NCBI RefSeq assembly: GCF_002355595.1
Contig: NZ_AP017422.1
Span: 7,010,823 to 7,074,822 of the forward strand
Direction of reading: 5' to 3'
Origin: Filimonas lacunae
GTDB lineage: Bacteria; Bacteroidota; Bacteroidia; Chitinophagales; Chitinophagaceae
Length of the DNA: 64,000 nt
Shown here: piece after piece, positions 1 to 64,000 of the stretch
Position numbering within the stretch: position 1 is the stretch's first letter
How the letters are laid out: every line of letters begins with the position of its first letter
Notes under the pieces: generated by a model
The model's database searches: none
Told to the model about the DNA's origin: nothing
What the model saw: the letters and a program-made list of their open reading frames with translations, nothing else
Made by a program: the position numbers and the translations under genes

Positions 1-3000
1 ATCGACAACATCAGCCTGCAGGATGCTTTACAACTGCTGCGCAAAAAAGCGGGGATTGAATACACCGTGAGCGGAGCGTCTGTATTGTTTCGTAAAGCAG
101 CCCCGGTAATAGTAACACCTAAAAAAGACCCGGGTAAAATCAGTGGTAAAATAGTGGATGACGAAAACGGGCAGCCGGTAGTTGGCGCTACTATCGTCAT
201 CCATGGCAACACCTTGCTGTCCGATGTAGAGGGCGAGTTTGTTCTCGCTTTATCCAATGGTAGTTACACTGCTACTGTAAGCTTTATAGGTTATGGCAGT
301 AAAGAGGTGAGCGATATACCCGTAAAGGAAGATGCTATCACACCTTTATCTATCACACTGAAAAGAGAAAAAGGACAGCTATCCGGCATTGTGGTAAAAT
401 CTTCTGCACGCAAAGAAAGTATTGCGGCCCTGTTTGTAAAGCAGAAGAATGCAGCCGGTTTGTCTGACGGAATCTCAGCGGAGCAAATCAACGCCACCCC
501 CGATAAACATGTGGGAGAAACCTTAAAGCGCATCACTGGCGTAAGCACCAACGATAACAGGAAAGTAGTGGTGCGCGGTATAGCCGAAAGGTATAACGTG
601 GCCATGCTCAATGGCAGCACTTTACCCAGTACTGATATACAGGAACGCGATTTTGAATTCAACCTCATCCCCTCCAACCTGGTAGAAAGCATTGTGGTGT
701 ACAAATCAGCTACGCCCGATATGCCGGGCTTTGCAGGAGGTCTGGTGCAAATCAACACCAAATCCATTCCTGCTAACAACTTCACCACTATCAGCGCCGG
801 CTTATCATACAACTCCCGTACACAGGGCAAAGATTTTTTAGGCCCGCAACGTGGTAAATATGATTATCTCGGATTTGATGATGGAAACCGGGATCATTTT
901 CCCGACCACCTGGTACCCCTTACCGACAACTACGATCCCAGGAAACCCGACAGTCAGAATAAAATTAAAGCGGCCGAAGTTGCAGCGCAAAACAAGCGCA
1001 TTGGCGGTACCGAACGTTTAGGCACCCGTGTGTACCAGGCAATGCCTTCACAAAACTACCAGTTTAGTATAGGCCGGAATTATTCGCTGAGTAAAAACAA
1101 CATCCGCTCCCTCGGCTTTGTGGGTTCGCTTTCTTATCGCAACACCCAAAGCAACGATTATATAGCCAATATGCGCCGTGGTAACTGGAGCCGTCAACCC
1201 TCTAAAATGCTGGACCCGGAAGATGTGAACACGGGCAATGTATATGGCTTTAACACTACCTGGGGCGTAATGCTGAACTGTGGTTTTAAAACTGCCAAAC
1301 ACCAGGTAAGCACGTATAACCTGTACACCCGCATTTTCGACGACAGGTTCACACGTATTAAGGGCTGGACGCATGAACAGCCTAAAGGGCCGGATGTGGC
1401 ACCCATTATGGAAGAAGATGACCGCCCTAAATTCAGCAACCTGATACAGAATAAAATTGCCGGCGAACATCAGCTGGGGCGTTTTAAGCTGGAATGGGAT
1501 GCCACCCGCACTTACCTGCACACATTGGAGCAGGATGCCTTTTCATCGCAGCTGGGTTACCGGTCTTACGCCAATCTGCTCCCTGTATTTCAATACGGCC
1601 CGCAACAGGCTTCCGAACCTGGTTACGGAAATATACACAGGGATGAATACAGTTACAGGGAAAGAAACCTGGCTGCTGATATGAGCGTGGCTTATAACCT
1701 AAAGCTGGGTAAAACAACCCATATCTTTAAAACAGGATTTAATATACTGGCCAAACATGCTACCTACAACTGGGTGATACTACCTATTGTTACTGTAGAT
1801 GGTTTTACGAATAAGTACAGCGACATGCCTATCCAGGAATGGGGCAATCATATGACCATGGAAAATCCCCTGAAAGATCTCTTCTATAATCCCGGTTTAG
1901 TGTCTATCAGCTCTTTTGAGGGAAAAAGCATTAACCGCAGCGCCTTTTTCATGTTTGATAGCAAAGTGCTACCCAACCTGCGACTGGTAGGTGGTATGCG
2001 GGCCGAATATTTCAGAAGCGATACCCTTGGCAATGATGCCAGTCTGCTGCAGGACCGTAACTACAAGTTATATATGGATGATTCGGTGCGAACCTGGTGG
2101 CTTCCTTCGCTGAATATTACGTATACTCCTTTGAAAGATTTTAATGTGCGTGCTTCTTATTCAGAATCGGTGGTAAGGCCTGGTTTAATGGAGAATGCCC
2201 GCTTTGCCCGTTACAACCCCAGCTTCGGTACCATTTTAAGAAGTCGTGGCGTACTAAGCACCCATGTTAAAAACTACGATGCCAAGTTAGAATGGTTTCC
2301 CGGTGCCGGTGAAATACTGTCCGTAGCCTATTTTTATAAATACTTTGATAAGCCTGCTGAGTACTATGCTTATGATCCCGCCAATACCAGCAAGTACGAT
2401 ATACTGATTACTAATTCAGACTGGGCCAAAGTAAGGGGTTGGGAGTTTGAGCTACGTAAAAACCTGGAATTTCTTCATCCCGGAATCAGCTTTCTAAAAG
2501 ATGTTTACCTGAGTGGTAACCTTACGCTACAGCAATCGGAAGTACGCGCCAGGCAGAAGTATATTAAAAACAATTCCGATGGAAGCGACTCGGTTTTCTT
2601 CACCTATATGAAGTATCCCCGCGCCCTGTATGGGCAGGTGCCTGTATTATATAACCTGGGAATGATGTACGCCGGCAACAGGCTGGGCCTGAGCATCAAC
2701 TATAACCACACCGGTTATAAAACATTCACCACGGGTGATGATCCTAACTTTGTAGAATACGAACGCCCCCGTTCGCAGCTGGACGCGCAGATCACTTATA
2801 AATTGCTGAAAGGTAAACTGGAAGCGAAGCTGAATATGAGTAACCTCACCGATGCACCATTCCGTTTTTTTATCAACGACCAATCTACCTTAGAATACAA
2901 AACAGTACCCCCCGGTACAGAAACCCCTGAATTTAGCGACCGGTATCAGTATAAAGCAGGTTTCAGCGAAAAATATGAAGAAGGATATGCCGGCAGCGAT

Positions 3001-3081
3001 GGCCGTCCGGTGGGCGACAGAAACAGCTTTACCCGCTATATCGGTCGCACATTCAGTTTTACCCTTTCTTACCATTTCTAA
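1..3081 (+). CDS. TonB-dependent outer-membrane receptor, 5' end outside window
   Basis: The frame is open from base 1. The first residues (SLQDALQLLRKKAGIEYTV) look like the end of an STN (secretin/TonB short N-terminal) domain, so the GTG at 67 is internal and the true start lies upstream. A carboxypeptidase-regulatory-like beta sandwich follows (GKISGKIVDDENGQPVVGAT), then a plug domain with VVVRGIAERYN and FEFNLIPSNLVESIVV, then a long barrel ending in the aromatic C-terminus FSFTLSYHF. The product should sit in the outer membrane and import a TonB-dependent substrate. An STN domain implies signalling to a FecR-type anti-sigma factor, which would be upstream and unseen. Substrate unknown. 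It is followed 18 bp later by a lipoprotein gene, probably co-transcribed. Confidence 0.93.
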   Translation: MDNISLQDALQLLRKKAGIEYTVSGASVLFRKAAPVIVTPKKDPGKISGKIVDDENGQPVVGATIVIHGNTLLSDVEGEFVLALSNGSYTATVSFIGYGSKEVSDIPVKEDAITPLSITLKREKGQLSGIVVKSSARKESIAALFVKQKNAAGLSDGISAEQINATPDKHVGETLKRITGVSTNDNRKVVVRGIAERYNVAMLNGSTLPSTDIQERDFEFNLIPSNLVESIVVYKSATPDMPGFAGGLVQINTKSIPANNFTTISAGLSYNSRTQGKDFLGPQRGKYDYLGFDDGNRDHFPDHLVPLTDNYDPRKPDSQNKIKAAEVAAQNKRIGGTERLGTRVYQAMPSQNYQFSIGRNYSLSKNNIRSLGFVGSLSYRNTQSNDYIANMRRGNWSRQPSKMLDPEDVNTGNVYGFNTTWGVMLNCGFKTAKHQVSTYNLYTRIFDDRFTRIKGWTHEQPKGPDVAPIMEEDDRPKFSNLIQNKIAGEHQLGRFKLEWDATRTYLHTLEQDAFSSQLGYRSYANLLPVFQYGPQQASEPGYGNIHRDEYSYRERNLAADMSVAYNLKLGKTTHIFKTGFNILAKHATYNWVILPIVTVDGFTNKYSDMPIQEWGNHMTMENPLKDLFYNPGLVSISSFEGKSINRSAFFMFDSKVLPNLRLVGGMRAEYFRSDTLGNDASLLQDRNYKLYMDDSVRTWWLPSLNITYTPLKDFNVRASYSESVVRPGLMENARFARYNPSFGTILRSRGVLSTHVKNYDAKLEWFPGAGEILSVAYFYKYFDKPAEYYAYDPANTSKYDILITNSDWAKVRGWEFELRKNLEFLHPGISFLKDVYLSGNLTLQQSEVRARQKYIKNNSDGSDSVFFTYMKYPRALYGQVPVLYNLGMMYAGNRLGLSINYNHTGYKTFTTGDDPNFVEYERPRSQLDAQITYKLLKGKLEAKLNMSNLTDAPFRFFINDQSTLEYKTVPPGTETPEFSDRYQYKAGFSEKYEEGYAGSDGRPVGDRNSFTRYIGRTFSFTLSYHF

Positions 3082-3099
3082 TGTTTAAAACAATTCATT

Positions 3100-3939
3100 A
3101 TGCAAATTATAACAGGTAAGTGGCGCATACTGCCATTGTTGATACTACTGCTTACATCCTGTACCAAAGGGGGCGATACCGTGTTAAAGCCCATACTGGA
3201 AGTAAAGCCATATAGTATTTCAGGTTTTGCCGTTCAGCCGCTGGATCAGTATTTTGATGGAGTGAAGGTGAGAACGTTGCATGGCTCCATCAACGCCAGT
3301 ATGGAAATAGCCTTTATGCAGGAAGAAACCCTGATGGAGTTAAAGAACAGCACTACCGGCAAAGTGGTGTACTCACAAAAGTTCTATAGAAAAGACGAGG
3401 AGCATAAAGTGCCCCTGTTTTATTACGATGGCACTACCCTGAAAGAACGTTATGAATATCCTGCCCCGCAAGGCGCAGAATACCTCGCTAATTTCTTTTT
3501 CGATTTTCCCAAAGAAGAAGGCGCAGCAGATGTAGTAGTGGTAATGGTAGAGTATTACTGGGATGAAACGCTTCCACAGGGATATGGTGTTGCAGCAGCT
3601 ACCACCATACCTATTGCCACCAATATACAACCCGGTAAATGGAGTGATTATATTACACTACCTGCTCTTCCTGATTTCCCCCCTAAAAGCCGGCCTGATG
3701 GAGAATTTATGCCCTATATCTGTGTAAAGAAAACAGGTAGCGATTTGTATTTTACGCATAACGACGATACCACAGCTACACATCTTCTGAATAAAGCAGA
3801 TATCAATTCCTTTCCACTAGAACTTCCACAACCAGGTGGTTCACAGGGAAAAGTACAAAGCTATTATATAGGCTTGCAGCAGTTTGAAACAGGGGCCATG
3901 CTAACACCCAAACTGGACCTGGTGCAAATGTTTCCGTAA
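3100..3939 (+). CDS. Putative outer-membrane lipoprotein, partner of the upstream TonB receptor
   Basis: 279 aa. The N-terminus is a lipoprotein signal (IL-PLLILLLTSC) with the lipobox Cys at about residue 21, so the protein is lipid-anchored. I recognise no domain in the remainder. It is rich in beta-prone stretches and short charged loops, as in surface lipoproteins encoded beside TonB receptors. It starts 18 bp after the receptor stop and is followed by a hairpin terminator, so the two genes probably form the end of one operon. Inference: a substrate-binding or accessory lipoprotein for that receptor. It is not an obvious SusD, being shorter and lacking the TPR-like pattern. Confidence 0.75.
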   Translation: MQIITGKWRILPLLILLLTSCTKGGDTVLKPILEVKPYSISGFAVQPLDQYFDGVKVRTLHGSINASMEIAFMQEETLMELKNSTTGKVVYSQKFYRKDEEHKVPLFYYDGTTLKERYEYPAPQGAEYLANFFFDFPKEEGAADVVVVMVEYYWDETLPQGYGVAAATTIPIATNIQPGKWSDYITLPALPDFPPKSRPDGEFMPYICVKKTGSDLYFTHNDDTTATHLLNKADINSFPLELPQPGGSQGKVQSYYIGLQQFETGAMLTPKLDLVQMFP

Positions 3940-4002
3940 GCTTATTTCTCTGTTGATAATCCGTGATTACATCGGATCTGACAATGCCCGGCATTTTTAA
4001 TC

Positions 4003-4033
4003 AGCCTGCAGGTAAAACGCTTGCAGGCTTTTC
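4003..4033 (+). terminator. Rho-independent terminator after the receptor/lipoprotein pair
   Basis: AGCCTGCA (4003-4010) pairs with TGCAGGCT (4022-4029), followed by TTTTC. It lies 60 bp after the lipoprotein stop and is oriented for plus-strand transcription. Confidence 0.6.
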
Positions 4034-4041
4034 TATGAACA

Positions 4042-4096
4042 GAAACAGCCAATAAATGATACTCCGGAATAAAGAGTAGCACTTATTGGCTGTTTC
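4042..4096. repeat. Perfect 14-bp inverted repeat between convergent genes
   Basis: GAAACAGCCAATAA at 4042-4055 and its exact reverse complement at 4083-4096, separated by 27 bp. It lies between the plus-strand lipoprotein gene and the minus-strand thioredoxin gene (stop at 4110). It may act as a terminator for the minus operon, but there is no clear T-run on either side in the right direction. Confidence 0.5.
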
Positions 4097-4109
4097 AAAA
4101 AAGTCAATC

Positions 4110-5189
4110 CTACATAGATGCGAATATTGCTGCCAGTTTCGCCTGCAAGGCTTCCCCACGCAAATTCCTTCCTACAATCTTACCGGTGGGGTCTACCAGC
4201 AGGTTACTGGGTATACCACTAATACCGTAATACTGCGATACCTCATTTTTCCAGCCCTTTAAATCTGATAACTGCACCCAGGGCAGTTTGTCATCTTCCA
4301 CAGCTTTCAACCAGCGCTCCCGGTTATCGTCTAACGATACCCCCAGCACTGTAAAGCCTTTCTCCTGAAAACGCTCATATGCCTTTAGCACATTGGGGTT
4401 CTCAGCACGACAAGGCCCACACCAGCTGGCCCAGAAATCTACCAGCACATATTTCCCACGAAACGAAGAAAACTGTACCGGCTCGCCAGCGGCATTCTTT
4501 TGTGTAAAGTCCAGCGCCTGTTGACCATAGCTGCTTCTTTTAAGCAATGCTAACCTATCAGTAAGACGCCGGCCCTCGCCTGTTTGCAGCATACTGCTGT
4601 CCAACAGATCGTAAGAAGCTTTCACTACTGTATAATCGCTCATTACTGTGCAATCTGTTACCAGCGACATACTAAAAACGCTGTAGGGATGACCCGCTAT
4701 ATAATCTTCGCGCATTTTTCTGTTTGCACTATCCAGCTTTTCGTTCAAGTCTGTTGCTAAACGGGCCTTCTCCTCTTTATCCGTAGCGGCGGCCCATTGG
4801 GCGCGAAGCGGTTTCCATTTGTCTGTAGCCGCTTTCAATGCAACTGCATAGGCTGTTGCTTCATCCTGCAAGGGAGAGCCTGTAATCTTTATACTATTCA
4901 GAGAATCCACATGGCCGGTAATGGCAATATCTCCCCCTTCTACAAAAAAGTAGGTGGGTTTACCTGCTATCATCATAGCCATTCGCTGCGCTTCCACTGT
5001 CTGCCCCGTCCATTCAAAGCGGTCATTCACCGTTTTTACAGAATCCAGTTTCATATCCTTTCCCTGGTAATAAAACACCTGCACAGGCTGTTGCTGCAAC
5101 CCTTTTATGTTTGCGCTGATATGTACCGTTTGAGCATATACCGGGGTAGCCAGCGCAACGGTTATCAACAGATATATCATTCTTTTCAT
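4110..5189 (-). CDS. TlpA-family thiol-disulfide oxidoreductase with DUF4369-like N-terminal domain
   Basis: 359 aa with a signal peptide (MKRMIYLLITVALATPVYA). The N-terminal half resembles the DUF4369 beta domain common in Bacteroidota periplasmic thioredoxins. The C-terminal third is an AhpC/TSA-Redoxin fold with the redox motif WCGPC (Cys at about residues 257 and 260) and the cis-Pro loop GIPS. The family reduces or exchanges disulfides in the periplasm. It lies 18 bp downstream of the SusD-like gene on the same strand, so it is likely the last gene of the FecR/SusC/SusD unit. Inference: it processes or protects thiol-containing cargo, or maintains the uptake proteins. The specific substrate cannot be read from sequence. 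Confidence 0.88.
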   Translation of the reverse strand: MKRMIYLLITVALATPVYAQTVHISANIKGLQQQPVQVFYYQGKDMKLDSVKTVNDRFEWTGQTVEAQRMAMMIAGKPTYFFVEGGDIAITGHVDSLNSIKITGSPLQDEATAYAVALKAATDKWKPLRAQWAAATDKEEKARLATDLNEKLDSANRKMREDYIAGHPYSVFSMSLVTDCTVMSDYTVVKASYDLLDSSMLQTGEGRRLTDRLALLKRSSYGQQALDFTQKNAAGEPVQFSSFRGKYVLVDFWASWCGPCRAENPNVLKAYERFQEKGFTVLGVSLDDNRERWLKAVEDDKLPWVQLSDLKGWKNEVSQYYGISGIPSNLLVDPTGKIVGRNLRGEALQAKLAAIFASM

Positions 5190-5207
5190 AGTATCACATT
5201 GTATTCG

Positions 5208-6773
5208 TTAAAACACCACTTTCGTTCCTTTCCAGCCCCAGTCCGTACCCGCTGTTCCTGTTTCACCCCATACGCCTTTTTTACCGGCATTTTCTATACC
5301 GCCAAAAGTATAAGGCTGCACACTGGTAAGACGCAACTGGTTTTGTGTAATAGGAAACTGGGTAGGGCTACCTGGTTGCAACAGGTTATGTCTGCGCATA
5401 TACCCAAACGGCCCTATGTTACTACCGCCAATATCAATGCTGATTGCATATTCGTAATGCAGGGCATAGCTGATGGCCTGTTCTGTGGCAGGCACCTGGC
5501 GTAACCCACCTTTCGCTATTCTTTCCGAGGTAGGCGCATTCAGTTCAGCAGCAGCGCCCGACAGGTCGCCGGTCCAGAATAAAGCCTCCGCACGCAGTAA
5601 GTCTACTTCTTCTTTCAACATAATCACCTGCCGATTGCTATACATAGCTGCATTAGCACCGTTACCCCAACGGATACGTCCATAGTTGCTGAACATATAA
5701 CGACCAAGCGATGCATCTAAATAGCCACCAAAAGCAGCGTAATACTGGAAGTAAGTGGCAAAGCGGGCGTCATTGGTTTTTACCGGCCCCAGCACCGTGT
5801 TGTCTGTAGGGTAAGCATCCGGATAAGTGCCTGTAGTATCAGCAAAGTAAGCCAGCTTAATATCTACAGGCAGGTAAGGCGCGCCACTCACCAGGAAAGA
5901 AAGATAATAAGTAGAATAGTTATAATAATAACCCGAACCTGCATAGGGTGCGGTGGTAAAGTCATCCGTAAGTCCTGCCTTGGCATAAGTGTATACCCTG
6001 TTCCAGAAAGTAGATCCTAATGCGCGGGCTTCTGCCTTATCGCGTGGTATAGAAGCCAGGAAACGCGCCGCCAGCGAATTGGCAAAGCGAATAAACTGTG
6101 CCTTGTCTGCTACTACACCCGGGTAAAACTCAGCCATAGTAATGCTGGTTGCCTGGTTGGCAAAACCAATAGCCATATCCAGGTGCTTCACCGCATTTTC
6201 AATCATCTCTTTATAAGAATTGGGATAAGCCTGTGGCGTAGCCACACCCAGGTCCTGGTCAACGATGATACCCCGGTCGTAAGTAGCACCGAGAAAACCT
6301 TGCGAAATACCTTGTACCAGGTGGGCAATAGCATACACTTCGTTGGTGCGGCTAACTCCTTTACTATCTACACCAGGCTTGCCGGCGTTTAACCCGGTTA
6401 TTACCTTTACCGCGTCCAGGTTAGCCTGGTAAAAAAACTGGTAAGGCGCATACATAACACTTTGGCCATTATAAGAATCAGCCGTGTTCAATGCAATGCG
6501 CGGTTCTACATTAAAATCTATCCACCTGTAAGAACCATTGTGCGTAGTGGTTTGATCGCCCAGCAACCCAAAGCCGGTGGTGGAATAGATAGCATCATTG
6601 CTCCAGAACATGGCAGAATTCAGGGAACTGGCAGCCACTTTAAAATAATAATCAGGCGTAATGGCCAGCGCTTCATTCAGGGTAAAGGTATTGGGATCGT
6701 CAAACTGCATTTTATGACAACCCGTTATCAACAAGGGGGTGATCAGCAATAGTATATACAATAACTTTTTCAT
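5208..6773 (-). CDS. SusD/RagB-like substrate-binding lipoprotein
   Basis: 521 aa, with lipoprotein signal MKKLLYILLLITPLLITGC and the lipobox Cys near residue 19. The mature start (HKMQFDDPNTFTLNEAL) and the C-terminal part (YEYAISIDIGG, then RRHNLLQPG) fit SusD-family surface lipoproteins that sit as a lid on a SusC barrel. Length is normal for the family. It follows the SusC-like gene by 32 bp and precedes the thioredoxin by 18 bp, in one minus-strand operon. The ligand is unknown: no glycoside hydrolase or protease that would mark a glycan locus is adjacent. Confidence 0.88.
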   Translation of the reverse strand: MKKLLYILLLITPLLITGCHKMQFDDPNTFTLNEALAITPDYYFKVAASSLNSAMFWSNDAIYSTTGFGLLGDQTTTHNGSYRWIDFNVEPRIALNTADSYNGQSVMYAPYQFFYQANLDAVKVITGLNAGKPGVDSKGVSRTNEVYAIAHLVQGISQGFLGATYDRGIIVDQDLGVATPQAYPNSYKEMIENAVKHLDMAIGFANQATSITMAEFYPGVVADKAQFIRFANSLAARFLASIPRDKAEARALGSTFWNRVYTYAKAGLTDDFTTAPYAGSGYYYNYSTYYLSFLVSGAPYLPVDIKLAYFADTTGTYPDAYPTDNTVLGPVKTNDARFATYFQYYAAFGGYLDASLGRYMFSNYGRIRWGNGANAAMYSNRQVIMLKEEVDLLRAEALFWTGDLSGAAAELNAPTSERIAKGGLRQVPATEQAISYALHYEYAISIDIGGSNIGPFGYMRRHNLLQPGSPTQFPITQNQLRLTSVQPYTFGGIENAGKKGVWGETGTAGTDWGWKGTKVVF

Positions 6774-6805
6774 CTTTTCGGTTTTAATGATCAGGAAACC
6801 ACCTC

Positions 6806-9800
6806 TTAAAAATTCAGCGTAAGCTTAGCCGTGTAAGTACGATAAACAGGATAAGGATAATTATCAAAGTAACCTTCCGGATTGCTTCCGCTAAACTTAG
6901 ACCAGGTATACAGGTTGCGGCCTGTTAAAGCAATACGGGCACTCTGCAACACTTTTATGCCTTTGAACCTGGGCAACGTATAGCTGAGGGATATTTCGCG
7001 AAGCGATAAATAAGAAGCGCTTTCCAGCCAGAAATTGGTAAGAGTATTGCCATTATACAGCGCTTGCATATAGGCTTCCGGAAGACCCGCAGCAGCATAA
7101 TCCTGCCAGATGCCCGACCTGTCGTAACTGGTCAGGTATTGTGTGGTTCCATTATATTTTTTACCTCCATGCTGCCAGTCTAATGTGGCATATAACTGTA
7201 GCTTATCAAAGAAGGTAAGCGTGGTATTAAAGCCCGTGGTAAAATCCGGCTGGGCATCCCCTACTACCATGCTTTTAGCTACACCATTTTCCTGTAGCAC
7301 TAAGGGCTTTTCATTAACAGTACCCGCATTGCTTTTCAGCACCACATGTTGTTGGGCATTTACTACAAAGTCACTTAAACTATGCGTACCACCAGCAGCA
7401 TTGGTTACCAGGCCGTTCACCACCTGTAGTTCCGACAAACTGGTTAACACTTTCTGACCAAAGAACGACCAGGGACTTAATCCTTTATCTACACGGTAGT
7501 TACCATTATAAAAAGCAGGTAACCCATCACCTAACTCTTTAATTTTACTGCGCACACGCGAAAAGGTTAACCCGGCATCCCATTTCACAACCTTGTTCAC
7601 TACTATATCATTGGCCCTTACTTCCAGCTCAATAGTGTTAGAAGTAATTAAACCGAAGTTTTTATAGGCCGGCGTACTGCCCAGTGTTGGCAGAAATACA
7701 GGAGGCTGTACAAAATCGCCTTTACTGTTAGACTTGGAATAGTTGAAGGTTACGTTCAGCTTTCTAAAGAACCTGGCGTCAAAACCTGTTTCCACCTCTG
7801 TGGTATAAGACCGTTGCAAATAAGTGTTTTCATTTTGCGTAATACTGATACCGGAATTAGATACACTGGCCAGGCTCTCTTTGGCATTAAAGGCCGGAAT
7901 GCGACCTGCCCTGCCCCACGACAATCTCACTTTCAGTTCGTTCACCTTATTGCCCAGGTCAAAATCTTTTGTAACACGGTATGCAGCAGATAAACGTGGG
8001 AAGAAGGCTGTTTGTGCATTACTTCCGTAACGCGAGCTTTGATCTATACGCCCCAGCACATCCAGCATATACTTATCCTTATAATCCATACGCACATTCA
8101 GGAAGTAGCCATAGTTCACTGTTTTACCAGCAGGCTCTTCCGAACCACTGATAGAACGACTGGCAGCCGATGTATTAGCCAAAGTATATAAAGGCACAGA
8201 AAAGCCATACCCCGATGCAGAAAAAAAGGTGCTGTAATAATATTCATATACACTTTTGGCGCTGGCTGCAAAGTTGATATCTCCAAACTTGTCCTGGTAA
8301 TTCACCTGCGCCTGCCCATTTATAAACTGGTTCTTTCCGGAAGACAGATACAGGTTGCCATTATTCAGCGTTACATCTTCCAGTGCTGTAACATATCCTT
8401 TCGGGTACAGGCTGGAAACGCTGGAAAAACTCTGGTTAATAGAACCATTTACCTCAGCCGATATTTTCCTGGAAAAAGCATAGCGCATTTTACCACCTAC
8501 CAATATCTGGCTGGTGGGGTTCTTATATTGCCGTTTACTGTAGGTATATAAGGGATTAGAGTTCAGATTGAGGTTTTGTATCTTGTAGCCGCGCGGCACC
8601 GCTACATAGTTGCCACTGGAATCGCGTTGATCCAGGTTGATAAAAGGCTCCTGCGTTAACACCTGGCCAAAAAACGAACTGGCCCCTCCGGCATTTGCAA
8701 TAACCGATGGCCGGTTAGTATAGAAATAATGTACATCCGCTTCTATTTCCAGTTTAGGAACGGGCCTTAGTTGCAGGTTTAACTTGGCTGTCCGGCGCAC
8801 ATCAGCCCCTACAGGCGCAACTACCCCTGAATTCTGCTGGTTTTGAAACGACATGTATATGTTATACTTATCGTTACCGGTAGACAAGGACAGAAAATTC
8901 ACATAAAAGGGCCTGTTATTCATCAGCAGCCCCACATTATCATAAAAGTGCTTATACGGACTCAATACTTCTGAAAAACCATTGTCCTGTACATTGGCGA
9001 TACGGGAGTTGGTTTTATTACCATTTTGATCGGTCAGGTATGCAAATCCATATACATCATTGGGATCCGTTTTCCAGCGATGCAGGGTAGCCAGCCGGGG
9101 TGTACGCTGCACACTGTTGCGTCCATACTCATTATCAAAAGTGATATTTAATTTACCCCGGGCATCCCTGCCTTTTTTGGTAATCACCTGTATTACGCCG
9201 CCTTCTGCACGGGTACCATACATAGCCGAAGCAGCAGCCCCTTTCACCACTTCTATCGATTCTACATCCTGCGGGTTCAGATTGCTGAGGGTAAGATTAC
9301 TTACAAACCCATCCACCACAATAAGCGGGTCAATATTGCCATAAAACGATTTGGCTCCCCTGAGCGAAACAGAAGCACCTGCATTGCCCTGGTCTTGTAT
9401 AATAGTAATACCCGCCACTTTAGCACGTAGTGTTTGCGACAGATCTAATGCCGGCACTGTGTTAATCAGCTTCTCATCAACCTTAGCTACCGCAAAAGGG
9501 GTTTTGGCACGCGAAGTACTTATAGCAACACCAGTAACCACCATATCTGTCAGCTCCGTTACCTTCGTTTTCAATGTTACTTCTATAGCTGTTCTGCCAT
9601 TTACTTTTACTTCCAATGGCTCCATGTTAATACTGGAAAACAGCAATACGGCATCTTTATCCACACCACTTACTGTAAACACACCCTGTTCATCTGTCAT
9701 AACCTGCCGGGAGCTGCCCTTTACAATAACGGCTACGCCAGGCAAAGCATTTCCTTTTTCGTCTGTTACCTTACCCCGTATATCAACAGCATTAGCCGCA

Positions 9801-10252
9801 TTCAACAGCATAGCAGTTACCTGCTCTGTTTTGTCTTTCAGCGTAACTGCGTTTTCTTTTTCATACAGGGAAATGGTTTTACTATCCAGCCGGAAAGCCA
9901 GCCCCCGGCCTGTTAGCACCATTGCCAGAAAAGAATCCAAAGGCATGTTGGCTACCGACACGGTAACAGGCCTTGCCTGATTCCATACCGACCGGTTACC
10001 AAACACCGCGTAACCGGTTTGCTTTTCCACCATAGAAAATACCTGCTTCAGAGGCATTTGTTTTACCGTAAGCGATACGGTTTGTGCCACGGGACGGGCC
10101 TGAACTGCGAAAGTAGCTGCCAGCAACAGCACTGCCATCAATCTCATAATACGTACAATTTTGGTTACCATTCCGTTCAAAGACCAGGCACGGTTAATGG
10201 CATAACCACACATGGCCTCCTCATGCCGGAAGGCATTTGCAGTTTTTTGCAT
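6806..10252 (-). CDS. SusC/RagA-family TonB-linked outer-membrane transporter with STN domain
   Basis: 1148 aa. Order seen: signal segment (MRLMAVLLLAATFAVQA) after an N-terminal extension, STN domain (LKQVFSMVEKQTGYAVFGN), carboxypeptidase-regulatory-like domain (DIRGKVTDEKGNALPGVAV), plug with the SusC hallmark NPQDVESIEVVKGAAASAMY followed by GTRAEGGVIQVITKKG, then a barrel ending in YTAKLTLNF. It should import a large substrate with the SusD-like lid encoded next. The STN domain matches the FecR gene 163 bp upstream, so substrate occupancy is probably signalled through FecR to the ECF sigma factor. The N-terminal extension before the signal is typical of Chitinophagaceae SusC proteins, which supports the start used. 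Confidence 0.93.
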   Translation of the reverse strand: MQKTANAFRHEEAMCGYAINRAWSLNGMVTKIVRIMRLMAVLLLAATFAVQARPVAQTVSLTVKQMPLKQVFSMVEKQTGYAVFGNRSVWNQARPVTVSVANMPLDSFLAMVLTGRGLAFRLDSKTISLYEKENAVTLKDKTEQVTAMLLNAANAVDIRGKVTDEKGNALPGVAVIVKGSSRQVMTDEQGVFTVSGVDKDAVLLFSSINMEPLEVKVNGRTAIEVTLKTKVTELTDMVVTGVAISTSRAKTPFAVAKVDEKLINTVPALDLSQTLRAKVAGITIIQDQGNAGASVSLRGAKSFYGNIDPLIVVDGFVSNLTLSNLNPQDVESIEVVKGAAASAMYGTRAEGGVIQVITKKGRDARGKLNITFDNEYGRNSVQRTPRLATLHRWKTDPNDVYGFAYLTDQNGNKTNSRIANVQDNGFSEVLSPYKHFYDNVGLLMNNRPFYVNFLSLSTGNDKYNIYMSFQNQQNSGVVAPVGADVRRTAKLNLQLRPVPKLEIEADVHYFYTNRPSVIANAGGASSFFGQVLTQEPFINLDQRDSSGNYVAVPRGYKIQNLNLNSNPLYTYSKRQYKNPTSQILVGGKMRYAFSRKISAEVNGSINQSFSSVSSLYPKGYVTALEDVTLNNGNLYLSSGKNQFINGQAQVNYQDKFGDINFAASAKSVYEYYYSTFFSASGYGFSVPLYTLANTSAASRSISGSEEPAGKTVNYGYFLNVRMDYKDKYMLDVLGRIDQSSRYGSNAQTAFFPRLSAAYRVTKDFDLGNKVNELKVRLSWGRAGRIPAFNAKESLASVSNSGISITQNENTYLQRSYTTEVETGFDARFFRKLNVTFNYSKSNSKGDFVQPPVFLPTLGSTPAYKNFGLITSNTIELEVRANDIVVNKVVKWDAGLTFSRVRSKIKELGDGLPAFYNGNYRVDKGLSPWSFFGQKVLTSLSELQVVNGLVTNAAGGTHSLSDFVVNAQQHVVLKSNAGTVNEKPLVLQENGVAKSMVVGDAQPDFTTGFNTTLTFFDKLQLYATLDWQHGGKKYNGTTQYLTSYDRSGIWQDYAAAGLPEAYMQALYNGNTLTNFWLESASYLSLREISLSYTLPRFKGIKVLQSARIALTGRNLYTWSKFSGSNPEGYFDNYPYPVYRTYTAKLTLNF

Positions 10253-10321
10253 AATTTACAATCAGTTTGGTTGTTTAAAAATGACTTACAACAAGTGAAT
10301 AGAAACGACTCAGACTACCGG

Positions 10322-10346
10322 CCGGAAGTGGCGCCACCGCTTCCGG
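10322..10346. repeat. Inverted repeat between fecR-like and susC-like genes
   Basis: CCGGAAG (10322-10328) pairs with CTTCCGG (10340-10346), with GTGGCGCCAC inside; TTTTCTTTT follows on the plus strand. On the minus strand, where the operon runs, there is no T-run, so it may be an mRNA processing or stability hairpin in the fecR-susC spacer rather than a terminator. Confidence 0.4.
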
Positions 10347-10415
10347 TTTTCTTTTACAGAATCGCTTCTTTTATATAAACCTTTTACAGGACCATATACA
10401 TTGTTTATGCCCGGC

Positions 10416-11648
10416 TTATGGCCATATTACCAACCGCCGGCTGCCATCCATACTATAGTGAACTTTTGCTTCCTCCAATAATTTTAATAGTCCGCTAAAA
10501 CTGATGTCCTTATTCACTTTACCGGTGAAATAGATATCAGGTATTTTATCTTTATACACCACTTCTATATCATACCATCTTTCCCACTCACGCATGGCAT
10601 CTTTCAAACTCACATCTTCCAGGTTAAACACCCCATTTTTCCAGGCCAGTGTTTTTTCCATATCAGCCTTTTCTACATTTACCACTGCATTACCTGTAGT
10701 GTAATGCTGTAGCACCTGCGCCTGCTGGCCCGGCTTCAATACTACAGAAGCAATGCTTTCACAGGCTGTATCTGCTTTTACACGTACTGCGCCCTCTACC
10801 AGCGTAGTGCGCACCATACTTTCATTATCGTAAGCATTGATATTAAAAGCCGTACCTAATACTTCTACTTCGCCTTTATCACCCATCACTACCTTAAAAG
10901 GCATGCCTACCTGTTTGGCTACTTCCATATACACTTCGCCTGTTACCATTACCTTCCTTTCTTTGCCGGCAAAAGCCGTAGGGTAAGTAATAGAACTGGC
11001 AGCATTTAACCATACCCTGGTTCCATCTGGTAACACCACGGTAAACTGCCGGCCCCTGGGGGTGATAATAGAATTGTAAGTAAGGTTGCCCGATGCTGCA
11101 CCAGCACGCTCATAGCCTACTACACCATTTTGCAGGTTTATTACCGTACCGTTTTGCTGCGCAATAACGCCGTTACCCATACTATCCAGTACCAGTTGCC
11201 TGCCATCGGCCAACTGAAGTATAGCGCCATTTTTTCCGGGAGTGATAGCAGCAGACACCCTATCACTAACAGGCGTTTTTTTACCGGAAGAGGTATACCA
11301 TAGCCATGCACCTGCTCCTAAAAGCAGCGAAAGACAGGCCGCCACCCACACCCGGCGTTGCAACCATAATACCTTATGCCCAATGGCAGGTATTTTACGG
11401 TCAGGTAAATGGGATGCTTCTTTTATTTCTTCAAAAGCCTGCTGCCAGTAATCGTAATGATAAGGCACTACATGCTGCCACGAAGTCACTTCTTCCTTTG
11501 CATAAAAACGATCAATAGCAGCCAGTACCTCCCCCGTTGCATCGGTATGAATGTGCTTCAGCAACAGGGCATAATCTTCCGCATCGGCAATGCCTTCTTT
11601 TGTTCTGCGCAGTAATTCTTCCAATGTAGGATGAACGGGACTATTCAT
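10416..11648 (-). CDS. FecR-family anti-sigma factor
   Basis: 410 aa inner-membrane regulator. The N-terminal cytoplasmic part (about 1-95) would bind the sigma factor. One transmembrane helix (VAACLSLLLGAGAWLWY) follows, and then the periplasmic FecR domain with its conserved core (TPRGRQFTVVLPDGTRVWLN and VTGEVYMEVAK). The C-terminal DUF4974-like segment contains LEDVSLKDAMREWERWYDIE. The family holds an ECF sigma until an STN-bearing TonB receptor reports substrate. It lies between the sigma gene (62 bp upstream) and the SusC-like gene. Confidence 0.93.
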   Translation of the reverse strand: MNSPVHPTLEELLRRTKEGIADAEDYALLLKHIHTDATGEVLAAIDRFYAKEEVTSWQHVVPYHYDYWQQAFEEIKEASHLPDRKIPAIGHKVLWLQRRVWVAACLSLLLGAGAWLWYTSSGKKTPVSDRVSAAITPGKNGAILQLADGRQLVLDSMGNGVIAQQNGTVINLQNGVVGYERAGAASGNLTYNSIITPRGRQFTVVLPDGTRVWLNAASSITYPTAFAGKERKVMVTGEVYMEVAKQVGMPFKVVMGDKGEVEVLGTAFNINAYDNESMVRTTLVEGAVRVKADTACESIASVVLKPGQQAQVLQHYTTGNAVVNVEKADMEKTLAWKNGVFNLEDVSLKDAMREWERWYDIEVVYKDKIPDIYFTGKVNKDISFSGLLKLLEEAKVHYSMDGSRRLVIWP

Positions 11649-11710
11649 TTTTCCTCGTTTAAATAGAACGTACTACGGGAAAAGGAAACATACCTATGCC
11701 CGCAAAAAAA

Positions 11711-12310
11711 TTATAAAAAGAAAAGGATGAGGATAGAGGGTAGATAGATACCGTATTTATTCAGGTACTCTTTAATATGCTTTACCGAGCGTACCAGGGA
11801 ATTACGCACCGTTTGCACCGAAATGCCCAACAGGCTGGCTACCTCGGCCGCTTTTAAATCTGCATCTCTGCTTAATTGAAAAATTTTCCGTGCCTGGGGC
11901 GGCAGTTCGGCCACCGCTTCCTGTATTAACCGGGCTGTTTCCCTGAACGAAACTGTTTGCTCCGGCATGTGCTCCCCCGTAGCCTGCTGCAACGGCAACG
12001 CAGCCCCTTCTTTCTGGTTACGTACCGCCTGCCGGCTCATCCAGGTATAAATTCTGTTATAGGCAATTTTAAAAATCCAGTTCTGCGGACTTTCAATAGC
12101 CCCCAGCGACTCCCTGTCCAGCCACAGGTAAAAAAATATCTCCTGTAACAGATCTTTCACCACCCCTTCATTGCGGGTGATTTTCATGATTAAAGGATGT
12201 AAGCGGGGAACATACGCATGAAACAAGATATTAAAGGCTTCTTCGTCCCCATCGGCAATACGACTGAACAGCAGTTTATCTTCCTGATATGATACGTTCT
12301 GGTTCTCCAA
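11711..12310 (-). CDS. ECF RNA polymerase sigma-70 factor, FecI-like
   Basis: 199 aa. Region 2 is seen in DGDEEAFNILFHAYVPRLH and DLLQEIFFYLWLDRESL; region 4 in LPPQARKIFQLSRDADL and the HTH around VASLLGISVQTVRNSL. It lacks region 3, as expected for ECF sigmas of the Bacteroidota-specific group. It is the first gene of the minus-strand set leading into FecR, SusC and SusD, so it probably drives that operon. The hydrophobic C-terminus (LPSILILFFL) is common in this group. Confidence 0.93.
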   Translation of the reverse strand: MENQNVSYQEDKLLFSRIADGDEEAFNILFHAYVPRLHPLIMKITRNEGVVKDLLQEIFFYLWLDRESLGAIESPQNWIFKIAYNRIYTWMSRQAVRNQKEGAALPLQQATGEHMPEQTVSFRETARLIQEAVAELPPQARKIFQLSRDADLKAAEVASLLGISVQTVRNSLVRSVKHIKEYLNKYGIYLPSILILFFL

Positions 12311-12460
12311 TACTTTTCAATGTATTAAAAGTAAAGGTTTTATCAGTATAAATACTGTGCATCGCCGTTGCCATAGCTATTATAACAACGTATAAGCACT
12401 ATAGTATTCCCGCTTATTGTTTTTCTGATAACATTAAAAATATGCAGCATATACGGCCAT

Positions 12461-12540
12461 TAATTGTCGTAAATATCATTTATACGACTATTAGCGGCAT
12501 TTAATAGTCGTAAAAGTCGTTTATACGACTAATAAACCGG
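12461..12540. promoter_or_regulatory. Two tandem ~41-bp copies of a TCGTA inverted repeat
   Basis: In the 370-bp spacer between the divergent sigma and SUKH genes, copy 1 pairs TTGTCGTA (12464-12471) with TACGACTA (12483-12490), and copy 2 pairs TAGTCGTA (12505-12512) with TACGACTA (12524-12531). The two are offset by 41 bp, about four helical turns. The dyads look like operators for a dimeric regulator. A possible -7 box, TACATTCG, lies at 12632-12639 ahead of the SUKH gene. Which gene is controlled is not shown. Confidence 0.45.
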
Positions 12541-12680
12541 GGCAGGCTGCCTGTTTAAACTAACAGCAAACAACTTTATCATAGATTTTGGGGAATGTAT
12601 TTGGGGGAATCCCGAAAAGAAAGGCACTACTTACATTCGCAGACGAAGCATTAAGAACATAACCACATCACCATCAAAAC

Positions 12681-14531
12681 ATGAAAAGAACCGACATCCC
12701 TGACCCTCTTTACGGCGATTTACCTGCCCTTATTCAACACCTGGAAAAAGAATGTCCGGGTGTACTGGAAACCAGCCCTGTTACCCAGGCTAACATAGAG
12801 GAAATGGAAGCCACCGCAGGCTTTACCCTGCCAGCCACCTTTAAAACGCTATGGAATAACAAAGGCTTCTGCTATTTTAACCAGGACGAAGTAGTGTGCA
12901 TCGCTTACGCCTACTGCGGCGAAGGCCGCAACTTCAATCACCTCTATGGCTTTCTATCTATGCTTATGAAAAGCCATATGAGCAACAGCCAATGGGTAGT
13001 AAAAGCCGAAAGCCTGCTGAAACAGTTTTGGGTGTTAGGAATGGTATACACCGATAATGAAAGATGGATCACCGTTTGCGATGCCCGCCAGCAAGTGTAC
13101 ACCATTTACCTGGATGCCCCCATGACAAGCATTTCAGACGAAGACCTCGCCTTTTCTTTTGAAGAAATCATCCCCGCTGATATACTCCCCAGTGAAGACG
13201 CAGAAGCCCCCGAAGTAACAGCCGCCCATTTTTTACAGTCAAACCAGCTGCAATTGGTCACCTACGAAGAAGTGTTAGCCCTGTTGGGTGTAGACCATCT
13301 TTTCGACTACTGGGAAACCGGCGACTACGACAGCTATGTGATTGACGAATACGAAAGCGAAGAAGCCTATTTTGAAGAACGCGACCGCATTTTCTACCAC
13401 GAAGGCGATCTGGAATTGAATGGCGACCTGGAAATTCCCGAAGACTATTTCGACCTATTGGTAGTAAACGGCAACCTCACCGTACACGGTAAAGTATACA
13501 GCTGGCAGGATACCGAAAACGCCTGGTACGTAACCGGCAACGCCACCTTCGACTACCTGCATGTGGACTATTTCCAAAAAACCTGTGGCGAAGAAACCGC
13601 TGTACACATGGCCCTGGCCTGGGCACAGGACCATGAGCGCGTAAAAAACATGCCCATCCGAAAAATCAACACCCCGTTCTTTTTCTCCTGGTTCTACAAC
13701 CTCCAAAGCTTTACATTCGGTCCCGACACCGTAATAACCGCTTTATATGATGGCGACCAGTTATCCACCTATACAACCAACAACCCATTCCTGCAATGGC
13801 ACGATTTCACCTATGCCTTCCGTCCGGAATTTTACTACCCTGTTGAAAAGCCACATCACGACTACCTCAGCATCAACCCCGCCGCTATTTACGAAGCACT
13901 CAAAAACAGCCAACCGGTTTTTATAGAAGGCGTAACAGCAGAAGGTATTCAACTAACACAGCAGGCTGTAACGCTGGGTGCCATCGGCGATGCCCTTGGA
14001 ACCATTCGACTTTTACAACAGGCCATAGAAAAATCACCAGCGTATTACAAAGCCTACTACCATATTGCACAATATCTTATTTCTCAAAGCGCCTTTGCAC
14101 AAGCTATGGACTTTGCTGAAAAAGGTATAGCCCTTACTCCCACTAAACTGTTATACGATGTAAACTGCATGGAGCAAGCTGCTTTATGCGCCGTTCGATT
14201 GGGAGAGTATGACAAGGCTACCGCTTGGTGCCAGAAGGCGTTATTAAAAAATGAGAATGCCTATTTTGCTATGCGTGTACTTGGTGAAGTGTTGATACTT
14301 CAAAAGCAAGTGCAAAAAGCGATACCGTATTTGCAGAAATCTATCTGGCACGAGAGTATATTTTCAAATAACTGGTTGCTAGGCTTGGCTTATCATTTTA
14401 GCGGTGACGCTGGTAAGGCGGAGGAATATTATCAACGGGCGGCAAAGCATAGTAATTTGGGGAAGCCGTATAGTAAGCAGACTGATCTTAATTATGTGTA
14501 TGGGGAGCCTATTGTGTTTGACATAAACTAG
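12681..14531 (+). CDS. SMI1/KNR4 (SUKH)-like protein with central beta domain and C-terminal TPRs
   Basis: 616 aa, no signal peptide, acidic. Residues ~8-165 resemble the SUKH/SMI1-KNR4 fold (IEEMEATAGFTLPATFKTLW, then FEEIIPADIL). A middle segment (~220-300) has repetitive beta strands (GDLELNGDLEIPEDYFDLLV, NGNLTVHGKVY, GNATFDYLHVDYF) like polymer-forming or beta-helix turns. The last ~180 residues are TPR-like helices (AYYKAYYHIAQYLISQSAFA, LGEYDKATAWCQKALLK). SUKH proteins are often immunity proteins against polymorphic toxins, but no toxin gene is adjacent. Equally it could be a scaffold protein. It is divergent from the FecIR operon and stands alone. Confidence 0.72.
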   Translation: MKRTDIPDPLYGDLPALIQHLEKECPGVLETSPVTQANIEEMEATAGFTLPATFKTLWNNKGFCYFNQDEVVCIAYAYCGEGRNFNHLYGFLSMLMKSHMSNSQWVVKAESLLKQFWVLGMVYTDNERWITVCDARQQVYTIYLDAPMTSISDEDLAFSFEEIIPADILPSEDAEAPEVTAAHFLQSNQLQLVTYEEVLALLGVDHLFDYWETGDYDSYVIDEYESEEAYFEERDRIFYHEGDLELNGDLEIPEDYFDLLVVNGNLTVHGKVYSWQDTENAWYVTGNATFDYLHVDYFQKTCGEETAVHMALAWAQDHERVKNMPIRKINTPFFFSWFYNLQSFTFGPDTVITALYDGDQLSTYTTNNPFLQWHDFTYAFRPEFYYPVEKPHHDYLSINPAAIYEALKNSQPVFIEGVTAEGIQLTQQAVTLGAIGDALGTIRLLQQAIEKSPAYYKAYYHIAQYLISQSAFAQAMDFAEKGIALTPTKLLYDVNCMEQAALCAVRLGEYDKATAWCQKALLKNENAYFAMRVLGEVLILQKQVQKAIPYLQKSIWHESIFSNNWLLGLAYHFSGDAGKAEEYYQRAAKHSNLGKPYSKQTDLNYVYGEPIVFDIN

Positions 14532-14556
14532 TAACTAGTCATAAACCATCTTTTTT

Positions 14557-14583
14557 CCATCCTTCATAAATAAAGAGGGATGG
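14557..14583 (+). terminator. Weak hairpin after the SUKH/TPR gene
   Basis: CCATCC (14557-14562) pairs with GGATGG (14578-14583), followed by ATATTTT. A possible terminator; the stem is short and the T-run imperfect. Confidence 0.35.
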
Positions 14584-14736
14584 ATATTTTAATATCACAA
14601 CTAAAGTAAACTCTAATTTATACGTCATCTATTTTTATTAATTGCCTTACTTAAAAGGTTTTTAGATGTAAAAATACTTTGTTGAGTAAGTTAATAAGTG
14701 CCTGAATCTTTGGTTTCTAAACAAACACCTATAAAA

Positions 14737-15060
14737 TTAATTCTTATTTTTTTTGCTTTTTACTATATGAGCTGTAAACAGTTCATCACTTCTACGCTTA
14801 ATAAATGCAGGGAATAATCGATGTAAAATAAGATCTTTATAGTCTACAGTGTTAAAGTGCTGAAGAACGTGCTGGATAAAGTCATCCTGCCTTTCAGGAC
14901 CATTACGAGTTAGCCAAGCACTAAAATAACCTGAAACTTTTCCTCCAATTGAACGACTTAATGAAAGTGTATTTGGGGCAGAAATGTCAAGGAGAATTTC
15001 ATTTAAAATATCACGCCATTCTAAAAAAAATTTTAACCGCTAAACTTTGTAGATTGAATA
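14737..15060 (-). pseudogene. Broken 3' fragment of an unknown gene downstream of the ATPase pseudogene
   Basis: Reading minus-strand, an open stretch gives LKFFLEWRDILNEILLDISA and continues through SIGGKVSGYFSAWLTRNG, DDFIQHVLQHFNTVDYKDLI and LHRLFPAFIKRRSDEL to a TAA at 14737. Upstream the frame is lost near an 8-base T/A run (15023-15030), and an in-frame TAG precedes it. No intact start is present. The sequence is protein-like (amphipathic, sensible composition) but I do not recognise the family. It follows the ATPase remnant in the same orientation, suggesting a former two-gene unit. Confidence 0.55.
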
Positions 15061-15113
15061 CATCAACCTAAAGGCGTCTTTTCTAATAGTTCAAAAACAC
15101 TATTTTCTCTATA

Positions 15114-16610
15114 TTAGACTACCTCTTCTTCCTGAAGAAGCTCTTGTTCAACATCTGACGGAACAGATTTGCCAAAGCCCTTTAAAATCATCAAAAGTTA
15201 AGATAGGTGATGAACGCATTTTTTCCCGAGTTGCCGGGTCTCCAATATCTAATTCATTAAATTTCCCCTGTAGTGTTCTCATGTGTGCATATGCACCTAC
15301 ATCAATTACAAATGCATGGTAGGTTCCTGGTTGAGATTTATGTGTGATAGCTGTACCTGCACTATGGATCCTATAATCCAGCAAACGATAGATGAGGTCG
15401 CAAAGGTTGTTCTCTTGCTGTAGCATTTGTTCTGAGATAAAGAAAAGATTTGTTTTCTTCTCCATACAGAACTTACGAATCACATATATACCTTTTAGAA
15501 GAACATTTTGCTCAGCGCCTTCAGAGTCTTGTTTTAATTCTTCTATTCGACGCTCGAAGTTACTTCTACTCATTATTCTAACATCATCTTTTCCAATTCG
15601 ATTGTCCCCTTTTCTAACTTTCTCAAGAACTTCAAGATATATAGATAGACAATCTCGTGGGACACCACCACCAGCCATAACTAGTCTTTTAAAACCATCC
15701 CCTTTAAAAATTTCATTAATCTCTTCAGCACTCATCTTAGCTTGCTTGCCAAATTCATGAAAAATTCTCCGTAATTGGTTTTCTGTTTTACGAAAATCTG
15801 CAAATGTAAAGTCTATATTAATAGGCTGATAATCATGTCTTTCTTGTGTTCCCATAGGCTGACCAGCACGATCAGCATACAATACGCTTGCATGTCGGAG
15901 AGTTGTAATTTTGAAATACAAAGGAAAATCTTTACAAAGACGATGAACATAATCCATAACAAATGGCTAATCAACCCTCTTTAAATGATAAAAATCATCA
16001 ATTTGGATAAATACTGTTTTTACTGCTGTAGATATTGTAAAAAACTCTCGAATTTGATCCTTAAGCCTAGGATGCCATATATTTAATTCCTGTAATTTTT
16101 CGTCTGCCTTTTTGTATGTTCGCTATAACTCCCTTTTTTGAGAATCTTTATTCTCATAACCGAATTCAAATGCTTTCGATGAACTAGCTTTTACATTTGC
16201 TCCATCAGTAACCTCCGTTGTAGTAGCTTCGCGTATCTGCTCAACTTGAGCACCAGCACGCTTGCGCAAGTTTTCAAGTTGAGTCCTTATTTGAATAATG
16301 ATATCGCGTGACTTTTTTTCTTACCAAACCAACCTGAAAGATTTCTTTGAAGTTCTCCAAATACTGCGTCTAATATTTCGACTAATACATTAGGAAAAGA
16401 ATGGGTTTTAAAATCTTCACAATTTAAGTAAACAGTTTTAACACTCTTGTCCATTTCCTTTTTAGAATGATGCAATAAAAGAGTTTTGCCACAACCTCGA
16501 TGCGCAAAGATTGCATGATTTTGACGGGCTTTAACATCAGTAAGTGCACTTGTCACATCTATGTAGGGAACATGTTCAGCACTATTGTCTATGGTTATCT
16601 CATCGTTTCT
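15114..16610 (-). pseudogene. Decayed P-loop (AAA/ORC-like) ATPase gene with frameshifts and two amber stops
   Basis: Joined minus-strand pieces make one ATPase. The N-terminus has Walker A AHRGCGKTLLLHH (GTG at 16556; frame open back to ~16610). The frame shifts at an A7 run near 16313-16319, after which it reads SRDIIIQIRTQLENLRKRAG. TAG follows at 16123-16125, then Walker B VFIQIDDFYHL, then TAG at 15967-15969, then MDYVHRLCKDFPLYFKIT through the sensor-like region. A further shift near 15170-15183 leads to KSVPSDVEQELLQEEEVV and a TAA at 15114. Both TAGs sit where CAG (Gln) would fit. The longest surviving piece is 15148-15957 (269 codons). Family assignment is by motif only. The gene is almost certainly non-functional unless the lesions are assembly errors. 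Confidence 0.75.
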
Positions 16611-16901
16611 TTACTTTTTATTATAAACAGAAGGATATATAATCTTGATAGTGCAAGATGAAGTTAGAATCGTAGGCACATATGGAAGAAGAAGGCTAAA
16701 ACCGAAGTGACTATGTTATAAGGATTAATCAGAAAATTCTCTGTATATGTTGATAATTTTTGTTAGCCGTACCCTAAGCATACCATCCTTTTTTTAAAAC
16801 CCCTTGATTTTCAGAGACAAGAAAATTACTATGAATTTCCCAATGCCCAATTCTGAAAAAATTAAAAATTTATTTCCTTATCCCATCTGCATTTGAGATT
16901 G

Positions 16902-16922
16902 GGTACGCGTACCGTACGCGTA
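16902..16922. promoter_or_regulatory. Paired TACGCGTA palindromes
   Basis: TACGCGTA at 16904-16911 and again at 16915-16922, 11 bp apart (one helical turn); the first is embedded in the larger palindrome GGTACGCGTACC (16902-16913). CpG-rich in an A/T-rich spacer, 54 bp before the small secreted-protein pseudogene. Operator-like; regulator unknown. The 290 bp before it (16611-16901) show no gene. Confidence 0.35.
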
Positions 16923-16975
16923 GGTCACATGCACAACAAACTCCACTTTTACAACACCAACGAAGGAAATAAAGA

Positions 16976-17241
16976 ATGGCCGTTCGCCTGGTTTTACTAC
17001 TGGCTTTTTCTCCGGTTATTGCGCAAGGAAAAAGCCACCTGTTTATCCGGATATCAATTACTTCTTAGGTGCAAATGGTCGCTACTGTTTGCTTCGTATG
17101 CACAATGAAGCGAAAAATAAACCAGGCTTATGTGTAACTGCATACACTCGCAATAGAAAAGTTACAGCTGGTACTTTTATAGGTATGACTGTAATTAAAA
17201 TTCTTCCAGCTATGCAACTGCAATTACCAGCAGGTAATTAA
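16976..17241 (+). pseudogene. Small secreted-protein gene broken by a one-base deletion
   Basis: ATG at 16976 gives a signal peptide, MAVRLVLLLAFSPVIAQGK, then the frame ends at TAG 17066-17068. Adding one A to the AAAAA run of the GGAAAAAGCC stretch restores a continuous reading: KPPVYPDINYFLGANGRYCL, LRMHNEAKNKPGLCVTAY, TRNRKVTAGTFIGMTVIKIL, ending PAMQLQLPAGN and TAA at 17239-17241. The restored protein would be about 89 aa and exported. Function unknown. Its last 14 codons form the first copy of the 105-bp tandem repeat that follows. Confidence 0.55.
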
Positions 17242-17565
17242 AAAGTGCAGACCAGAAGAAAAATAATGCAGCGCCGTATTTTTTGCGGGAGAGCTATCGG
17301 CGAAATTCTTCCAGCTGTACAGAAGCTTTTACCAACTGGTAGAAAAAAAGTGTAGACCGGAAGAAAAATAATGCAGCACCGTATTTTTTGCGGGAGAGCT
17401 ATCAGCAAAATTCTTCCAGTTATACAGAAGCTTTTACCAGCTGGTAGAAAAAAAGTGCAGACCGGAAGAAAAATAATGCAGCACCGTATTTTTTGCGGGA
17501 GAGCTATCGGCAAAATTCTTCCAGCTATATAGAAGCTTTTACCAGCTGGTAAAAAATAAATGTAG
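17201..17565 (+). repeat. Tandem repeat, 105-bp unit, about 3.5 copies
   Basis: TTCTTCCAG starts copies at 17201, 17306, 17411 and 17516, exactly 105 bp (35 codons) apart; the last copy is partial. Each copy has a palindromic CCAGCTGG-type core; in copy 4, TTTTACCAGCTGGTAAAA (17537-17554) is perfect. Copy 1 overlaps the 3' end of the small secreted-protein pseudogene, so the array is a tandem duplication of that gene end plus its flank. It fills the spacer before the gene at 17639. No other gene is seen between 17242 and 17638. Confidence 0.85.
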
Positions 17566-17638
17566 TGAGATACAGAAAGTCAAACAGTAGCTAAGCCTTT
17601 AGTGTAAACCAATTTTTAAACACACAAATTTTAAAGTT

Positions 17639-18265
17639 ATGAGCAACAATTATAATTATTTCATACCCAGAACAGATGGTGACCTTGGTCGTTGGGCAGC
17701 AGCTTATAAAGAAAAAATCACGATACTGGGTCCTTCACTGGGTTTAACACCTGCAGAAATTACAGAACAGGAAACCGCTGCACAAAGTGTTGTAGATACG
17801 ATGAACCGCATTACCGTAAAAAAGCAGGAACAGCAAGAAGCGGTAAGCTTAAAAAAAGTAATCAAAAACCGGGAGTTAAAGCAAATTGCAAACATGGCAG
17901 CACGTATTAAGCGAACCGCTTCTTATACTGAGAACATGGGTAGTGAGCTGGGAATTGTAAGTAGCCCGATAATTACGCAACGCGCTACTTTAAAACCAGC
18001 ACTTAAACTGGTTGTTTACCCTGATCATGTTCAAATTGCCTTTACCAAACAAAATCAAACAGGCATAACAATTTTCAGCCGGATAAAAGGTACTACAAAC
18101 TGGACAAAGCTTATTAGTGGAGCTACTGTATCTCCTTATCTGGATTATTCACCATTGCAAAAACCAGATGTGCCGGAAGTGAGAGAGTATCAGGCCCGCT
18201 ATTGGGATAATGGTACTGAAATTGGCCAGGATAGTGATGTTGTAATTGCGCTATTCGGCAAATAG
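17639..18265 (+). CDS. Hypothetical protein, helical N-terminus and FnIII-like C-terminal half
   Basis: 208 aa, cytosolic by sequence (no signal peptide). The first ~85 residues are helical and charged (ITEQETAAQSVVDTMNRITV, then KKQEQQEAVSLKKVIKNREL). The C-terminal ~90 resemble a fibronectin-III-like beta sandwich (LKLVVYPDHVQIAFTKQNQT, GITIFSRIKGTTNWTKL, REYQARYWDNGTEIG). I do not know a function. The gene is preceded by the 105-bp tandem repeat and followed by a clear terminator, so it is a single-gene unit. Intact, in contrast to the decayed genes upstream. Confidence 0.7.
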   Translation: MSNNYNYFIPRTDGDLGRWAAAYKEKITILGPSLGLTPAEITEQETAAQSVVDTMNRITVKKQEQQEAVSLKKVIKNRELKQIANMAARIKRTASYTENMGSELGIVSSPIITQRATLKPALKLVVYPDHVQIAFTKQNQTGITIFSRIKGTTNWTKLISGATVSPYLDYSPLQKPDVPEVREYQARYWDNGTEIGQDSDVVIALFGK

Positions 18266-18285
18266 ATTATTTAAAAGCAGTAAGG

Positions 18286-18313
18286 GCCACTCAACCAGGA
18301 GTGGCTTTTCTGT
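18286..18313 (+). terminator. Rho-independent terminator after the 208-aa gene
   Basis: GCCACTC (18286-18292) pairs with GAGTGGC (18299-18305), followed by TTTTCTGTTTT. Confidence 0.75.
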
Positions 18314-18328
18314 TTTAAGACCTAGCAC

Positions 18329-18413
18329 ATATCCTCGCTACCCTTTGAGAGAATTTTATACCATAAAACAAAAATCATCTAAAAGCATTTGTTACAGGTA
18401 TCACTAGCTATTG
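18329..18413 (+). pseudogene. Relic copy of the promoter/start region of the downstream epimerase gene
   Basis: This ~85-bp stretch aligns by eye with 19505-19590, the leader and first codons of the epimerase gene: ACCATAAAACAAA is identical, and AGCATTTGTTACAGGT corresponds to AGTATTTGTTACCGGT. The ATG has become CTA in the relic. Similarity stops after the GxxGxxG region. It looks like an eroded partial duplication; the two genes at 18443 and 18863 now lie between relic and original. Confidence 0.6.
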
Positions 18414-18442
18414 TTTAATAGTTTATAAAAGCTTGTTCAATT

Positions 18443-18784
18443 TTATTTTTTCTCAGTCTTTAAATACTTACTAACAAATACCTTATTGCCGAATGTAATA
18501 GACTTCCATCCACCCCGAGGCCCAAAAACTTCGTTAGTAACCTCTCCATATAAGGCAATAGCTTCATTCCTATTCAATGTTTTTGTAACTAATGCCCACG
18601 AGCTATTAAAACCGTCGATACATACAAGTTGACCATGCTTACCTAAGTCATTGAAAAGGTCATCACCCAAATGTCTTGTAATTTTAAATCCCCAGGCTAC
18701 TGGTTCACCACAAAAGGGATCATATGAAACTGGGCCAAATTCAGATAAATATTTTTCAAATCCAATCGGTTTCTGAGGTTGCAT
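18443..18784 (-). CDS. Hypothetical small protein
   Basis: 113 aa, soluble, no signal peptide or membrane helix. It has an alpha/beta composition with aromatic-rich segments (VSYDPFCGEPVAWGFKITR, QLVCIDGFNSSWALVTK). I recognise no family. Start ATG at 18784 follows an A/T-rich leader. It is followed after a gap on the same strand by nothing but the epimerase relic. Protein-like composition and length support a real gene, moderately. Confidence 0.55.
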   Translation of the reverse strand: MQPQKPIGFEKYLSEFGPVSYDPFCGEPVAWGFKITRHLGDDLFNDLGKHGQLVCIDGFNSSWALVTKTLNRNEAIALYGEVTNEVFGPRGGWKSITFGNKVFVSKYLKTEKK

Positions 18785-18862
18785 AAAACATATTTTATTA
18801 ATAAAAAATAGGTTAAATACTCAATAAAGACAATTTAAATAGTAGAATCAATAATTGTTACA

Positions 18863-19390
18863 TTATTGAATAGCCCTCTGCCCCGTACGCAAAATATATT
18901 TACCCCGACTTTTCCAGTATGCCGTCATGTGTGAGGTATTATTTATATTAAACTCTTTTTTCACCCGGTTAAAGCTATAACCAAGGTTAATGTAAGTCTC
19001 TGGCTTCAGAAACATAAAACAGGCACGCATCTCTATCTTCTTTCCAGGCGCAATAGTGATGATTTTAGGAAAGCTGGTATTACATACAACAAACCCAAAC
19101 AAAGAAAGAGATGCCGTATCATATACAATATCATTTATCAAACCTTCACACGACCAGCTGACAAAATAAGCAGTGTCCGTTCCGGCATTTAAAAGAGTGG
19201 CATTTATCAGGCTAGCATAATTTTTACTCTTATTATTCCCACTCCCGAGGTTAAAATCAAATTCAATTTTTCCCGGTGGTAAAAGCAAGGTATCAGGGTT
19301 AGGAGATGCTACTTTTTTTTGCTTAACTCCATTTGTTTTACAAGCAGCAACTGACAAAAGAAGCAAAACAATAAAAACGATGTTACGCAT
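18863..19390 (-). CDS. Hypothetical lipoprotein
   Basis: 175 aa with lipoprotein signal MRNIVFIVLLLLSVAAC (lipobox VAAC). The mature part is predicted beta-rich (KIEFDFNLGSGNNKSKNYAS, then KIITIAPGKKIEMRACFMFL), like a small Ig-like or DUF-type beta sandwich that measures about 150 residues. Function not recognised. It lies divergent to the epimerase gene and upstream of the 113-aa gene on the same strand, perhaps co-transcribed with it. Confidence 0.65.
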   Translation of the reverse strand: MRNIVFIVLLLLSVAACKTNGVKQKKVASPNPDTLLLPPGKIEFDFNLGSGNNKSKNYASLINATLLNAGTDTAYFVSWSCEGLINDIVYDTASLSLFGFVVCNTSFPKIITIAPGKKIEMRACFMFLKPETYINLGYSFNRVKKEFNINNTSHMTAYWKSRGKYILRTGQRAIQ

Positions 19391-19555
19391 AAAGTAAATT
19401 AAGGTGTTCAGGTATATTAATACACTGAAAATATTAAATCCGGCCTGATAAGTAGAATAAATCTGTTCACTCCATTTCGGCTAAACAAACCATAGATCCG
19501 GCAAAATATCCCCGCCACCCTCTACAGAACTTTACACCATAAAACAAACAAGCAT

Positions 19556-20449
19556 ATGAAAGTATTTGTTACCGGTGCCACTGGTTTTGTAGGCACCGCC
19601 GTAGTAAAGGAATTGATCAGCGCCGGCCACCAGGTGCTGGGTTTAGCACGTTCACAATCTTCAGCCGATGCGCTGGTGGCAGCAGGTGCCATCGTACATC
19701 ACGGTGATCTGGAAAACCTCGAAAGCATCCGTAGCGGCGCAGCCGCTGCAGATGGGGTAATTCACGCAGGTTTTATACACGACTTTTCGCGTTTTAAAGA
19801 GGTGTGTGAGGTGGACCGTATCGCTATTGAAACCATCGGCAACACACTGGCCGGCTCGCAGCGTCCGTTTGTAGTTACTTCGGGTACTGCATTGGTAAGC
19901 CCCGGCATGCTGGCTACAGAAAATACCCCCACCCGCATGGATACACAAAAGTTTCCACGTGTGTCAGAAAGTGCCGGACTCGCTTTTGCTTCGCAGGGAG
20001 TACGTGCTTCCGCAGTACGTTTATCACCGTCTGTTCATGGTGAGGGTGATGCGCATGGCTTTGTACCTATACTGGTGAACATTGCCCGCAGCAAAGGGGT
20101 GAGCGCTTATATAGGCGATGGACTCAACCGCTGGAATGCCGTGCATCGGCTGGATGCAGCGCAGCTGTTTCGCCTGGCATTGGAAAAGGGCGAAGCAGGC
20201 ACACACTACCATGCCGTAGGCGATGAGTCCATTACTTTAAAAACAGTAGCGGAAGCCATAGGCAAACAACTAAACCTGCCGGTAGTATCTGTATCGCCGG
20301 AACAAGCTCCTGAGCATTTTGGATGGTTTGCCAGTTTTGCGGGTATCGACTGCCCGGCTTCCAGCGAATTAACGCAGCAATGGCTTGATTGGAAACCTGT
20401 GCATCCTTCCCTGGCCGATGACCTGGCAGGCAATGTGTATTTTTCGTAA
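19556..20449 (+). CDS. NAD(P)-dependent epimerase/dehydratase-like atypical SDR
   Basis: 297 aa. The N-terminal Rossmann motif GATGFVGTAV (GxxGxxG) is followed by a basic residue region (GLARSQSSADAL) suggesting NADP preference. Later motifs fit atypical/extended SDR reductases (VTSGTALVSPG, VRLSPSVHGEGDAHGFVPIL, WNAVHRLDAAQLFRLALE). There is no clear YxxxK catalytic pair, as in many members of this group, so the substrate is not inferable. It starts 21 bp ahead of an AraC regulator on the same strand, probably its regulator and operon partner. Confidence 0.85.
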   Translation: MKVFVTGATGFVGTAVVKELISAGHQVLGLARSQSSADALVAAGAIVHHGDLENLESIRSGAAAADGVIHAGFIHDFSRFKEVCEVDRIAIETIGNTLAGSQRPFVVTSGTALVSPGMLATENTPTRMDTQKFPRVSESAGLAFASQGVRASAVRLSPSVHGEGDAHGFVPILVNIARSKGVSAYIGDGLNRWNAVHRLDAAQLFRLALEKGEAGTHYHAVGDESITLKTVAEAIGKQLNLPVVSVSPEQAPEHFGWFASFAGIDCPASSELTQQWLDWKPVHPSLADDLAGNVYFS

Positions 20450-20469
20450 TTGCAGTAAATTGTGGTACC

Positions 20470-21387
20470 ATGAGTAAGGTAGTCACCCATATTAAAACAA
20501 TCAGCGAGTTTCATCAGATGGCGGGTTTACCCAAACCGGCACATCCGCTTATTAGTGTTATTCACCTGGGCAGGTTAAATCGCCGGCTACAGGAAGGCAC
20601 TTTTACCAGGGTGTTTGACTTTTACTCTGTTTCTCTGAAAAAGAATTTTCACCTGAAAATGAAGTACGGCCAGCAACCGCACGACTTTGAGGAAGGCGCC
20701 TTGCACTTTATGGCCCCTGCACAGGTGTTAACCATAGAAATTGAAAAAGACCAGGTACATAATCCTTCCGGATGGATGATCTTATTCCATCCGGACCTTT
20801 TATGGAATACACCCCTGGCGCAGGGCATTAAACAGTACGATTTTTTTGGGTATGCCGCCAACGAAGCGCTGTTTCTTTCTGATAAGGAAGAAATGATGCT
20901 TACCGCTATAGCAGAGCATATTGAACAGGAGTACCAGGCAAATATTGACCGCTTTAGCCAGAACGTAATAGTAGCCCAACTGGAATTGCTGTTTACTTAT
21001 GCCGAACGGTTTTACCAGCGCCAGTTTATTACCCGCAGCAAAGCGGGGCACGAGTTGTTAACCCGGTTGGAACAATTGCTGAACCACTATTTTACCAGTG
21101 GTGCTTTAGCACAGCAAGGCTTACCCACCGTAACCTGGATTGCAGAATCGTTACACGTATCGCCTAATTACTTAACAGGATTATTGAAATCGCTCACGGG
21201 CATGAACACACAACAACATTTACACAACAAGCTGATAGAGCTGGCTAAAGAAAAACTGTCTACCACCAACTTAAGTGTAAGTGAAATTGCCTACGAATTG
21301 GGATTTGAACACCTAGCTTCGTTTAGCAAGTTGTTTAAAACCAAAACGAATATATCCCCGCTGGAATTCAGGCAGTCGTTCAACTAA
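20470..21387 (+). CDS. AraC-family transcriptional regulator
   Basis: 305 aa. The C-terminal ~100 residues form the double HTH: first helix-turn-helix at WIAESLHVSPNYLTGLLKSL, second at LSVSEIAYELGFEHLASFSK, with the family signature LFKTKTNISPLEFRQ. The N-terminal ~190 residues form the variable sensing domain. It is 20 bp downstream of the SDR gene, and AraC/SDR pairs of this sort are common; it likely controls the pair in response to a small molecule. Confidence 0.93.
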   Translation: MSKVVTHIKTISEFHQMAGLPKPAHPLISVIHLGRLNRRLQEGTFTRVFDFYSVSLKKNFHLKMKYGQQPHDFEEGALHFMAPAQVLTIEIEKDQVHNPSGWMILFHPDLLWNTPLAQGIKQYDFFGYAANEALFLSDKEEMMLTAIAEHIEQEYQANIDRFSQNVIVAQLELLFTYAERFYQRQFITRSKAGHELLTRLEQLLNHYFTSGALAQQGLPTVTWIAESLHVSPNYLTGLLKSLTGMNTQQHLHNKLIELAKEKLSTTNLSVSEIAYELGFEHLASFSKLFKTKTNISPLEFRQSFN

Positions 21388-21416
21388 CTATATGCGCAAT
21401 CAGTGAGCAACAGCAG

Positions 21417-21869
21417 TTAAACGTTTACCGTTTTTAACCATTCTTCATAAGAGATAACCCCTAGCTCCGGCTTTCCATCACCTTCCAGTATAGATATAAA
21501 CTCTAACTGGTTGCCATCAGGGTCTTTAAAATAAATAGCCAGGGCAGGCATCCACGCAAACACCATGGGCTGGGTACCCCCGTTTTTTAAAAAATTATAA
21601 GGTTGCAGGCTTCTGTCGGTCAAATATTTTTCGGCGTGCTGAAGAATGTCTTCTGTACTGCTTCTGAAAGCAAAATGCCGGGGTTGAAATCCTTCTTTTG
21701 TTTCCCATAGTCCCAGCATATATTCTTTGCCTTCGCCAATCCAGAGAAATACGATAGGACGGGTTGCATCTCGGTGGGCAAAGGTGAGTCCTAATACTTC
21801 TGTATAAAATTGCGTAGCCTTTTCTAAATCGGTAACCTGTACGTGTGTTTCGTATAATCCTGTAATCAT
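21417..21869 (-). CDS. VOC-family protein (glyoxalase/bleomycin-resistance fold)
   Basis: 150 aa with two beta-alpha-beta-beta-beta modules: ETHVQVTDLEKATQFYTEVL-GLTFAHRD in the first and YFKDPDGNQLEFISIL in the second. The His near the start and the Glu of the DPDGNQLE motif are the usual metal ligands of the family. Substrate unknown; members include dioxygenases, lyases and resistance proteins. Convergent with the AraC gene. Confidence 0.88.
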   Translation of the reverse strand: MITGLYETHVQVTDLEKATQFYTEVLGLTFAHRDATRPIVFLWIGEGKEYMLGLWETKEGFQPRHFAFRSSTEDILQHAEKYLTDRSLQPYNFLKNGGTQPMVFAWMPALAIYFKDPDGNQLEFISILEGDGKPELGVISYEEWLKTVNV

Positions 21870-22183
21870 GGTTGCTATTTTTAGGGCGTATGTTGTAACA
21901 TCCTTCGTTTTTACAACATAAAGTTACTATTATAAACAGGCTCTATAACCAGGGTTACTTATACCCAACCTGCTGGCTGGTAAGTACAACAAACAATGGA
22001 ACAGCTTTTCTTATTTTTAACAGCCTTTCTGGAAAAAGAAACAGACTGATACCTGCTTAGTCGGTAAATTATGGATGCAGCTTGTATGGGCCCGAAGGGC
22101 CGGGACGGGAAAAATCAAAAATATCGCTTCTATACAAACGGTAGGAAAGCAAAAAGAAAAGCCACACTTAGGGACATAAAAAA

Positions 22184-22625
22184 ATCCGGGCAATGAGTCG
22201 AAAAGGCTCTTTTTTAGACGAAGTATTCCTTTTCTACGGCACCGAATAGAAGATTGTAAGGTAACAGGCGTGTAAAGTACATGGCGCTCTGGCCTTTGAG
22301 CTACTACACCGTTTCTATAAGAAGACGGTGCAGGCAGGGTTTGAACCTGCAACCTCCCGAGTAGTAATCGAAGTAACTCTTCACTACGACACTTACAATA
22401 ATGTACAAAAGGCTAAAACCGGGTAAAAAATCGAAAAGGCGCTTGCTGCAGCATTTTAGTTAAACTACCTTTTGCAAGGGCAGGATTGATTACCTGCATC
22501 TCTGCCTTGGATCGAAGAATTCCTTTTCTACGACACCAGTTAAAACCATTCATTAAAAGAACTTTTGCCAGGTCGGGATTGTTGCTTTTTATTTTGCAAC
22601 AGGGTGTTTACTTATTGACAAAACA
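22184..22625 (-). pseudogene. Cluster of degenerate tRNA-like sequences
   Basis: Minus-strand pieces of tRNA anatomy recur. T-arm GCAGG-TTCAAAC-CCTGC lies at 22334-22350. A canonical 5' half GGTGTAG-TA-GCTC...GAGC runs from 22310 downwards. A 69-nt unit at 22406-22474 is bounded by CAAAAGG/CCTTTTG. A relic with anticodon-loop-like TTGCAAA lies near 22595-22610. Three copies of a GGTGYCGTAG-type start lie at about 22243, 22393 and 22537, and two copies of CCGGG...TCGAAAAGGC at 22184-22207 and 22417-22440. None folds into a full-length cloverleaf by eye, so I call them pseudo-tRNAs. The surrounding spacer 21870-22742 has no convincing gene; a GGCCC-GAA-GGGCC hairpin lies at 22089-22101. Confidence 0.5.
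22327..22393 (-). pseudogene. Best-preserved pseudo-tRNA in the cluster
   Basis: 67 nt: 5' strand AGTGTCG pairs imperfectly with 3' strand CTGCACC. The D-like arm is GAAG-AGTTA-CTTC, and the T-arm is a perfect 5-bp stem with loop TTCAAAC. It is about 6-8 nt too short and lacks a proper anticodon stem, so no isotype is assigned. Confidence 0.45.
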
Positions 22626-22676
22626 AAGATGCCCCTTGTGCCATGCAGTGTATCTGCGTAGCAGAAAAAAAATTAT

Positions 22677-22702
22677 AAAAAAAGCGGGGTTTAAAACCCC
22701 GC
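22677..22702 (-). terminator. Terminator of the exonuclease gene
   Basis: GCGGGGTTT and AAACCCCGC (22684-22702) form a strong hairpin; on the minus strand it is followed by seven T (22683-22677). It lies 40 bp after the exonuclease stop. Confidence 0.8.
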
Positions 22703-22742
22703 TCAGCAAAAAATAAAAAGTTAATGCAAAGTATAGTGTACA

Positions 22743-23264
22743 CTACAACTTCATTTTAACCCCGTACTCTTTCTTAATAGTCAATAACGCTTCGGCGTTT
22801 CCTTTGGCATCATCTACCGGGTGATGCGTGTGGGTGGTTTTGCGCAGATGCTTAAAAGTTTGGAAAGTATCTTTTACCACGCCTTTATACAAGCTGCCCA
22901 GGTTTTGTGAGCTAAAGCCAAAAGGATTAGAACCGGTGAAGTGGTGAAAATACCAGCAAATAAACATCCAGTCAAAGCCGTTGTTATCGCTGATAAAAAC
23001 CGGGCGGTCTTTTTTACAGACTTCTGCAATCCAGTGGGCAAAGTTGCGCATTACTGTTTCTGCATCATCAAAACCCATACACTCTTCCCGGGTATGACCT
23101 GATACCTTCAATGCTTCCGGTATATACTTATCTGATATAGGCTTTATTCTTCCGTAAAATGTTTTATCCAAAGCGTCGTTTACCAGTACGGCTCCAAACG
23201 AAATCATGGAGTAGTCGCCTGGAATGGGACCATCACTTTCTATGTCTACCATTATGTATGCCAT
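22743..23264 (-). CDS. DEDDh-type 3'-5' exonuclease (DnaQ-like fold)
   Basis: About 173 aa from the ATG at 23264 (MAYIMVDIESDGPIPGDYSM); the frame extends to 23294, but ten unconserved residues there make the internal Met more likely. ExoI is VDIESDG (Asp, Glu metal ligands), the middle Asp lies in NNGFDWMF, and ExoIII is HHPVDDAKGNAEAL with the catalytic His four residues before Asp. It degrades nucleic acid from 3' ends with two metal ions; stand-alone members act on RNA or DNA. The gene stands alone and has its own terminator. Confidence 0.85.
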   Translation of the reverse strand: MAYIMVDIESDGPIPGDYSMISFGAVLVNDALDKTFYGRIKPISDKYIPEALKVSGHTREECMGFDDAETVMRNFAHWIAEVCKKDRPVFISDNNGFDWMFICWYFHHFTGSNPFGFSSQNLGSLYKGVVKDTFQTFKHLRKTTHTHHPVDDAKGNAEALLTIKKEYGVKMKL

Positions 23265-23534
23265 GCTACAATAGTTTTTAAACAACCCGTCCAAAACAGG
23301 TCGGGCATTGTTTGTTGTTCAATAATAAGTTGTTGTTTGTTCTATCCTCTTTCCTGCAAGGGATAACCCATGCGCTGGCTGCAGGATGTTTCCTTTACAG
23401 AAGTGTTGTTGTAATAAATGCAGGAGAAGATGGCTGGTGTTAAAAGAGATAAACGGTTTTCATATTCTTCCATGTTTAAGGTTGAGTGTGTTTTTCCATT
23501 GCAAAAATAAGAAAATTATTTTTGCGGACATTTT

Positions 23535-24227
23535 TTACAGATTTTTTCCTATCCGCTCAAAAAATGCCTTGCGATACGATTCGGAAACCGGGATGATTCT
23601 ATCCTGTATATGCACCGCATCTTTTTCTACCGTATCAATTTTATCCAGCGCCACCATGTACGACTTATGCACGCGGCAGGCAACGGATGCGGGTATTTCT
23701 GTTTCCAGTTCGGTAAAAGTTTGCAGCGTCATAATAGCACTCTGCGTAGTACATACTTTACGATAGTCACGCTTACCTTCTATATACAGCAATTCGTGTA
23801 ACACCAGCTTTTTAAGCTGGTGGCCGGTTTTTATAAAAATGAAGTTTTTTTCCGGTGGTTTATCTGTAGTGGGTTGTTGCGTATGCGCTTTATTAGCCGC
23901 CTGCAAAAAACGTTCAAAGGTGAAGGGTTTTAATAAGTAGTCAGTTACCCGCAAATCAAAACCCTTGATAGCATATTCATGATAGGCGGTGGTTAAAATA
24001 ACCTGGCTTTTCAGCTGTGACGATTCCAACAGCTGTATGCCGGAGAAATCATCCATTTGAATATCCAGAAAAATAAGGTCTACCGGGTGCTGCTGTAAAT
24101 ACACCAAAGCATCCATGCCATTATCAAACACGGCCAGTAGTGTAAGAAAAGGCACACGCTCTATATACCCTTTTGTTCTTTCCTGGGCCAACGGCTCGTC
24201 TTCTACTATAATACAGGTCATGGACAT
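23535..24227 (-). CDS. LytTR-family response regulator
   Basis: 230 aa. The receiver domain has acidic pocket EDE (9-11), phosphoacceptor Asp55 in LIFLDIQMDD and the conserved Lys in YLLKPF. The C-terminal LytTR DNA-binding domain spans ~130-228 (FIFIKTGHQLKKLVLHELLY, then IEGKRDY and VACRVHKSYMV). Its ATG overlaps the kinase stop as TAATG, so the pair is translationally coupled. Last gene of the ABC/two-component operon. Confidence 0.95.
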   Translation of the reverse strand: MSMTCIIVEDEPLAQERTKGYIERVPFLTLLAVFDNGMDALVYLQQHPVDLIFLDIQMDDFSGIQLLESSQLKSQVILTTAYHEYAIKGFDLRVTDYLLKPFTFERFLQAANKAHTQQPTTDKPPEKNFIFIKTGHQLKKLVLHELLYIEGKRDYRKVCTTQSAIMTLQTFTELETEIPASVACRVHKSYMVALDKIDTVEKDAVHIQDRIIPVSESYRKAFFERIGKNL

Positions 24228-25258
24228 TACACGCTCAACTTTAGATGTACCGTATACAATTGATTACCGGTTTGTATGTTTAACTGGTGCTTGCCGGGAT
24301 ATAATAACTGCAAACGTTTTTGAATAAGATTATTGCCCAGGCCACCTTCGTTAGTTTCCTGCTTTTGCATGTGGGGCATATACCGGTTGCTGCAATGAAA
24401 AACAATTTCACGCTCCCTCATGTCAAACTTTACTACAATGGCGTTATCCTGTTTTTTGGTATCGGCATGTTTAAACGCATTTTCTATAAAAGGGATAAAC
24501 AACATGGGTGCTACCTGTATGTTACCTACGGCACCTTCTACGGAGTAGTGTACATAACCCGGACGGGATGACCGTATCTTTTGCAGGTGGATATACTTTT
24601 CTATATAAGCCAGTTCATCCGACAAGCTTATTTGTTCGGCCCGGGTTTCGTATAGCATAAACCGGAGTATGCCGGAGAGTTTTTTAAAATAGTCAGAAGC
24701 CTGCGCAGGATCTTTTTCAATTAACACATCTATATTGTTGAGTGTATTGAACAGAAAATGCGGATTGATTTGTGCTTTTACCAGCGCCAGTTCCATCTCG
24801 GCATTTCTGCGGGCCAGTGTTTCTTTCCAGCGTATATCGTTATACCAGCTGATAAAAGCCCGCATAACAAGTCCTACCAATCCGTTGAGCAAAGCGTTAA
24901 TCGCCATCATCACAATAAAAGCGATGATGGCGGTGGTTTGTTCTTTGTACGGCAGCCGGTGTTTCCATATTATCCAAACGATGCTAATACCCGCAATGCC
25001 TGCCAGCAGGGAAGTAAGCACGCCCGTTAACAATAAAGCGGGTATTTTTTTACGGACCAGGAAACGGCTGAACAAAAAAGTGTAAAACGTATAAAAGCCT
25101 ATCAGCGCCGGTACATAAATAAACAAGGGTAAAAACAACGCCAGCTGCCTGTTATTCCATACAGCTCCATTGTTAAGCATAAACAGCAACAGCAGTAGCA
25201 GGCTGGAATACAGCATCCAGTAACCTATATGCAACAAAGCAATAATTGGCTTTTTCAA
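24227..25258 (-). CDS. LytS/YehU-type sensor histidine kinase
   Basis: 343 aa. Four transmembrane helices in the first ~135 residues (YWMLYSSLLLLLLFML; LFLPLFIYVPALIGFY; LLTGVLTSLLAGIAGISIVW; IIAFIVMMAINALLNGLVGL), with no periplasmic domain. Then the His_kinase box NPHFLFNTLNNIDVL with His167, and an HATPase region (VAPMLFIPFIENAFKHA; GGLGNNLIQKRLQLLY). The minimal sensor fits intramembrane-sensing kinases linked to ABC exporters. It starts 18 bp after the permease gene, suggesting it senses transporter activity. Confidence 0.93.
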   Translation of the reverse strand: MKKPIIALLHIGYWMLYSSLLLLLLFMLNNGAVWNNRQLALFLPLFIYVPALIGFYTFYTFLFSRFLVRKKIPALLLTGVLTSLLAGIAGISIVWIIWKHRLPYKEQTTAIIAFIVMMAINALLNGLVGLVMRAFISWYNDIRWKETLARRNAEMELALVKAQINPHFLFNTLNNIDVLIEKDPAQASDYFKKLSGILRFMLYETRAEQISLSDELAYIEKYIHLQKIRSSRPGYVHYSVEGAVGNIQVAPMLFIPFIENAFKHADTKKQDNAIVVKFDMREREIVFHCSNRYMPHMQKQETNEGGLGNNLIQKRLQLLYPGKHQLNIQTGNQLYTVHLKLSV

Positions 25259-25276
25259 AGTATCAGGCTTTTCCGG

Positions 25277-26047
25277 TCAGGATTTATCTTTTCGTGTAAT
25301 ATATATAATATACCCGGCAACTGTAAATAATATGGTATAGCCGGCAGCCCATATTTCTAAAGGCAACCCACCCGGTAAACGGGGAAGGTTTAAAAACTGC
25401 AGGGAGCAGTAACAGTAAGGCATCCAGTAATTATACTGCAACCGGGCGGCAATTATGCCCACAATAAATAAAACGATTCCCACCCCTATAGGCACCAGGA
25501 AATTTTTACTTACCAGGCTCATCACATATTGCAATGCTACTATAGGCAAACAGGCCACCAAAAATTTGCCGGTGCCTTTTGCAAACAGCCAAACAGGAAA
25601 TGCTTCCCGCGGATAGGGTAAATTGGTATATAGCAGCGAGGGAATAATACCACACAGGTAAATACCTATGGTAAACAGCACAAAGCATTGCAGCAACAAT
25701 GCCATCACCACCGACAGTTTTGCAAAAAACAAAACGGTATACGACTGGGGCGTTACATGCAGTTGTTTCCAGGTGTTGTTTTTATATTCCAGCTGTGTAA
25801 CCAGGCTGGCCACTAATATAATACCCATAGGTAATAACAGTATGCCCATGTATTGCCAGCTGTTATAGTACAAGTCGCGCCATAGTTTTCCGGAGGTATA
25901 TTCTATATACAAACTATCGGAATGATAAAACGCTGCAAGAAGCATGATTACCGGAATTAACAGTCCGCCGGTAATGGTAAGATAGGCCGCGGCGCTGTGT
26001 TTCTTTTTCAGCCATTCGCTTTGAAAGCTGTGCAGGAAAGTGGTCAT
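25277..26047 (-). CDS. ABC-2-type transporter permease
   Basis: 256 aa with about six hydrophobic helices (YLTITGGLLIPVIMLLAAFY; WQYMGILLLPMGIILVASLV; ALLLQCFVLFTIGIYLCGII; FLVACLPIVALQYVMSLV; VPIGVGIVLFIVGIIAARL; AAGYTILFTVAGYIIYI). It resembles the permeases of lantibiotic/bacitracin-resistance-type exporters. Its ATG overlaps the ATPase stop by 4 bp (ATGA). Confidence 0.88.
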   Translation of the reverse strand: MTTFLHSFQSEWLKKKHSAAAYLTITGGLLIPVIMLLAAFYHSDSLYIEYTSGKLWRDLYYNSWQYMGILLLPMGIILVASLVTQLEYKNNTWKQLHVTPQSYTVLFFAKLSVVMALLLQCFVLFTIGIYLCGIIPSLLYTNLPYPREAFPVWLFAKGTGKFLVACLPIVALQYVMSLVSKNFLVPIGVGIVLFIVGIIAARLQYNYWMPYCYCSLQFLNLPRLPGGLPLEIWAAGYTILFTVAGYIIYITRKDKS

Positions 26048-26784
26048 ACAATAACAGGGTTTATCAGGTTCATGTAAGTGGTTTCGAGTGTAGCGGGTGT
26101 GCCCTTGGTGGTATGGGTAGTAGTTAATGAAGCCAGTGTACCCTGGTAGAGTAAGCGGCCTTTATCAATAATGCCAATATGTGTAACCAGCTTTTCCATT
26201 TCAGCAAGCATGTGGCTGGATATAAGAATGCTAATATGTTGTTCATGGTTTAGTTTTTTTAATAAGGTGCGCATTTCAATCATACCCTGCGGGTCTAATC
26301 CGTTGGTAGGTTCATCCAGTATCAACAGCGAAGGTTTGTGCAGCAAGGCAACGGCAATGCCTAAACGCTGTTTCATGCCCAGCGAAAAACGGCCGGCCTT
26401 TTTGTTACCGGTGTTTTGCAAGCCTACGGTTTCCAGTGCTTCCGCGATGTTGCCTACCGGGCATTGGTACAGCCTGCGAAATACTTCCAGGTTTTCGGTA
26501 GCGGAAAGGTGGCTATAAATAGAAGGGCTTTCGATAAACACACCTACCTGTTGCATCAGCTGTAGCCTGTTGGGTGGCAATGGCTGGTTAAGAACCGTAA
26601 TGCTACCCGACTGATTTTGCAAAAGGCTGGTGAGTAGTTTTAACGTGGTGGTTTTACCGGCGCCGTTGGCGCCCAGAAATCCGTAGATGGCCTGGCTGGG
26701 AACCTGTAAATTCAGCCCATGCAGTAAGGTGTTTCCTTTCTGGTAGTGGTAAGTGAGGTGTTGGGTTTCTATACAATACAACAT
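26044..26784 (-). CDS. ABC transporter ATP-binding protein
   Basis: 246 aa, complete ATPase: Walker A GANGAGKTT (~38-46), signature FSLGMKQR, Walker B LLILDEPTNGLDP and switch His in ISSHMLAEM. Closest in style to the BcrA/lantibiotic-protection ATPases. First gene of a minus-strand operon ATPase-permease-kinase-regulator. Inference: the operon detects and exports or repels a membrane-active compound, with the two-component pair inducing it. Confidence 0.95.
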   Translation of the reverse strand: MLYCIETQHLTYHYQKGNTLLHGLNLQVPSQAIYGFLGANGAGKTTTLKLLTSLLQNQSGSITVLNQPLPPNRLQLMQQVGVFIESPSIYSHLSATENLEVFRRLYQCPVGNIAEALETVGLQNTGNKKAGRFSLGMKQRLGIAVALLHKPSLLILDEPTNGLDPQGMIEMRTLLKKLNHEQHISILISSHMLAEMEKLVTHIGIIDKGRLLYQGTLASLTTTHTTKGTPATLETTYMNLINPVIV

Positions 26785-26972
26785 TTCTTATTGCTTTCTG
26801 TAAAGCTATAAGAGACGTTAAGGAAGAACCGGGGCGTTATGCCAAACACCCCTTCCTCTCTGTAAGTAGGGCTACTTGTTCTGCAAATGGCAATAACCAG
26901 GTAGCTATTCCAAGTGTGGTAATAGTAGTAACAGGTAGTAATGTAAAGTATTTCGGTATGTCGTTTGTGTTT

Positions 26973-27821
26973 TTAGCAACCGTAAAACGTATGCTTACCC
27001 ACTACTTTCAACAGGTGGCCTGCTTCGGCAGGTTTTGATAAATATAAGGTGGGGCGCGAAAAGCTATATTTATAAGCGGTGTTTAATAATAGATCCAGTT
27101 TACCATCTCCATCCATATCGCCCGCAAAATAAATACTTACCATGGTATCATCGAAAAACGGTTCCTGCACCAGTAATTCTTCTATCATTTGCCCATCTTT
27201 TTCAGATACCAGATACAGTTTATAATTGATCATACCATCACCCGGATCATCCGGTTTTTTGCCGGATGCTTTTAAAGTATACTCCACGTTTTTAAAACGG
27301 AAGTTGGTATTGGTTCCAGGATACAACCGGACATAGGATAAATGCTTAACTTCCTCTACTGCTCCGTTCCTGAACAGGTTATTATATTGTGTTACCAATA
27401 TATAACAGGTATCGTCATTTCCAGGCGTTTTTATATCCCATCCAGTATGCTCTCCCGATTCATAGGTTTTTTCTGCGGTGATAGCAGTGGCAGACAGGTA
27501 AACTTTATTATCTGCTGTTTTGAATAAACCAAACCAGTTTAACTTCTCCATATCCTCCCAACCATCCTCTTTAAACATGTCTGCCCGTTGTAACAGTTCA
27601 CAAACAAAACCAGCCTCTCCCGGGTAATGCTCTTCATCTGACACGGTGGTGGAGGGTACGCTTTCGGGAGTAGTGGCTGCAGCAGCAGCGGAATCAACAA
27701 GTGCCGGGGCAGATTCGGTTATTTCCGGCTTTAAATCAACGGGGTGTGGTTTGCTTTTACAGGCTATGCAAAAAACAGCACCTGCGAAAAGAGAGCTAGC
27801 TAAAAGTTTGTGTGTTATCAT
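26973..27821 (-). CDS. Hypothetical lipoprotein
   Basis: About 282 aa from the ATG at 27821 (MITHKLLASSLFAGAVFCIAC, lipobox CIAC); an upstream in-frame start at 27938 would bury the signal peptide and is less likely. A Pro/Ala/Ser-rich linker follows the lipid anchor, then a beta-rich domain. The C-terminal part (FAGDMDGDGKLDLLLNTAYK) is an FG-GAP/dockerin-like Asp-rich calcium loop. Anchored outside the cytoplasm; function unknown. Divergent from the DUF3175 gene. Confidence 0.72.
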   Translation of the reverse strand: MITHKLLASSLFAGAVFCIACKSKPHPVDLKPEITESAPALVDSAAAAATTPESVPSTTVSDEEHYPGEAGFVCELLQRADMFKEDGWEDMEKLNWFGLFKTADNKVYLSATAITAEKTYESGEHTGWDIKTPGNDDTCYILVTQYNNLFRNGAVEEVKHLSYVRLYPGTNTNFRFKNVEYTLKASGKKPDDPGDGMINYKLYLVSEKDGQMIEELLVQEPFFDDTMVSIYFAGDMDGDGKLDLLLNTAYKYSFSRPTLYLSKPAEAGHLLKVVGKHTFYGC

Positions 27822-27931
27822 ACAGTGTTTAATAAGGCACGCAAATATACCTGTAATATCGAATGTGCATAGTGTGGTAATACACAGTGCCGCAGGCACG
27901 ATTTTATAGTGCAGTAAGAAAAACAGTGGGT

Positions 27932-28231
27932 ATGACACAACATAAAAAGAAAACTACACGGCGCAAAAAATGGTCGGCCCAGGTGATGGCTACCAGTGAT
28001 GCCATGGACCTGAAAGACGGTATTTTTAAAAAAGAAGACCCGCATGCGATTGCAGTGTCGCTGAAAAATTCTTCGCGCCGGAGCCATCGTCGTAAGGGAA
28101 CGCCTTACCAGTCGGCCATGTCGATGCTTAATTTTTACATTAACCGGGGAGGTAAAAATTTACCGGAGAAACAAAAAGCGGTGCTGGAAAAAGCAAAAGC
28201 GGAATTAAAGAAGGTGTTTCACAAAGAATAG
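27932..28231 (+). CDS. DUF3175 family protein
   Basis: About 99 aa from the ATG at 27932 (MTQHKKKTTRRKKWSAQVM). The motif order KWSAQVM - PHAIAVSLKNSSRRSHRRKG - TPYQSAMSMLNFYINRGGKN is the DUF3175 signature. It is very basic, with a Lys/Arg-rich N-terminus, suggesting nucleic-acid binding, but no function is established. An earlier in-frame start at 27887 adds 15 unconserved residues. It ends in a terminator that overlaps the 3' end of the convergent glycosyltransferase gene. Confidence 0.85.
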   Translation: MTQHKKKTTRRKKWSAQVMATSDAMDLKDGIFKKEDPHAIAVSLKNSSRRSHRRKGTPYQSAMSMLNFYINRGGKNLPEKQKAVLEKAKAELKKVFHKE

Positions 28232-28232
28232 A

Positions 28233-28257
28233 GGGCTATGAGTGATAGCCCTTTTTT
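28233..28257 (+). terminator. Terminator of the DUF3175 gene, overlapping the glycosyltransferase stop
   Basis: GGGCTAT (28233-28239) pairs with ATAGCCC (28245-28251), followed by six T. Part of the hairpin encodes the last residues of the convergent gene. Confidence 0.8.
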
Positions 28258-29390
28258 AATTCATCCAGCGGGTAAAAACTGTCGCGCCAATAAATGCCTT
28301 TGTTTTTAAGCGTTAACCACGTGCTGCGAAAAACAATGTAAGTCATAATCACCCCGGCATAAGGAATGGTAAACACATACCACCACCCTGCATTCATGGC
28401 CGGGCGGAACGTAAAAGCCAGCCATTGAAAAAACAGGATGACTAACGCCATACACTGCAACTGCCACCAGCCCGATAACAGCAACACAGGTATGGGTAAT
28501 ATAATAATAAGTACCACCAGCAGTGCATTGGCCGTGGCCAGCCAGGCGTTGTATTGAAAAGCGGAGAACATATTTTTCATCAGGCCATTGATAAATTGCT
28601 GTACGCTGGTATACCATTCCAGCCGTAACAATCCATCGCCATATAAACAGTCCTGCTGAAAGCCGGCGCTTTTAATCTGCTCGCCCAATTTTAAATCGTC
28701 ATCGGGACGAAGCGGAATTTTACTGTGCGTGCCGGAGCTTACATAAGCTTTGCGGTTAACCAGGCTAAACGCGCCCATGCCTATAAAAGCTTTTGATTGG
28801 CGGTCGCGGGCTTTCCACGGGCGAAGCTTTACTTCCAGCATGGTGCGGAAAGTAGCATTGATGGCGTTAAACATAGCTGAGCGGGAAATGATCTCCGGAA
28901 AAACCACCAGGTTATCCGTTTGGGTTTGCAGCACATAAGCCATAGCCCGGCTAATGGCATCGGGCTGGTACAATACATCGGCATCGGTAAACAAAATCCA
29001 TTCGCCCTGCGAAATAGTGGCCCCGGTGTACATGGCGTGGTTTTTACCCAGCCAGCCCTGGGGCAAACTGGTGATAGTGTATACCGTGATATGTGGATAT
29101 TGCGCGGCGAATTGTTGCAGAATGGCAGCGGTACCATCGGTAGACCGGTCGTTGATAACTACCAGGCGGTAATTGCTGTAATGGATATGACAAAGACTTT
29201 GCAGTGCCTGGGCCAGGTCGGCTTCTTCATTTCTTACCGCGATAATAATATCCAGCGAAGGTTCATTGCCCTGTGGTAGTGGAGAAATATTTTTTAGCAG
29301 GCCTATGGAACGGGCGTTAATAAGCAGGTAGATGCAAACGATCATCCAGGCAAGGGTAATAACAGAGGAAATAGCAAAGAATGTGATCAT
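28236..29390 (-). CDS. Membrane glycosyltransferase, family 2
   Basis: 384 aa. An N-terminal TM helix (ISSVITLAWMIVCIYLLI) precedes a GT-A domain with nucleotide-binding start SLDIIIAVRNEEADL, DRSTDGTAA and the DxD-type metal motif LFTDADVLY (~130). A QQxxRW-like region follows, then 3-4 C-terminal TM helices (LLVVLIIILPIPVLLLSG; ALVILFFQWLAFTF; YVFTIPYAGVIMTYIVF). Topology matches HpnB/carotenoid- or lipid-glycosylating GT2 enzymes, which transfer sugar to a membrane lipid. No pathway partners are adjacent, so the acceptor is open. Confidence 0.88.
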   Translation of the reverse strand: MITFFAISSVITLAWMIVCIYLLINARSIGLLKNISPLPQGNEPSLDIIIAVRNEEADLAQALQSLCHIHYSNYRLVVINDRSTDGTAAILQQFAAQYPHITVYTITSLPQGWLGKNHAMYTGATISQGEWILFTDADVLYQPDAISRAMAYVLQTQTDNLVVFPEIISRSAMFNAINATFRTMLEVKLRPWKARDRQSKAFIGMGAFSLVNRKAYVSSGTHSKIPLRPDDDLKLGEQIKSAGFQQDCLYGDGLLRLEWYTSVQQFINGLMKNMFSAFQYNAWLATANALLVVLIIILPIPVLLLSGWWQLQCMALVILFFQWLAFTFRPAMNAGWWYVFTIPYAGVIMTYIVFRSTWLTLKNKGIYWRDSFYPLDELKKGYHS

Positions 29391-29612
29391 ATTTCAAAGA
29401 TAGCGTGACTACAGAGGGCAAAAAGGAAGAAAAAATGTAAGACGCCAACAGCCAGGTGTTTATAGAGGTAATCAATTGTGTAGCAGTTTATTACCGGAGT
29501 TTATCCCCTGCTTACCTATAAAAACTGGACTAGTGGATTTTATTCAATTTTCTGTTTTTAACAGTCCTGCATGATACAGTAATCTATATCCACAGTAGTT
29601 TTGCCATGAATT

Positions 29613-29975
29613 ATGAAGAAAGTGTATGCTCTTATACTGGCAATGATCTACCTGGTTTTTACAACCGGGGTAGCCATCGACACTTCTTATGCAGAAGAGG
29701 ATATTTATGCCTCGGTTTTATCTGCCAGCGATAATTCAGAAATTTCTCTTGAAAATGAATCTGTTGAAAAAGACGGAACAGTTGTAAAAGCACATGCGCA
29801 CCACACTGCCCCGGTGGGCAAAATAAAAATGCCCCGGGTAAGTGCTACCACGCAGCGTGTTTTTTCTTTTTCACCTGTACACCATGCCCTTTTTACTTCG
29901 GTTCGTTTTTCTAAAAACACAGTGGCAAATCTTTCTGCCAACCTGTATATCAGGAACTGTGTGCTGTTAATCTGA
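29613..29975 (+). CDS. Hypothetical small exported protein
   Basis: 120 aa, with a signal peptide-like start (MKKVYALILAMIYLVFTTGV) and an otherwise soluble, Ser/His-containing sequence (KAHAHHTAPVGKIKMPRVSA). I recognise no family. The start resembles small secreted proteins found beside metal genes in Bacteroidota, but the conserved Cys of those is missing. Monocistronic by spacing; another small exported gene follows 140 bp later. Confidence 0.55.
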   Translation: MKKVYALILAMIYLVFTTGVAIDTSYAEEDIYASVLSASDNSEISLENESVEKDGTVVKAHAHHTAPVGKIKMPRVSATTQRVFSFSPVHHALFTSVRFSKNTVANLSANLYIRNCVLLI

Positions 29976-30115
29976 TTTTTTGCTTTATCACAACCTGCAT
30001 TACACAGGTGCTGCCCACCTACTACGCTTTGCTAAGGCAAAGAGGGGTAAGTGAAGGAGTATAAACTTGTAATATCAACACAGAAAACCATTATTAGGAT
30101 TTTATACAGTAGTTT

Positions 30116-30445
30116 ATGAAAAAGCAGATAGTTCTTATGGCCCTGATGGTAACCACTACACTGGTAACCGTTAGCGCTAAAGATTTCAACACACAACAGC
30201 AGGACATTAAAAAAGGATATTTCGCCATTGGCAACAATGCGCAAAAATTACCTGTAGCCACAACCGTTGCAGCAGAGCAGGACAGCACTGCGGTAGCAGC
30301 ACAAAAAGGATTTTATACCATTGGAGATAACGATAAAAAATTAGCATCTCCCAGACTAAAAGTGAAAAACATTACCAATAGCAAACGGCCTGTAATACAG
30401 AAAGGTTATTATAGTATCGGAAACAACGCAGATAAGTTGAGATAA
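30116..30445 (+). CDS. Small exported protein with three KGY-IGN repeats
   Basis: 109 aa with signal peptide MKKQIVLMALMVTTTLVTVSA. The mature part contains three copies of a ~14-residue motif K-G-[YF]-[YF]-x-I-G-[ND]-N-x-x-K-L: KKGYFAIGNNAQKL, QKGFYTIGDNDKKL, QKGYYSIGNNADKL, the last ending the protein. Spacers are Ala/Val/Thr- and Lys-rich. No domain I know. The repeats could be ligand-binding or assembly strands. The gene is followed by a strong terminator, so it is its own transcription unit. Confidence 0.7.
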   Translation: MKKQIVLMALMVTTTLVTVSAKDFNTQQQDIKKGYFAIGNNAQKLPVATTVAAEQDSTAVAAQKGFYTIGDNDKKLASPRLKVKNITNSKRPVIQKGYYSIGNNADKLR

Positions 30446-30492
30446 CGTTACGGGGCCCAAAACAAAGACAATCGCAGGCAGCGATTGCTATC

Positions 30493-30518
30493 AACGGCAA
30501 CCATTGGTTGCCGTTTTT
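30493..30518 (+). terminator. Terminator after the KGY-IGN repeat protein gene
   Basis: AACGGCAACC-ATT-GGTTGCCGTT with a T5 run; 10-bp perfect stem. Confidence 0.85.
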
Positions 30519-30593
30519 ATTTGTGCATGCGCCACCTCCGGCGTACAGGATATAGTTGATTTTGGCACAAACAGTAACGGCATAAACGCCTGG

Positions 30594-30740
30594 TTACAGT
30601 GAATCGGCCTGCAACGTATCCTTAATACGTGAGATCATATGAAGCCCGATAGCCTTCCACACCTGTATATCAGTAAAGGCGTGTAATTCCGGTGGTAGCA
30701 ACATACGGATAATAGGTTGTATGTAAGATGTACTTTTCAT
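30594..30740 (-). CDS. Possible 48-aa open reading frame
   Basis: ATG at 30740, TAA at 30594-30596: it reads MKSTSYIQPIIRMLLPPE, then LHAFTDIQVWKAIGLHM and ISRIKDTLQADSL. The composition is protein-like and amphipathic, and nothing else occupies the 30.45-30.87 kb spacer. It might be a remnant of a larger gene; I do not recognise it. Confidence 0.3.
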   Translation of the reverse strand: MKSTSYIQPIIRMLLPPELHAFTDIQVWKAIGLHMISRIKDTLQADSL

Positions 30741-30870
30741 AAGGTTACACTATTATAAATTCAAGTACTTTGCCAAACTGCCTTTTTGCCCGCAAAAACT
30801 ACTTTGTACAATGGTAAGTTAATGTGTGCCAGCGTTTTGAGCCATAATGAGTAAAACAGGCCCCATAGTG

Positions 30871-30878
30871 TACCTTTG
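30871..30878 (+). promoter_or_regulatory. Bacteroidota-type -7 box
   Basis: TACCTTTG fits TAnnTTTG. It ends 4 bp before the ATG at 30883, implying a very short or absent leader. No clear -33 TTTG at the usual spacing. Confidence 0.45.
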
Positions 30879-30882
30879 CATT

Positions 30883-31155
30883 ATGAAAATCAGTAATTCG
30901 GATATTGTAAGACTGACAGAAATTAAACAATACCTGCTGGAACCACCGCATAGTTTTAAACTGTACAAAGAGTCGTTACAATTAATTGAGGAAAGTACTG
31001 CTATACTGGCGAAGTATTCCTTTATCGAAGCTTCTTTCGTTGACAGTTTTGATGTGTTGAAAGAGGAAGTGAGGGAGTATGAGAAAGACCCGGTTAACTT
31101 AAGGTCAACATTAGTAAAAACAGGTAAATTACTGGGCGGGTTATTTAACCGCTAG
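30883..31155 (+). CDS. Hypothetical helical protein
   Basis: About 90 aa from the ATG at 30883 (MKISNSDIVRLTEIKQYLLE). An in-frame start at 30847 would place the -7 promoter box inside the gene, so it is unlikely. All-helical, charged and cytosolic (YKESLQLIEESTAILAKYSF; FDVLKEEVREYEKDPVNLRS). No recognised family. Shares a bidirectional terminator with the convergent RRM gene. Confidence 0.6.
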   Translation: MKISNSDIVRLTEIKQYLLEPPHSFKLYKESLQLIEESTAILAKYSFIEASFVDSFDVLKEEVREYEKDPVNLRSTLVKTGKLLGGLFNR

Positions 31156-31167
31156 CATAGCTACAAT

Positions 31168-31199
31168 AAAAAAGCCGTTTCAGTTGAAACGGCTTTTTT
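31168..31199. terminator. Bidirectional terminator
   Basis: 15-bp perfect arms, AAAAAAGCCGTTTCA (31168-31182) and its complement (31185-31199), 2-nt spacer. A-run and T-run flank both sides, so it serves both convergent genes. Confidence 0.9.
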
Positions 31200-31222
31200 A
31201 ATAATCTTGTTGTAACAAGCTA

Positions 31223-31516
31223 CTACCAACGGTTGTTGCCACCGCCAGAGTAAGAAGATCTTGGCTTCTTCTCTTCTCTTGGTTTAGCTTCGTTCACTCT
31301 CATAGAGCGACCTTCAACACTAGCACCATCCAGTTCGCGGATAGCGTTTTCAGCTGCTGCCTGATCAGGCATTTCCACAAAACCAAAACCACGGCTACGA
31401 CCAGTTTCTCTGTCTATGATTACCTTAGCGGAAGTTACTTCACCATGTTCTTCAAAATAAGATCTTAAGTCTTCATCCTGCACGTTGAAGCTTAAATTTG
31501 AAACGTAAATGTTCAT
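31223..31516 (-). CDS. RRM-domain RNA-binding protein (cold-inducible type)
   Basis: 97 aa, a single RRM with RNP2 IYVSNLSFNV at the start and RNP1 RGFGFVEM (~43-50), then a short Gly/Arg/Ser tail (KPRSSYSGGGNNRW). Such proteins bind single-stranded RNA and often act as RNA chaperones under cold or stress. The ~200-bp A/T-rich leader upstream (31517-31725) is long for this genome and could regulate expression, but I see no defined structure. Confidence 0.95.
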   Translation of the reverse strand: MNIYVSNLSFNVQDEDLRSYFEEHGEVTSAKVIIDRETGRSRGFGFVEMPDQAAAENAIRELDGASVEGRSMRVNEAKPREEKKPRSSYSGGGNNRW

Positions 31517-31725
31517 ACTAAATATTAAAAAAAATAAAAAATGATCTGAGGCAAAAGCAGGAGTAAAGAAAGCTAACTAACAGTAGAAAAAACAATTCAC
31601 TTACAAAATGCTGTAAAACTCAAATTCTTAACGCGCACGAAGGTACGGAAAAATTTACTGTTATTTGTTAACATTCTGTTTCCAGTGGTTATATATTAAA
31701 TAATATCTATACCAACGGAGGTTTT

Positions 31726-31959
31726 TCACTCTATTTCCATCCTCTTTCCTATTTCGGCAGCACTTTGCGATGCAATTCCATCTCCCTCGTACCAGGTTTC
31801 GTTTCCAGCCGCATCTGTTTGGGAATACACTATCACATTTCCTTCTTCGCCTGCAAGGAACACAACAAAACGGGGACCGTTTTCCATGCATTTCATATAC
31901 ACCCTGGTGCTGGTATTTTCAGGATAGGGAATGTAAAACTCCCGTTCGATACAACTCAT
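31726..31959 (-). CDS. Hypothetical small protein
   Basis: About 77 aa from the ATG at 31959 (MSCIEREFYIPYPENTST); an in-frame ATG at 31983 adds 8 residues. Beta-rich with several aromatics (RFVVFLAGEEGNVIVYSQTD). No signal peptide or family recognised. Lies divergent from the membrane-protein gene at 32062, sharing a spacer with a 12-bp inverted repeat. Confidence 0.45.
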   Translation of the reverse strand: MSCIEREFYIPYPENTSTRVYMKCMENGPRFVVFLAGEEGNVIVYSQTDAAGNETWYEGDGIASQSAAEIGKRMEIE

Positions 31960-31985
31960 AACTCCGGTATTTGCCCGTAGCATAA

Positions 31986-32033
31986 AAATTTTATGCCAGA
32001 TGCATGCAAACGAATAACACAGGCATAAAATTT
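31986..32033. promoter_or_regulatory. 12-bp inverted repeat between divergent genes
   Basis: AAATTTTATGCC (31986-31997) and its reverse complement GGCATAAAATTT (32022-32033), with a further GGGCATAA just after. Placement between divergent starts suggests an operator shared by both genes. Confidence 0.4.
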
Positions 32034-32061
32034 AGGGCATAACAATAAAGCGGACATTCCT

Positions 32062-32595
32062 ATGCCCACACTAGTAGAAAACGAGGAAGGTTTTATAGCC
32101 AACGACCTTACTTTTAAAACCAAAACCGGCTACTGTCATATTTTACCTGATAAAATTGTATTAACCAGGGATGGTATTATTGGTGATATGGCTAAACTAA
32201 CGGTGGGAAACAACACCAGCCGCATTTTATTGATTTATGCACTGCTGGCCGTAATGTTATTATATGTAGCGTTCAACGCCTTGCAGGAAGATATTTACGG
32301 ATCGGCTATTATTTTTATTGGGGTGGCTGCCTTTCTGGTATATGGCATTATCCGAAGCACCTATCATTCAGAAACACCGGTAATAGCAATAGAGAAAATA
32401 CGGCGAATTCAATTTACCAATGCAGGCTCCAGTGGAGTGAGCAGGGCTTTTTTTACTATTCACTTTGCGGATGAAAAAGGCAGGATCAGAAAGCGGCTTA
32501 TTGCTTTGCCTGGTTCTTATTACAGTGATGAAGAAGAAACAGCCGAAGCTTTGGAGATGATGAAAAGCCGCTTTCAGATTGCAGAACGTAACTAA
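32062..32595 (+). CDS. Hypothetical membrane protein, PH-like
   Basis: 177 aa. Two adjacent TM helices (SRILLIYALLAVMLLYVAF; YGSAIIFIGVAAFLVYGII) sit between beta-rich flanks (TFKTKTGYCHILPDKIVLTR; IRRIQFTNAGSSGVSRAFFT), the arrangement of bacterial PH-domain membrane proteins. Homologues in Bacteroidota are conserved but uncharacterised as far as I know. Its stop lies 2 bp from the stop of the convergent gene. Confidence 0.65.
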   Translation: MPTLVENEEGFIANDLTFKTKTGYCHILPDKIVLTRDGIIGDMAKLTVGNNTSRILLIYALLAVMLLYVAFNALQEDIYGSAIIFIGVAAFLVYGIIRSTYHSETPVIAIEKIRRIQFTNAGSSGVSRAFFTIHFADEKGRIRKRLIALPGSYYSDEEETAEALEMMKSRFQIAERN

Positions 32596-32597
32596 GT

Positions 32598-33416
32598 TTA
32601 TTTATTACTTTTTTCCCACTCTTTTAATGATACCGTTACAAGCTCGTCTTTTTCACAGTCCCAGGTAGATACCTGTGATTTGGAAATAACCATATGCTTT
32701 TTCCAGTTGGCGCATTTTTCATACAGCATTACCGTACACACATCTGTGGCAGTAAAGCAATCTGTAGCATTGCCCGAATGGTTATGAACAGTGGTGATAG
32801 GTTCCATGTCTTTATCCTGGTGGTAGTTTAATGGAATCATATTCTGGTGTAAAGGTTTTGCAACCGTTAACGCGTTGCTATCATCAAACGTAAGCAGGTA
32901 ATCATTTCCAAAAACCACGGTGCCGTTTACTTTGGAACCGGTAAACACATACACTCTTTTGGACTTGTTATCAGTAAGCGGTACAATGTTCCAGCGTGTG
33001 TTGCTGCATTTTTTAAACATGCTGTTAGTAGCAATCTGTTCTTCTGTTTTCTTTTGTAAAGTATACAGGTCTCTCTCGTAGCCCGTAAAGTTGCGATAAG
33101 CAGTATCTACCTGGGGCTTACCCGGAGTGTTGATGTTATCAAACCCGATAGTGGCCACCACGCTGGGGTTTTCTTCATTAGAAAAGAACACACATAAGAT
33201 TTTTCCGTTTTCAGAATAGGTAACGGAACCGCCCGTTCTGTCTTCCAGCAAAGGATATTGCTGACGCAATACTTCTTTTCCATAAATACCTGCGACCTGA
33301 GATGTATATAGTTTTTTGGCTTCTGTAACAATCGAATCCACTTTTTTGCAAATAGTTTGCGCTTTACCCGCAATAACCATTACACACATAACAGCAATCG
33401 TAATTACATTTCTCAT
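32598..33416 (-). CDS. Hypothetical exported protein
   Basis: About 272 aa from the ATG at 33416, with signal peptide MRNVITIAVMCVMVIAGKA; an ATG 12 bp upstream (33428) is the alternative. The mature protein is mixed alpha/beta with a YSENGKILCVFFSNEENPS stretch, a His-containing TTVHNHSGNATDC and four or more Cys, so periplasmic disulfides are plausible. No family recognised. Convergent with the PH-like membrane protein gene. Confidence 0.65.
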   Translation of the reverse strand: MRNVITIAVMCVMVIAGKAQTICKKVDSIVTEAKKLYTSQVAGIYGKEVLRQQYPLLEDRTGGSVTYSENGKILCVFFSNEENPSVVATIGFDNINTPGKPQVDTAYRNFTGYERDLYTLQKKTEEQIATNSMFKKCSNTRWNIVPLTDNKSKRVYVFTGSKVNGTVVFGNDYLLTFDDSNALTVAKPLHQNMIPLNYHQDKDMEPITTVHNHSGNATDCFTATDVCTVMLYEKCANWKKHMVISKSQVSTWDCEKDELVTVSLKEWEKSNK

Positions 33417-33714
33417 GAGGGGGTACATTTAATTGAGTGACTTAACTATGCTAAATATAACACTATTTTAAGAGAAGTAAAATTGTTATATCCCATGTTT
33501 GAGCCGGTATTAATAGCATTTTAAGGACAACAGCAGAACAATTGATGGCAAAAGCTTTGAAAAAATGAAAAAATCAGTAAATTGAAATTGGACAGTATAA
33601 AAGCAGATTTCAGGGTGTATTTGCCTGTGTACAAAGCAGTTGAAATATACCCGAAGTGGACAGAAGCTGGTTATTTTGTTGCTTTTGGACTAATTTTTGC
33701 TTAAATACCTGCCC

Positions 33715-33823
33715 ACACCGTTAGGGATTCCGCCTTTGCAAGCACTATTTACAAGCCTATGCACGCCGGCATTAGTTTGTGAGGTAAGTTTAAAGCATTG
33801 TGGAAGCCTAACGGTGTTTTTTT
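33715..33823 (+). ncRNA. Structured 5' leader with terminator ahead of the pxp operon (candidate riboswitch)
   Basis: Perfect 11-bp arms ACACCGTTAGG (33715-33725) and CCTAACGGTGT (33807-33817) close an 81-nt interior and run straight into seven T (33817-33823). The helix continues past a small bulge with TTCC (33728-33731)/GGAA (33802-33805). Inside, ACAAGCC (33751-33757) pairs with GGC (33768-33770) and TTGT (33777-33780). A TAATTTTTG box at 33691-33699 would start transcription just before the helix, so the element is the whole leader, ending 19 bp before pxpB. No known riboswitch motif is recognised. Confidence 0.55.
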
Positions 33824-33841
33824 AGCAACCCTTATCAGCAT

Positions 33842-34543
33842 ATGATTCTGCCTTCCAGGATATACAGCATATCAGAAAAAGCCATAGTTATAGAATGGGA
33901 GCAACGTATTGAACCCCGCATAGCCGGTTCCATACGCCTTTTACAGGAATGTATTTACCGGGCACAGTGGAATGGTTTAGTAGAACTGGTTCCCTCTTAC
34001 GCATCACTTTCCGTTTTTTATAATCCCATTGTGGTTAAAAGCCAGGGCCATTTGCCCGGAGAAACTGCTGCCGAAAAAGCAGAAGCATTTATTCTTCAAT
34101 TATTGACGCAGACAGATACCACTACTATACAGGCAAAACCCCGTAGAGTAGAGATTCCGGTTTTGTATGGAGGTGCGCACGGGCCCGACCTCAGTTTTGT
34201 GGCTGCTCACTGTAAAATGACCGAAGCGGAGGTAATTGATTTACATAGTAAGGCAATTTACCAGGTGTACCTGTTAGGATTTGTACCGGGCTTTGCTTAT
34301 TTAGGAGGTATGAACACTTTATTAGATACACCCCGCAAACAAACACCACGGCCCAATGTGCCGGCAGGCTCGGTAGGAATTGCCGGTTTACAAACCGGAA
34401 TTTACCCGATGCAAATAACCGGTGGCTGGCAAATTATTGGCAGCACAACCCTTAGTTTGTTTAATCCCGGTAATACTCCCCCCGCCTTTTTGCAGGCAGG
34501 TGATGAAGTTTGCTTTGTACCGGTTACATCTGCAAACACATAG
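33842..34543 (+). CDS. pxpB: 5-oxoprolinase subunit PxpB (KipI-like)
   Basis: 233 aa. The C-terminal CT_C_D/cyclophilin-like domain contains the family signature VYLLGFVPGFAYLGGMN followed by RPNVPAGSVGIAGLQTGIYP. With PxpA and PxpC it forms the ATP-dependent 5-oxoprolinase that opens 5-oxoproline (pyroglutamate) to glutamate in the cytosol. First gene of pxpB-pxpC-pxpA-transporter, 3 bp ahead of pxpC, and preceded by the structured leader. Confidence 0.95.
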   Translation: MILPSRIYSISEKAIVIEWEQRIEPRIAGSIRLLQECIYRAQWNGLVELVPSYASLSVFYNPIVVKSQGHLPGETAAEKAEAFILQLLTQTDTTTIQAKPRRVEIPVLYGGAHGPDLSFVAAHCKMTEAEVIDLHSKAIYQVYLLGFVPGFAYLGGMNTLLDTPRKQTPRPNVPAGSVGIAGLQTGIYPMQITGGWQIIGSTTLSLFNPGNTPPAFLQAGDEVCFVPVTSANT

Positions 34544-34546
34544 CCT

Positions 34547-35506
34547 ATGAAAGTAACAGTAATTCAACCAGGCATATTAACCACTGTACAGGATACGGGA
34601 CGCATTGGCTATAAATCGCAGGGCGTTGTTACCGGTGGTGCATTAGATGGGTTTGCCCATCGTGTAAGTAACTGGCTGGTAGGTAATGAAGAAACCTGCG
34701 CTACCCTGGAAATTACAATGGGTGGGTTGCAATTGTTGTTTGAAGAAAAGGGCTGGGTTGCTGTAGGAGGACATGGCGTTAAAGTGTTTATTAATAATAA
34801 GCCGGTAGATTGCTGGAGAACCCTGGCAATGCCCGCAGGTGGTGTTTTAAAAATTCAGTATACAGGAACAGGTTGCCGGTCGTACCTGGCCGTACAGGGA
34901 GGTTGGGAGGTGCCGCTGGTATTAAACAGCTTTAGCACATACCTTCCGGCAGGATGGGGAGGTTACCAGGGACGACCGCTGAAAAAAGAAGATATATTAA
35001 ATACAGGCGCTGTAAAAAAAGCTGTTTTGTATTCCGGAAACTGGGCCATCGCTGCTTCCACCATTTTACCATATGCCGCATCGGTAGTAGTAAGGGCTAT
35101 GCACGGACCAGAATGGCTTCAATTTACGCATGACAGCAGAGCGCTTTTTTTTGATAATCCTTTACCTGTGCTTCCACAAAGCAACCGCATGGGTTACCGC
35201 GTAGCGGCAAAAATGAAAAAATCAGTTGCCGGGGAAATGCTTTCTACTGCCGTGTGTGCAGGCACCATTCAGGCGCTGCCGGATGGAAACATGGTAATAA
35301 TGATGAATGACGGACCGACTACAGGCGGTTATCCACGCCTTGCACAGGTGGTAGAACCAGATATTGCATTGTGTGCCCAGCTGTTACCCGGCAATACCAT
35401 TGAATTTAAACACGTGAACATAGAAACAGCCGAAGAAATCTATTTAAATTACCAGAAGCAAATGGAGGAGTTAAAGCAGTATATTTTTAAACGCTTATAC
35501 GCTTAG
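34547..35506 (+). CDS. pxpC: 5-oxoprolinase subunit PxpC (KipA-like)
   Basis: 319 aa CT_A_B/AHS2 domain protein: VIQPGILTTVQDTGRIGYKS at the N-terminus, ALDGFAHRVSNWLVGN, and SNRMGYRVAA with a late MNDGPTTGGYPRLAQV motif, all typical of biotin-carboxylase-related PxpC. It is the partner of PxpB; the BC complex uses ATP on 5-oxoproline. It lies 3 bp after pxpB and 11 bp before pxpA, an operon with likely translational coupling. Confidence 0.95.
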   Translation: MKVTVIQPGILTTVQDTGRIGYKSQGVVTGGALDGFAHRVSNWLVGNEETCATLEITMGGLQLLFEEKGWVAVGGHGVKVFINNKPVDCWRTLAMPAGGVLKIQYTGTGCRSYLAVQGGWEVPLVLNSFSTYLPAGWGGYQGRPLKKEDILNTGAVKKAVLYSGNWAIAASTILPYAASVVVRAMHGPEWLQFTHDSRALFFDNPLPVLPQSNRMGYRVAAKMKKSVAGEMLSTAVCAGTIQALPDGNMVIMMNDGPTTGGYPRLAQVVEPDIALCAQLLPGNTIEFKHVNIETAEEIYLNYQKQMEELKQYIFKRLYA

Positions 35507-35517
35507 CAAATAATAAT

Positions 35518-36246
35518 ATGATACACATTGATATCAACTGCGATCTGGGTGAGAGCTTTGGAGCCTATACACTGGGCAACGACGAAGCTATTATGCCTTT
35601 TATTACCTCTGCAAATATTGCCTGTGGATTTCATGCAGGGGATGCAGGCATTATGCAAAGTACAATAGCACTTTGTAAACAATATAATGTAGCCGTGGGT
35701 GCGCACCCCGGTTTTCCGGATATCCAGGGTTTTGGCAGAAGAAATATGGTATACACTCCTTCCGAAATTTATCAGATGGTATTATACCAGGTAGGCGCCC
35801 TGTTTGCCTTTGTAAAAGCAGCCGGCACCACCCTGCATCATGTTAAACCACACGGCGCTTTATACAATATGGCCGCAAAAGACAAAACAATGGCAAAAGC
35901 CATTGCACAGGCGGTTAAAGATTTTGACAGTACTTTGTATTTATACGGTTTAGCAGGTAGTTTGCTGATAGAGGAAGCACAACAGATACAGTTGCGCACC
36001 TGCAGTGAAATTTTCGCTGACCGCACGTATTTGCCTGATGGCTCACTTACCCCACGCAATCAACCCGGCGCTATGATACATGATGCAGGAAAAGCGGTGG
36101 AGCAGGTGTTGCAATTTATTACGCAAAAGCAGGTACTGGCCGAAACGGTTTGCATTCATGGAGATGGAGAAAAGGCGGTGGCTTTTGCACAGGCACTGCA
36201 GGCAAATTTTCAACAACACCATATTTCTATGCAGGCACCTGTATAA
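35518..36246 (+). CDS. pxpA: 5-oxoprolinase subunit PxpA (LamB/YcsF family)
   Basis: 242 aa. Signature DINCDLGESFGAYTLGND at the N-terminus, then NIACGFHAGD, VAVGAHPGFPDIQGFGRR and HHVKPHGALYN, the conserved Asp/His pocket of the family. Hydrolytic/acceptor subunit of the 5-oxoprolinase complex. Genes B, C and A together make the complete enzyme, so the cell can salvage pyroglutamate formed from glutamine or glutathione turnover. Confidence 0.95.
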   Translation: MIHIDINCDLGESFGAYTLGNDEAIMPFITSANIACGFHAGDAGIMQSTIALCKQYNVAVGAHPGFPDIQGFGRRNMVYTPSEIYQMVLYQVGALFAFVKAAGTTLHHVKPHGALYNMAAKDKTMAKAIAQAVKDFDSTLYLYGLAGSLLIEEAQQIQLRTCSEIFADRTYLPDGSLTPRNQPGAMIHDAGKAVEQVLQFITQKQVLAETVCIHGDGEKAVAFAQALQANFQQHHISMQAPV

Positions 36247-36270
36247 TATTCCAATTCACTAACAACGCTT

Positions 36271-37458
36271 ATGCTATCTAAACACAATTCCAGGTTATCT
36301 GTTCTGTTAGGTGCTGCCTTTTTAATGGCCACCTCAGCCATTGGTCCTGGTTTCTTAACACAAACCACTGTTTTCACTGCATCGCTACAGGCAAGTTTTG
36401 GTTTTGTTATACTCATTTCTATTTTACTGGACATTGGCGTTCAGCTAAACATCTGGCGCATTATAGTTGCCAGTGGAAAAAAAGCACCCGAAATAGCCAA
36501 TATATTATTTCCCGGAACAGGTCATTTCCTATCCGTACTAATTGTACTGGGCGGGCTGATATTTAATATAGGTAACATTGCCGGTGCCGGGTTGGGTTTA
36601 AATGTGTTGTTGGGTATACCTGTGTCAACAGGCGCTTTGATCAGTGCTGTTATTGCTATTGTGCTTTTTGTAATAAAAGATGCGCTGCGGGCTATGGACA
36701 CTTTTTCTAAATGGCTGGGTATTTTAATGATTATACTAACCCTGTATGTGGTTTACACAGCACATCCGCCATTGGGTTTGGCATTGCAAAAATCAATAGT
36801 ACCCGATACTATGAATGTAACGGCTATTATTACGCTGGTTGGTGGAACAGTAGGCGGCTATATTACTTTTTCCGGCGCACACCGGCTGCTGGACGCTGGT
36901 GTAAAAGGAAAAGAATCCATGGCGCAAACCACTCGCGGAGCAGTTACCGGTATTGGCATTGCTTCGGTTATGCGTATTTTATTATTCCTGGCTGCCCTGG
37001 GTGTGGTAATGCAAGGCCTTCCTATTGCACAGGATAACCCACCAGCTTCTATGTTTAAGCAGGCAGCCGGTATAACAGGATATAAAATTTTTGGGCTGGT
37101 AATGTGGAGTGCAGCTATTACTTCGGTAGTAGGCAGCGCCTACACTTCTGTTTCCTTTTTACGTACCATGCACGTTGCGGCCGATGCCAATGCCAAGGCA
37201 GTTACCATTGTTTTCATTGCCATATCCGGGGCTATATTTTTGTTAACCGGCAACCCGGTTACCATCTTAATTGCAGCAGGTGCCGTAAATGGGATGATTT
37301 TACCTGTTTCGTTATTAATTATGTTACTGGCAATTCATAAACCTGCTATTGCAGGAACCTATAAACACCCGTGGATATTAACTGTGCTGGGTGTGATTGT
37401 GATGTTAATTATGGGGTGGATGTCGGTAAAAACAATTGCCGCATTGATGCACCTGTAA
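36271..37458 (+). CDS. NRAMP-related transporter in the pxp operon
   Basis: 395 aa, about 11 hydrophobic helices in the LeuT-type NRAMP fold (FLMATSAIGPGFLTQTTVF; GHFLSVLIVLGGLIFNIGNI; VSLLIMLLAIHKPA). The metal-binding DPGN of true NRAMPs in TM1 reads GPGF here, and the TM6 MPH motif is not found (GGYITFSGAHRLLDAG in its place). B. subtilis has a similar gene (ycsG) in its pxp/kip operon. Context and missing ligands suggest transport of something other than Mn/Fe, possibly 5-oxoproline or a related metabolite; that is inference. Confidence 0.85.
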   Translation: MLSKHNSRLSVLLGAAFLMATSAIGPGFLTQTTVFTASLQASFGFVILISILLDIGVQLNIWRIIVASGKKAPEIANILFPGTGHFLSVLIVLGGLIFNIGNIAGAGLGLNVLLGIPVSTGALISAVIAIVLFVIKDALRAMDTFSKWLGILMIILTLYVVYTAHPPLGLALQKSIVPDTMNVTAIITLVGGTVGGYITFSGAHRLLDAGVKGKESMAQTTRGAVTGIGIASVMRILLFLAALGVVMQGLPIAQDNPPASMFKQAAGITGYKIFGLVMWSAAITSVVGSAYTSVSFLRTMHVAADANAKAVTIVFIAISGAIFLLTGNPVTILIAAGAVNGMILPVSLLIMLLAIHKPAIAGTYKHPWILTVLGVIVMLIMGWMSVKTIAALMHL

Positions 37459-37500
37459 CCTTTGTTATTGTAAAAAATTCTTGATTATTATTATAGCTAA

Positions 37501-39429
37501 ATGATGATAAACTGCAGAAAAACACTTTTACTGTTCGTAGTTATTCTATATACCGGCATTTATTGTAAGGCACAGGATAAGGTAATTAATATTTTTGACC
37601 GGAAGGATGATTACTCTCTTCATCCCAATACCTGGTCGTTGTTTAAAACCAACGATGAGCAATTGAGCATTGATTCGTTGGTGCAATTGTACCAGCTGGG
37701 AAATTTTAAACCGGTGAACACCGCCGTGTACAACGCGGGTATTGCCCGCAAACAATACTGGTTTCATTTTGCCATTCATAACCAGGGAAGCGGACAAACG
37801 CAGTTAATGATAGACGCTCAATGCTCGCGGATTAACGAACTGGAATTATTTGAGAAAACAAAAAATGGCATTCGCTCGCTGGGTAAGCTGGGCGATTTTT
37901 ATCCTTTTGAACAAAGAACCTCGCTGCACAAGAATTTTCAATATGCCCTTACCCTGGACAAAGGCGAACAAAAAGATTATTTTTTACACATTAACCAGGT
38001 AGGCCATACCTTTTTGCTACCCCTTAAAATTTATAAGGACAAAGCATTTGAAGCCAAGGTAAACCGCAGCTATTTATCGGATGGTATTACATACGGCATC
38101 CTGGTGTTTGTTTCTATATTCAGTTTCTTGTTTTACATCAACACCAAACACAAACTTTACCTGTATTATGGGTTGTATATTCTTACTTCCATCATCTGGT
38201 TTCTCGGCTATTTTGGTTTAGGGTTTGAATTTATATGGAGTGGCTACCCTCCCGTTAACTCAGCCATTACCGCCACCTTTTCTTCTATCAACCTGTTACT
38301 GAACATCCAGATAAGCCAGGTGCTGCTAAACATGCGTGCTACGCATCCATACCTATACAAATGGGGTAATATATGCAAAGTGATGCTGGCAGCAGTGGCC
38401 ATCATTCCCATTTTTGTGAACCTGAACACCAGTAGCTTCCAGGTAAATAATATTTACATCTGCTTATTCCTGGCCGTTATAGTGATAAGCATTGTTACCG
38501 TGTTAATATCATTGCTGGTTACTTTAATGAAAGGAAGTGTGGAAGCCCGGTTTTATTTCAGCGCGAGTATTATAAAGGTGATAGGCATTTTTAACCTGGC
38601 TTTGCTGGAATGGGGCGTGGTAGGTGCTACTTACTATACCGAAACTATGTTGCAGGCGGGTATTTTAATTGAGATAATCCTGTTAACCTACGCCATTGCC
38701 CGCAGGTATACTTCTTACAAACTAAAAACCTACCAGAAAATTATACAGGCGCAGGAAATTGAAAAAGCCAACAGTGCCAAGGAAATTCACGATAGTTTGT
38801 CCGGTACCTTAACCGCTATCCGGTTTAAGCTGCTGGGATTATCGCGCAATGTAACTTCTACACCTGCTGAGTTAATTGAAGAAATTGATATTATCAGCGA
38901 CTATGTAAGCACCGCACAGGCAGAAGCGCGCAATATTTCGCACAACCTGATGCCTGCTTATATTAAAGATCACTCGTTAAACCGCATTATTGAATTATAC
39001 ATACAAGACCTGCACAAGAAAATTACGCTGAAAGCAGAAAAGCCGCTGGATATTCATTTTATATCGCAGTATTCGGATGAGGATTTCCCGGAAGAAGTAA
39101 GGCTGAACATTTTCCGTATTGTACAGGAGATTATGACCAATATTATTAAACACGCCCACGCCACCACCGTTACGCTGGAATTTGCTTATCGTAAAAAGAA
39201 CCTGCTGATAATAGCCGAAGACAATGGTGTAGGCTTTGACCCATCGGTACTAAACGAGAAAAAAGGCATTGGCTTGCGCAACATAGAAAGCCGGGTGCAG
39301 CTACTCAATGGCGCATTTCATATGTCGAATGGTAAAAAAAGCACATCTGAAGACCATAAAAACGGTACGCGCATTTTTATCCGGATTCCATCAGTGCAAC
39401 ATTCCAACAGGGATGGCAAAGATTATTAG
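37501..39429 (+). CDS. 7TM-DISM sensor histidine kinase, HisKA_3 type
   Basis: 642 aa. Signal peptide, then an extracellular 7TMR-DISMED2 domain (~30-195) with WFHFAIHNQGSGQTQLMIDA, then seven TM helices (~205-405). A cytoplasmic dimerisation helix follows with phosphoacceptor His in AKEIHDSLSGTLTAIRFKLL (~435) and an HATPase_c (VQEIMTNIIKHAHATTVTLE, DNGVGFDP, GIGLRNIESRVQLLNG). NarL-type response regulators are its usual partners but none is in the window. Ligand unknown; carbohydrate-like signals are typical for DISMED2. Confidence 0.92.
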   Translation: MMINCRKTLLLFVVILYTGIYCKAQDKVINIFDRKDDYSLHPNTWSLFKTNDEQLSIDSLVQLYQLGNFKPVNTAVYNAGIARKQYWFHFAIHNQGSGQTQLMIDAQCSRINELELFEKTKNGIRSLGKLGDFYPFEQRTSLHKNFQYALTLDKGEQKDYFLHINQVGHTFLLPLKIYKDKAFEAKVNRSYLSDGITYGILVFVSIFSFLFYINTKHKLYLYYGLYILTSIIWFLGYFGLGFEFIWSGYPPVNSAITATFSSINLLLNIQISQVLLNMRATHPYLYKWGNICKVMLAAVAIIPIFVNLNTSSFQVNNIYICLFLAVIVISIVTVLISLLVTLMKGSVEARFYFSASIIKVIGIFNLALLEWGVVGATYYTETMLQAGILIEIILLTYAIARRYTSYKLKTYQKIIQAQEIEKANSAKEIHDSLSGTLTAIRFKLLGLSRNVTSTPAELIEEIDIISDYVSTAQAEARNISHNLMPAYIKDHSLNRIIELYIQDLHKKITLKAEKPLDIHFISQYSDEDFPEEVRLNIFRIVQEIMTNIIKHAHATTVTLEFAYRKKNLLIIAEDNGVGFDPSVLNEKKGIGLRNIESRVQLLNGAFHMSNGKKSTSEDHKNGTRIFIRIPSVQHSNRDGKDY

Positions 39430-39437
39430 CGCATTAT

Positions 39438-39445
39438 TATCTTCG
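39438..39445 (+). promoter_or_regulatory. Bacteroidota-type -7 box for the nucleoid-protein gene
   Basis: TATCTTCG, close to TAnnTTTG, ends 5 bp before the ATG at 39451, suggesting a near-leaderless transcript. It lies just after the kinase stop, so the next gene can be transcribed separately. Confidence 0.4.
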
Positions 39446-39450
39446 CAGTT

Positions 39451-40497
39451 ATGACCGGGATAGACAGTGTTCAGTTAAAAGAAGTAATCGTACATAAAGT
39501 AGGTAATCCTACCCGTGGTGAAGAATTGAAGTTATCGGCTAACGCCCTTACCTTGAATGATGAAATAGTTGGTAAGCTGCTTACCAAATATTTCCTGGGA
39601 TCGTTCAACGAAAATGAGCAATACCACTTCACTCACATTAGTGATGTTGCCCTCAACGAGGTATATACCTACTGTGCAGAAATTTTTGATAACCCCGCTT
39701 CTTTTGCAGCACAGTCTGCTTTACTGGCACATTTCCTTTACACCAAAAGCACACACGTAAAAGTAAAAGAAGGTGAGTTTTACGTAGCGCACTTTGCCGA
39801 AGTTCCGTTTGGAACTGAATATGTGCAGGCTATCGGGCTGTTTAAGTCGGAAAACAAGGAAACTTTTTTAAAAGTATTTCCACATGGGCAAAGCATGGAG
39901 GTTATTCACGAAGAAGGTATTAATATCAACAAACTGGACAAAGGCTGTTTGATATTTAAAAAAGACCGCGAAACCGGTTATGTAGCGTGTGTAGTAGACG
40001 CCACCAACAAACAACAGGAAACACAATACTGGATAAAAGACTTTTTACAGGTAGAACCCTACGCAGATAGTTATCACCACACCAATAACTACCTGAGCCT
40101 TTGCAAAAATTTTATTACCAAAGAATACCCCGAGAAGTTTGAAGTGGCCAAAAGTGACCAGATTGATTTGCTGAACAAATCGATGGATTACTTCAAAACC
40201 AACGAAAACTTTACTATGGAAAGTTTTGCCCAGGAAGTAATGCACCACGAAGAAGTAGTGGATAGCTTTATGGAATACAAGCGCAATTACGAAAGTTCTA
40301 AGAATATTACCATTGATGATGAGTTTGCGATACACGTTTCAGCGGTTAAACAACAACAGAAAAGCTACAAAACGGTGCTGAAATTGGACAAAAACTTTCA
40401 CATTTATATACACGGCAGGCGGGATTTAATGGAGCGTGGGGTAGATGAAATGAGCGGAAAGTATTACTACAAGCTGTATTTTGACGAGGAAAGTTAG
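39451..40497 (+). CDS. 37-kDa nucleoid-associated protein (NdpA/YejK family)
   Basis: 348 aa, matching the family's length. Motifs include LKEVIVHKVGNPTRGEELKL at the N-terminus, FYVAHFAEVPFGTEYVQAIG, and VACVVDATNKQQETQYWIKD mid-protein, with a long helical C-terminus. Family members co-purify with the nucleoid; the biochemical role is not settled. It follows the kinase gene by 21 bp with its own promoter-like box. Confidence 0.85.
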   Translation: MTGIDSVQLKEVIVHKVGNPTRGEELKLSANALTLNDEIVGKLLTKYFLGSFNENEQYHFTHISDVALNEVYTYCAEIFDNPASFAAQSALLAHFLYTKSTHVKVKEGEFYVAHFAEVPFGTEYVQAIGLFKSENKETFLKVFPHGQSMEVIHEEGININKLDKGCLIFKKDRETGYVACVVDATNKQQETQYWIKDFLQVEPYADSYHHTNNYLSLCKNFITKEYPEKFEVAKSDQIDLLNKSMDYFKTNENFTMESFAQEVMHHEEVVDSFMEYKRNYESSKNITIDDEFAIHVSAVKQQQKSYKTVLKLDKNFHIYIHGRRDLMERGVDEMSGKYYYKLYFDEES

Positions 40498-40593
40498 TGC
40501 TGGTATAGGTATGCCCCTGGCAACACCTTTGGCATGCTTTGTGAAATTCATATAGCGTACACCGATTTTTTTAATCCGTTAAATGCTATATCT

Positions 40594-40755
40594 ATGTTAC
40601 GCTGGACTGTCACATTTTTAATCGTAGCGCTTATTGCTGCTATTTTCGGCTTCACCGGCATTGCCGCAGGAGCTGCCTCTATTGCAAAAATTTTGTTCTT
40701 TATCTTCTTAGTACTGTTCCTGTTATCACTGATAGGTGGCAGAAGAAGTGTTTAG
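40594..40755 (+). CDS. DUF1328 small membrane protein (YtjA family)
   Basis: 53 aa from the ATG at 40594: [20 protein letters not shown], then [20 protein letters not shown] and the terminal [11 protein letters not shown]. Two TM helices with the Gly-rich [10 protein letters not shown] turn are the DUF1328 signature. A longer in-frame start (40534) adds unconserved residues. The stop overlaps the convergent DUF72 stop by a few bases. Often envelope-stress linked; function unknown. Confidence 0.92.
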
Positions 40756-41657
40756 AACAACGTTTGTTGTAATAACTCAGGCTTTTTCAATTTCAGGCCT
40801 GTAGCCTCGTTCAACTTATTTATTAAATAAACGGCGAGTTCGGGTGAGTGTACTTCGTTGTGCGTATGTATAAAGAAGTATATTTCCTGAACTCCTTTTT
40901 CTATCCAGTAAGTAAGCCTGTTTACCCATTCATCTATACGGGTATAATCGGTAGGATGCAGGCTGTTGGCAACAAAACGCACAAAACAAACCGGAACGCT
41001 CAGGTGCATATGCGCACAATCCCTTCTTCCCGCAGTATCTGTAATTACCAACCCTACTTTCTGTTCTTTTAAAAACTGTAGCAGTTCTAAAAACACTTTC
41101 GCACCTGAAAACCAATCCTGGTGGCGCACTTCCAGGAAAAACCGGACATCTTTAGGCAGGCTGGCTATATAATTAAACAGCTGATCTCTTCTTTCGGGCG
41201 AATATTTTTCACTTACCTGCAAAAACACCGGGCCCAGGTGATGTTTAAATTCAACAATACCGGCCAGGAATTTATTGGTAGTATCCTCTACATTTTCAAA
41301 AGAACTATAGTGGCTGATGGATTGCGGAAACTTGGGGCAAAATTTAAAAAAAGGAACACCAATGGCTTTTTCGGCCCAGCGGGAAATGGTTTCCGGTTCA
41401 AACACCTGGTAATGTGTGGCGTTCAGTTCTATGGTATTGAACTGATGTACATAGTAATCTAAAAACTGGGTGTCTTTGATTCCTTTTGGATAAATTTTAC
41501 CTAACCACTCTTTTACTCCCCAACGCGGGCTGCCTATATATACCTGTAGGTTTCTATCTCTGTTGCTCGGTAATATCTGTTGGTTCCAGGCCGGATCGGC
41601 CGGTAACGTAAAATTGATCTGGTCCAGCTCTTTTGCTGTTACTTTTCCAAAGTCCAT
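40752..41657 (-). CDS. DUF72 family protein
   Basis: About 301 aa from ATG 41657 ([20 protein letters not shown]). A TIM-barrel-like family with [40 protein letters not shown] and [13 protein letters not shown]. Conserved and widely found; biochemical activity is not established. Its stop overlaps that of the DUF1328 gene. Confidence 0.9.
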
Positions 41658-41747
41658 GTACAAGCGCTATTTAAAATGAAAACGTGAATTGCAGACCAGC
41701 ATTGTGATAATACAGATCCGGCAATTCACGTTTTTGAAAGATATATA

Positions 41748-42830
41748 CTACAAATGCTTTTCGCCTTTGTTGCGTTTAACTTCTGCTACGTATTCTTTAA
41801 TATCCTGCTCTTTATCTTTTTTACAGATAAGCAGTACATCCTTAGTATCTACAACTATCATATCATCCAGCCCCTGCAGTAATACTAGCTTTTCGTCCGG
41901 AGCGCTGATCATACATTTAGTAGCATCCACAATCATCACATTATCACCGGCAACAGCATTACCCAGGTAATCTTTTTCCAGGTTATCGTAAGCACTGTTC
42001 CAGGTGCCAAGATCACTCCAACCAAAAGAAGCAGGTATCAGGTATACGTTATCCGCTTTTTCCATGATAGCAATATCAATAGATACATTGGTACACTGTG
42101 GATAAATGCGTTCTATCGCTTCTTTTTCGGCCGGCGTATTGAATTTGTCTTTTTCAACAGCAAACAGCTCATTCATTTCGGGCTGATATTTTTCAAAAGC
42201 ATTAATAATGCTTTTTACCTGCCAGATAAAAATGCCTGCATTCCACAGAAAATCGCCGCTGGCCAGGAAAGTTTTTGCAATTTCCAGGTTAGGCTTTTCG
42301 GTGAAGGTTTTTACTTTATAAATATTATCCGCTACAGGCATCGTCTCATGCTGGATGTAACCGTAACCCGTGTTAGGATACGTAGGTTTAATGCCCAGTG
42401 TAACAAAAGCTTTTAAATGAGAAGCGAAATCCAGCGCCTGTAAAGCTACTTTTTCAAAAGTATCCGTATCCAGTATCAGGTGATCGCTGGGAGCAACGAT
42501 TAAAGATGCTTCCGGATCTTTCTGTGCTATTTTATAAGAAATATAAGCAACACATGGAGCGGTGTTTTTGCGGCTGGGCTCAGCTACAATACACGCAGGG
42601 TTGATATTGGGCAATTGCTCTTTTACAATATCCACATACTCTTCAGATGTTACAATGTAAATGTTCTCTTCAGGGATGAACTTTGTAAAACGTTCAAATG
42701 TCCATTGAATAAGGGTTTTTCCACTATTCAGGATATCAAGAAACTGCTTCGGGTAACTGGTCCGGCTTTTTGGCCAGAAGCGGCTACCGATGCCACCCGC
42801 CATAATAGCCACATAATGATGTCGATTCAT
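41748..42830 (-). CDS. Mannose-1-phosphate guanylyltransferase
   Basis: 360 aa, single nucleotidyltransferase domain with no C-terminal isomerase. Pyrophosphorylase signature MAGGIGSRFWPKSRTSYPKQ, then FLDILNSGKTLIQ, LGIKPTYPNTGYGYIQ, FTEKPNLEIAKTF and SFGWSDLGTWNSAYD. It forms GDP-mannose from Man-1-P and GTP, feeding fucose, mannan or polysaccharide synthesis. It is followed on the strand by nothing, and preceded by kdsD 28 bp upstream: both make cell-surface sugar precursors and likely share an operon. Confidence 0.95.
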   Translation of the reverse strand: MNRHHYVAIMAGGIGSRFWPKSRTSYPKQFLDILNSGKTLIQWTFERFTKFIPEENIYIVTSEEYVDIVKEQLPNINPACIVAEPSRKNTAPCVAYISYKIAQKDPEASLIVAPSDHLILDTDTFEKVALQALDFASHLKAFVTLGIKPTYPNTGYGYIQHETMPVADNIYKVKTFTEKPNLEIAKTFLASGDFLWNAGIFIWQVKSIINAFEKYQPEMNELFAVEKDKFNTPAEKEAIERIYPQCTNVSIDIAIMEKADNVYLIPASFGWSDLGTWNSAYDNLEKDYLGNAVAGDNVMIVDATKCMISAPDEKLVLLQGLDDMIVVDTKDVLLICKKDKEQDIKEYVAEVKRNKGEKHL

Positions 42831-42858
42831 GCGATGTTGTTATTTCAAAAATAGGTGT

Positions 42859-43824
42859 TTATATAATTCCCTCCCGCACCAGGTCGTGTAAATGCAACAC
42901 CCCCATATATTTTCCGTGTGTATCCACCACCATTAGTTGGCTGATGTCAAATTTACGCAAGGTTTCCAGGGCATCCACCGCCAGGGTATCGGGTTCTATT
43001 GTTTTAGGGTTTTTATTAAATATGTCAGATGCCTGCACCTTGCTGATATCATCAGTAGTTTCCAGCATACGCCTTACATCACCGTCTGTAATAATACCCA
43101 CTAACTGCTCTGCTTCATTCACTACTGCGGTTGTTCCCAACCTGCTTTTAGAAATAACCACAATGATTTCTTTCAAAGTAGCGGAAGGCAAAACAGCGGG
43201 CTGTGCATTCTGGGGGTACAAATCTGATACCCTCAAATATAAGCGCTTTCCTAAATTTCCACCAGGATGATATTTCGCAAAATCCCTGCCGGTAAATCCA
43301 TTCATCTTCATCAGGCATACTGCAAGGGTATCTCCCATCACCATTTGTGCAGTAGTGCTGCAGGTAGGCGCCAGGTTGTTAGGGCAAGCTTCCTGATTTA
43401 CAGTAGTGTTTAATATAATATCTGATTCGCGGGCAAGGAAAGAATCTGTGTTTCCTACCATGCCAATAAGTATGTTACCAAAGTTTTTGATAAGGGGCAC
43501 CAGCACTTTTACTTCTGGGCTTTCGCCACTTTTGCTGATAACTATCACCACATCATCCTGCTGAATCATTCCCAAATCGCCATGAATGGCATCTGCCGCA
43601 TGCATAAAAAGGGCGGGTGTACCCGTAGAATTAAGGGTAGCTACAATTTTTTGCCCTACAATAGCGCTCTTTCCAATACCGCTGATGACCACTCTTCCCT
43701 TAGATTGGTGAATGCTTTCCAGCGCCTTTTCAAAAGATTTATCTATAAAATTGGCCAATCCGCTTATGGATTCTGCTTCTAACTGAATGGTTTTTAAAGC
43801 AGTATGTAAAATTTCCACATTCAT
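42859..43824 (-). CDS. kdsD: Arabinose-5-phosphate isomerase KdsD (KpsF/GutQ family)
   Basis: 321 aa from ATG 43824 (MNVEILHTALKTIQLEAESI); the frame continues upstream to 43914 but those codons are not conserved. SIS domain (VVISGIGKSAIVGQKIVATL, SKSGESPEVKVLVPLI, ALFMHAADAIHGDLGMI) then two CBS domains (~210-320). It converts ribulose-5-P to arabinose-5-P, the first step to Kdo for lipid A core. It starts 28 bp ahead of the mannose-1-P guanylyltransferase, consistent with an envelope-sugar operon. Confidence 0.95.
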   Translation of the reverse strand: MNVEILHTALKTIQLEAESISGLANFIDKSFEKALESIHQSKGRVVISGIGKSAIVGQKIVATLNSTGTPALFMHAADAIHGDLGMIQQDDVVIVISKSGESPEVKVLVPLIKNFGNILIGMVGNTDSFLARESDIILNTTVNQEACPNNLAPTCSTTAQMVMGDTLAVCLMKMNGFTGRDFAKYHPGGNLGKRLYLRVSDLYPQNAQPAVLPSATLKEIIVVISKSRLGTTAVVNEAEQLVGIITDGDVRRMLETTDDISKVQASDIFNKNPKTIEPDTLAVDALETLRKFDISQLMVVDTHGKYMGVLHLHDLVREGII

Positions 43825-44020
43825 GCCCCCAAAGGTAAACTTTAACATCAAAGTCTTCCTCAATAACCTTATACTTAGTAACTTCGCTTCCCCTTTTTTA
43901 CGTACAGGTTTCACCTATTAACAACGCCGCCCTGTTAGCATAATTTTTTATAAATAACAGTTATTAGAGAACATTCATAAGCATCCCGCGGTATGTGCGA
44001 AAGGGTTATAATAGAAGAAA

Positions 44021-46339
44021 ATGGCAACAAGTACTAAAAAATCGTCTTCCGGCGCAACCCCGGCGAAGGGTAAGACAACAATATCCCCTAAAAAAACCAC
44101 TACCCCAAAGGCCAGGCCAGTAAAAGAAGGCGAAGCCTTGGAACACAGCTACGACATTCACGCTGCTATTCAGGAACATTTTGGTTTTAGCCAGTTCAAA
44201 GGCCGGCAAATAGAAGCCATCAACAGCTTACTCAACGGCAATGATACTTTTGTAATTATGCCAACCGGCGGTGGTAAAAGTCTTTGCTACCAGTTACCGG
44301 CCATGATTTTGGAAGGTTGCGCCATCGTTGTTAGCCCATTGATTGCTTTGATGAAAAACCAGGTAGACCTGGTGCGTGGATACAGCGAAAAAGACAACGT
44401 AGCGCATTTTTTAAACTCCTCTTTAAATAAAGCACAGGTTAGGGAAGTAAAAGACGATTTACTTGCCGGCAAAACCAAGTTATTATATGTAGCCCCTGAA
44501 ACTTTGACCAAACAGGAAAACCTGGAATTTTTCAGCGACTTAAAGATTTCTTTTTTTGCGGTAGACGAAGCACACTGTATTTCGGAATGGGGTCACGATT
44601 TCCGTCCTGAATACAGACGCCTGCGTGAAATGATGGAGATTATCAACCCGGATATTCCCATGATTGCACTGACAGCAACGGCTACTCCTAAAGTGCAGAG
44701 TGATATTTTAAAAAACCTGGGCTTACGCGAACCGGCTGTTTTAGTGTCTTCTTTCAACAGAACCAACCTGTATTACGAGATACAGCCTAAAATAAAGAAA
44801 GAACAAACCGTAAAAAGCATTGTTCGTTTCATTTCTCAGAACAAAGGCAAAAGCGGTATTATTTATACGCTCAACCGGAAAACTACGGAGGAGCTGGCGG
44901 AGGTGCTGGTTGCTAACAACATTAAAGCGGTTGCCTACCACGCTGGTTTGGATGCCAAACTTCGTGCTGACAGACAAGACCAGTTTTTAAACGAAGATGT
45001 TCAGGTAATTGTAGCTACCATCGCTTTTGGGATGGGTATTGACAAACCAGATATCCGCTTCGTAATCCATTTCAACATTCCTAAGTCTATCGAAAACTAC
45101 TACCAGGAAACTGGTCGTGCTGGTCGTGATGGCTTAGAAGGCAAGTGTATCTTATATTATTCTCATAAAGATGTGGCTAAACTGGAACACCTGATGCGCG
45201 ATAAGCCGTTGAGCGAACGCGAAGTTGGCGCCCAGTTAATTAATGAAACAGTGGCTTATGCAGAAAGCGCTGTTTGTCGCAGGAAGATATTGTTACACTA
45301 CTTTGGGGAAGAATGGGACACAGTGAACTGTGGAAATTGTGATAACTGTTTGAATGCCAAAGAAAAAGTAGAAGCTAAAGAGGAAGCGGTAAAAGTATTG
45401 AAAGCGGTAACCGCTTTAGACGAGCGCTTCCCTGCTGAATATGTGATCAATGTTTTAATTGGAAAACTGACTCCGCAAATCAGCATGTTCCGTCACGAAG
45501 GCTTGCCTGCTTTCGGTACTGGTAAGGATAGAGACGAACATTTCTGGAACAGCCTTATCAGGCAACTGTTGCTGGAAAACATGATTCGCAAAGACATTGA
45601 AGAATATGGTTTGCTGAAAATGGCTCCGGCTGGTGAGAAATTCCTGAAAAAACCGGCTTCTTTTAAAATAGTGTTGAACAACCTGTTTGAAGATGCCAAT
45701 GAAGACGACGACGAAGCCGAAAAAGGTGGCGGCGGTGCCGGTGCTACAGATGACAAGCTGTTTGAAATGCTGAAAGAGCTTCGTCAGAAAGAAGCAAAAA
45801 AGAAAGGTTTACCTCCGTTTGTCATCTTCCTGGAATCATCCCTGCAGGACATGGCCACTATGTTCCCGACTACTATACAGGAACTGGAAAAATGTTCTGG
45901 TGTAAGTAAAGGAAAGGCCGCCCGTTACGGTAAACCGTTTATTGATATTATTGAGCGCTATGTAGAAGAAAACAACATAGAAAAGCCAGACGATTTTGTA
46001 ATGAAGTCGGTAGCTAACAAAAGCAGTAACAAAATCTACATTATCCAAAACGTAGATAAAAAGATACCGCTGGAAACTATTGCCCGTAACAAAGACCTGC
46101 GCTTAGATGCTTTATTGGAAGAAATGGAAACCATTGTAGCCAGTGGCACCAAACTGAACCTGGATTACGCCATTGACGATATTCTGGACGATGATGAGCA
46201 GGACGAGATTATGGATTACTTCCGTAATTGCGAAACCTCTTCTCTGCAACTGGCCCTGGAAGAATTATCAGACGGTAACTATAACTGGGAGCAGGTTAAA
46301 ATAATGAGGATCAAGTTTTTATGTGAATACGGAAACTAA
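44021..46339 (+). CDS. recQ: ATP-dependent DNA helicase RecQ
   Basis: 772 aa. A ~40-residue Lys/Thr-rich tail precedes the helicase core: Walker A PTGGGKSLCY (~81-90), DEAH motif VDEAHCISEWGHDFRPEYR, motif III ALTATATP, motif V/VI IDKPDIRFVIHFNIPKSIEN then YYQETGRAGRDG. The RQC zinc site has Cys in CRRKILLHYFG and NCGNCDNC. An HRDC domain follows (LPPFVIFLESSLQDMATMFP). It unwinds 3'-5' in recombination and fork repair. The extended C-terminus is usual for Bacteroidota RecQ. Confidence 0.97.
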   Translation: MATSTKKSSSGATPAKGKTTISPKKTTTPKARPVKEGEALEHSYDIHAAIQEHFGFSQFKGRQIEAINSLLNGNDTFVIMPTGGGKSLCYQLPAMILEGCAIVVSPLIALMKNQVDLVRGYSEKDNVAHFLNSSLNKAQVREVKDDLLAGKTKLLYVAPETLTKQENLEFFSDLKISFFAVDEAHCISEWGHDFRPEYRRLREMMEIINPDIPMIALTATATPKVQSDILKNLGLREPAVLVSSFNRTNLYYEIQPKIKKEQTVKSIVRFISQNKGKSGIIYTLNRKTTEELAEVLVANNIKAVAYHAGLDAKLRADRQDQFLNEDVQVIVATIAFGMGIDKPDIRFVIHFNIPKSIENYYQETGRAGRDGLEGKCILYYSHKDVAKLEHLMRDKPLSEREVGAQLINETVAYAESAVCRRKILLHYFGEEWDTVNCGNCDNCLNAKEKVEAKEEAVKVLKAVTALDERFPAEYVINVLIGKLTPQISMFRHEGLPAFGTGKDRDEHFWNSLIRQLLLENMIRKDIEEYGLLKMAPAGEKFLKKPASFKIVLNNLFEDANEDDDEAEKGGGGAGATDDKLFEMLKELRQKEAKKKGLPPFVIFLESSLQDMATMFPTTIQELEKCSGVSKGKAARYGKPFIDIIERYVEENNIEKPDDFVMKSVANKSSNKIYIIQNVDKKIPLETIARNKDLRLDALLEEMETIVASGTKLNLDYAIDDILDDDEQDEIMDYFRNCETSSLQLALEELSDGNYNWEQVKIMRIKFLCEYGN

Positions 46340-46357
46340 TTGATTCCACTTTAATAG

Positions 46358-46396
46358 AAAGCGGGTGTATCTTTTAAGATGCACCCGCTTTTTTAT
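46358..46396 (+). terminator. Terminator of recQ
   Basis: AAAGCGGGTG (46358-46367) pairs with CACCCGCTTT (46382-46391), followed by T-rich sequence. Confidence 0.85.
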
Positions 46397-46464
46397 TACG
46401 GTTATTAACAGGCAGGGGTTTATGAAAATTCAGCTCTATAGCATCTCATTAATAAACAACTGTT

Positions 46465-46947
46465 ATGGCTGAATTAATGCAACAACCCGGAAAAAAGACA
46501 AAAGGCAGAATGGCTAAAAAATCAACCCGAGTAGACCTTACACCTATGGTAGACCTAGGTTTCCTGCTTATTACGTTTTTCATCTTTACCACTACCATGT
46601 CCAGTTCAATGGCCATGAAAATAACGGTACCGGATGAAAAACCAACGAAACAACCTTCCGTAATATCTGAAGAAAAAACTGTTCAATTGATTTTAGAAGG
46701 AGATAATAAGATCGCTTATTACTTTGGAGCAGACAGCGCACATACTTCTCATACTACTTTCGCACCGGACGGACTGCGCAATGTTTTACTGGAAAAAAGG
46801 AAGGATATGGCAGCACATCATCATCAACCGAAGGAATTAGTGGTGATTATAAAACCTACCAATCAATCTAATTACAAGAACATGGTAGATGTATTAGACG
46901 AGATGTTGATAAATCAAATTGACAAATATGTGTTGCTGACGAACTAA
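46465..46947 (+). CDS. ExbD/TolR-family biopolymer transport protein
   Basis: 160 aa. One N-terminal TM helix with the proton-path Asp: VDLTPMVDLGFLLITFFIFT, then a periplasmic domain ending DVLDEMLINQIDKYVLL, as in ExbD/TolR stators. These couple the proton motive force to TonB or motor complexes together with ExbB. No ExbB or TonB gene is adjacent, so this is an orphan copy or one supplied with partners in trans. Confidence 0.92.
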   Translation: MAELMQQPGKKTKGRMAKKSTRVDLTPMVDLGFLLITFFIFTTTMSSSMAMKITVPDEKPTKQPSVISEEKTVQLILEGDNKIAYYFGADSAHTSHTTFAPDGLRNVLLEKRKDMAAHHHQPKELVVIIKPTNQSNYKNMVDVLDEMLINQIDKYVLLTN

Positions 46948-47095
46948 AAGTGGGGAAAATATCCCTTATAATAAGGGGAAACGTGGAAAAATAAAAAAAA
47001 TATTGATTTTTTTACCCATTTTTTTTGCACATGTGGGGACATGTAATAAATTAGTGTATGATTTAACATATAACCATACTAAATCCCCCTTTCGT

Positions 47096-47227
47096 ATGAA
47101 GCAACCCCCTAAAAAACAAACCGGCATAATGGTCGCGTTTACAAAGGCGATCAAAACTATACCGAGCTTGTTTGAAACAAAAGAGAAAAAAGAGTTTAAG
47201 CGTTGGAAAAATTTCCTCGCTAATTAG
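47096..47227 (+). CDS. Small basic peptide, 43 aa
   Basis: MKQPPKKQTGIMVAFTKAIK, TIPSLFETKEKKEFKRWKN, then FLAN. It lies alone in a 490-bp spacer and is followed at once by a strong terminator, which is why I include it. Strongly basic, single helix predicted. Upstream is ACATGT-GGGG-ACATGT, a paired motif that may be an operator. Function unknown. Confidence 0.5.
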   Translation: MKQPPKKQTGIMVAFTKAIKTIPSLFETKEKKEFKRWKNFLAN

Positions 47228-47233
47228 GTCAAG

Positions 47234-47266
47234 AGTCTGGCAGCATAGGATGAGGCCAGACTTTTT
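47234..47266 (+). terminator. Terminator after the 43-aa gene
   Basis: AGTCTGGC (47234-47241) and GCCAGACT (47255-47262) with a TTTTT tail. Confidence 0.85.
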
Positions 47267-47436
47267 ATCTTAATTCCCTTCCGTTATCTTCTTACTAGCC
47301 TACTAATAACACATATAAATAATATATATTCATTTTTCCTCATTTCCCCACGCAGCGAAATCATTTTCGTTGGCATCATATTTGAATAATTTCTCCTGCA
47401 TTAGGGGATTCTTAACCTTTTGAAAATGAATAGAAC

Positions 47437-47694
47437 ATGCATCCTGGAAACATTCAACTTACACTATTAAACGACGGCCTTGACCTGCTGGAAGTTGCTG
47501 TAAGCAAACCAGGAGACTTGATTTTAAAGGTATTAGACGTACAAGGCAGAATCGCCAAAACAATCATTGAAAAAGTAGAATTAGGTGCGCAACAGCTGTA
47601 CCTGAACATGACCGATCTGAATACGGGGAATTACGTGTTGAATGCATTTATTGGGGGAACCTTTATTCAGGCAATTCGGTTTATAAAACCATAG
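47437..47694 (+). CDS. Stand-alone T9SS C-terminal-domain-like protein
   Basis: 85 aa. The sequence reads like a T9SS sorting CTD without any passenger: LLEVAVSKPGDLILKVLDVQ, GRIAKTIIEKVELGAQQLYL, NMTDLNTGNYVLNAF, with the terminal IRFIKP. No signal peptide is present, so it should stay in the cytoplasm. It has its own terminator. It may be a decoy, chaperone-like or degenerate piece; which cannot be told from sequence. Confidence 0.65.
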   Translation: MHPGNIQLTLLNDGLDLLEVAVSKPGDLILKVLDVQGRIAKTIIEKVELGAQQLYLNMTDLNTGNYVLNAFIGGTFIQAIRFIKP

Positions 47695-47723
47695 TCTTTC
47701 AATTGGGGGTATGTATACTAACC

Positions 47724-47752
47724 GTCCTACCTTTTTGGGTGGGACTTTTTTA
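47724..47752 (+). terminator. Terminator after the CTD-like gene
   Basis: GTCCTACC (47724-47731) and GGTGGGAC (47738-47745) with seven T. Stem includes one G-T pair. Confidence 0.8.
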
Positions 47753-47803
47753 TTTTGTTATTTTGAAGCTTAACTATCAACACTCCAATGACATATACCT
47801 GTT

Positions 47804-49057
47804 TTGGTATTAATTAGACACATACCTTTTTTAAAAGCGGTATTGGTGCATAGCCTAACTGCTTTTGGCGGTCCGCAGGGTCATTTTAGTATGATGCTCA
47901 GTACGTTTGTAAGGCAGCGGAAGGATGTTACCGAGCAGGAGTTGTTAGAATACAATGCTTTTTGCCAGTTATTGCCTGGCGCTTCTTCTACACAAACTTT
48001 AACGTTAATAGGTTACAAAAGAGGTGGTATTCCGCTGGCTATTCTTACGTTGGTGATGTGGTTATTGCCTGCCTGTACCATTATGGGGGCTTTATCTTTT
48101 TTATTGAGCTATTTCGACGGACAATCTTTCAATAACAGGATATTCCAGTTTATACAACCCCTTGCGGTGGGATTTATCAGTTATTCCGCCTACCGGTTGT
48201 TTAAATTATCGGTAAATAATCCTATCACCCGCATTATCATGGCTGTGGCCTCCTTGCTGGTGTATTTTTTATTCAAATCGCCCTGGATATTCCCGGGAAT
48301 TATTATAGCTGCGGGTATTGCCACCAATTTCAGCGATAAACGTATTCCACAGCAAGGTGTTCCGCCTAAAAAGATAAAATGGGGTAATATTCTCATCTTT
48401 CTCGCGCTTTTCATGCTTGCGGGCTTTTTAAGTGAAACAGCCCGTAAAAAAGAATGGCCTAACCGGGGTGTTTACAACCTGTTCGAGAATTTTTACCGTT
48501 TTGGCAGCCTGGTGTTTGGTGGTGGTGATGTGTTGATGACCATGATGTACGAACAGTACGTAATTCGCCCCAATACCATACAGGCAGAAAAAAACAATCC
48601 CCGTGCTTTACGCATGACGCAAAAAGAGTTTTTAACCGGATCGGGCATTGTTCGCGCCTTACCCGGGCCTGTTTTTTCCATTGGATCTTATACTGGTGGG
48701 ATGTTGTTGCGTAAAAAAGGAACAGGCATGCACATACTGGGTTGTGTAATAGGTTCGGTGGCTTTATTCCTGCCCAGTGCCTTGTTAGTGTTGTTTTTTT
48801 TCCCGGTGTGGAATAACCTGAAAAAATATGCGGTCATTTACCGGTCATTAGAGGGCATTAACGCCGCCGCAGTAGGTATTATGACCGGAGCTACCTTCTT
48901 CCTGATGAAAAACATCTCTATGGATGTTACAGACGGCTCTACAGCACATATTTTAAACCCCCTGGTGATCATTGCCACCTTTCTATTATTGAAATGGGGG
49001 CGCATTAGGCCCCCGTTTATCGTTATTGCATGTCTTTTATTAGGATGGCTTATTTAA
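47804..49057 (+). CDS. chrA: Chromate transporter (CHR family)
   Basis: 417 aa with about ten hydrophobic helices and the two halves of the CHR family: N-terminal [18 protein letters not shown] and [18 protein letters not shown]-terminal [20 protein letters not shown] and [16 protein letters not shown]. It is thought to extrude chromate or take up sulfate-like anions. No ATG fits; TTG at 47804 is the start, 14 residues before the first conserved block, as in homologues. Single-gene unit. Confidence 0.92.
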
Positions 49058-49102
49058 GGCACTAAAGGGTCCTTATTTAGCCTTACAGGAGCATTCCGTT
49101 GT

Positions 49103-49672
49103 TTATTTGTAATACCCGTTCTTCTCTATCTCCTCTTTTACCTTTTCCGGCACTACATACTTCAAACTCATGCCTTCTTTTATCATGGTTCGTATATCTG
49201 TTGCCGAGATGTTAAGCAAAGGAGCTTTTACAAAAGTACATTGGGCACCCAGCGTGTCTTCAACGGGGAAACCTTCTCTTTCGTAAATGATAAAGGGATA
49301 GTTCTTCACCAGCAGCTCGTAATTCTTCCAGCGGGTGAGGTTTTGAAAACTGTCGGAACCCATAATAAGCGAGAAAGTATACTTGGGATGTTTCTCCTGC
49401 AGGTAAGTAAGTGTATCGATGGTATAGGAAGGCTTGGGAAGTTTAAACTCTACGTCTGACACCTTAAAGCGATCGTCCTCGTCTATGGCCAGGTGAATCA
49501 GATTCAGCCGGTCGTATTCATTTAAAAGGGAATGCGCTTTTTTCAGTGGGTTTTGTGGAGAAACCACAAACCAAACCTGATCGGTCATTTTAAGGTTAGC
49601 TACGTAACTCGCGATAATAAGGTGACCTGTATGCACAGGATTAAAGGAACCAAAGTAAAGACCGATGTTCAT
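49103..49672 (-). CDS. nadD: Nicotinate-nucleotide adenylyltransferase NadD
   Basis: 189 aa. Nucleotidyltransferase motif GLYFGSFNPVHTGHLIIASY (with HTGH), substrate-loop SLIMGSDSFQNLTRWKNYEL and the C-terminal ISATDIRTMIKEGMSLKYV. It converts nicotinate mononucleotide to deamido-NAD+, late in NAD synthesis; nadA (start of the de novo path) is also in this window but 13 kb away. It is 13 bp downstream of the FeoA-like gene on the same strand. Confidence 0.97.
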   Translation of the reverse strand: MNIGLYFGSFNPVHTGHLIIASYVANLKMTDQVWFVVSPQNPLKKAHSLLNEYDRLNLIHLAIDEDDRFKVSDVEFKLPKPSYTIDTLTYLQEKHPKYTFSLIMGSDSFQNLTRWKNYELLVKNYPFIIYEREGFPVEDTLGAQCTFVKAPLLNISATDIRTMIKEGMSLKYVVPEKVKEEIEKNGYYK

Positions 49673-49685
49673 ATTGAGAGGAGGT

Positions 49686-49913
49686 TTAGATAATTTCCTC
49701 TACAAAAATATGATCTGCTTCATTTAAGCGCAGGCTAAGATTATACCCTGCTACCGTAATAGAAATAGGATCGCCCAGCGGAGCCTTCTGTTCTACCCTT
49801 ATCATTTCTCCTGGTATACATCCCATCTCCATCAGTTTGATGAATATTTCATCATTCTCAAAAGACTTGATAATTACCTTTCTCCCGATGCCGATCTCTG
49901 ATAAACGTTTCAT
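49686..49913 (-). CDS. FeoA-domain protein
   Basis: 75 aa SH3-like FeoA domain: MEMGCIPGEMIRVEQKAPLG, DPISITVAGYNLSLRLNEAD. FeoA aids ferrous-iron uptake through FeoB, or the domain acts in DtxR-type regulators. Here it stands without feoB, and is followed by nadD after 13 bp, so the pair is probably one transcript. Divergent from ybeY. Confidence 0.93.
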   Translation of the reverse strand: MKRLSEIGIGRKVIIKSFENDEIFIKLMEMGCIPGEMIRVEQKAPLGDPISITVAGYNLSLRLNEADHIFVEEII

Positions 49914-49990
49914 AACGAGTAAATATGCGCAAAAGTAATGTGAGGTATCCGCAAAATGTTACGAATTTTGGAAGACAAATTGTTAATTAA

Positions 49991-50422
49991 TTGAAGAAGG
50001 TACATTTTAACTATGCCGACCGTAAGTTATCCCTTACCGGCAAAGAAAACTGCAAGCAGCACATTGAATACCTGTTTTCTAAGGAAAAGAAGAAACTGGA
50101 AGAGATCCGGTATATATTCTGCTCTGACGAATACCTGTTACAGATAAACAAGGATTTTCTACAGCACGACTATTACACCGACATTATCACTTTTGATTTA
50201 AGTGAAGGGGATGCTACCACATCTGAGGTGTACATCAGCGTAGACAGGGTAAAAGAGAATGCCATTACCCAGGGCACCACCTTTACCCGTGAAATGCTGA
50301 GGGTTTTATTTCATGGCGCCTTGCATTTGTGTGGCTACAAGGATAAAACCAAAGACCAGGTAAGTGAGATGCGCAAAAAGGAAGAACAGTACATCCTTTC
50401 CTTTGAAAAGAAGTACAAATAA
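49991..50422 (+). CDS. ybeY: Endoribonuclease YbeY
   Basis: 143 aa from TTG at 49991. Zinc-binding region FHGALHLCGYKDKTKDQVSE carries two of the three His of H3xH5xH; the third is not seen, Lys-Asp taking its place. I believe this form recurs in Bacteroidota YbeY, but cannot check. Role: 16S rRNA 3'-end maturation and ribosome quality control. LSEGDATTSEVYISVDRVKE and the short length fit. Ends in a terminator, after which the gene desert begins. Confidence 0.9.
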   Translation: MKKVHFNYADRKLSLTGKENCKQHIEYLFSKEKKKLEEIRYIFCSDEYLLQINKDFLQHDYYTDIITFDLSEGDATTSEVYISVDRVKENAITQGTTFTREMLRVLFHGALHLCGYKDKTKDQVSEMRKKEEQYILSFEKKYK

Positions 50423-50427
50423 ATAGC

Positions 50428-50456
50428 AAGGCGTTTCTGAAGAAGCGCCTTTTTCT
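50428..50456 (+). terminator. Terminator of ybeY
   Basis: AAGGCG (50428-50433) pairs with CGCCTT (50446-50451), then TTTTTC. Marks the left edge of the gene desert. Confidence 0.75.
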
Positions 50457-52623
50457 TTTATAGGTGCCGAGGAGTTATGGAAGACTGAGTTGTTTCAGTT
50501 TTAGTAATAGGGTTTCAACCTGGTTCTGCTAACCGTAAATAAACTGGATAGGTATGGCATAATACCCTGCACAGCTTTTCCTTACTTCATGCGGGCTAAT
50601 ACTATTCCATCTGGTTCATCATGTTCGATTGCATGTATACCTGAGCAGTGTTTAACTATCAGGATATACAGTATCCCCTTTTACTTGTAAGATGGATAGA
50701 GTTGCCAGATGAATTAACACAAAGCCTGGGGCAGCCTGAAAGTATTCGATGATAGTAGTTTAATAGCGAGCGTAATCACCAACATTATCACGACCTGTTA
50801 CTGGCTGCACATTTACTTCTATACACAGCTGGCTCGTATGCTTGATACTATACATTACTATCTTACCAGGGATGTTTGGGCAGTGTTGTTCAAGACAACT
50901 GCATTCAATCAACACTCGTTTGGATATACCCAGTTTACTTTCTCCCTCTTTAGATAAACATCGAATAGACCATTCCACTACCGAACAGATTCATTAAGGA
51001 AAGTCCCTAGGGTAGCCTGGAAACTATCTATAGTGTTTACTTAGTATTAGTAATTCCAATATGCCCTTGCAGGAATAGATGTAATACCTACTGTGCTGTA
51101 CACTTGGTTCCGCTAGATCTATCGCTTAGTTAGTATCTATTCCTTTCTTAAGTGGGTGTTCTATAATGTTGCTTAACTACAACTGCACTCCTTCCCTATT
51201 AGCACTTACTTACAGGAGCAAGCCACAATAATCTATATTACTCATAGGTAACTCTATACTACCTCTATCAGATACGCACCTACCAGACAACTATCCCCTA
51301 TGTTATGTAACAGCTATTCATACCATATATTACCTGTTCAAATAACTACATACACTACAGCTGTTGTTAAGCGATAGTTTCCATTATCCATTTAGATTAA
51401 TAAAGCAAGGCTATATACCAGCCATTAAGGTTGTTCAGAAGACTTACACTATTCCATCTATAGCATCCATGCTTTGCAATAGCATCTTTAGTGATAGATA
51501 CCTTACACCACACATTACAATGGAAGTTTACCAGTACCAGGTGAAATAAAGTAAATACCATACCTGATTGCTTTTATAAGTAGTACCTTGTATAAACACT
51601 TTAGCTATATACCTTTCTCCCTTTACTTGCAATTCATACATAGAAGAACTACCTATAGAGTTTATCCAGCCTTTAGTTATAATTGATCCTGGTAAGGAAT
51701 AAATAGATCTGGCATGCCTGTATCCAGGCTTTGCCAGCCTAAGCAAGTGAAACATTTTATTACTGTAGGAAATACCCAAAGCTTAGTCGGACGTAAAAGT
51801 CAATGAACACTACTGTTACTCTATAGCATCAGAACGTATAGCTTCTGATGGTACAGGTAAAAGACTGATACCACCCCGGTGGTGTATCCGTGGATATTAC
51901 ACCACCTACCTGCACACTTCCATCCATTATTAAGATAGATACCCCTAGATCTAATTGTATAACCAATCCGGATGTTCATAGTAAAAGATCATTTTATACT
52001 GATAGAATGCTAAGATTAGTAAGTGATAAACATCCCCTTGATAAGATGTACTGATAGCTATATAGATAAGCTATACATAAAACACTTGTACCAATAACAC
52101 TAGCCAGTACTTAAAAGGGTAATTAAACAAGACATACACCTGTCACTATATATCAACTGAACCTTGGTATTACACATATGACAGGGTAGACAATACATCA
52201 ACACGCATCCCTCCTCTCCTCTGATACACCAACCAAACACAACGATTAATCAAAGACTACTCTATCTAAGCGCCATCATAGCATACAGGAAGCCTGCCAT
52301 CATCCCTACATAGGCTGTTACAAAGCATTCTATTCCCCATCTAACCCAATAAGATTACAGTGGCCGAGCAATAATGGAAAAGGATACAGGTAGTTCACTT
52401 GTGCTGAAAATATCGGGTAACTTTATTTTTACTCCCAATAGTGAATTATTAATAATTATTCCCTATGGAGCTATATTACATTTCTTCTAGTTCATAGTAT
52501 AAGAACTATGTTAATTATACTGTCATCTTCATTAGTAAGCATAAACGACCTGGCATAATAGCATCAGTTTTGCCATAGGAATAGAATAACAACTATACCT
52601 ACAAGAAAACAAGGATACCTAAG

Positions 52624-52637
52624 GTTTCACGTGAAAC
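52624..52637. promoter_or_regulatory. parS site 1
   Basis: GTTTCACGTGAAAC, a perfect 14-bp palindrome and the textbook parS core. Confidence 0.85.
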
Positions 52638-52914
52638 ATAACAATGTGCCTTTGCCTTATAAACCAACCATAATGAATGATAGATAGGTACATAAGATCA
52701 ATAGTATCTAGGATAGTACAAGCATACGATCCAGCAACAATCTAGCAGTGGGCATTATTGAAGTTTCAATAATAGGGTCAGCATGCACTATAGCAATCTT
52801 ATTAATAAAGGGGAGTATTTATAAGAGAGTCTTCAGGCAAGGATTTAAATAAACAGATCATTAATCCAAACAGGAAAAGGTGTTTATGAATACTAATAAG
52901 TATTTAGAGAACAA

Positions 52915-52928
52915 GTTCCACGTGGAAC
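52915..52928. promoter_or_regulatory. parS site 2
   Basis: GTTCCACGTGGAAC, perfect palindrome. The next site lies 113 bp downstream. Confidence 0.85.
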
Positions 52929-53027
52929 CTTATACCTAAACAATAAGTTACATTATAGTTCTAAGAAGCAGTAATAACTATAAATCCACCCTAACTAATC
53001 AATCATTACTATAAGATCCAATCAATC

Positions 53028-53041
53028 GTTCCACGTGAAAC
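53028..53041. promoter_or_regulatory. parS site 3
   Basis: GTTCCACGTGAAAC: hybrid half-sites, one mismatch to a perfect palindrome. Confidence 0.8.
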
Positions 53042-53430
53042 ACAATAAACCAATAAGTACTAATATTAAACACAATACAGGAAGCAGTAAATAAACAAAT
53101 GGTTTACAATCAGCACCTAATAAGTAAACTATATACATAACCTTACCATTACCCAATCAATAAGTTTCACATAAAGCACTAGAGTTTAATAAATGCTGGT
53201 ACAAAAGACAATACAGGAAGTAGTAATAAGCATAGGTTTACAAATCAACAAGCTAATAAGCAAACTATATATAAGCTCTTCATTACCTAATCCATAAGTT
53301 CCATATAAAACATAAGAGTTCAACAAATACTCATAAAAGACAATACAGGAGGAAGTAAATAAACATAGGTTTATAAATCAACAAGCTAATAAGCAAACTA
53401 TATACATACCTTACTATCCCTAATTAATAA

Positions 53431-53444
53431 GTTCCACGTGGAAC
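53431..53444. promoter_or_regulatory. parS site 4
   Basis: GTTCCACGTGGAAC, perfect palindrome, at the end of the last 134-bp repeat unit. Confidence 0.85.
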
Positions 53445-53950
53445 ATAATAAATTAATACCACTAAAAAAATCGGAATAATAAGTACGCCCATCAGTCATA
53501 TCAGAAACCAAATAAGGAAAGTAAGTACAATACTAAGAATACCTCAAAGTAATAAAGAAGAACAAGCCCCTAAATATATTATTACACTTTAAAGAGACAC
53601 TAGGCTAAGCATAACTTAGAAGAGAAGCTATACGCCTATCCTACTAACAAACCAACACTATTACATTCTAAGAATCAACTGGATAATTCAAATCTCATAT
53701 CCCATCCACACACCTCATTTAACTTCAAGCAATATATTCTACTTACCCAACCAAAGGTTTACATTAACATACTTACTTAAAGACTTCATCTAAATATCCT
53801 ATCCTCTTATATACATCCAGCAAGCATTATCATATTAAATCATCAACACAAGCGAATAGAATAAGTATCCAGACCACTAAACATCTTTATAAATTAATAA
53901 CTCTGTTTACAGCATTCATATAATAACCTTATTAACCCAACACAGTTAAC

Positions 53951-53964
53951 GTTTCACGTGAAAC
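53951..53964. promoter_or_regulatory. parS site 5
   Basis: GTTTCACGTGAAAC, perfect palindrome. Confidence 0.85.
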
Positions 53965-54175
53965 ATACACCTAGCTAATTACAAAAGCACTTAAAGCATA
54001 GACCTAACTATTCATCTTTATAATTTAAAGTTTATAGATTATTTAAAGGAAAGAAGAAAAGATTTTTCCATTCAGTAAGGGATAGTAAAGTACACTTAGA
54101 ATAGATAGCAGTAGTTTTCAAAAAGGAAGCTTTAAAGCCAATTAATCCAAATAGAAGCAAGTATTCTTCTTAATC

Positions 54176-54201
54176 AACTGCGTTCCACGTGGAACGCAGT
54201 T
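54176..54201. promoter_or_regulatory. parS site 6, extended palindrome
   Basis: Core GTTCCACGTGGAAC (54182-54195) inside a perfect 26-bp palindrome (54176-54201, arms AACTGC/GCAGTT). Confidence 0.85.
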
Positions 54202-54316
54202 AGAAAAACAATAACTAAGATCAAAGTAACCATCAGGAGGTACAGCAGAGATAACCTTAAGAAAGGTAACAGGATCAATAAACCCTCATATAGAATTCTA
54301 ACTTCCATAATGACCT

Positions 54317-54330
54317 GTTCCACGTGAAAC
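54317..54330. promoter_or_regulatory. parS site 7
   Basis: GTTCCACGTGAAAC, one mismatch to a perfect palindrome. Confidence 0.8.
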
Positions 54331-54365
54331 ATTTACTATTTAAACTACCCTATAATAACCTATTG

Positions 54366-54379
54366 GTTCCACGTGAAAC
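54366..54379. promoter_or_regulatory. parS site 8
   Basis: GTTCCACGTGAAAC, identical to sites 3 and 7. Confidence 0.8.
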
Positions 54380-54409
54380 ATGTAATCTATCACGGTAGCT
54401 AATCTAAGG

Positions 54410-54423
54410 GTTTCACGTGGAAC
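54410..54423. promoter_or_regulatory. parS site 9, at the mnmG promoter
   Basis: GTTTCACGTGGAAC, 54 bp upstream of the mnmG -7 box, so ParB spreading could affect mnmG transcription. Confidence 0.8.
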
Positions 54424-54477
54424 CTTTGGATACGTTCTTCAAGCAACCTTTAATACATCTATAGTACTAAAGGCCTG

Positions 54478-54485
54478 TATCTTTG
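54478..54485 (+). promoter_or_regulatory. Bacteroidota-type -7 box of mnmG
   Basis: TATCTTTG matches TAnnTTTG; it ends 24 bp before the mnmG ATG. No clear -33 element at normal spacing. Confidence 0.6.
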
Positions 54486-54509
54486 CACCAGTTTAAAAGT
54501 ATATAATCA

Positions 54510-56378
54510 ATGTTTCCAGATTACGATGTTATAGTAGTAGGTGCAGGTCACGCAGGCTGTGAAGCTGCTGCTGCCGCTGCAAACATGGGTAGTAAGGTTC
54601 TTCTTATTACCATGAATATGCAGACTATTGCTCAAATGAGTTGTAACCCAGCTATGGGTGGTATTGCTAAAGGCCAGATTGTAAGAGAAATAGATGCATT
54701 AGGAGGATATAGTGGCATTGTAACTGACTTAAGTATGATCCAGTTTCGCATGCTGAACAGAAGTAAAGGTCCTGCTATGTGGAGTCCACGTACACAGAAC
54801 GATCGTATGCTGTTTGCTGCTACATGGAGAGAGAAGCTGGAACAGACTTCCAACATAGACTTTTACCAGGATATGGTACGCAATATCATCATCAAAGGAG
54901 ATAAAGCCTGTGGTGTTGTTACAGGACTGGGGCATCATATCAATTCCAAATCAGTAGTAGTTACCAGCGGAACCTTCCTTAATGGTATCATTCACATAGG
55001 TGAAAAGCAGTTTGGTGGTGGCCGCGTAGCAGAGAAAGCCGCTACAGGTATTACAGAACAACTGGTGGAACTCGGATTTGAAAGCGATCGTTTGAAAACA
55101 GGTACTCCTCCCCGTGTGGATGGACGTAGCCTGGACTATTCTAAGATGGAAGAACAAAAAGGTGATGAAGAAATCACTGGCTTCTCATACCTGGATGTTC
55201 CAAAGATCAAGCCTGAACAGCAAATAAGCTGTCATATTACCTATACCAACCAGCAGGTACACGATACATTGAAGACTGGTTTTGATAGAAGTCCTATGTT
55301 CACTGGACGTATTGAAGGTATAGGTCCACGTTACTGCCCTAGCATAGAAGATAAGATCAACCGCTTTGCAGAGAGAGACAGGCACCAGATATTCGTAGAG
55401 CCAGAAGGGTTTAACACCGTGGAGATCTATGTAAATGGTTTCTCAACTTCCCTTCCGGAAGATGTTCAGTACAATGCTATCAGGCAAATTGAAGGGTTTG
55501 AGAACGTAAGGATCTTCCGTCCGGGCTATGCTATCGAGTATGACTTCTTCCCACCTACCCAGTTAACCTATTCACTGGAAACCAAAATGATCAATAACCT
55601 GTTCTTTGCAGGTCAGATCAATGGTACTACCGGGTATGAAGAAGCAGCTTGCCAGGGTTTAATGGCAGGTATGAATGCTCATCTGAAAGCTAAAAACCTT
55701 CCTCCTTTCATACTGAAAAGAAGCGAAGCTTACATAGGAGTATTAATTGACGACCTGATAAGCAAGGGTACAGAAGAACCTTACCGCATGTTTACCAGCC
55801 GGGCAGAATATAGAACCCTGTTACGTCAGGATAACGCAGACCTACGCCTTACTGAAATGAGCCATAAGCTGGGATTAGCTAAGGATGACAGGATGGAAAA
55901 AGTAAGTAATAAAAGGGATGGAGTAGAAAGGATCAAGAAACAACTGGCAGCCTTTACTATTGAACCAGACGAAGCAAATGAATACCTGTCTTCTATTAAT
56001 TCATCACCTTTAACTGAAAAGCAGAAGGCATCTAAACTGGTTCTTCGTCCTGATATCGATCTTCCCTCTTTATTCAAAGCAATCCCCCGTTTAGCACAGG
56101 AGTTTACCAATGAGAATAAAGAAGCTATAGAGCAGGCAGAGATACAAGTGAAGTATGAACGATACATTGAAAAAGAAGAAGAACTGGTAAAAAGGATGGC
56201 ACAAATGGAGAATGCCATTATACCTGATAAGTTTGATTACGATAAAATATCAGCCTTAAGTAATGAAGCCTTACAGAAGTTTAAGAAGATAAGGCCCGCA
56301 ACCTTAGGACAAGCCAGCCGAATAAGTGGTGTTAATCCGAGTGACGTTCAAATACTAATGGTTTATATGGGGAGGTAG
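54510..56378 (+). CDS. mnmG: tRNA uridine-5-carboxymethylaminomethyl(34) synthesis enzyme MnmG (GidA)
   Basis: 622 aa. FAD-binding GAGHAGCEAA near the N-terminus, the GidA signatures CNPAMGGIAKGQIVREIDAL and GTFLNGIIHIG, and FFAGQINGTTGYEEAACQGL. The C-terminal RPATLGQASRISGVNPSDV is the MnmE-binding region. With MnmE it makes cmnm5U/nm5U34 in tRNA. Full-length. It sits directly after the parS-rich gene desert and has its own -7 box and terminator; mnmE is not in the window. Confidence 0.98.
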   Translation: MFPDYDVIVVGAGHAGCEAAAAAANMGSKVLLITMNMQTIAQMSCNPAMGGIAKGQIVREIDALGGYSGIVTDLSMIQFRMLNRSKGPAMWSPRTQNDRMLFAATWREKLEQTSNIDFYQDMVRNIIIKGDKACGVVTGLGHHINSKSVVVTSGTFLNGIIHIGEKQFGGGRVAEKAATGITEQLVELGFESDRLKTGTPPRVDGRSLDYSKMEEQKGDEEITGFSYLDVPKIKPEQQISCHITYTNQQVHDTLKTGFDRSPMFTGRIEGIGPRYCPSIEDKINRFAERDRHQIFVEPEGFNTVEIYVNGFSTSLPEDVQYNAIRQIEGFENVRIFRPGYAIEYDFFPPTQLTYSLETKMINNLFFAGQINGTTGYEEAACQGLMAGMNAHLKAKNLPPFILKRSEAYIGVLIDDLISKGTEEPYRMFTSRAEYRTLLRQDNADLRLTEMSHKLGLAKDDRMEKVSNKRDGVERIKKQLAAFTIEPDEANEYLSSINSSPLTEKQKASKLVLRPDIDLPSLFKAIPRLAQEFTNENKEAIEQAEIQVKYERYIEKEEELVKRMAQMENAIIPDKFDYDKISALSNEALQKFKKIRPATLGQASRISGVNPSDVQILMVYMGR

Positions 56379-56396
56379 GGTTACCTCCCCTTTCCT
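56369..56396 (+). terminator. Terminator of mnmG, overlapping its stop codon
   Basis: GGGGAGGTA (56369-56377) and TACCTCCCC (56382-56390), then TTTCC. The left arm encodes the last codons and part of the stop. Confidence 0.8.
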
Positions 56397-56551
56397 TTTT
56401 ATCCCCTTTCCCATCCTCTGTTCATTTTGTTCACAACTGGCAGATACTTCATGCCCCTATTATATTTGGCACTTGCGTTTTAAATGGCTAACCCCTTTGA
56501 AAACTCAATCATAAATCCACTATCCGATTTTAAAGTGTTTAATCTAAGATC

Positions 56552-57757
56552 ATGATACAACTCAACACTCAAATCGGTTTTCTAAAAAAGACAGGGATCG
56601 TTCTGTTCTTTGCATTAGCTGCCGTGTTAACAACCAAAGCGCAGGTTAAAATTGGTAACAATCCAACCACAATTAACCGATCCGCCATCCTGGAACTGGA
56701 AAGTACGAGACAAGGTTTCCTGTTACCCAGACTTAGTGATACTACCGGTATTAATGCGTTAACACCACCAGATGGTATGATGATATACCTGGATCCTACT
56801 GCCGGGCAAGGCCGTGGATTGTATATCCATAGATCTGGCTACTGGCAGCGTATTACTACAGACTCTACCAGTACAAGAGCATGGAGTATTGACGGTAATA
56901 CCATTGATGCCAATGCAAAGTTTGGTAGTTTAAATGCACAGGATGTAAGGTTAATAGCAAACAGCATTGACAAAATAAGAATCAAAGCAAATGGCGCTAC
57001 TACCTTTTATGACAGTGTACATATCCAGAACAGATTGGATGTACAGGATTCTATCAGCACCCGTTTCATCAGAGCTTTAGATTCTGTTTACTTACAGAAC
57101 GCCCGCATTGGTGATAGTCTTTACCTGAACACCAACTTATTGAAAACATCTTTCAATGATGTATTGGTAATAAACCCAACTACAGGCGCAGTATCCAGAA
57201 GAACATTAGACACCGCTGCATTCAGAGGTTTGGTTATTGGAAATTTTGCCAACACAGATAATGCCCAGGGCTTAGAAAGAAAAACAGGTGCAGCAGCTGG
57301 TCCGGATAGTTTGATATTACACGCTGCCAGCTATAACACACCAGGTGGTATATCAACTGTAGCACAAGGCATAGCAGGTAATAAAGTATTCCGTGATTCA
57401 GTGTTATTAGGTTCCCCTACAGCTACTGCAGTTCCTAATTCTACAGTTCAAATGGGAGGTAGTGTTTCATATGCTATCAGAAATATAAGCGCCGCCACCA
57501 CATTAAGTGTTTCTGACTATACAGTTCTGGTAAATGCAACTGCAGCAGATGTTGTAGTAACTCTTCCAGCGCCTACCGGTTTAAACGGTCGTGTCTATAT
57601 TATTAAAAGAGTTGGTGCAGGAGATATCGACAGAGTAGTAACCATCCGTGGATTATTAGAAGGAGGATCTACCAGCAGCGACTATAATATTTACAACTCC
57701 GGTACTTTCGTTAAACTACAAACAGATGGAAATTCCTGGTATGTAATAGAAAGATAA
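56552..57757 (+). CDS. Secreted fibre-like protein, shared head domain
   Basis: 401 aa with signal peptide (GIVLFFALAAVLTTKAQ). Residues ~30-110 form a head domain shared with the next gene: SAILELESTRQGFLLPRLSD and PPDGMMIYLDP, then GRGLYIHRSGYWQRITTDS. One copy of a fibre motif follows (PGGISTVAQGIAGNKVFRDS), and a C-terminal beta module (VLVNATAADVVVTLPAPTGL) like phage-tail and adhesin stem ends. Extracellular by inference. First of a run of four exported proteins on the plus strand, 67 bp ahead of the repeat protein. Confidence 0.75.
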   Translation: MIQLNTQIGFLKKTGIVLFFALAAVLTTKAQVKIGNNPTTINRSAILELESTRQGFLLPRLSDTTGINALTPPDGMMIYLDPTAGQGRGLYIHRSGYWQRITTDSTSTRAWSIDGNTIDANAKFGSLNAQDVRLIANSIDKIRIKANGATTFYDSVHIQNRLDVQDSISTRFIRALDSVYLQNARIGDSLYLNTNLLKTSFNDVLVINPTTGAVSRRTLDTAAFRGLVIGNFANTDNAQGLERKTGAAAGPDSLILHAASYNTPGGISTVAQGIAGNKVFRDSVLLGSPTATAVPNSTVQMGGSVSYAIRNISAATTLSVSDYTVLVNATAADVVVTLPAPTGLNGRVYIIKRVGAGDIDRVVTIRGLLEGGSTSSDYNIYNSGTFVKLQTDGNSWYVIER

Positions 57758-57824
57758 CTGCCTACACTCACAGTTTTTATCCGTACCCAATTACTTCTAT
57801 ATACAATGTAGCAGTTGTTATTTT

Positions 57825-60608
57825 ATGCCATTACCTATCAGAAACAAAATATTATTATTGGTGATTCTATTGCTGGCATTTGTGAAAAGTGAAGCGCAAG
57901 TAAAAATAGGAACCTCTCCTACTTCACTGGAAAAGTCAGCACTACTTGAATTGAATGGAAACAGGCAAGGGCTTTTATTGCCCAGGCTTTCCGATACATC
58001 CATCATCAATACACTTGCACCGCCTGATGGTATGTTGATATACTATCAGGCCAATAACAGTGGAAGAGGATTGTATTTACGTAAGTCTGGCTTCTGGCAA
58101 AGAATAACAACCGATTCCCTGTTAAATGCCAGTTTAGTTAGTTGGAATCTGGCAGGTAATAACAGCTTAACCGGAACAGAAAAACTAGGCCCCAATAATG
58201 CCGTACCCCTGAACATCGTTACTGCCGGAACAAGCCGGATTGTAATAGACGCTACCGGTAACACCAGTATTATTGGCAACACTACATTGGGCGGCACATT
58301 CACATTAAACCCTGCTGCAACATCCACAGATACAACAGCTTTATTTCTCAATAGCAGTAACACCGTAGTTAAAAGAAATTTAAACAATGTTGCATTTTCA
58401 GGTGCTATACAAAGTATCAACGGATTGACACCAAGCGCACAAACCATAAGCACAAACGCAACAGCAGGAGCGCTGGGTTTCACAAGCACTGGTAGTTCCC
58501 ATGTATTAAGTATACCAGATGCAAGTATATCTACGAGAGGTTTCGTTAATCTAACAGACCAAAGTTTTGCGGGAAACAAAACCTTTTCCAATAACCTTAC
58601 AGTTGCAGGAATAACATCATTGATAGCATCAGCTAATACAACGGATACTAATTTCCTGATGTTAAATGCAGCTAATCAGGTTACAAAAAGAAACTTTAGC
58701 TCTTTTCCAGGTATTCAAAGCTTAAATGGTTTAACCGCAGCCACTCAAACCTTTGCTACAAGTGCAAACCAGGCTACAGCAATAGGATTTTCAAGCACCG
58801 GAACAGTACATACTCTCAATCTCACTGATGCTGATTCTACTATAAGAGGATTTGTTACTACTAGTGCACAGAGATTTGGTGGAGATAAATCGTTCAAAAA
58901 CAACGTTACAGTATCAGGAATTACTACGTTATCTCCCACTGCTGCTACAGATACCAGTTTTCTGATGATCAATGCAGCCAACCAGGTTACCAGAAGAAAC
59001 TTTAGCTCATTCTCATTCCCCGGTATTCAAAGCCTGAATGGATTAACAGCTACAGCACAAACATTCGCTAATTCTACTAACCAGGCTTTACCTATTGGTT
59101 TTACTAGTTCTGGCTCTATACATACTTTGAATATTCCCAATGCAGATTCCACTATTACAGGATTGGTAACAGCTACAGCACAAAGATTTGGTGGAGATAA
59201 ATCGTTCAAAAACAATCTTACTGTTTCAGGAACGACTACACTTTCACCAACCGCTGCTACAGATACCAGCTTTTTAATGATCAATGCCAATAACCAGGTT
59301 ACAAGAAGAAACTTTAGTTCATTCTCATTCCCCGGTATTCAAAACTTAAATGGATTAACAGCTACAACACAGACTTTCACTAACTCTACTAACCAGGCTT
59401 TACCTATCGGTTTTACAAGTTCTGGCTCTACACATACTTTGAATATCCCCAATGCAGATTCTACTATTACAGGATTGGTGACAACTACAGCACAAAGATT
59501 TGGTGGAGATAAGTCTTTCAAGGGAAATCTAACAGTATCAGGAATTACAACCTTATCACCTGTATCTAATACTACAGACACTGGATTCCTGATGATTAAC
59601 GCCAATAATCAGGTTACCAGAAGAAACTTTAGTACATTCTCGTTCCCCGGTATTCAAAACTTAAATGGGTTAACAACCACAACACAAACTTTCGCTAACT
59701 CTACAAATCAGGCTCTGCCAATCGGTTTTACTAGTTCAGGTTCGATACATACCTTGAACATTCCTAATTCGGATTCAACCATTACTGGATTAATGACAGC
59801 TACAACACAAAGATTTGGTGGAGATAAATCTTTTAAAAACAATCTGACAGTTTCAGGAACCACAACACTTGCTGGTGCAAATAGTACCACTGATACTCTT
59901 TTTCTTATGACAAATCTTACAAATAGTCAGGTAGAAAGAAGAAATATCAGTTCATTACCATTTATACAAAATCTCAATGGGCTTACAACAAGTACACAAT
60001 CTTTTGGAGTAACTACGAACGCTGCAGCTATTGCATTTAATAGCGCAGGCTCTACACATAATTTAAATATTCCAGATGCAGATGCTTCCAACAGAGGAGT
60101 TATAAATACTGGCAGCCAAACTTTTGCGGGAGCAAAAATATTTAATAGCACAATTACTGTTAACAACACTGGCTCTACTGGAACCAGCGGACTAGCTATA
60201 CCAAAATTGACTAGCGCTACATCAGAAACAAGTGGCGCAAAATCTATTGGAGTAGATGCATCAGGAAACGTTGTAAGAACGCCAACTTCTCCCACTTATT
60301 ATACAACAGGTGGAACTGCGAATGTGACAAAGGTCTGGATAGGTAGAGCTACTAATACAGCAGGTACTGGAACACTAAATTTTGATATAAGTAGTGCAGG
60401 CTTCACCAACGTTTTAAATATACAAGCAACTGCACAAAGAAATGGAACTAATGCTATTCAACAACCTTTTGCCGTAATCACTACAGCAACCACTACCGCT
60501 GTACAAATCAAAATAACAAGAGGTTATCTGATGCTTCTTTTAGGAAATAGTTTGGTTGCTGAAGATGATGTAAATACAGTGGTACATTTAAGAGTAGAAG
60601 GGAACTAA
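57825..60608 (+). CDS. Large secreted repeat protein, six ~104-residue tail-fibre-like units
   Basis: 927 aa. Signal peptide (ILLLVILLLAFVKSEAQ), the same head domain as the preceding protein (SALLELNGNRQGLLLPRLSD; PPDGMLIYYQANNSGRGLYL), then six tandem units starting IQSINGLT/IQSLNGLT/IQNLNGLT. Each has AIGF or PIGF, then STIxGLVT-AQRFGGDKSFKNN and a closing FLMINANNQVTRRNFSS. The central units are near-identical, showing recent expansion. A globular C-terminal ~120 residues ends the protein. No CTD or lipobox, so its anchoring is unclear; the next gene starts 4 bp after and carries a T9SS CTD. Confidence 0.82.
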   Translation: MPLPIRNKILLLVILLLAFVKSEAQVKIGTSPTSLEKSALLELNGNRQGLLLPRLSDTSIINTLAPPDGMLIYYQANNSGRGLYLRKSGFWQRITTDSLLNASLVSWNLAGNNSLTGTEKLGPNNAVPLNIVTAGTSRIVIDATGNTSIIGNTTLGGTFTLNPAATSTDTTALFLNSSNTVVKRNLNNVAFSGAIQSINGLTPSAQTISTNATAGALGFTSTGSSHVLSIPDASISTRGFVNLTDQSFAGNKTFSNNLTVAGITSLIASANTTDTNFLMLNAANQVTKRNFSSFPGIQSLNGLTAATQTFATSANQATAIGFSSTGTVHTLNLTDADSTIRGFVTTSAQRFGGDKSFKNNVTVSGITTLSPTAATDTSFLMINAANQVTRRNFSSFSFPGIQSLNGLTATAQTFANSTNQALPIGFTSSGSIHTLNIPNADSTITGLVTATAQRFGGDKSFKNNLTVSGTTTLSPTAATDTSFLMINANNQVTRRNFSSFSFPGIQNLNGLTATTQTFTNSTNQALPIGFTSSGSTHTLNIPNADSTITGLVTTTAQRFGGDKSFKGNLTVSGITTLSPVSNTTDTGFLMINANNQVTRRNFSTFSFPGIQNLNGLTTTTQTFANSTNQALPIGFTSSGSIHTLNIPNSDSTITGLMTATTQRFGGDKSFKNNLTVSGTTTLAGANSTTDTLFLMTNLTNSQVERRNISSLPFIQNLNGLTTSTQSFGVTTNAAAIAFNSAGSTHNLNIPDADASNRGVINTGSQTFAGAKIFNSTITVNNTGSTGTSGLAIPKLTSATSETSGAKSIGVDASGNVVRTPTSPTYYTTGGTANVTKVWIGRATNTAGTGTLNFDISSAGFTNVLNIQATAQRNGTNAIQQPFAVITTATTTAVQIKITRGYLMLLLGNSLVAEDDVNTVVHLRVEGN
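58407..60180 (+). repeat. Six in-frame ~312-bp tandem repeats
   Basis: Unit starts near 58407, 58713, 59024, 59338, 59653 and 59967, each about 104 codons; copies 3-5 are the most alike at DNA level. They encode the fibre units of the 927-aa protein. Such arrays change copy number by slippage or recombination. Confidence 0.85.
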
Positions 60609-60612
60609 TAAA

Positions 60613-62214
60613 ATGAATAAAGTAATTATCATATTGCTAATTACTTTACAAGGTTTGTGTGTACAAGCACAAACCTCAGATATATACATCCCTGCCAACA
60701 GCACCGTAGGCTTTTTCACCACTGACACCACCGCCATTTTTGGAAACATCAAAATTGACGGAACCATTATTCTCCCAACCAGAAGCTTTGTGTATTTCAT
60801 GGGGGAAACCTGGAGAAATGCTACAGCCAACAATATCATCGACGAATCCTTAAATGGAGCCAGTGCTATTGGAGGTACTGTTCGGTTTACACAAATAAGC
60901 AGGCCTGGAACAATTCCCATACAACAGAAAATATTCGGGTCTTATACAGCAGCTAGCCAAACCGGAACCTATTTCCCAAACTTCCAACTGGATAATGCAT
61001 CCGGTTTAATGGTAAACGATAGCAGTGACATAGCCATCCGCAATAATCTGCATTTTATTAATGGAAAGATTATTATCAGCCGTGCTAACGTAGTAATCGG
61101 TTCTCCCTCCCGCAGGGGAAGTATTACCGGCTTCAACGAAAACAATTACATAGTAACAGGTGGTAGTTTGTTTGGTGGATTTTTATACAGGCTGAGAATA
61201 TTACCCGATGAATCGGACAGTACTGTTTTCCCCATCGGTACTTCTGCCAACTCCTATACTCCTTTTTCTATGATCAACCATGGAGAAGCGGATGATTTTA
61301 GAGCAAGGGTGTTCAGCAGAGTCTTAGAGCATGGATTATTCGGAATTAACATCAGTGACCAGAGTACCAACAAAACATGGATAGTTGCCAACACCAAACC
61401 CATTTTTAACGCAAGCATCCGTTTTCAACATATTATCGAGGATGAGGGTACCGCTTTCAGTGCAGGAAGAAAATACAGTTATGTGAGTCACCTTAATTCT
61501 GCCGGTTGGGATACTACGGGTGTGTTCTCTACACCTAAGTCACCAGGTACTATTACCACCGGGCAAAAACTCAATAACTCAGCTACGCTTACCCGAACAT
61601 TCCGTTTGTCGCAGCCAGAGAGTTTTTTGTTTGCCGAGTTCGTTAGATCCTATGGTGTGGATAACCCTGTGAATACCTTCAATTTTACAGCGAAACGTAT
61701 CAGTCCTATCCTGGCGCTCCTGAACATTACTGTGAATAACGACAATAATGTGATGTACTACGAAATTCAGAAACGCAGGCTAAATGTTACCAACTGGGAA
61801 GCCGTGGATACCCTGATGCCTGCTAACATAAATGGCAACCATACCTATTCCTGGTATGACAATGATGTGTATTATACCGACATTATTCAATATCGCATCC
61901 GCATTATTGCACCGGATGGTACTTACACCTATTCTGTTATCCGCAATATCGATGGCATTGCACCTGACTTCTTTGTGCAGGTATTCCCCAACCCTGGTTA
62001 CGACCAGTTCTATTTACGTTTAGTAAACGCACCGGATGTGGAAAACATGGTAGTTTATGACAACTATGGCCAGTTCCTGTTCTCCAAAGTAATCACCAAT
62101 TCCTTAACGCCATTTAACCTGGGCACTTATCCACAGGGTAACTACTACGTTGTGCTATATGGAAAAGGCAAAAGAAAGATCATGACCGAAAAAGTGATCA
62201 AATTGAACAGATAG
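60613..62214 (+). CDS. T9SS-secreted surface protein with C-terminal sorting domain
   Basis: 533 aa. Signal peptide (KVIIILLITLQGLCVQAQ), a beta-rich body, and a C-terminal T9SS type A sorting domain: VQVFPNPGYDQFYLRLVNAP, MVVYDNYGQFLFSKV, NLGTYPQGNYYVVLYGKGK. Type IX secretion exports it across the outer membrane and the CTD is cut or anchored. It starts 4 bp after the repeat protein, so the two are co-translated in one operon; the pair likely forms a surface assembly. Confidence 0.9.
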   Translation: MNKVIIILLITLQGLCVQAQTSDIYIPANSTVGFFTTDTTAIFGNIKIDGTIILPTRSFVYFMGETWRNATANNIIDESLNGASAIGGTVRFTQISRPGTIPIQQKIFGSYTAASQTGTYFPNFQLDNASGLMVNDSSDIAIRNNLHFINGKIIISRANVVIGSPSRRGSITGFNENNYIVTGGSLFGGFLYRLRILPDESDSTVFPIGTSANSYTPFSMINHGEADDFRARVFSRVLEHGLFGINISDQSTNKTWIVANTKPIFNASIRFQHIIEDEGTAFSAGRKYSYVSHLNSAGWDTTGVFSTPKSPGTITTGQKLNNSATLTRTFRLSQPESFLFAEFVRSYGVDNPVNTFNFTAKRISPILALLNITVNNDNNVMYYEIQKRRLNVTNWEAVDTLMPANINGNHTYSWYDNDVYYTDIIQYRIRIIAPDGTYTYSVIRNIDGIAPDFFVQVFPNPGYDQFYLRLVNAPDVENMVVYDNYGQFLFSKVITNSLTPFNLGTYPQGNYYVVLYGKGKRKIMTEKVIKLNR

Positions 62215-62296
62215 CACAAAATAGCGTTAAAAACCCTGTAGGCTTTCTGATCATAGCAAGCTTAATAGTATTATTACAGTTTACAAGCATAGCGCA

Positions 62297-63133
62297 TTGA
62301 GACCAAATCATTACTTCAAGCTGGCAGTTATTCACATACTGTTTACCCTCCCTTTATTTGCAGGTGCGCAACAGAAATGGGACATTCAGGGTACAGTGTT
62401 CGATTTCTTCAACAAGCAACGTGTAGAAGCAGTAAGCGTGTTTTCTAAATCGGGCAGTGTTGCCATTACCGATAGCCTGGGACGTTATTCTATCCCTGTA
62501 CGGTCAGGTGACTCTATCTGGTTCTCTTATCTGAACAAGAACACGATGAAGTTTTCTGTGGATACCATTGTGAATATCTCGTCATTTGACATTGGTTTGC
62601 ACATCGATGCCCGCTACTTACCGGAAGTAAGGGTGAGAAACAAGAACTACAAAGAGGATTCTGTGCAAAACCGGAAGGACTATGCTAAAATCTTCAACTT
62701 TAAAAAGCCGGGTATTGCCCTCAGCTCCAACCCTCCTTCTACTTATACACCGGGTAGCCTTACTGTGGGACTGGATCTGGACGAGTTTATTAACATGTTC
62801 CGTTTCAGAAGGAACAAAAGAATAGAAGCTTTACAGAAGAGATTACTCGAAGAAGAACAGGATAAGTACATTACCCACCGCTTTACGAAGCGTTTTGTAA
62901 GACAACTCACCGGGCTGGACAGTACCAACCTCGATGAGTTTATCAACTATTTCAAACCTGATTACGATATTCTGCTTACCATGAACGACATGGAGCTGGG
63001 CTATTACATCCAGCTATGCTATCAGCAATACGTGGAACTGAAAAAACAGGGCTTACCCTTGTACAACAGGAGACTGATGAACAAATTCCGTAAGCCGGAC
63101 GGTAAGGAGCTGGATATTATCCTACCCTATTAA
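62297..63133 (+). CDS. Exported protein with carboxypeptidase-regulatory-like domain
   Basis: 278 aa from TTG at 62297, signal peptide ([16 protein letters not shown]). Residues ~25-105 are a CarboxypepD_reg-like beta sandwich ([40 protein letters not shown]). The helical C-terminal half ([37 protein letters not shown]) is a conserved Bacteroidota tail of unknown role. Last of the plus-strand exported set; its 3' end overlaps the nadA stop by 12 bp. Confidence 0.82.
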
Positions 63134-64000
63134 GCCAGCTGCCCTGCTGATGTCCAGCATCCTTTCGATCGGGCGAAGGGATGCCAGTCGTAATTTTTCG
63201 TCCATGTGAATTTCCGGCGTTTCGTATTCCATGCACAGGTATAACTTTTCCAGCGTGTTCAATTTCATGTGTGGACAATCGTTGCATGCACATGAATTAT
63301 TCGGTGGTGCAGGAATCAACGTTTTTGTGGGTGCATCCTGTTGCATCTGGTGCAAAATTCCCGTTTCGGTGGCCACGATGTATTCCTGTGCATCATCCTT
63401 CACCACAAACTTCAATAACTGGGTGGTACTGCCTATAAAATCCGAAATTCTCAGAATTGCTTCTTCACACTCCGGGTGAGCCACCAGCTTTGCCTTCGGA
63501 TTGCGCATTTTAAGCTTCATTATCTTCTCCAAACTGAAAATCTCATGAACCATACACGCGCCGTTCCAAAGGACCATATTGCGCCCCGTTTTCCTGTTTA
63601 GGTATCCGCCCAGATTTTTGTCCGGTGCAAAAATGATCGGCTGATCTTCCGGAATGCTCTCAATTATCTTTTCTGCGTTGCCACTTGTGCAGATGATATC
63701 GCTTAAAGCCTTGATTTCAGCACTGCAATTGATGTAAGAAACCACCAGGTGATCGGGATACTTCTCTTTGAACCGTCTGAACAACTCTGCAGGGGCACTG
63801 TCGGCCAGTGAACAACCTGCTTTAAGATCTGGCAGCAACACCTTTTTATTCGGATTTAAAATTTTCGCTGTTTCCGCCATAAAATGCACACCGGCGAAAA
63901 CAATGATGTCCGCATCTGTTTTGGCAGCCTGTTGTGCTAACCCTAAACTATCCCCAATGTAATCCGCCACATCCTGGATATCCGGCTCCTGATAATAGTG
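63122..64000 (-). CDS. nadA: Quinolinate synthase NadA, 5' end outside window
   Basis: The frame is open to the window edge: reading inward it begins [20 protein letters not shown], so the GTG at 63970 is internal. Fe-S and substrate motifs: [62 protein letters not shown] and the terminal [16 protein letters not shown]. It condenses iminoaspartate with DHAP to quinolinate using a [4Fe-4S] cluster. About 293 residues are in the window; the N-terminal part is missing. Confidence 0.97.

Follow-up and report, generated by a model that had tools for sequence, protein, structure and literature searches.

A gene-free spacer beside mnmG as the very probable parS centromere of a Chitinophagaceae chromosome

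The 4,087-bp gene-free spacer between ybeY and mnmG (positions 50423 to 54509 of the window, i.e., the whole 64,000-nucleotide stretch of DNA analysed here) contains every exact parS site of the genome and is very probably the chromosomal parS centromere of this Chitinophagaceae bacterium. This reading is supported because the sites are unique in the genome, clustered and located at the GC-skew switch, and because a single HTH_ParB protein is encoded together with ParA.

Nine parS sites in the ybeY–mnmG spacer

The exact-match scan with the 14-bp consensus GTTYCACGTGRAAC, which we take to be that of chromosomal parS, identified nine sites within 1,800 bp, including five perfect palindromes, namely parS 1 (GTTTCACGTGAAAC, 52624–52637), parS 2 (GTTCCACGTGGAAC, 52915–52928), parS 4 (GTTCCACGTGGAAC, 53431–53444), parS 5 (GTTTCACGTGAAAC, 53951–53964), and parS 6 (GTTCCACGTGGAAC, 54182–54195). 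The other exact matches are parS 3 (GTTCCACGTGAAAC, 53028–53041), parS 7 (GTTCCACGTGAAAC, 54317–54330), parS 8 (GTTCCACGTGAAAC, 54366–54379), and parS 9 (GTTTCACGTGGAAC, 54410–54423). When up to two mismatches were allowed, 100 shuffles of the 64 kb yielded a mean of 0.53 matches (maximum three), and the rest of the window contains a single further parS-like match (31177, two mismatches). The scan and the shuffles thus bear out the count, palindromes and 1.8-kb span given by an earlier sequence-only reading. The genome-wide count that it had proposed showed that the motif is not dense elsewhere: exact copies in the 7.81-Mb single-contig genome are these nine only, and one-mismatch matches occur at two additional places, while a backwards-pattern control gave four matches at up to one mismatch.

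The spacer extends from the stop of ybeY (50422) to the start of mnmG (54510). The upstream border gene ybeY (49991–50422, forward strand) encodes an rRNA maturation RNase (TIGR00043, E 1.7e-26), and the downstream border is mnmG, also named gidA (54510–56378, forward strand; TIGR00136, E 1.7e-259). An intrinsic-terminator-like hairpin with a T-run (AAGGCGTTTCTGAAGAAGCGCCTT and TTTCTTTT, 50428–50451, forward strand) is located 3' of ybeY. The DNA had been described as gene-free and A/T-rich up to mnmG, which agrees with a longest ORF of 83 aa and a GC content of 0.346, compared with 0.438 in a 1.6-Mb genome sample; the spacer also includes the 2-kb segment with the highest A/T content in the window. 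Decayed genes were considered, and none of the three spacer ORFs longer than 60 aa has a Pfam match with E ≤ 0.01. ARAGORN detected no tRNA in the spacer, and its one Rfam match (E 0.28) falls below the gathering threshold, leaving no known RNA there. Spacer length alone is not unique, because the 1.6-Mb sample includes a second stretch, of 4.3 kb (L025), that is free of ORFs of at least 100 aa. The spacer strand is A/C-rich, with a GC skew of -0.167 versus -0.002 in the noncoding DNA of the left replichore, and these values led us to reject the bias as a generic property of this replichore's noncoding DNA.

A tandem array with a 133-bp unit in 2.8 copies (53068–53448, forward strand) occupies part of the site cluster, with parS 4 at its right end. 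Four sites are in register with it, at 53028 (parS 3, just left of the array and the left end of the repeated register), 53164, 53298, and 53431; the outer two are intact parS, and the inner two are decayed copies with three mismatches each (GTTTCACATAAAGC, 53164–53177; GTTCCATATAAAAC, 53298–53311). Local expansion via tandem duplication and turnover probably produced both the site number and the spacer length, with parS sites being retained while the intervening DNA drifts. Such local growth, with its duplicated and decayed sites, and an apparent absence of promoter elements are what is special to the locus of this genome.

GC skew, the predicted oriC and the ParABS components

In 80 evenly spaced 20-kb samples, the change of GC skew from negative to positive falls after the sample at 6.935 Mb and before that at 7.033 Mb; the opposite turn is bracketed by the samples at 3.126 and 3.223 Mb, where the point half a genome away from parS (about 3.157 Mb) is located. 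The sequence-only reading had named a distant skew minimum as evidence against it, which was not the case: the raw skew is flat for about 55 kb around the locus, and the cumulative minima, at 7,075,027 for 4-fold sites and 7,075,444 for the raw skew, are about 10 kb downstream of parS. The gene dnaA was rejected as the origin, being 0.75 Mb from the parS locus and the skew switch. DnaA boxes reach 14 in 6 kb, versus a maximum of five among 746 background windows; the first part of this TTWTNCACA supercluster is at 61656–62670, and it continues past the window to about 73200 in window-equivalent coordinates. The quinolinate synthase gene nadA (63122–64000, reverse strand; PF02445, start read by eye) extends beyond the window end, and just past it the intergenic region between nadA and ppiD (G000:C1:7,074,958-7,075,455) is predicted to be oriC, 9.7 kb from the last parS. 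Across the family, box density is 3.06/kb in the nadA–ppiD interval versus 0.22/kb elsewhere, where the "intergenic" interval of the box and synteny comparison contains about the first 55 codons of nadA, since the query ended with the window, and skew on either side changes in the expected direction in 28 of the 33 relatives' loci. Because of the DnaA boxes, the skew minima and synteny, oriC is predicted at nadA–ppiD, about 10 kb downstream of the spacer. Accordingly, the earlier proposal of a centromere or origin holds for the centromere, given the unique clustered sites, the skew switch and one ParB with ParA, and gives way for the origin, which is close only.

HTH_ParB has one match in the whole genome, at 5.256 Mb and 1.8 Mb from the parS cluster. 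The corresponding ORF carries ParB_N, HTH_ParB, and ParB_C domains and is directly preceded by a 266-aa ParA-type ORF; we infer that this ParB is cognate to the nine sites. The genome therefore shows the consensus, origin-proximal clustering, ParB and adjacent ParA of a chromosomal parS centromere, whereas parAB beside the sites, which is common and not required, is replaced by parAB 1.8 Mb away. The lack of neighbouring parAB had been considered unusual, a view that the relatives do not favour: among the 37 with ParB, parB and mnmG are on different contigs in 31 and on one contig in six, always at least 0.7 Mb apart. ScpA is encoded in this genome, as it is in 52 of 60 genomes of the phylum. 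The sites, their uniqueness and position, the unlinked ParAB, the presence of ScpA, the skew, and the conservation were all observed here.

From what is known of ParABS systems, ParB would bind these sites, slide away from them as a clamp and take part in segregation. The single HTH_ParB protein, made 1.8 Mb off, would be loaded at the nine sites, forming CTP-dependent clamps that would slide over the gene-free flanks and build a partition complex. Movement of the complex by ParA would then cause the new origin region, about 10 kb off at nadA–ppiD, to be segregated first. Condensin could load at the parS cluster too.

Conservation in relatives and alternative readings of the spacer

In a draw of 60 Bacteroidota genomes, parS is present within 2 kb of mnmG in 54 of the 57 parS-bearing genomes and on both sides of the gene in 23, and in an order-level draw (39 genomes) sites are at mnmG in 31 of the 33 that bear parS. 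As exceptions, parS and mnmG are on separate contigs in G036, G050, and G069, and G024 possesses parS with none near mnmG. The place beside mnmG thus looks ancestral for the centromere in Bacteroidota. Exact parS is missing from 14 family members, 13 of which still have ParB, and the ParB helix is largely conserved in this group. The congeners G002 and G001 contain seven and nine parS sites, yet the blastn comparison (E 1e-5) of the spacer with theirs matched nothing in G001 and just 55 bp ahead of mnmG in G002. In many relatives one or two parS in 60–140 bp are enough, indicating that neither nine sites nor 4 kb is a necessity; many relatives also have a short spacer or a gene within the gap.

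The motif TAnnTTTG, presumably the -7 promoter element of Bacteroidota, occurs once in the spacer (TATCTTTG, 54478–54485, forward strand), likely as part of the mnmG promoter, and TA(C/T)CTTTG-like elements precede mnmG in several of 14 relatives. In a post hoc count that left out the last 60 bp before mnmG, three congeneric spacers have no TAnnTTTG, versus 11.2, 8.5, and 7.3 expected (Markov orders 1 to 3), and of 30 permuted motifs it alone gave zero. Among the filtered gaps of other genera, some of which still contain most of an ORF, 16 with exact parS have 16 elements versus about 26 expected, and seven without exact parS have nine versus about six. Sigma70-type promoters in the spacer number nine versus 19.3 expected from shuffles, their consensus not being the Bacteroidota one.

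It is very improbable that the spacer is oriC itself, with parS inside it. Such a placement would suit the A/T-richness and the gene-free state of the spacer, its position in the flat skew zone, and its contact with mnmG/gidA, an "origin gene" according to the available part of one study (PMC2099444). However, no TTATCCACA-like box with up to one mismatch is present at 49900–55000, the box supercluster and both skew minima are about 10 kb to the right, GC skew in the spacer stays negative as on the left replichore, and the box-rich interval throughout the family is nadA–ppiD; the spacer has neither a DnaA-box cluster nor a position at the cumulative skew minimum. Hardly any credence can be given to the idea that a plasmid or mobile element integrated here and that the spacer is its partition locus: iterated sites in gene-free, compositionally distinct DNA do resemble a plasmid centromere, but no recognisable product is encoded in the spacer, the six neighbouring ORFs searched are ybeY, mnmG, nadD, recQ, a FeoA-like ORF, and a chromate-type transporter, genomes throughout the phylum have their sites at this position in a conserved synteny, and the sites follow the chromosomal parS consensus with a sole ParB of ParB_N, HTH_ParB, and ParB_C architecture.

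Two further readings are compatible with the centromere and concern what else the spacer is. One, which is possible if somewhat short of probable, holds that it consists for the most part of neutral debris, from decay of genes or insertions and from tandem duplications, in which parS multiplied without benefit of number. The tandem array with two decayed parS, the DNA unconserved within the genus, and the relative L200, whose 4,088-bp spacer has only two sites, are consistent with it, as is the title of PMC4368675, by which one parS out of the four closest to oriC suffices in P. aeruginosa. On the other hand, nine sites have stayed intact in DNA that cannot be aligned, and congeners have seven and nine, which points to selection for several sites, and promoter elements look purged. 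The other reading, which we consider unlikely, is that the spacer was selected as a transcription-free track for ParB loading and sliding, on which promoters would be purged and the terminator would halt ybeY transcription, so that clamps from the nine sites would not be swept off. The zero in congeneric spacers, the terminator 3' of ybeY in this genome, and the deficit in parS-bearing gaps of other genera, opposed to the surplus in those without exact parS, favour it. Nevertheless, besides the post hoc nature of the promoter-motif test, TAnnTTTG is already below expectation in this genome's non-promoter DNA (ratio 0.64 in coding DNA and 0.82–0.89 in convergent spacers), so the expectation falls to about 5.5 (order 2); the relative L222 has six elements versus 2.9 expected, and the short or gene-containing gaps of many relatives also argue against it. 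It is likewise doubtful that in this genus the mnmG-anchored centromere has grown into a ParB platform, a promoter-purged spacer of 1.7–4.1 kb with 7–9 parS, shielded in this genome by the terminator and kept by selection for transcription-free sliding; if it has, the partition complex would be tuned in size through spacer length and site number.

Implications and comparison with known systems

For the centromere reading preferred here, the results suggest that the centromere of Bacteroidota be sought beside mnmG and the oriC of Chitinophagaceae at nadA–ppiD, not at dnaA, a rule that would correct origin placement in genome records starting at dnaA, this one included. The relatives also provide natural variants for centromere tests, with one to nine sites, spacers of 60 bp to 4 kb and a group without exact parS, which could reveal the number of sites and the amount of quiet DNA that a centromere needs.

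The parS clusters of B. subtilis, P. aeruginosa, and C. crescentus share with this locus the consensus palindrome, near-origin clustering, and one ParB with ParA. In these model systems, parS is spread around an oriC-gidA-parAB cluster; parS sites were reportedly surveyed by Livny et al. in 2007. Unlike the models, the present genome has parAB 1.8 Mb and dnaA 0.75 Mb from the sites, all of which are in one gene-free 1.8-kb block beside mnmG. The rule for mnmG–parS or nadA–ppiD was not found in the available parts of the literature searched, and an earlier description may exist. According to the available part of a Hi-C study of gut Bacteroidetes (PMC10197239), most parS are clustered in 12 of 12 species, and parS clusters and GC skew were used for origin placement, the origin not being systematically at dnaA. 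That part does not mention mnmG; it reports that known condensins were not found in the two Bacteroidetes of the study, in contrast to the ScpA encoded here. For Elizabethkingia meningoseptica, an oriC has been predicted from DnaA boxes about 1.9 Mb from dnaA (PMC8994065, available part); that part of the account does not include parS or mnmG linkage, and the nadA–ppiD position comes from the Chitinophagaceae studied here. Like E. meningoseptica, as far as that part describes it, the present bacterium has a Bacteroidota chromosome whose predicted oriC is located away from dnaA.

A parS cluster in the ybeY–mnmG spacer

The genome of Filimonas lacunae is a single contig of 7,814,405 bp (window at G000:C1:7,010,823-7,074,822), and its closest named relatives by MnmG are Chitinophagaceae. 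The exact ParB-loading site parS, GTTYCACGTGRAAC, occurs nine times between window positions 52624 and 54423, five of the nine being perfect palindromes, and the search of all 7,814,405 bp, a count already proposed with the sequence-only reading, returned no further exact copy. All nine sites lie in the right half of the 4,087-bp spacer between ybeY and mnmG (50423..54509), whose longest ORF is 83 aa and in which nothing convincing was found among RNA families (Rfam), tRNAs (ARAGORN) or, for the three ORFs >60 aa, Pfam domains. The GC content of the spacer is 0.346 (left 0.374, right 0.315) vs 0.438 in a 1.6-Mb genome sample. This sample holds one longer ORF-free stretch of 4.3 kb (L025:13320-17653, without ORF >=100 aa), which has a GC content of 0.46 and from which rRNA landmark motifs are absent. 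Between 51000 and 54250, A and C are strongly overrepresented on the + strand (GC skew to -0.45, AT skew to +0.31), a bias exceeding that of other noncoding DNA nearby. A 133-bp tandem array, together with the left edge, carries four sites in register, of which the inner two are decayed (GTTTCACATAAAGC, GTTCCATATAAAAC), showing how site number can rise and fall.

By the gap measure (4,091 bp), this ybeY–mnmG gap is the longest of 101 measurable loci; that of Longitalea arenae has 4,088 bp and two sites. Two congeners carry nine sites in a 1.7-kb gap and seven in a 2.8-kb gap, and Terrimonas ferruginea has nine in 1.0 kb. No match was found between the F. lacunae gap and that of congener G001, and the gap of congener G002 is alignable over just 55 bp before mnmG, indicating that the sites persist while their flanks turn over. 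In many relatives, an ORF of ~205-245 aa fills the gap (L217, L245; L187, L193, L203, L233; others); in some its product is a CAP-domain protein (PF00188; the ORF tested was that of L187), and in others an unrelated protein with an FDHIVP motif, which looks HNH-nuclease-like, the L245 ORF of this kind having no Pfam match.

Chromosomal position and the predicted oriC

GC skew, sampled in 80 evenly spaced windows of 20 kb, turns from - to + between the 6.935- and 7.033-Mb samples and from + to - between the 3.126- and 3.223-Mb samples; the parS block (7.063-7.065 Mb) lies by the former turn, and the point half a genome away is ~3.157 Mb. The gene dnaA, at the contig start (C1:409), is 0.75 Mb from the skew turn and was therefore rejected as a marker of the origin. 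The genome's single HTH_ParB match (5.256 Mb) falls in an ORF that follows one of ParA type. Nine genome-unique, clustered exact sites by the skew turn, together with these two ORFs, bear out the earlier proposal of a centromere: the spacer is almost certainly a chromosomal parS centromere, an ordinary kind of element, with an array that is unusually large and clean.

The accompanying proposal of an origin was close, ~10 kb off. Raw cumulative skew over the 344 kb surrounding the locus reaches its minimum at 7,075,444, inside a flat zone of ~7.03 to 7.085 Mb; when 4-fold degenerate sites alone are used, with centring by gene strand, the minimum is at 7,075,027. Both coincide with or border the divergent nadA–ppiD intergenic region just past the window end (G000:C1:7,074,958-7,075,455). 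This region, the predicted oriC, and the last parS site are 9.7 kb apart. A TTWTNCACA supercluster extends from 7,072,478 to 7,084,022 (14 boxes in 6 kb vs at most 5 in 746 background windows), and several TTATCCCCA- and TATCCACA-like elements were seen by eye in the intergenic region. nadA and ppiD are adjacent and divergent in 41/41 distinct loci having both (own genome counted); across these loci, their interval holds 3.06 boxes/kb (105 in 34.3 kb) vs 0.22 elsewhere (reversed-motif control, 0.32/kb and 0.09/kb, respectively), and an upward change in GC skew across the interval is seen at 28 of 33 usable loci. Against this prediction, two of the 41 loci (L224, L258) have no box in the interval, and that of F. 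lacunae holds only two strict boxes. Among the 40 of 57 relatives' entries listed, nadA is found on either side of mnmG, ~2-13 kb off. A putative dnaN-like ORF, named by eye (G000:C1:7,092,308-7,093,423, equal to L107:17486-18601), is ~17 kb from the predicted oriC and far from dnaA.

mnmG-side parS in relatives

At the order level, exact parS is present in 33 of 39 genomes (own included), beside or inside mnmG in 31 of the 33 (exceptions G024, G036). At the phylum level (60 genomes, 40 genera, some genera repeated and own genome included), it is present in 57 genomes, 54 of which have a site <=2 kb from mnmG when all parS positions are matched to mnmG; sites are on both sides in 23, 5' only in 14, and 3' only in 17, those of the two-sided cases being mostly <=20 bp from the mnmG ends. 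In G036, G050, and G069, parS and mnmG are on different contigs. A set of 119 mnmG loci was drawn from the window, 38 relatives, and 80 named records, with several genomes represented twice; exact parS lies between -5 and +2.5 kb at 86 of them. The mnmG-side position looks fixed across the phylum. In L151, L157, L161, and L164, exact parS lies within the mnmG coding sequence, +381 from its start, an offset shared by G053. parB and mnmG share a contig in 6 of 37 ParB genomes and are always at least 0.7 Mb apart, so that sites without adjacent parAB, previously considered unusual, are normal here. ScpA was not found in eight of the 60 phylum genomes (G049, G057, G061, G065, G075, G079, G087, G091), all from the "same class" group of the draw and all keeping parS at mnmG.

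Exact parS is missing near mnmG at 33 loci; the ybeY–mnmG gaps of 14 of these were chosen (L184, L187, L188, L195, L196, L203, L217, L229, L231, L235, L239, L245, L248, L249), and no exact parS was found in the whole genomes of these family members. The centromere may have changed in these genomes, incomplete assemblies being the alternative explanation for the missing sites. The 14 genomes hold six one-mismatch sites, including two at mnmG in the genome of L196, and the reversed control is higher. ParB is present in 13 of the 14, and its recognition helix is almost unaltered in all but the genome of L188; long interrupted inverted repeats built on a parS half-site occur at the ybeY end of the gap in L217, L229, L235, L248, and L195.

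Possible promoter scarcity and proposed function

The motif TAnnTTTG, the Bacteroidota -7 promoter element, has a single copy in the spacer, where the promoter of mnmG presumably lies. The three congeneric spacers minus their last 60 bp contain none vs 11.2, 8.5, and 7.3 expected (Markov orders 1-3), the sole zero among 30 permutations, in a test picked after the data were seen. In the F. lacunae genome, the observed/expected ratio is 1.7 in divergent intergenic DNA, an enrichment, and points to depletion elsewhere, at 0.64 in coding DNA, 0.72-0.83 in tandem DNA, and 0.82-0.89 in convergent DNA. Scaling the order-2 expectation by 0.64 still leaves ~5.5 copies in the three spacers, so the absence is suggestive of purged promoters, short of decisive. 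All 26 gaps scanned hold 25 copies vs 43.6 expected, and the L222 gap shows the opposite (six vs 2.9).

In ParABS systems, ParB nucleates at parS and then slides CTP-dependently. From this established biology and the observed anatomy of the locus, we infer as the likely course that ParB would load onto the nine sites and spread across the gene-free spacer DNA, and that ParA would drive segregation of the origin region via ParB-parS. Since ScpA, the condensin component searched for, is encoded at 6.234 Mb, condensin may also be loaded at parS.

According to PMC10197239, gut bacteria, two of them Bacteroidetes, have parS clusters at Hi-C-supported origins, and the origins of the gut bacteria studied there do not always coincide with dnaA. 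Both features are in line with the F. lacunae locus.
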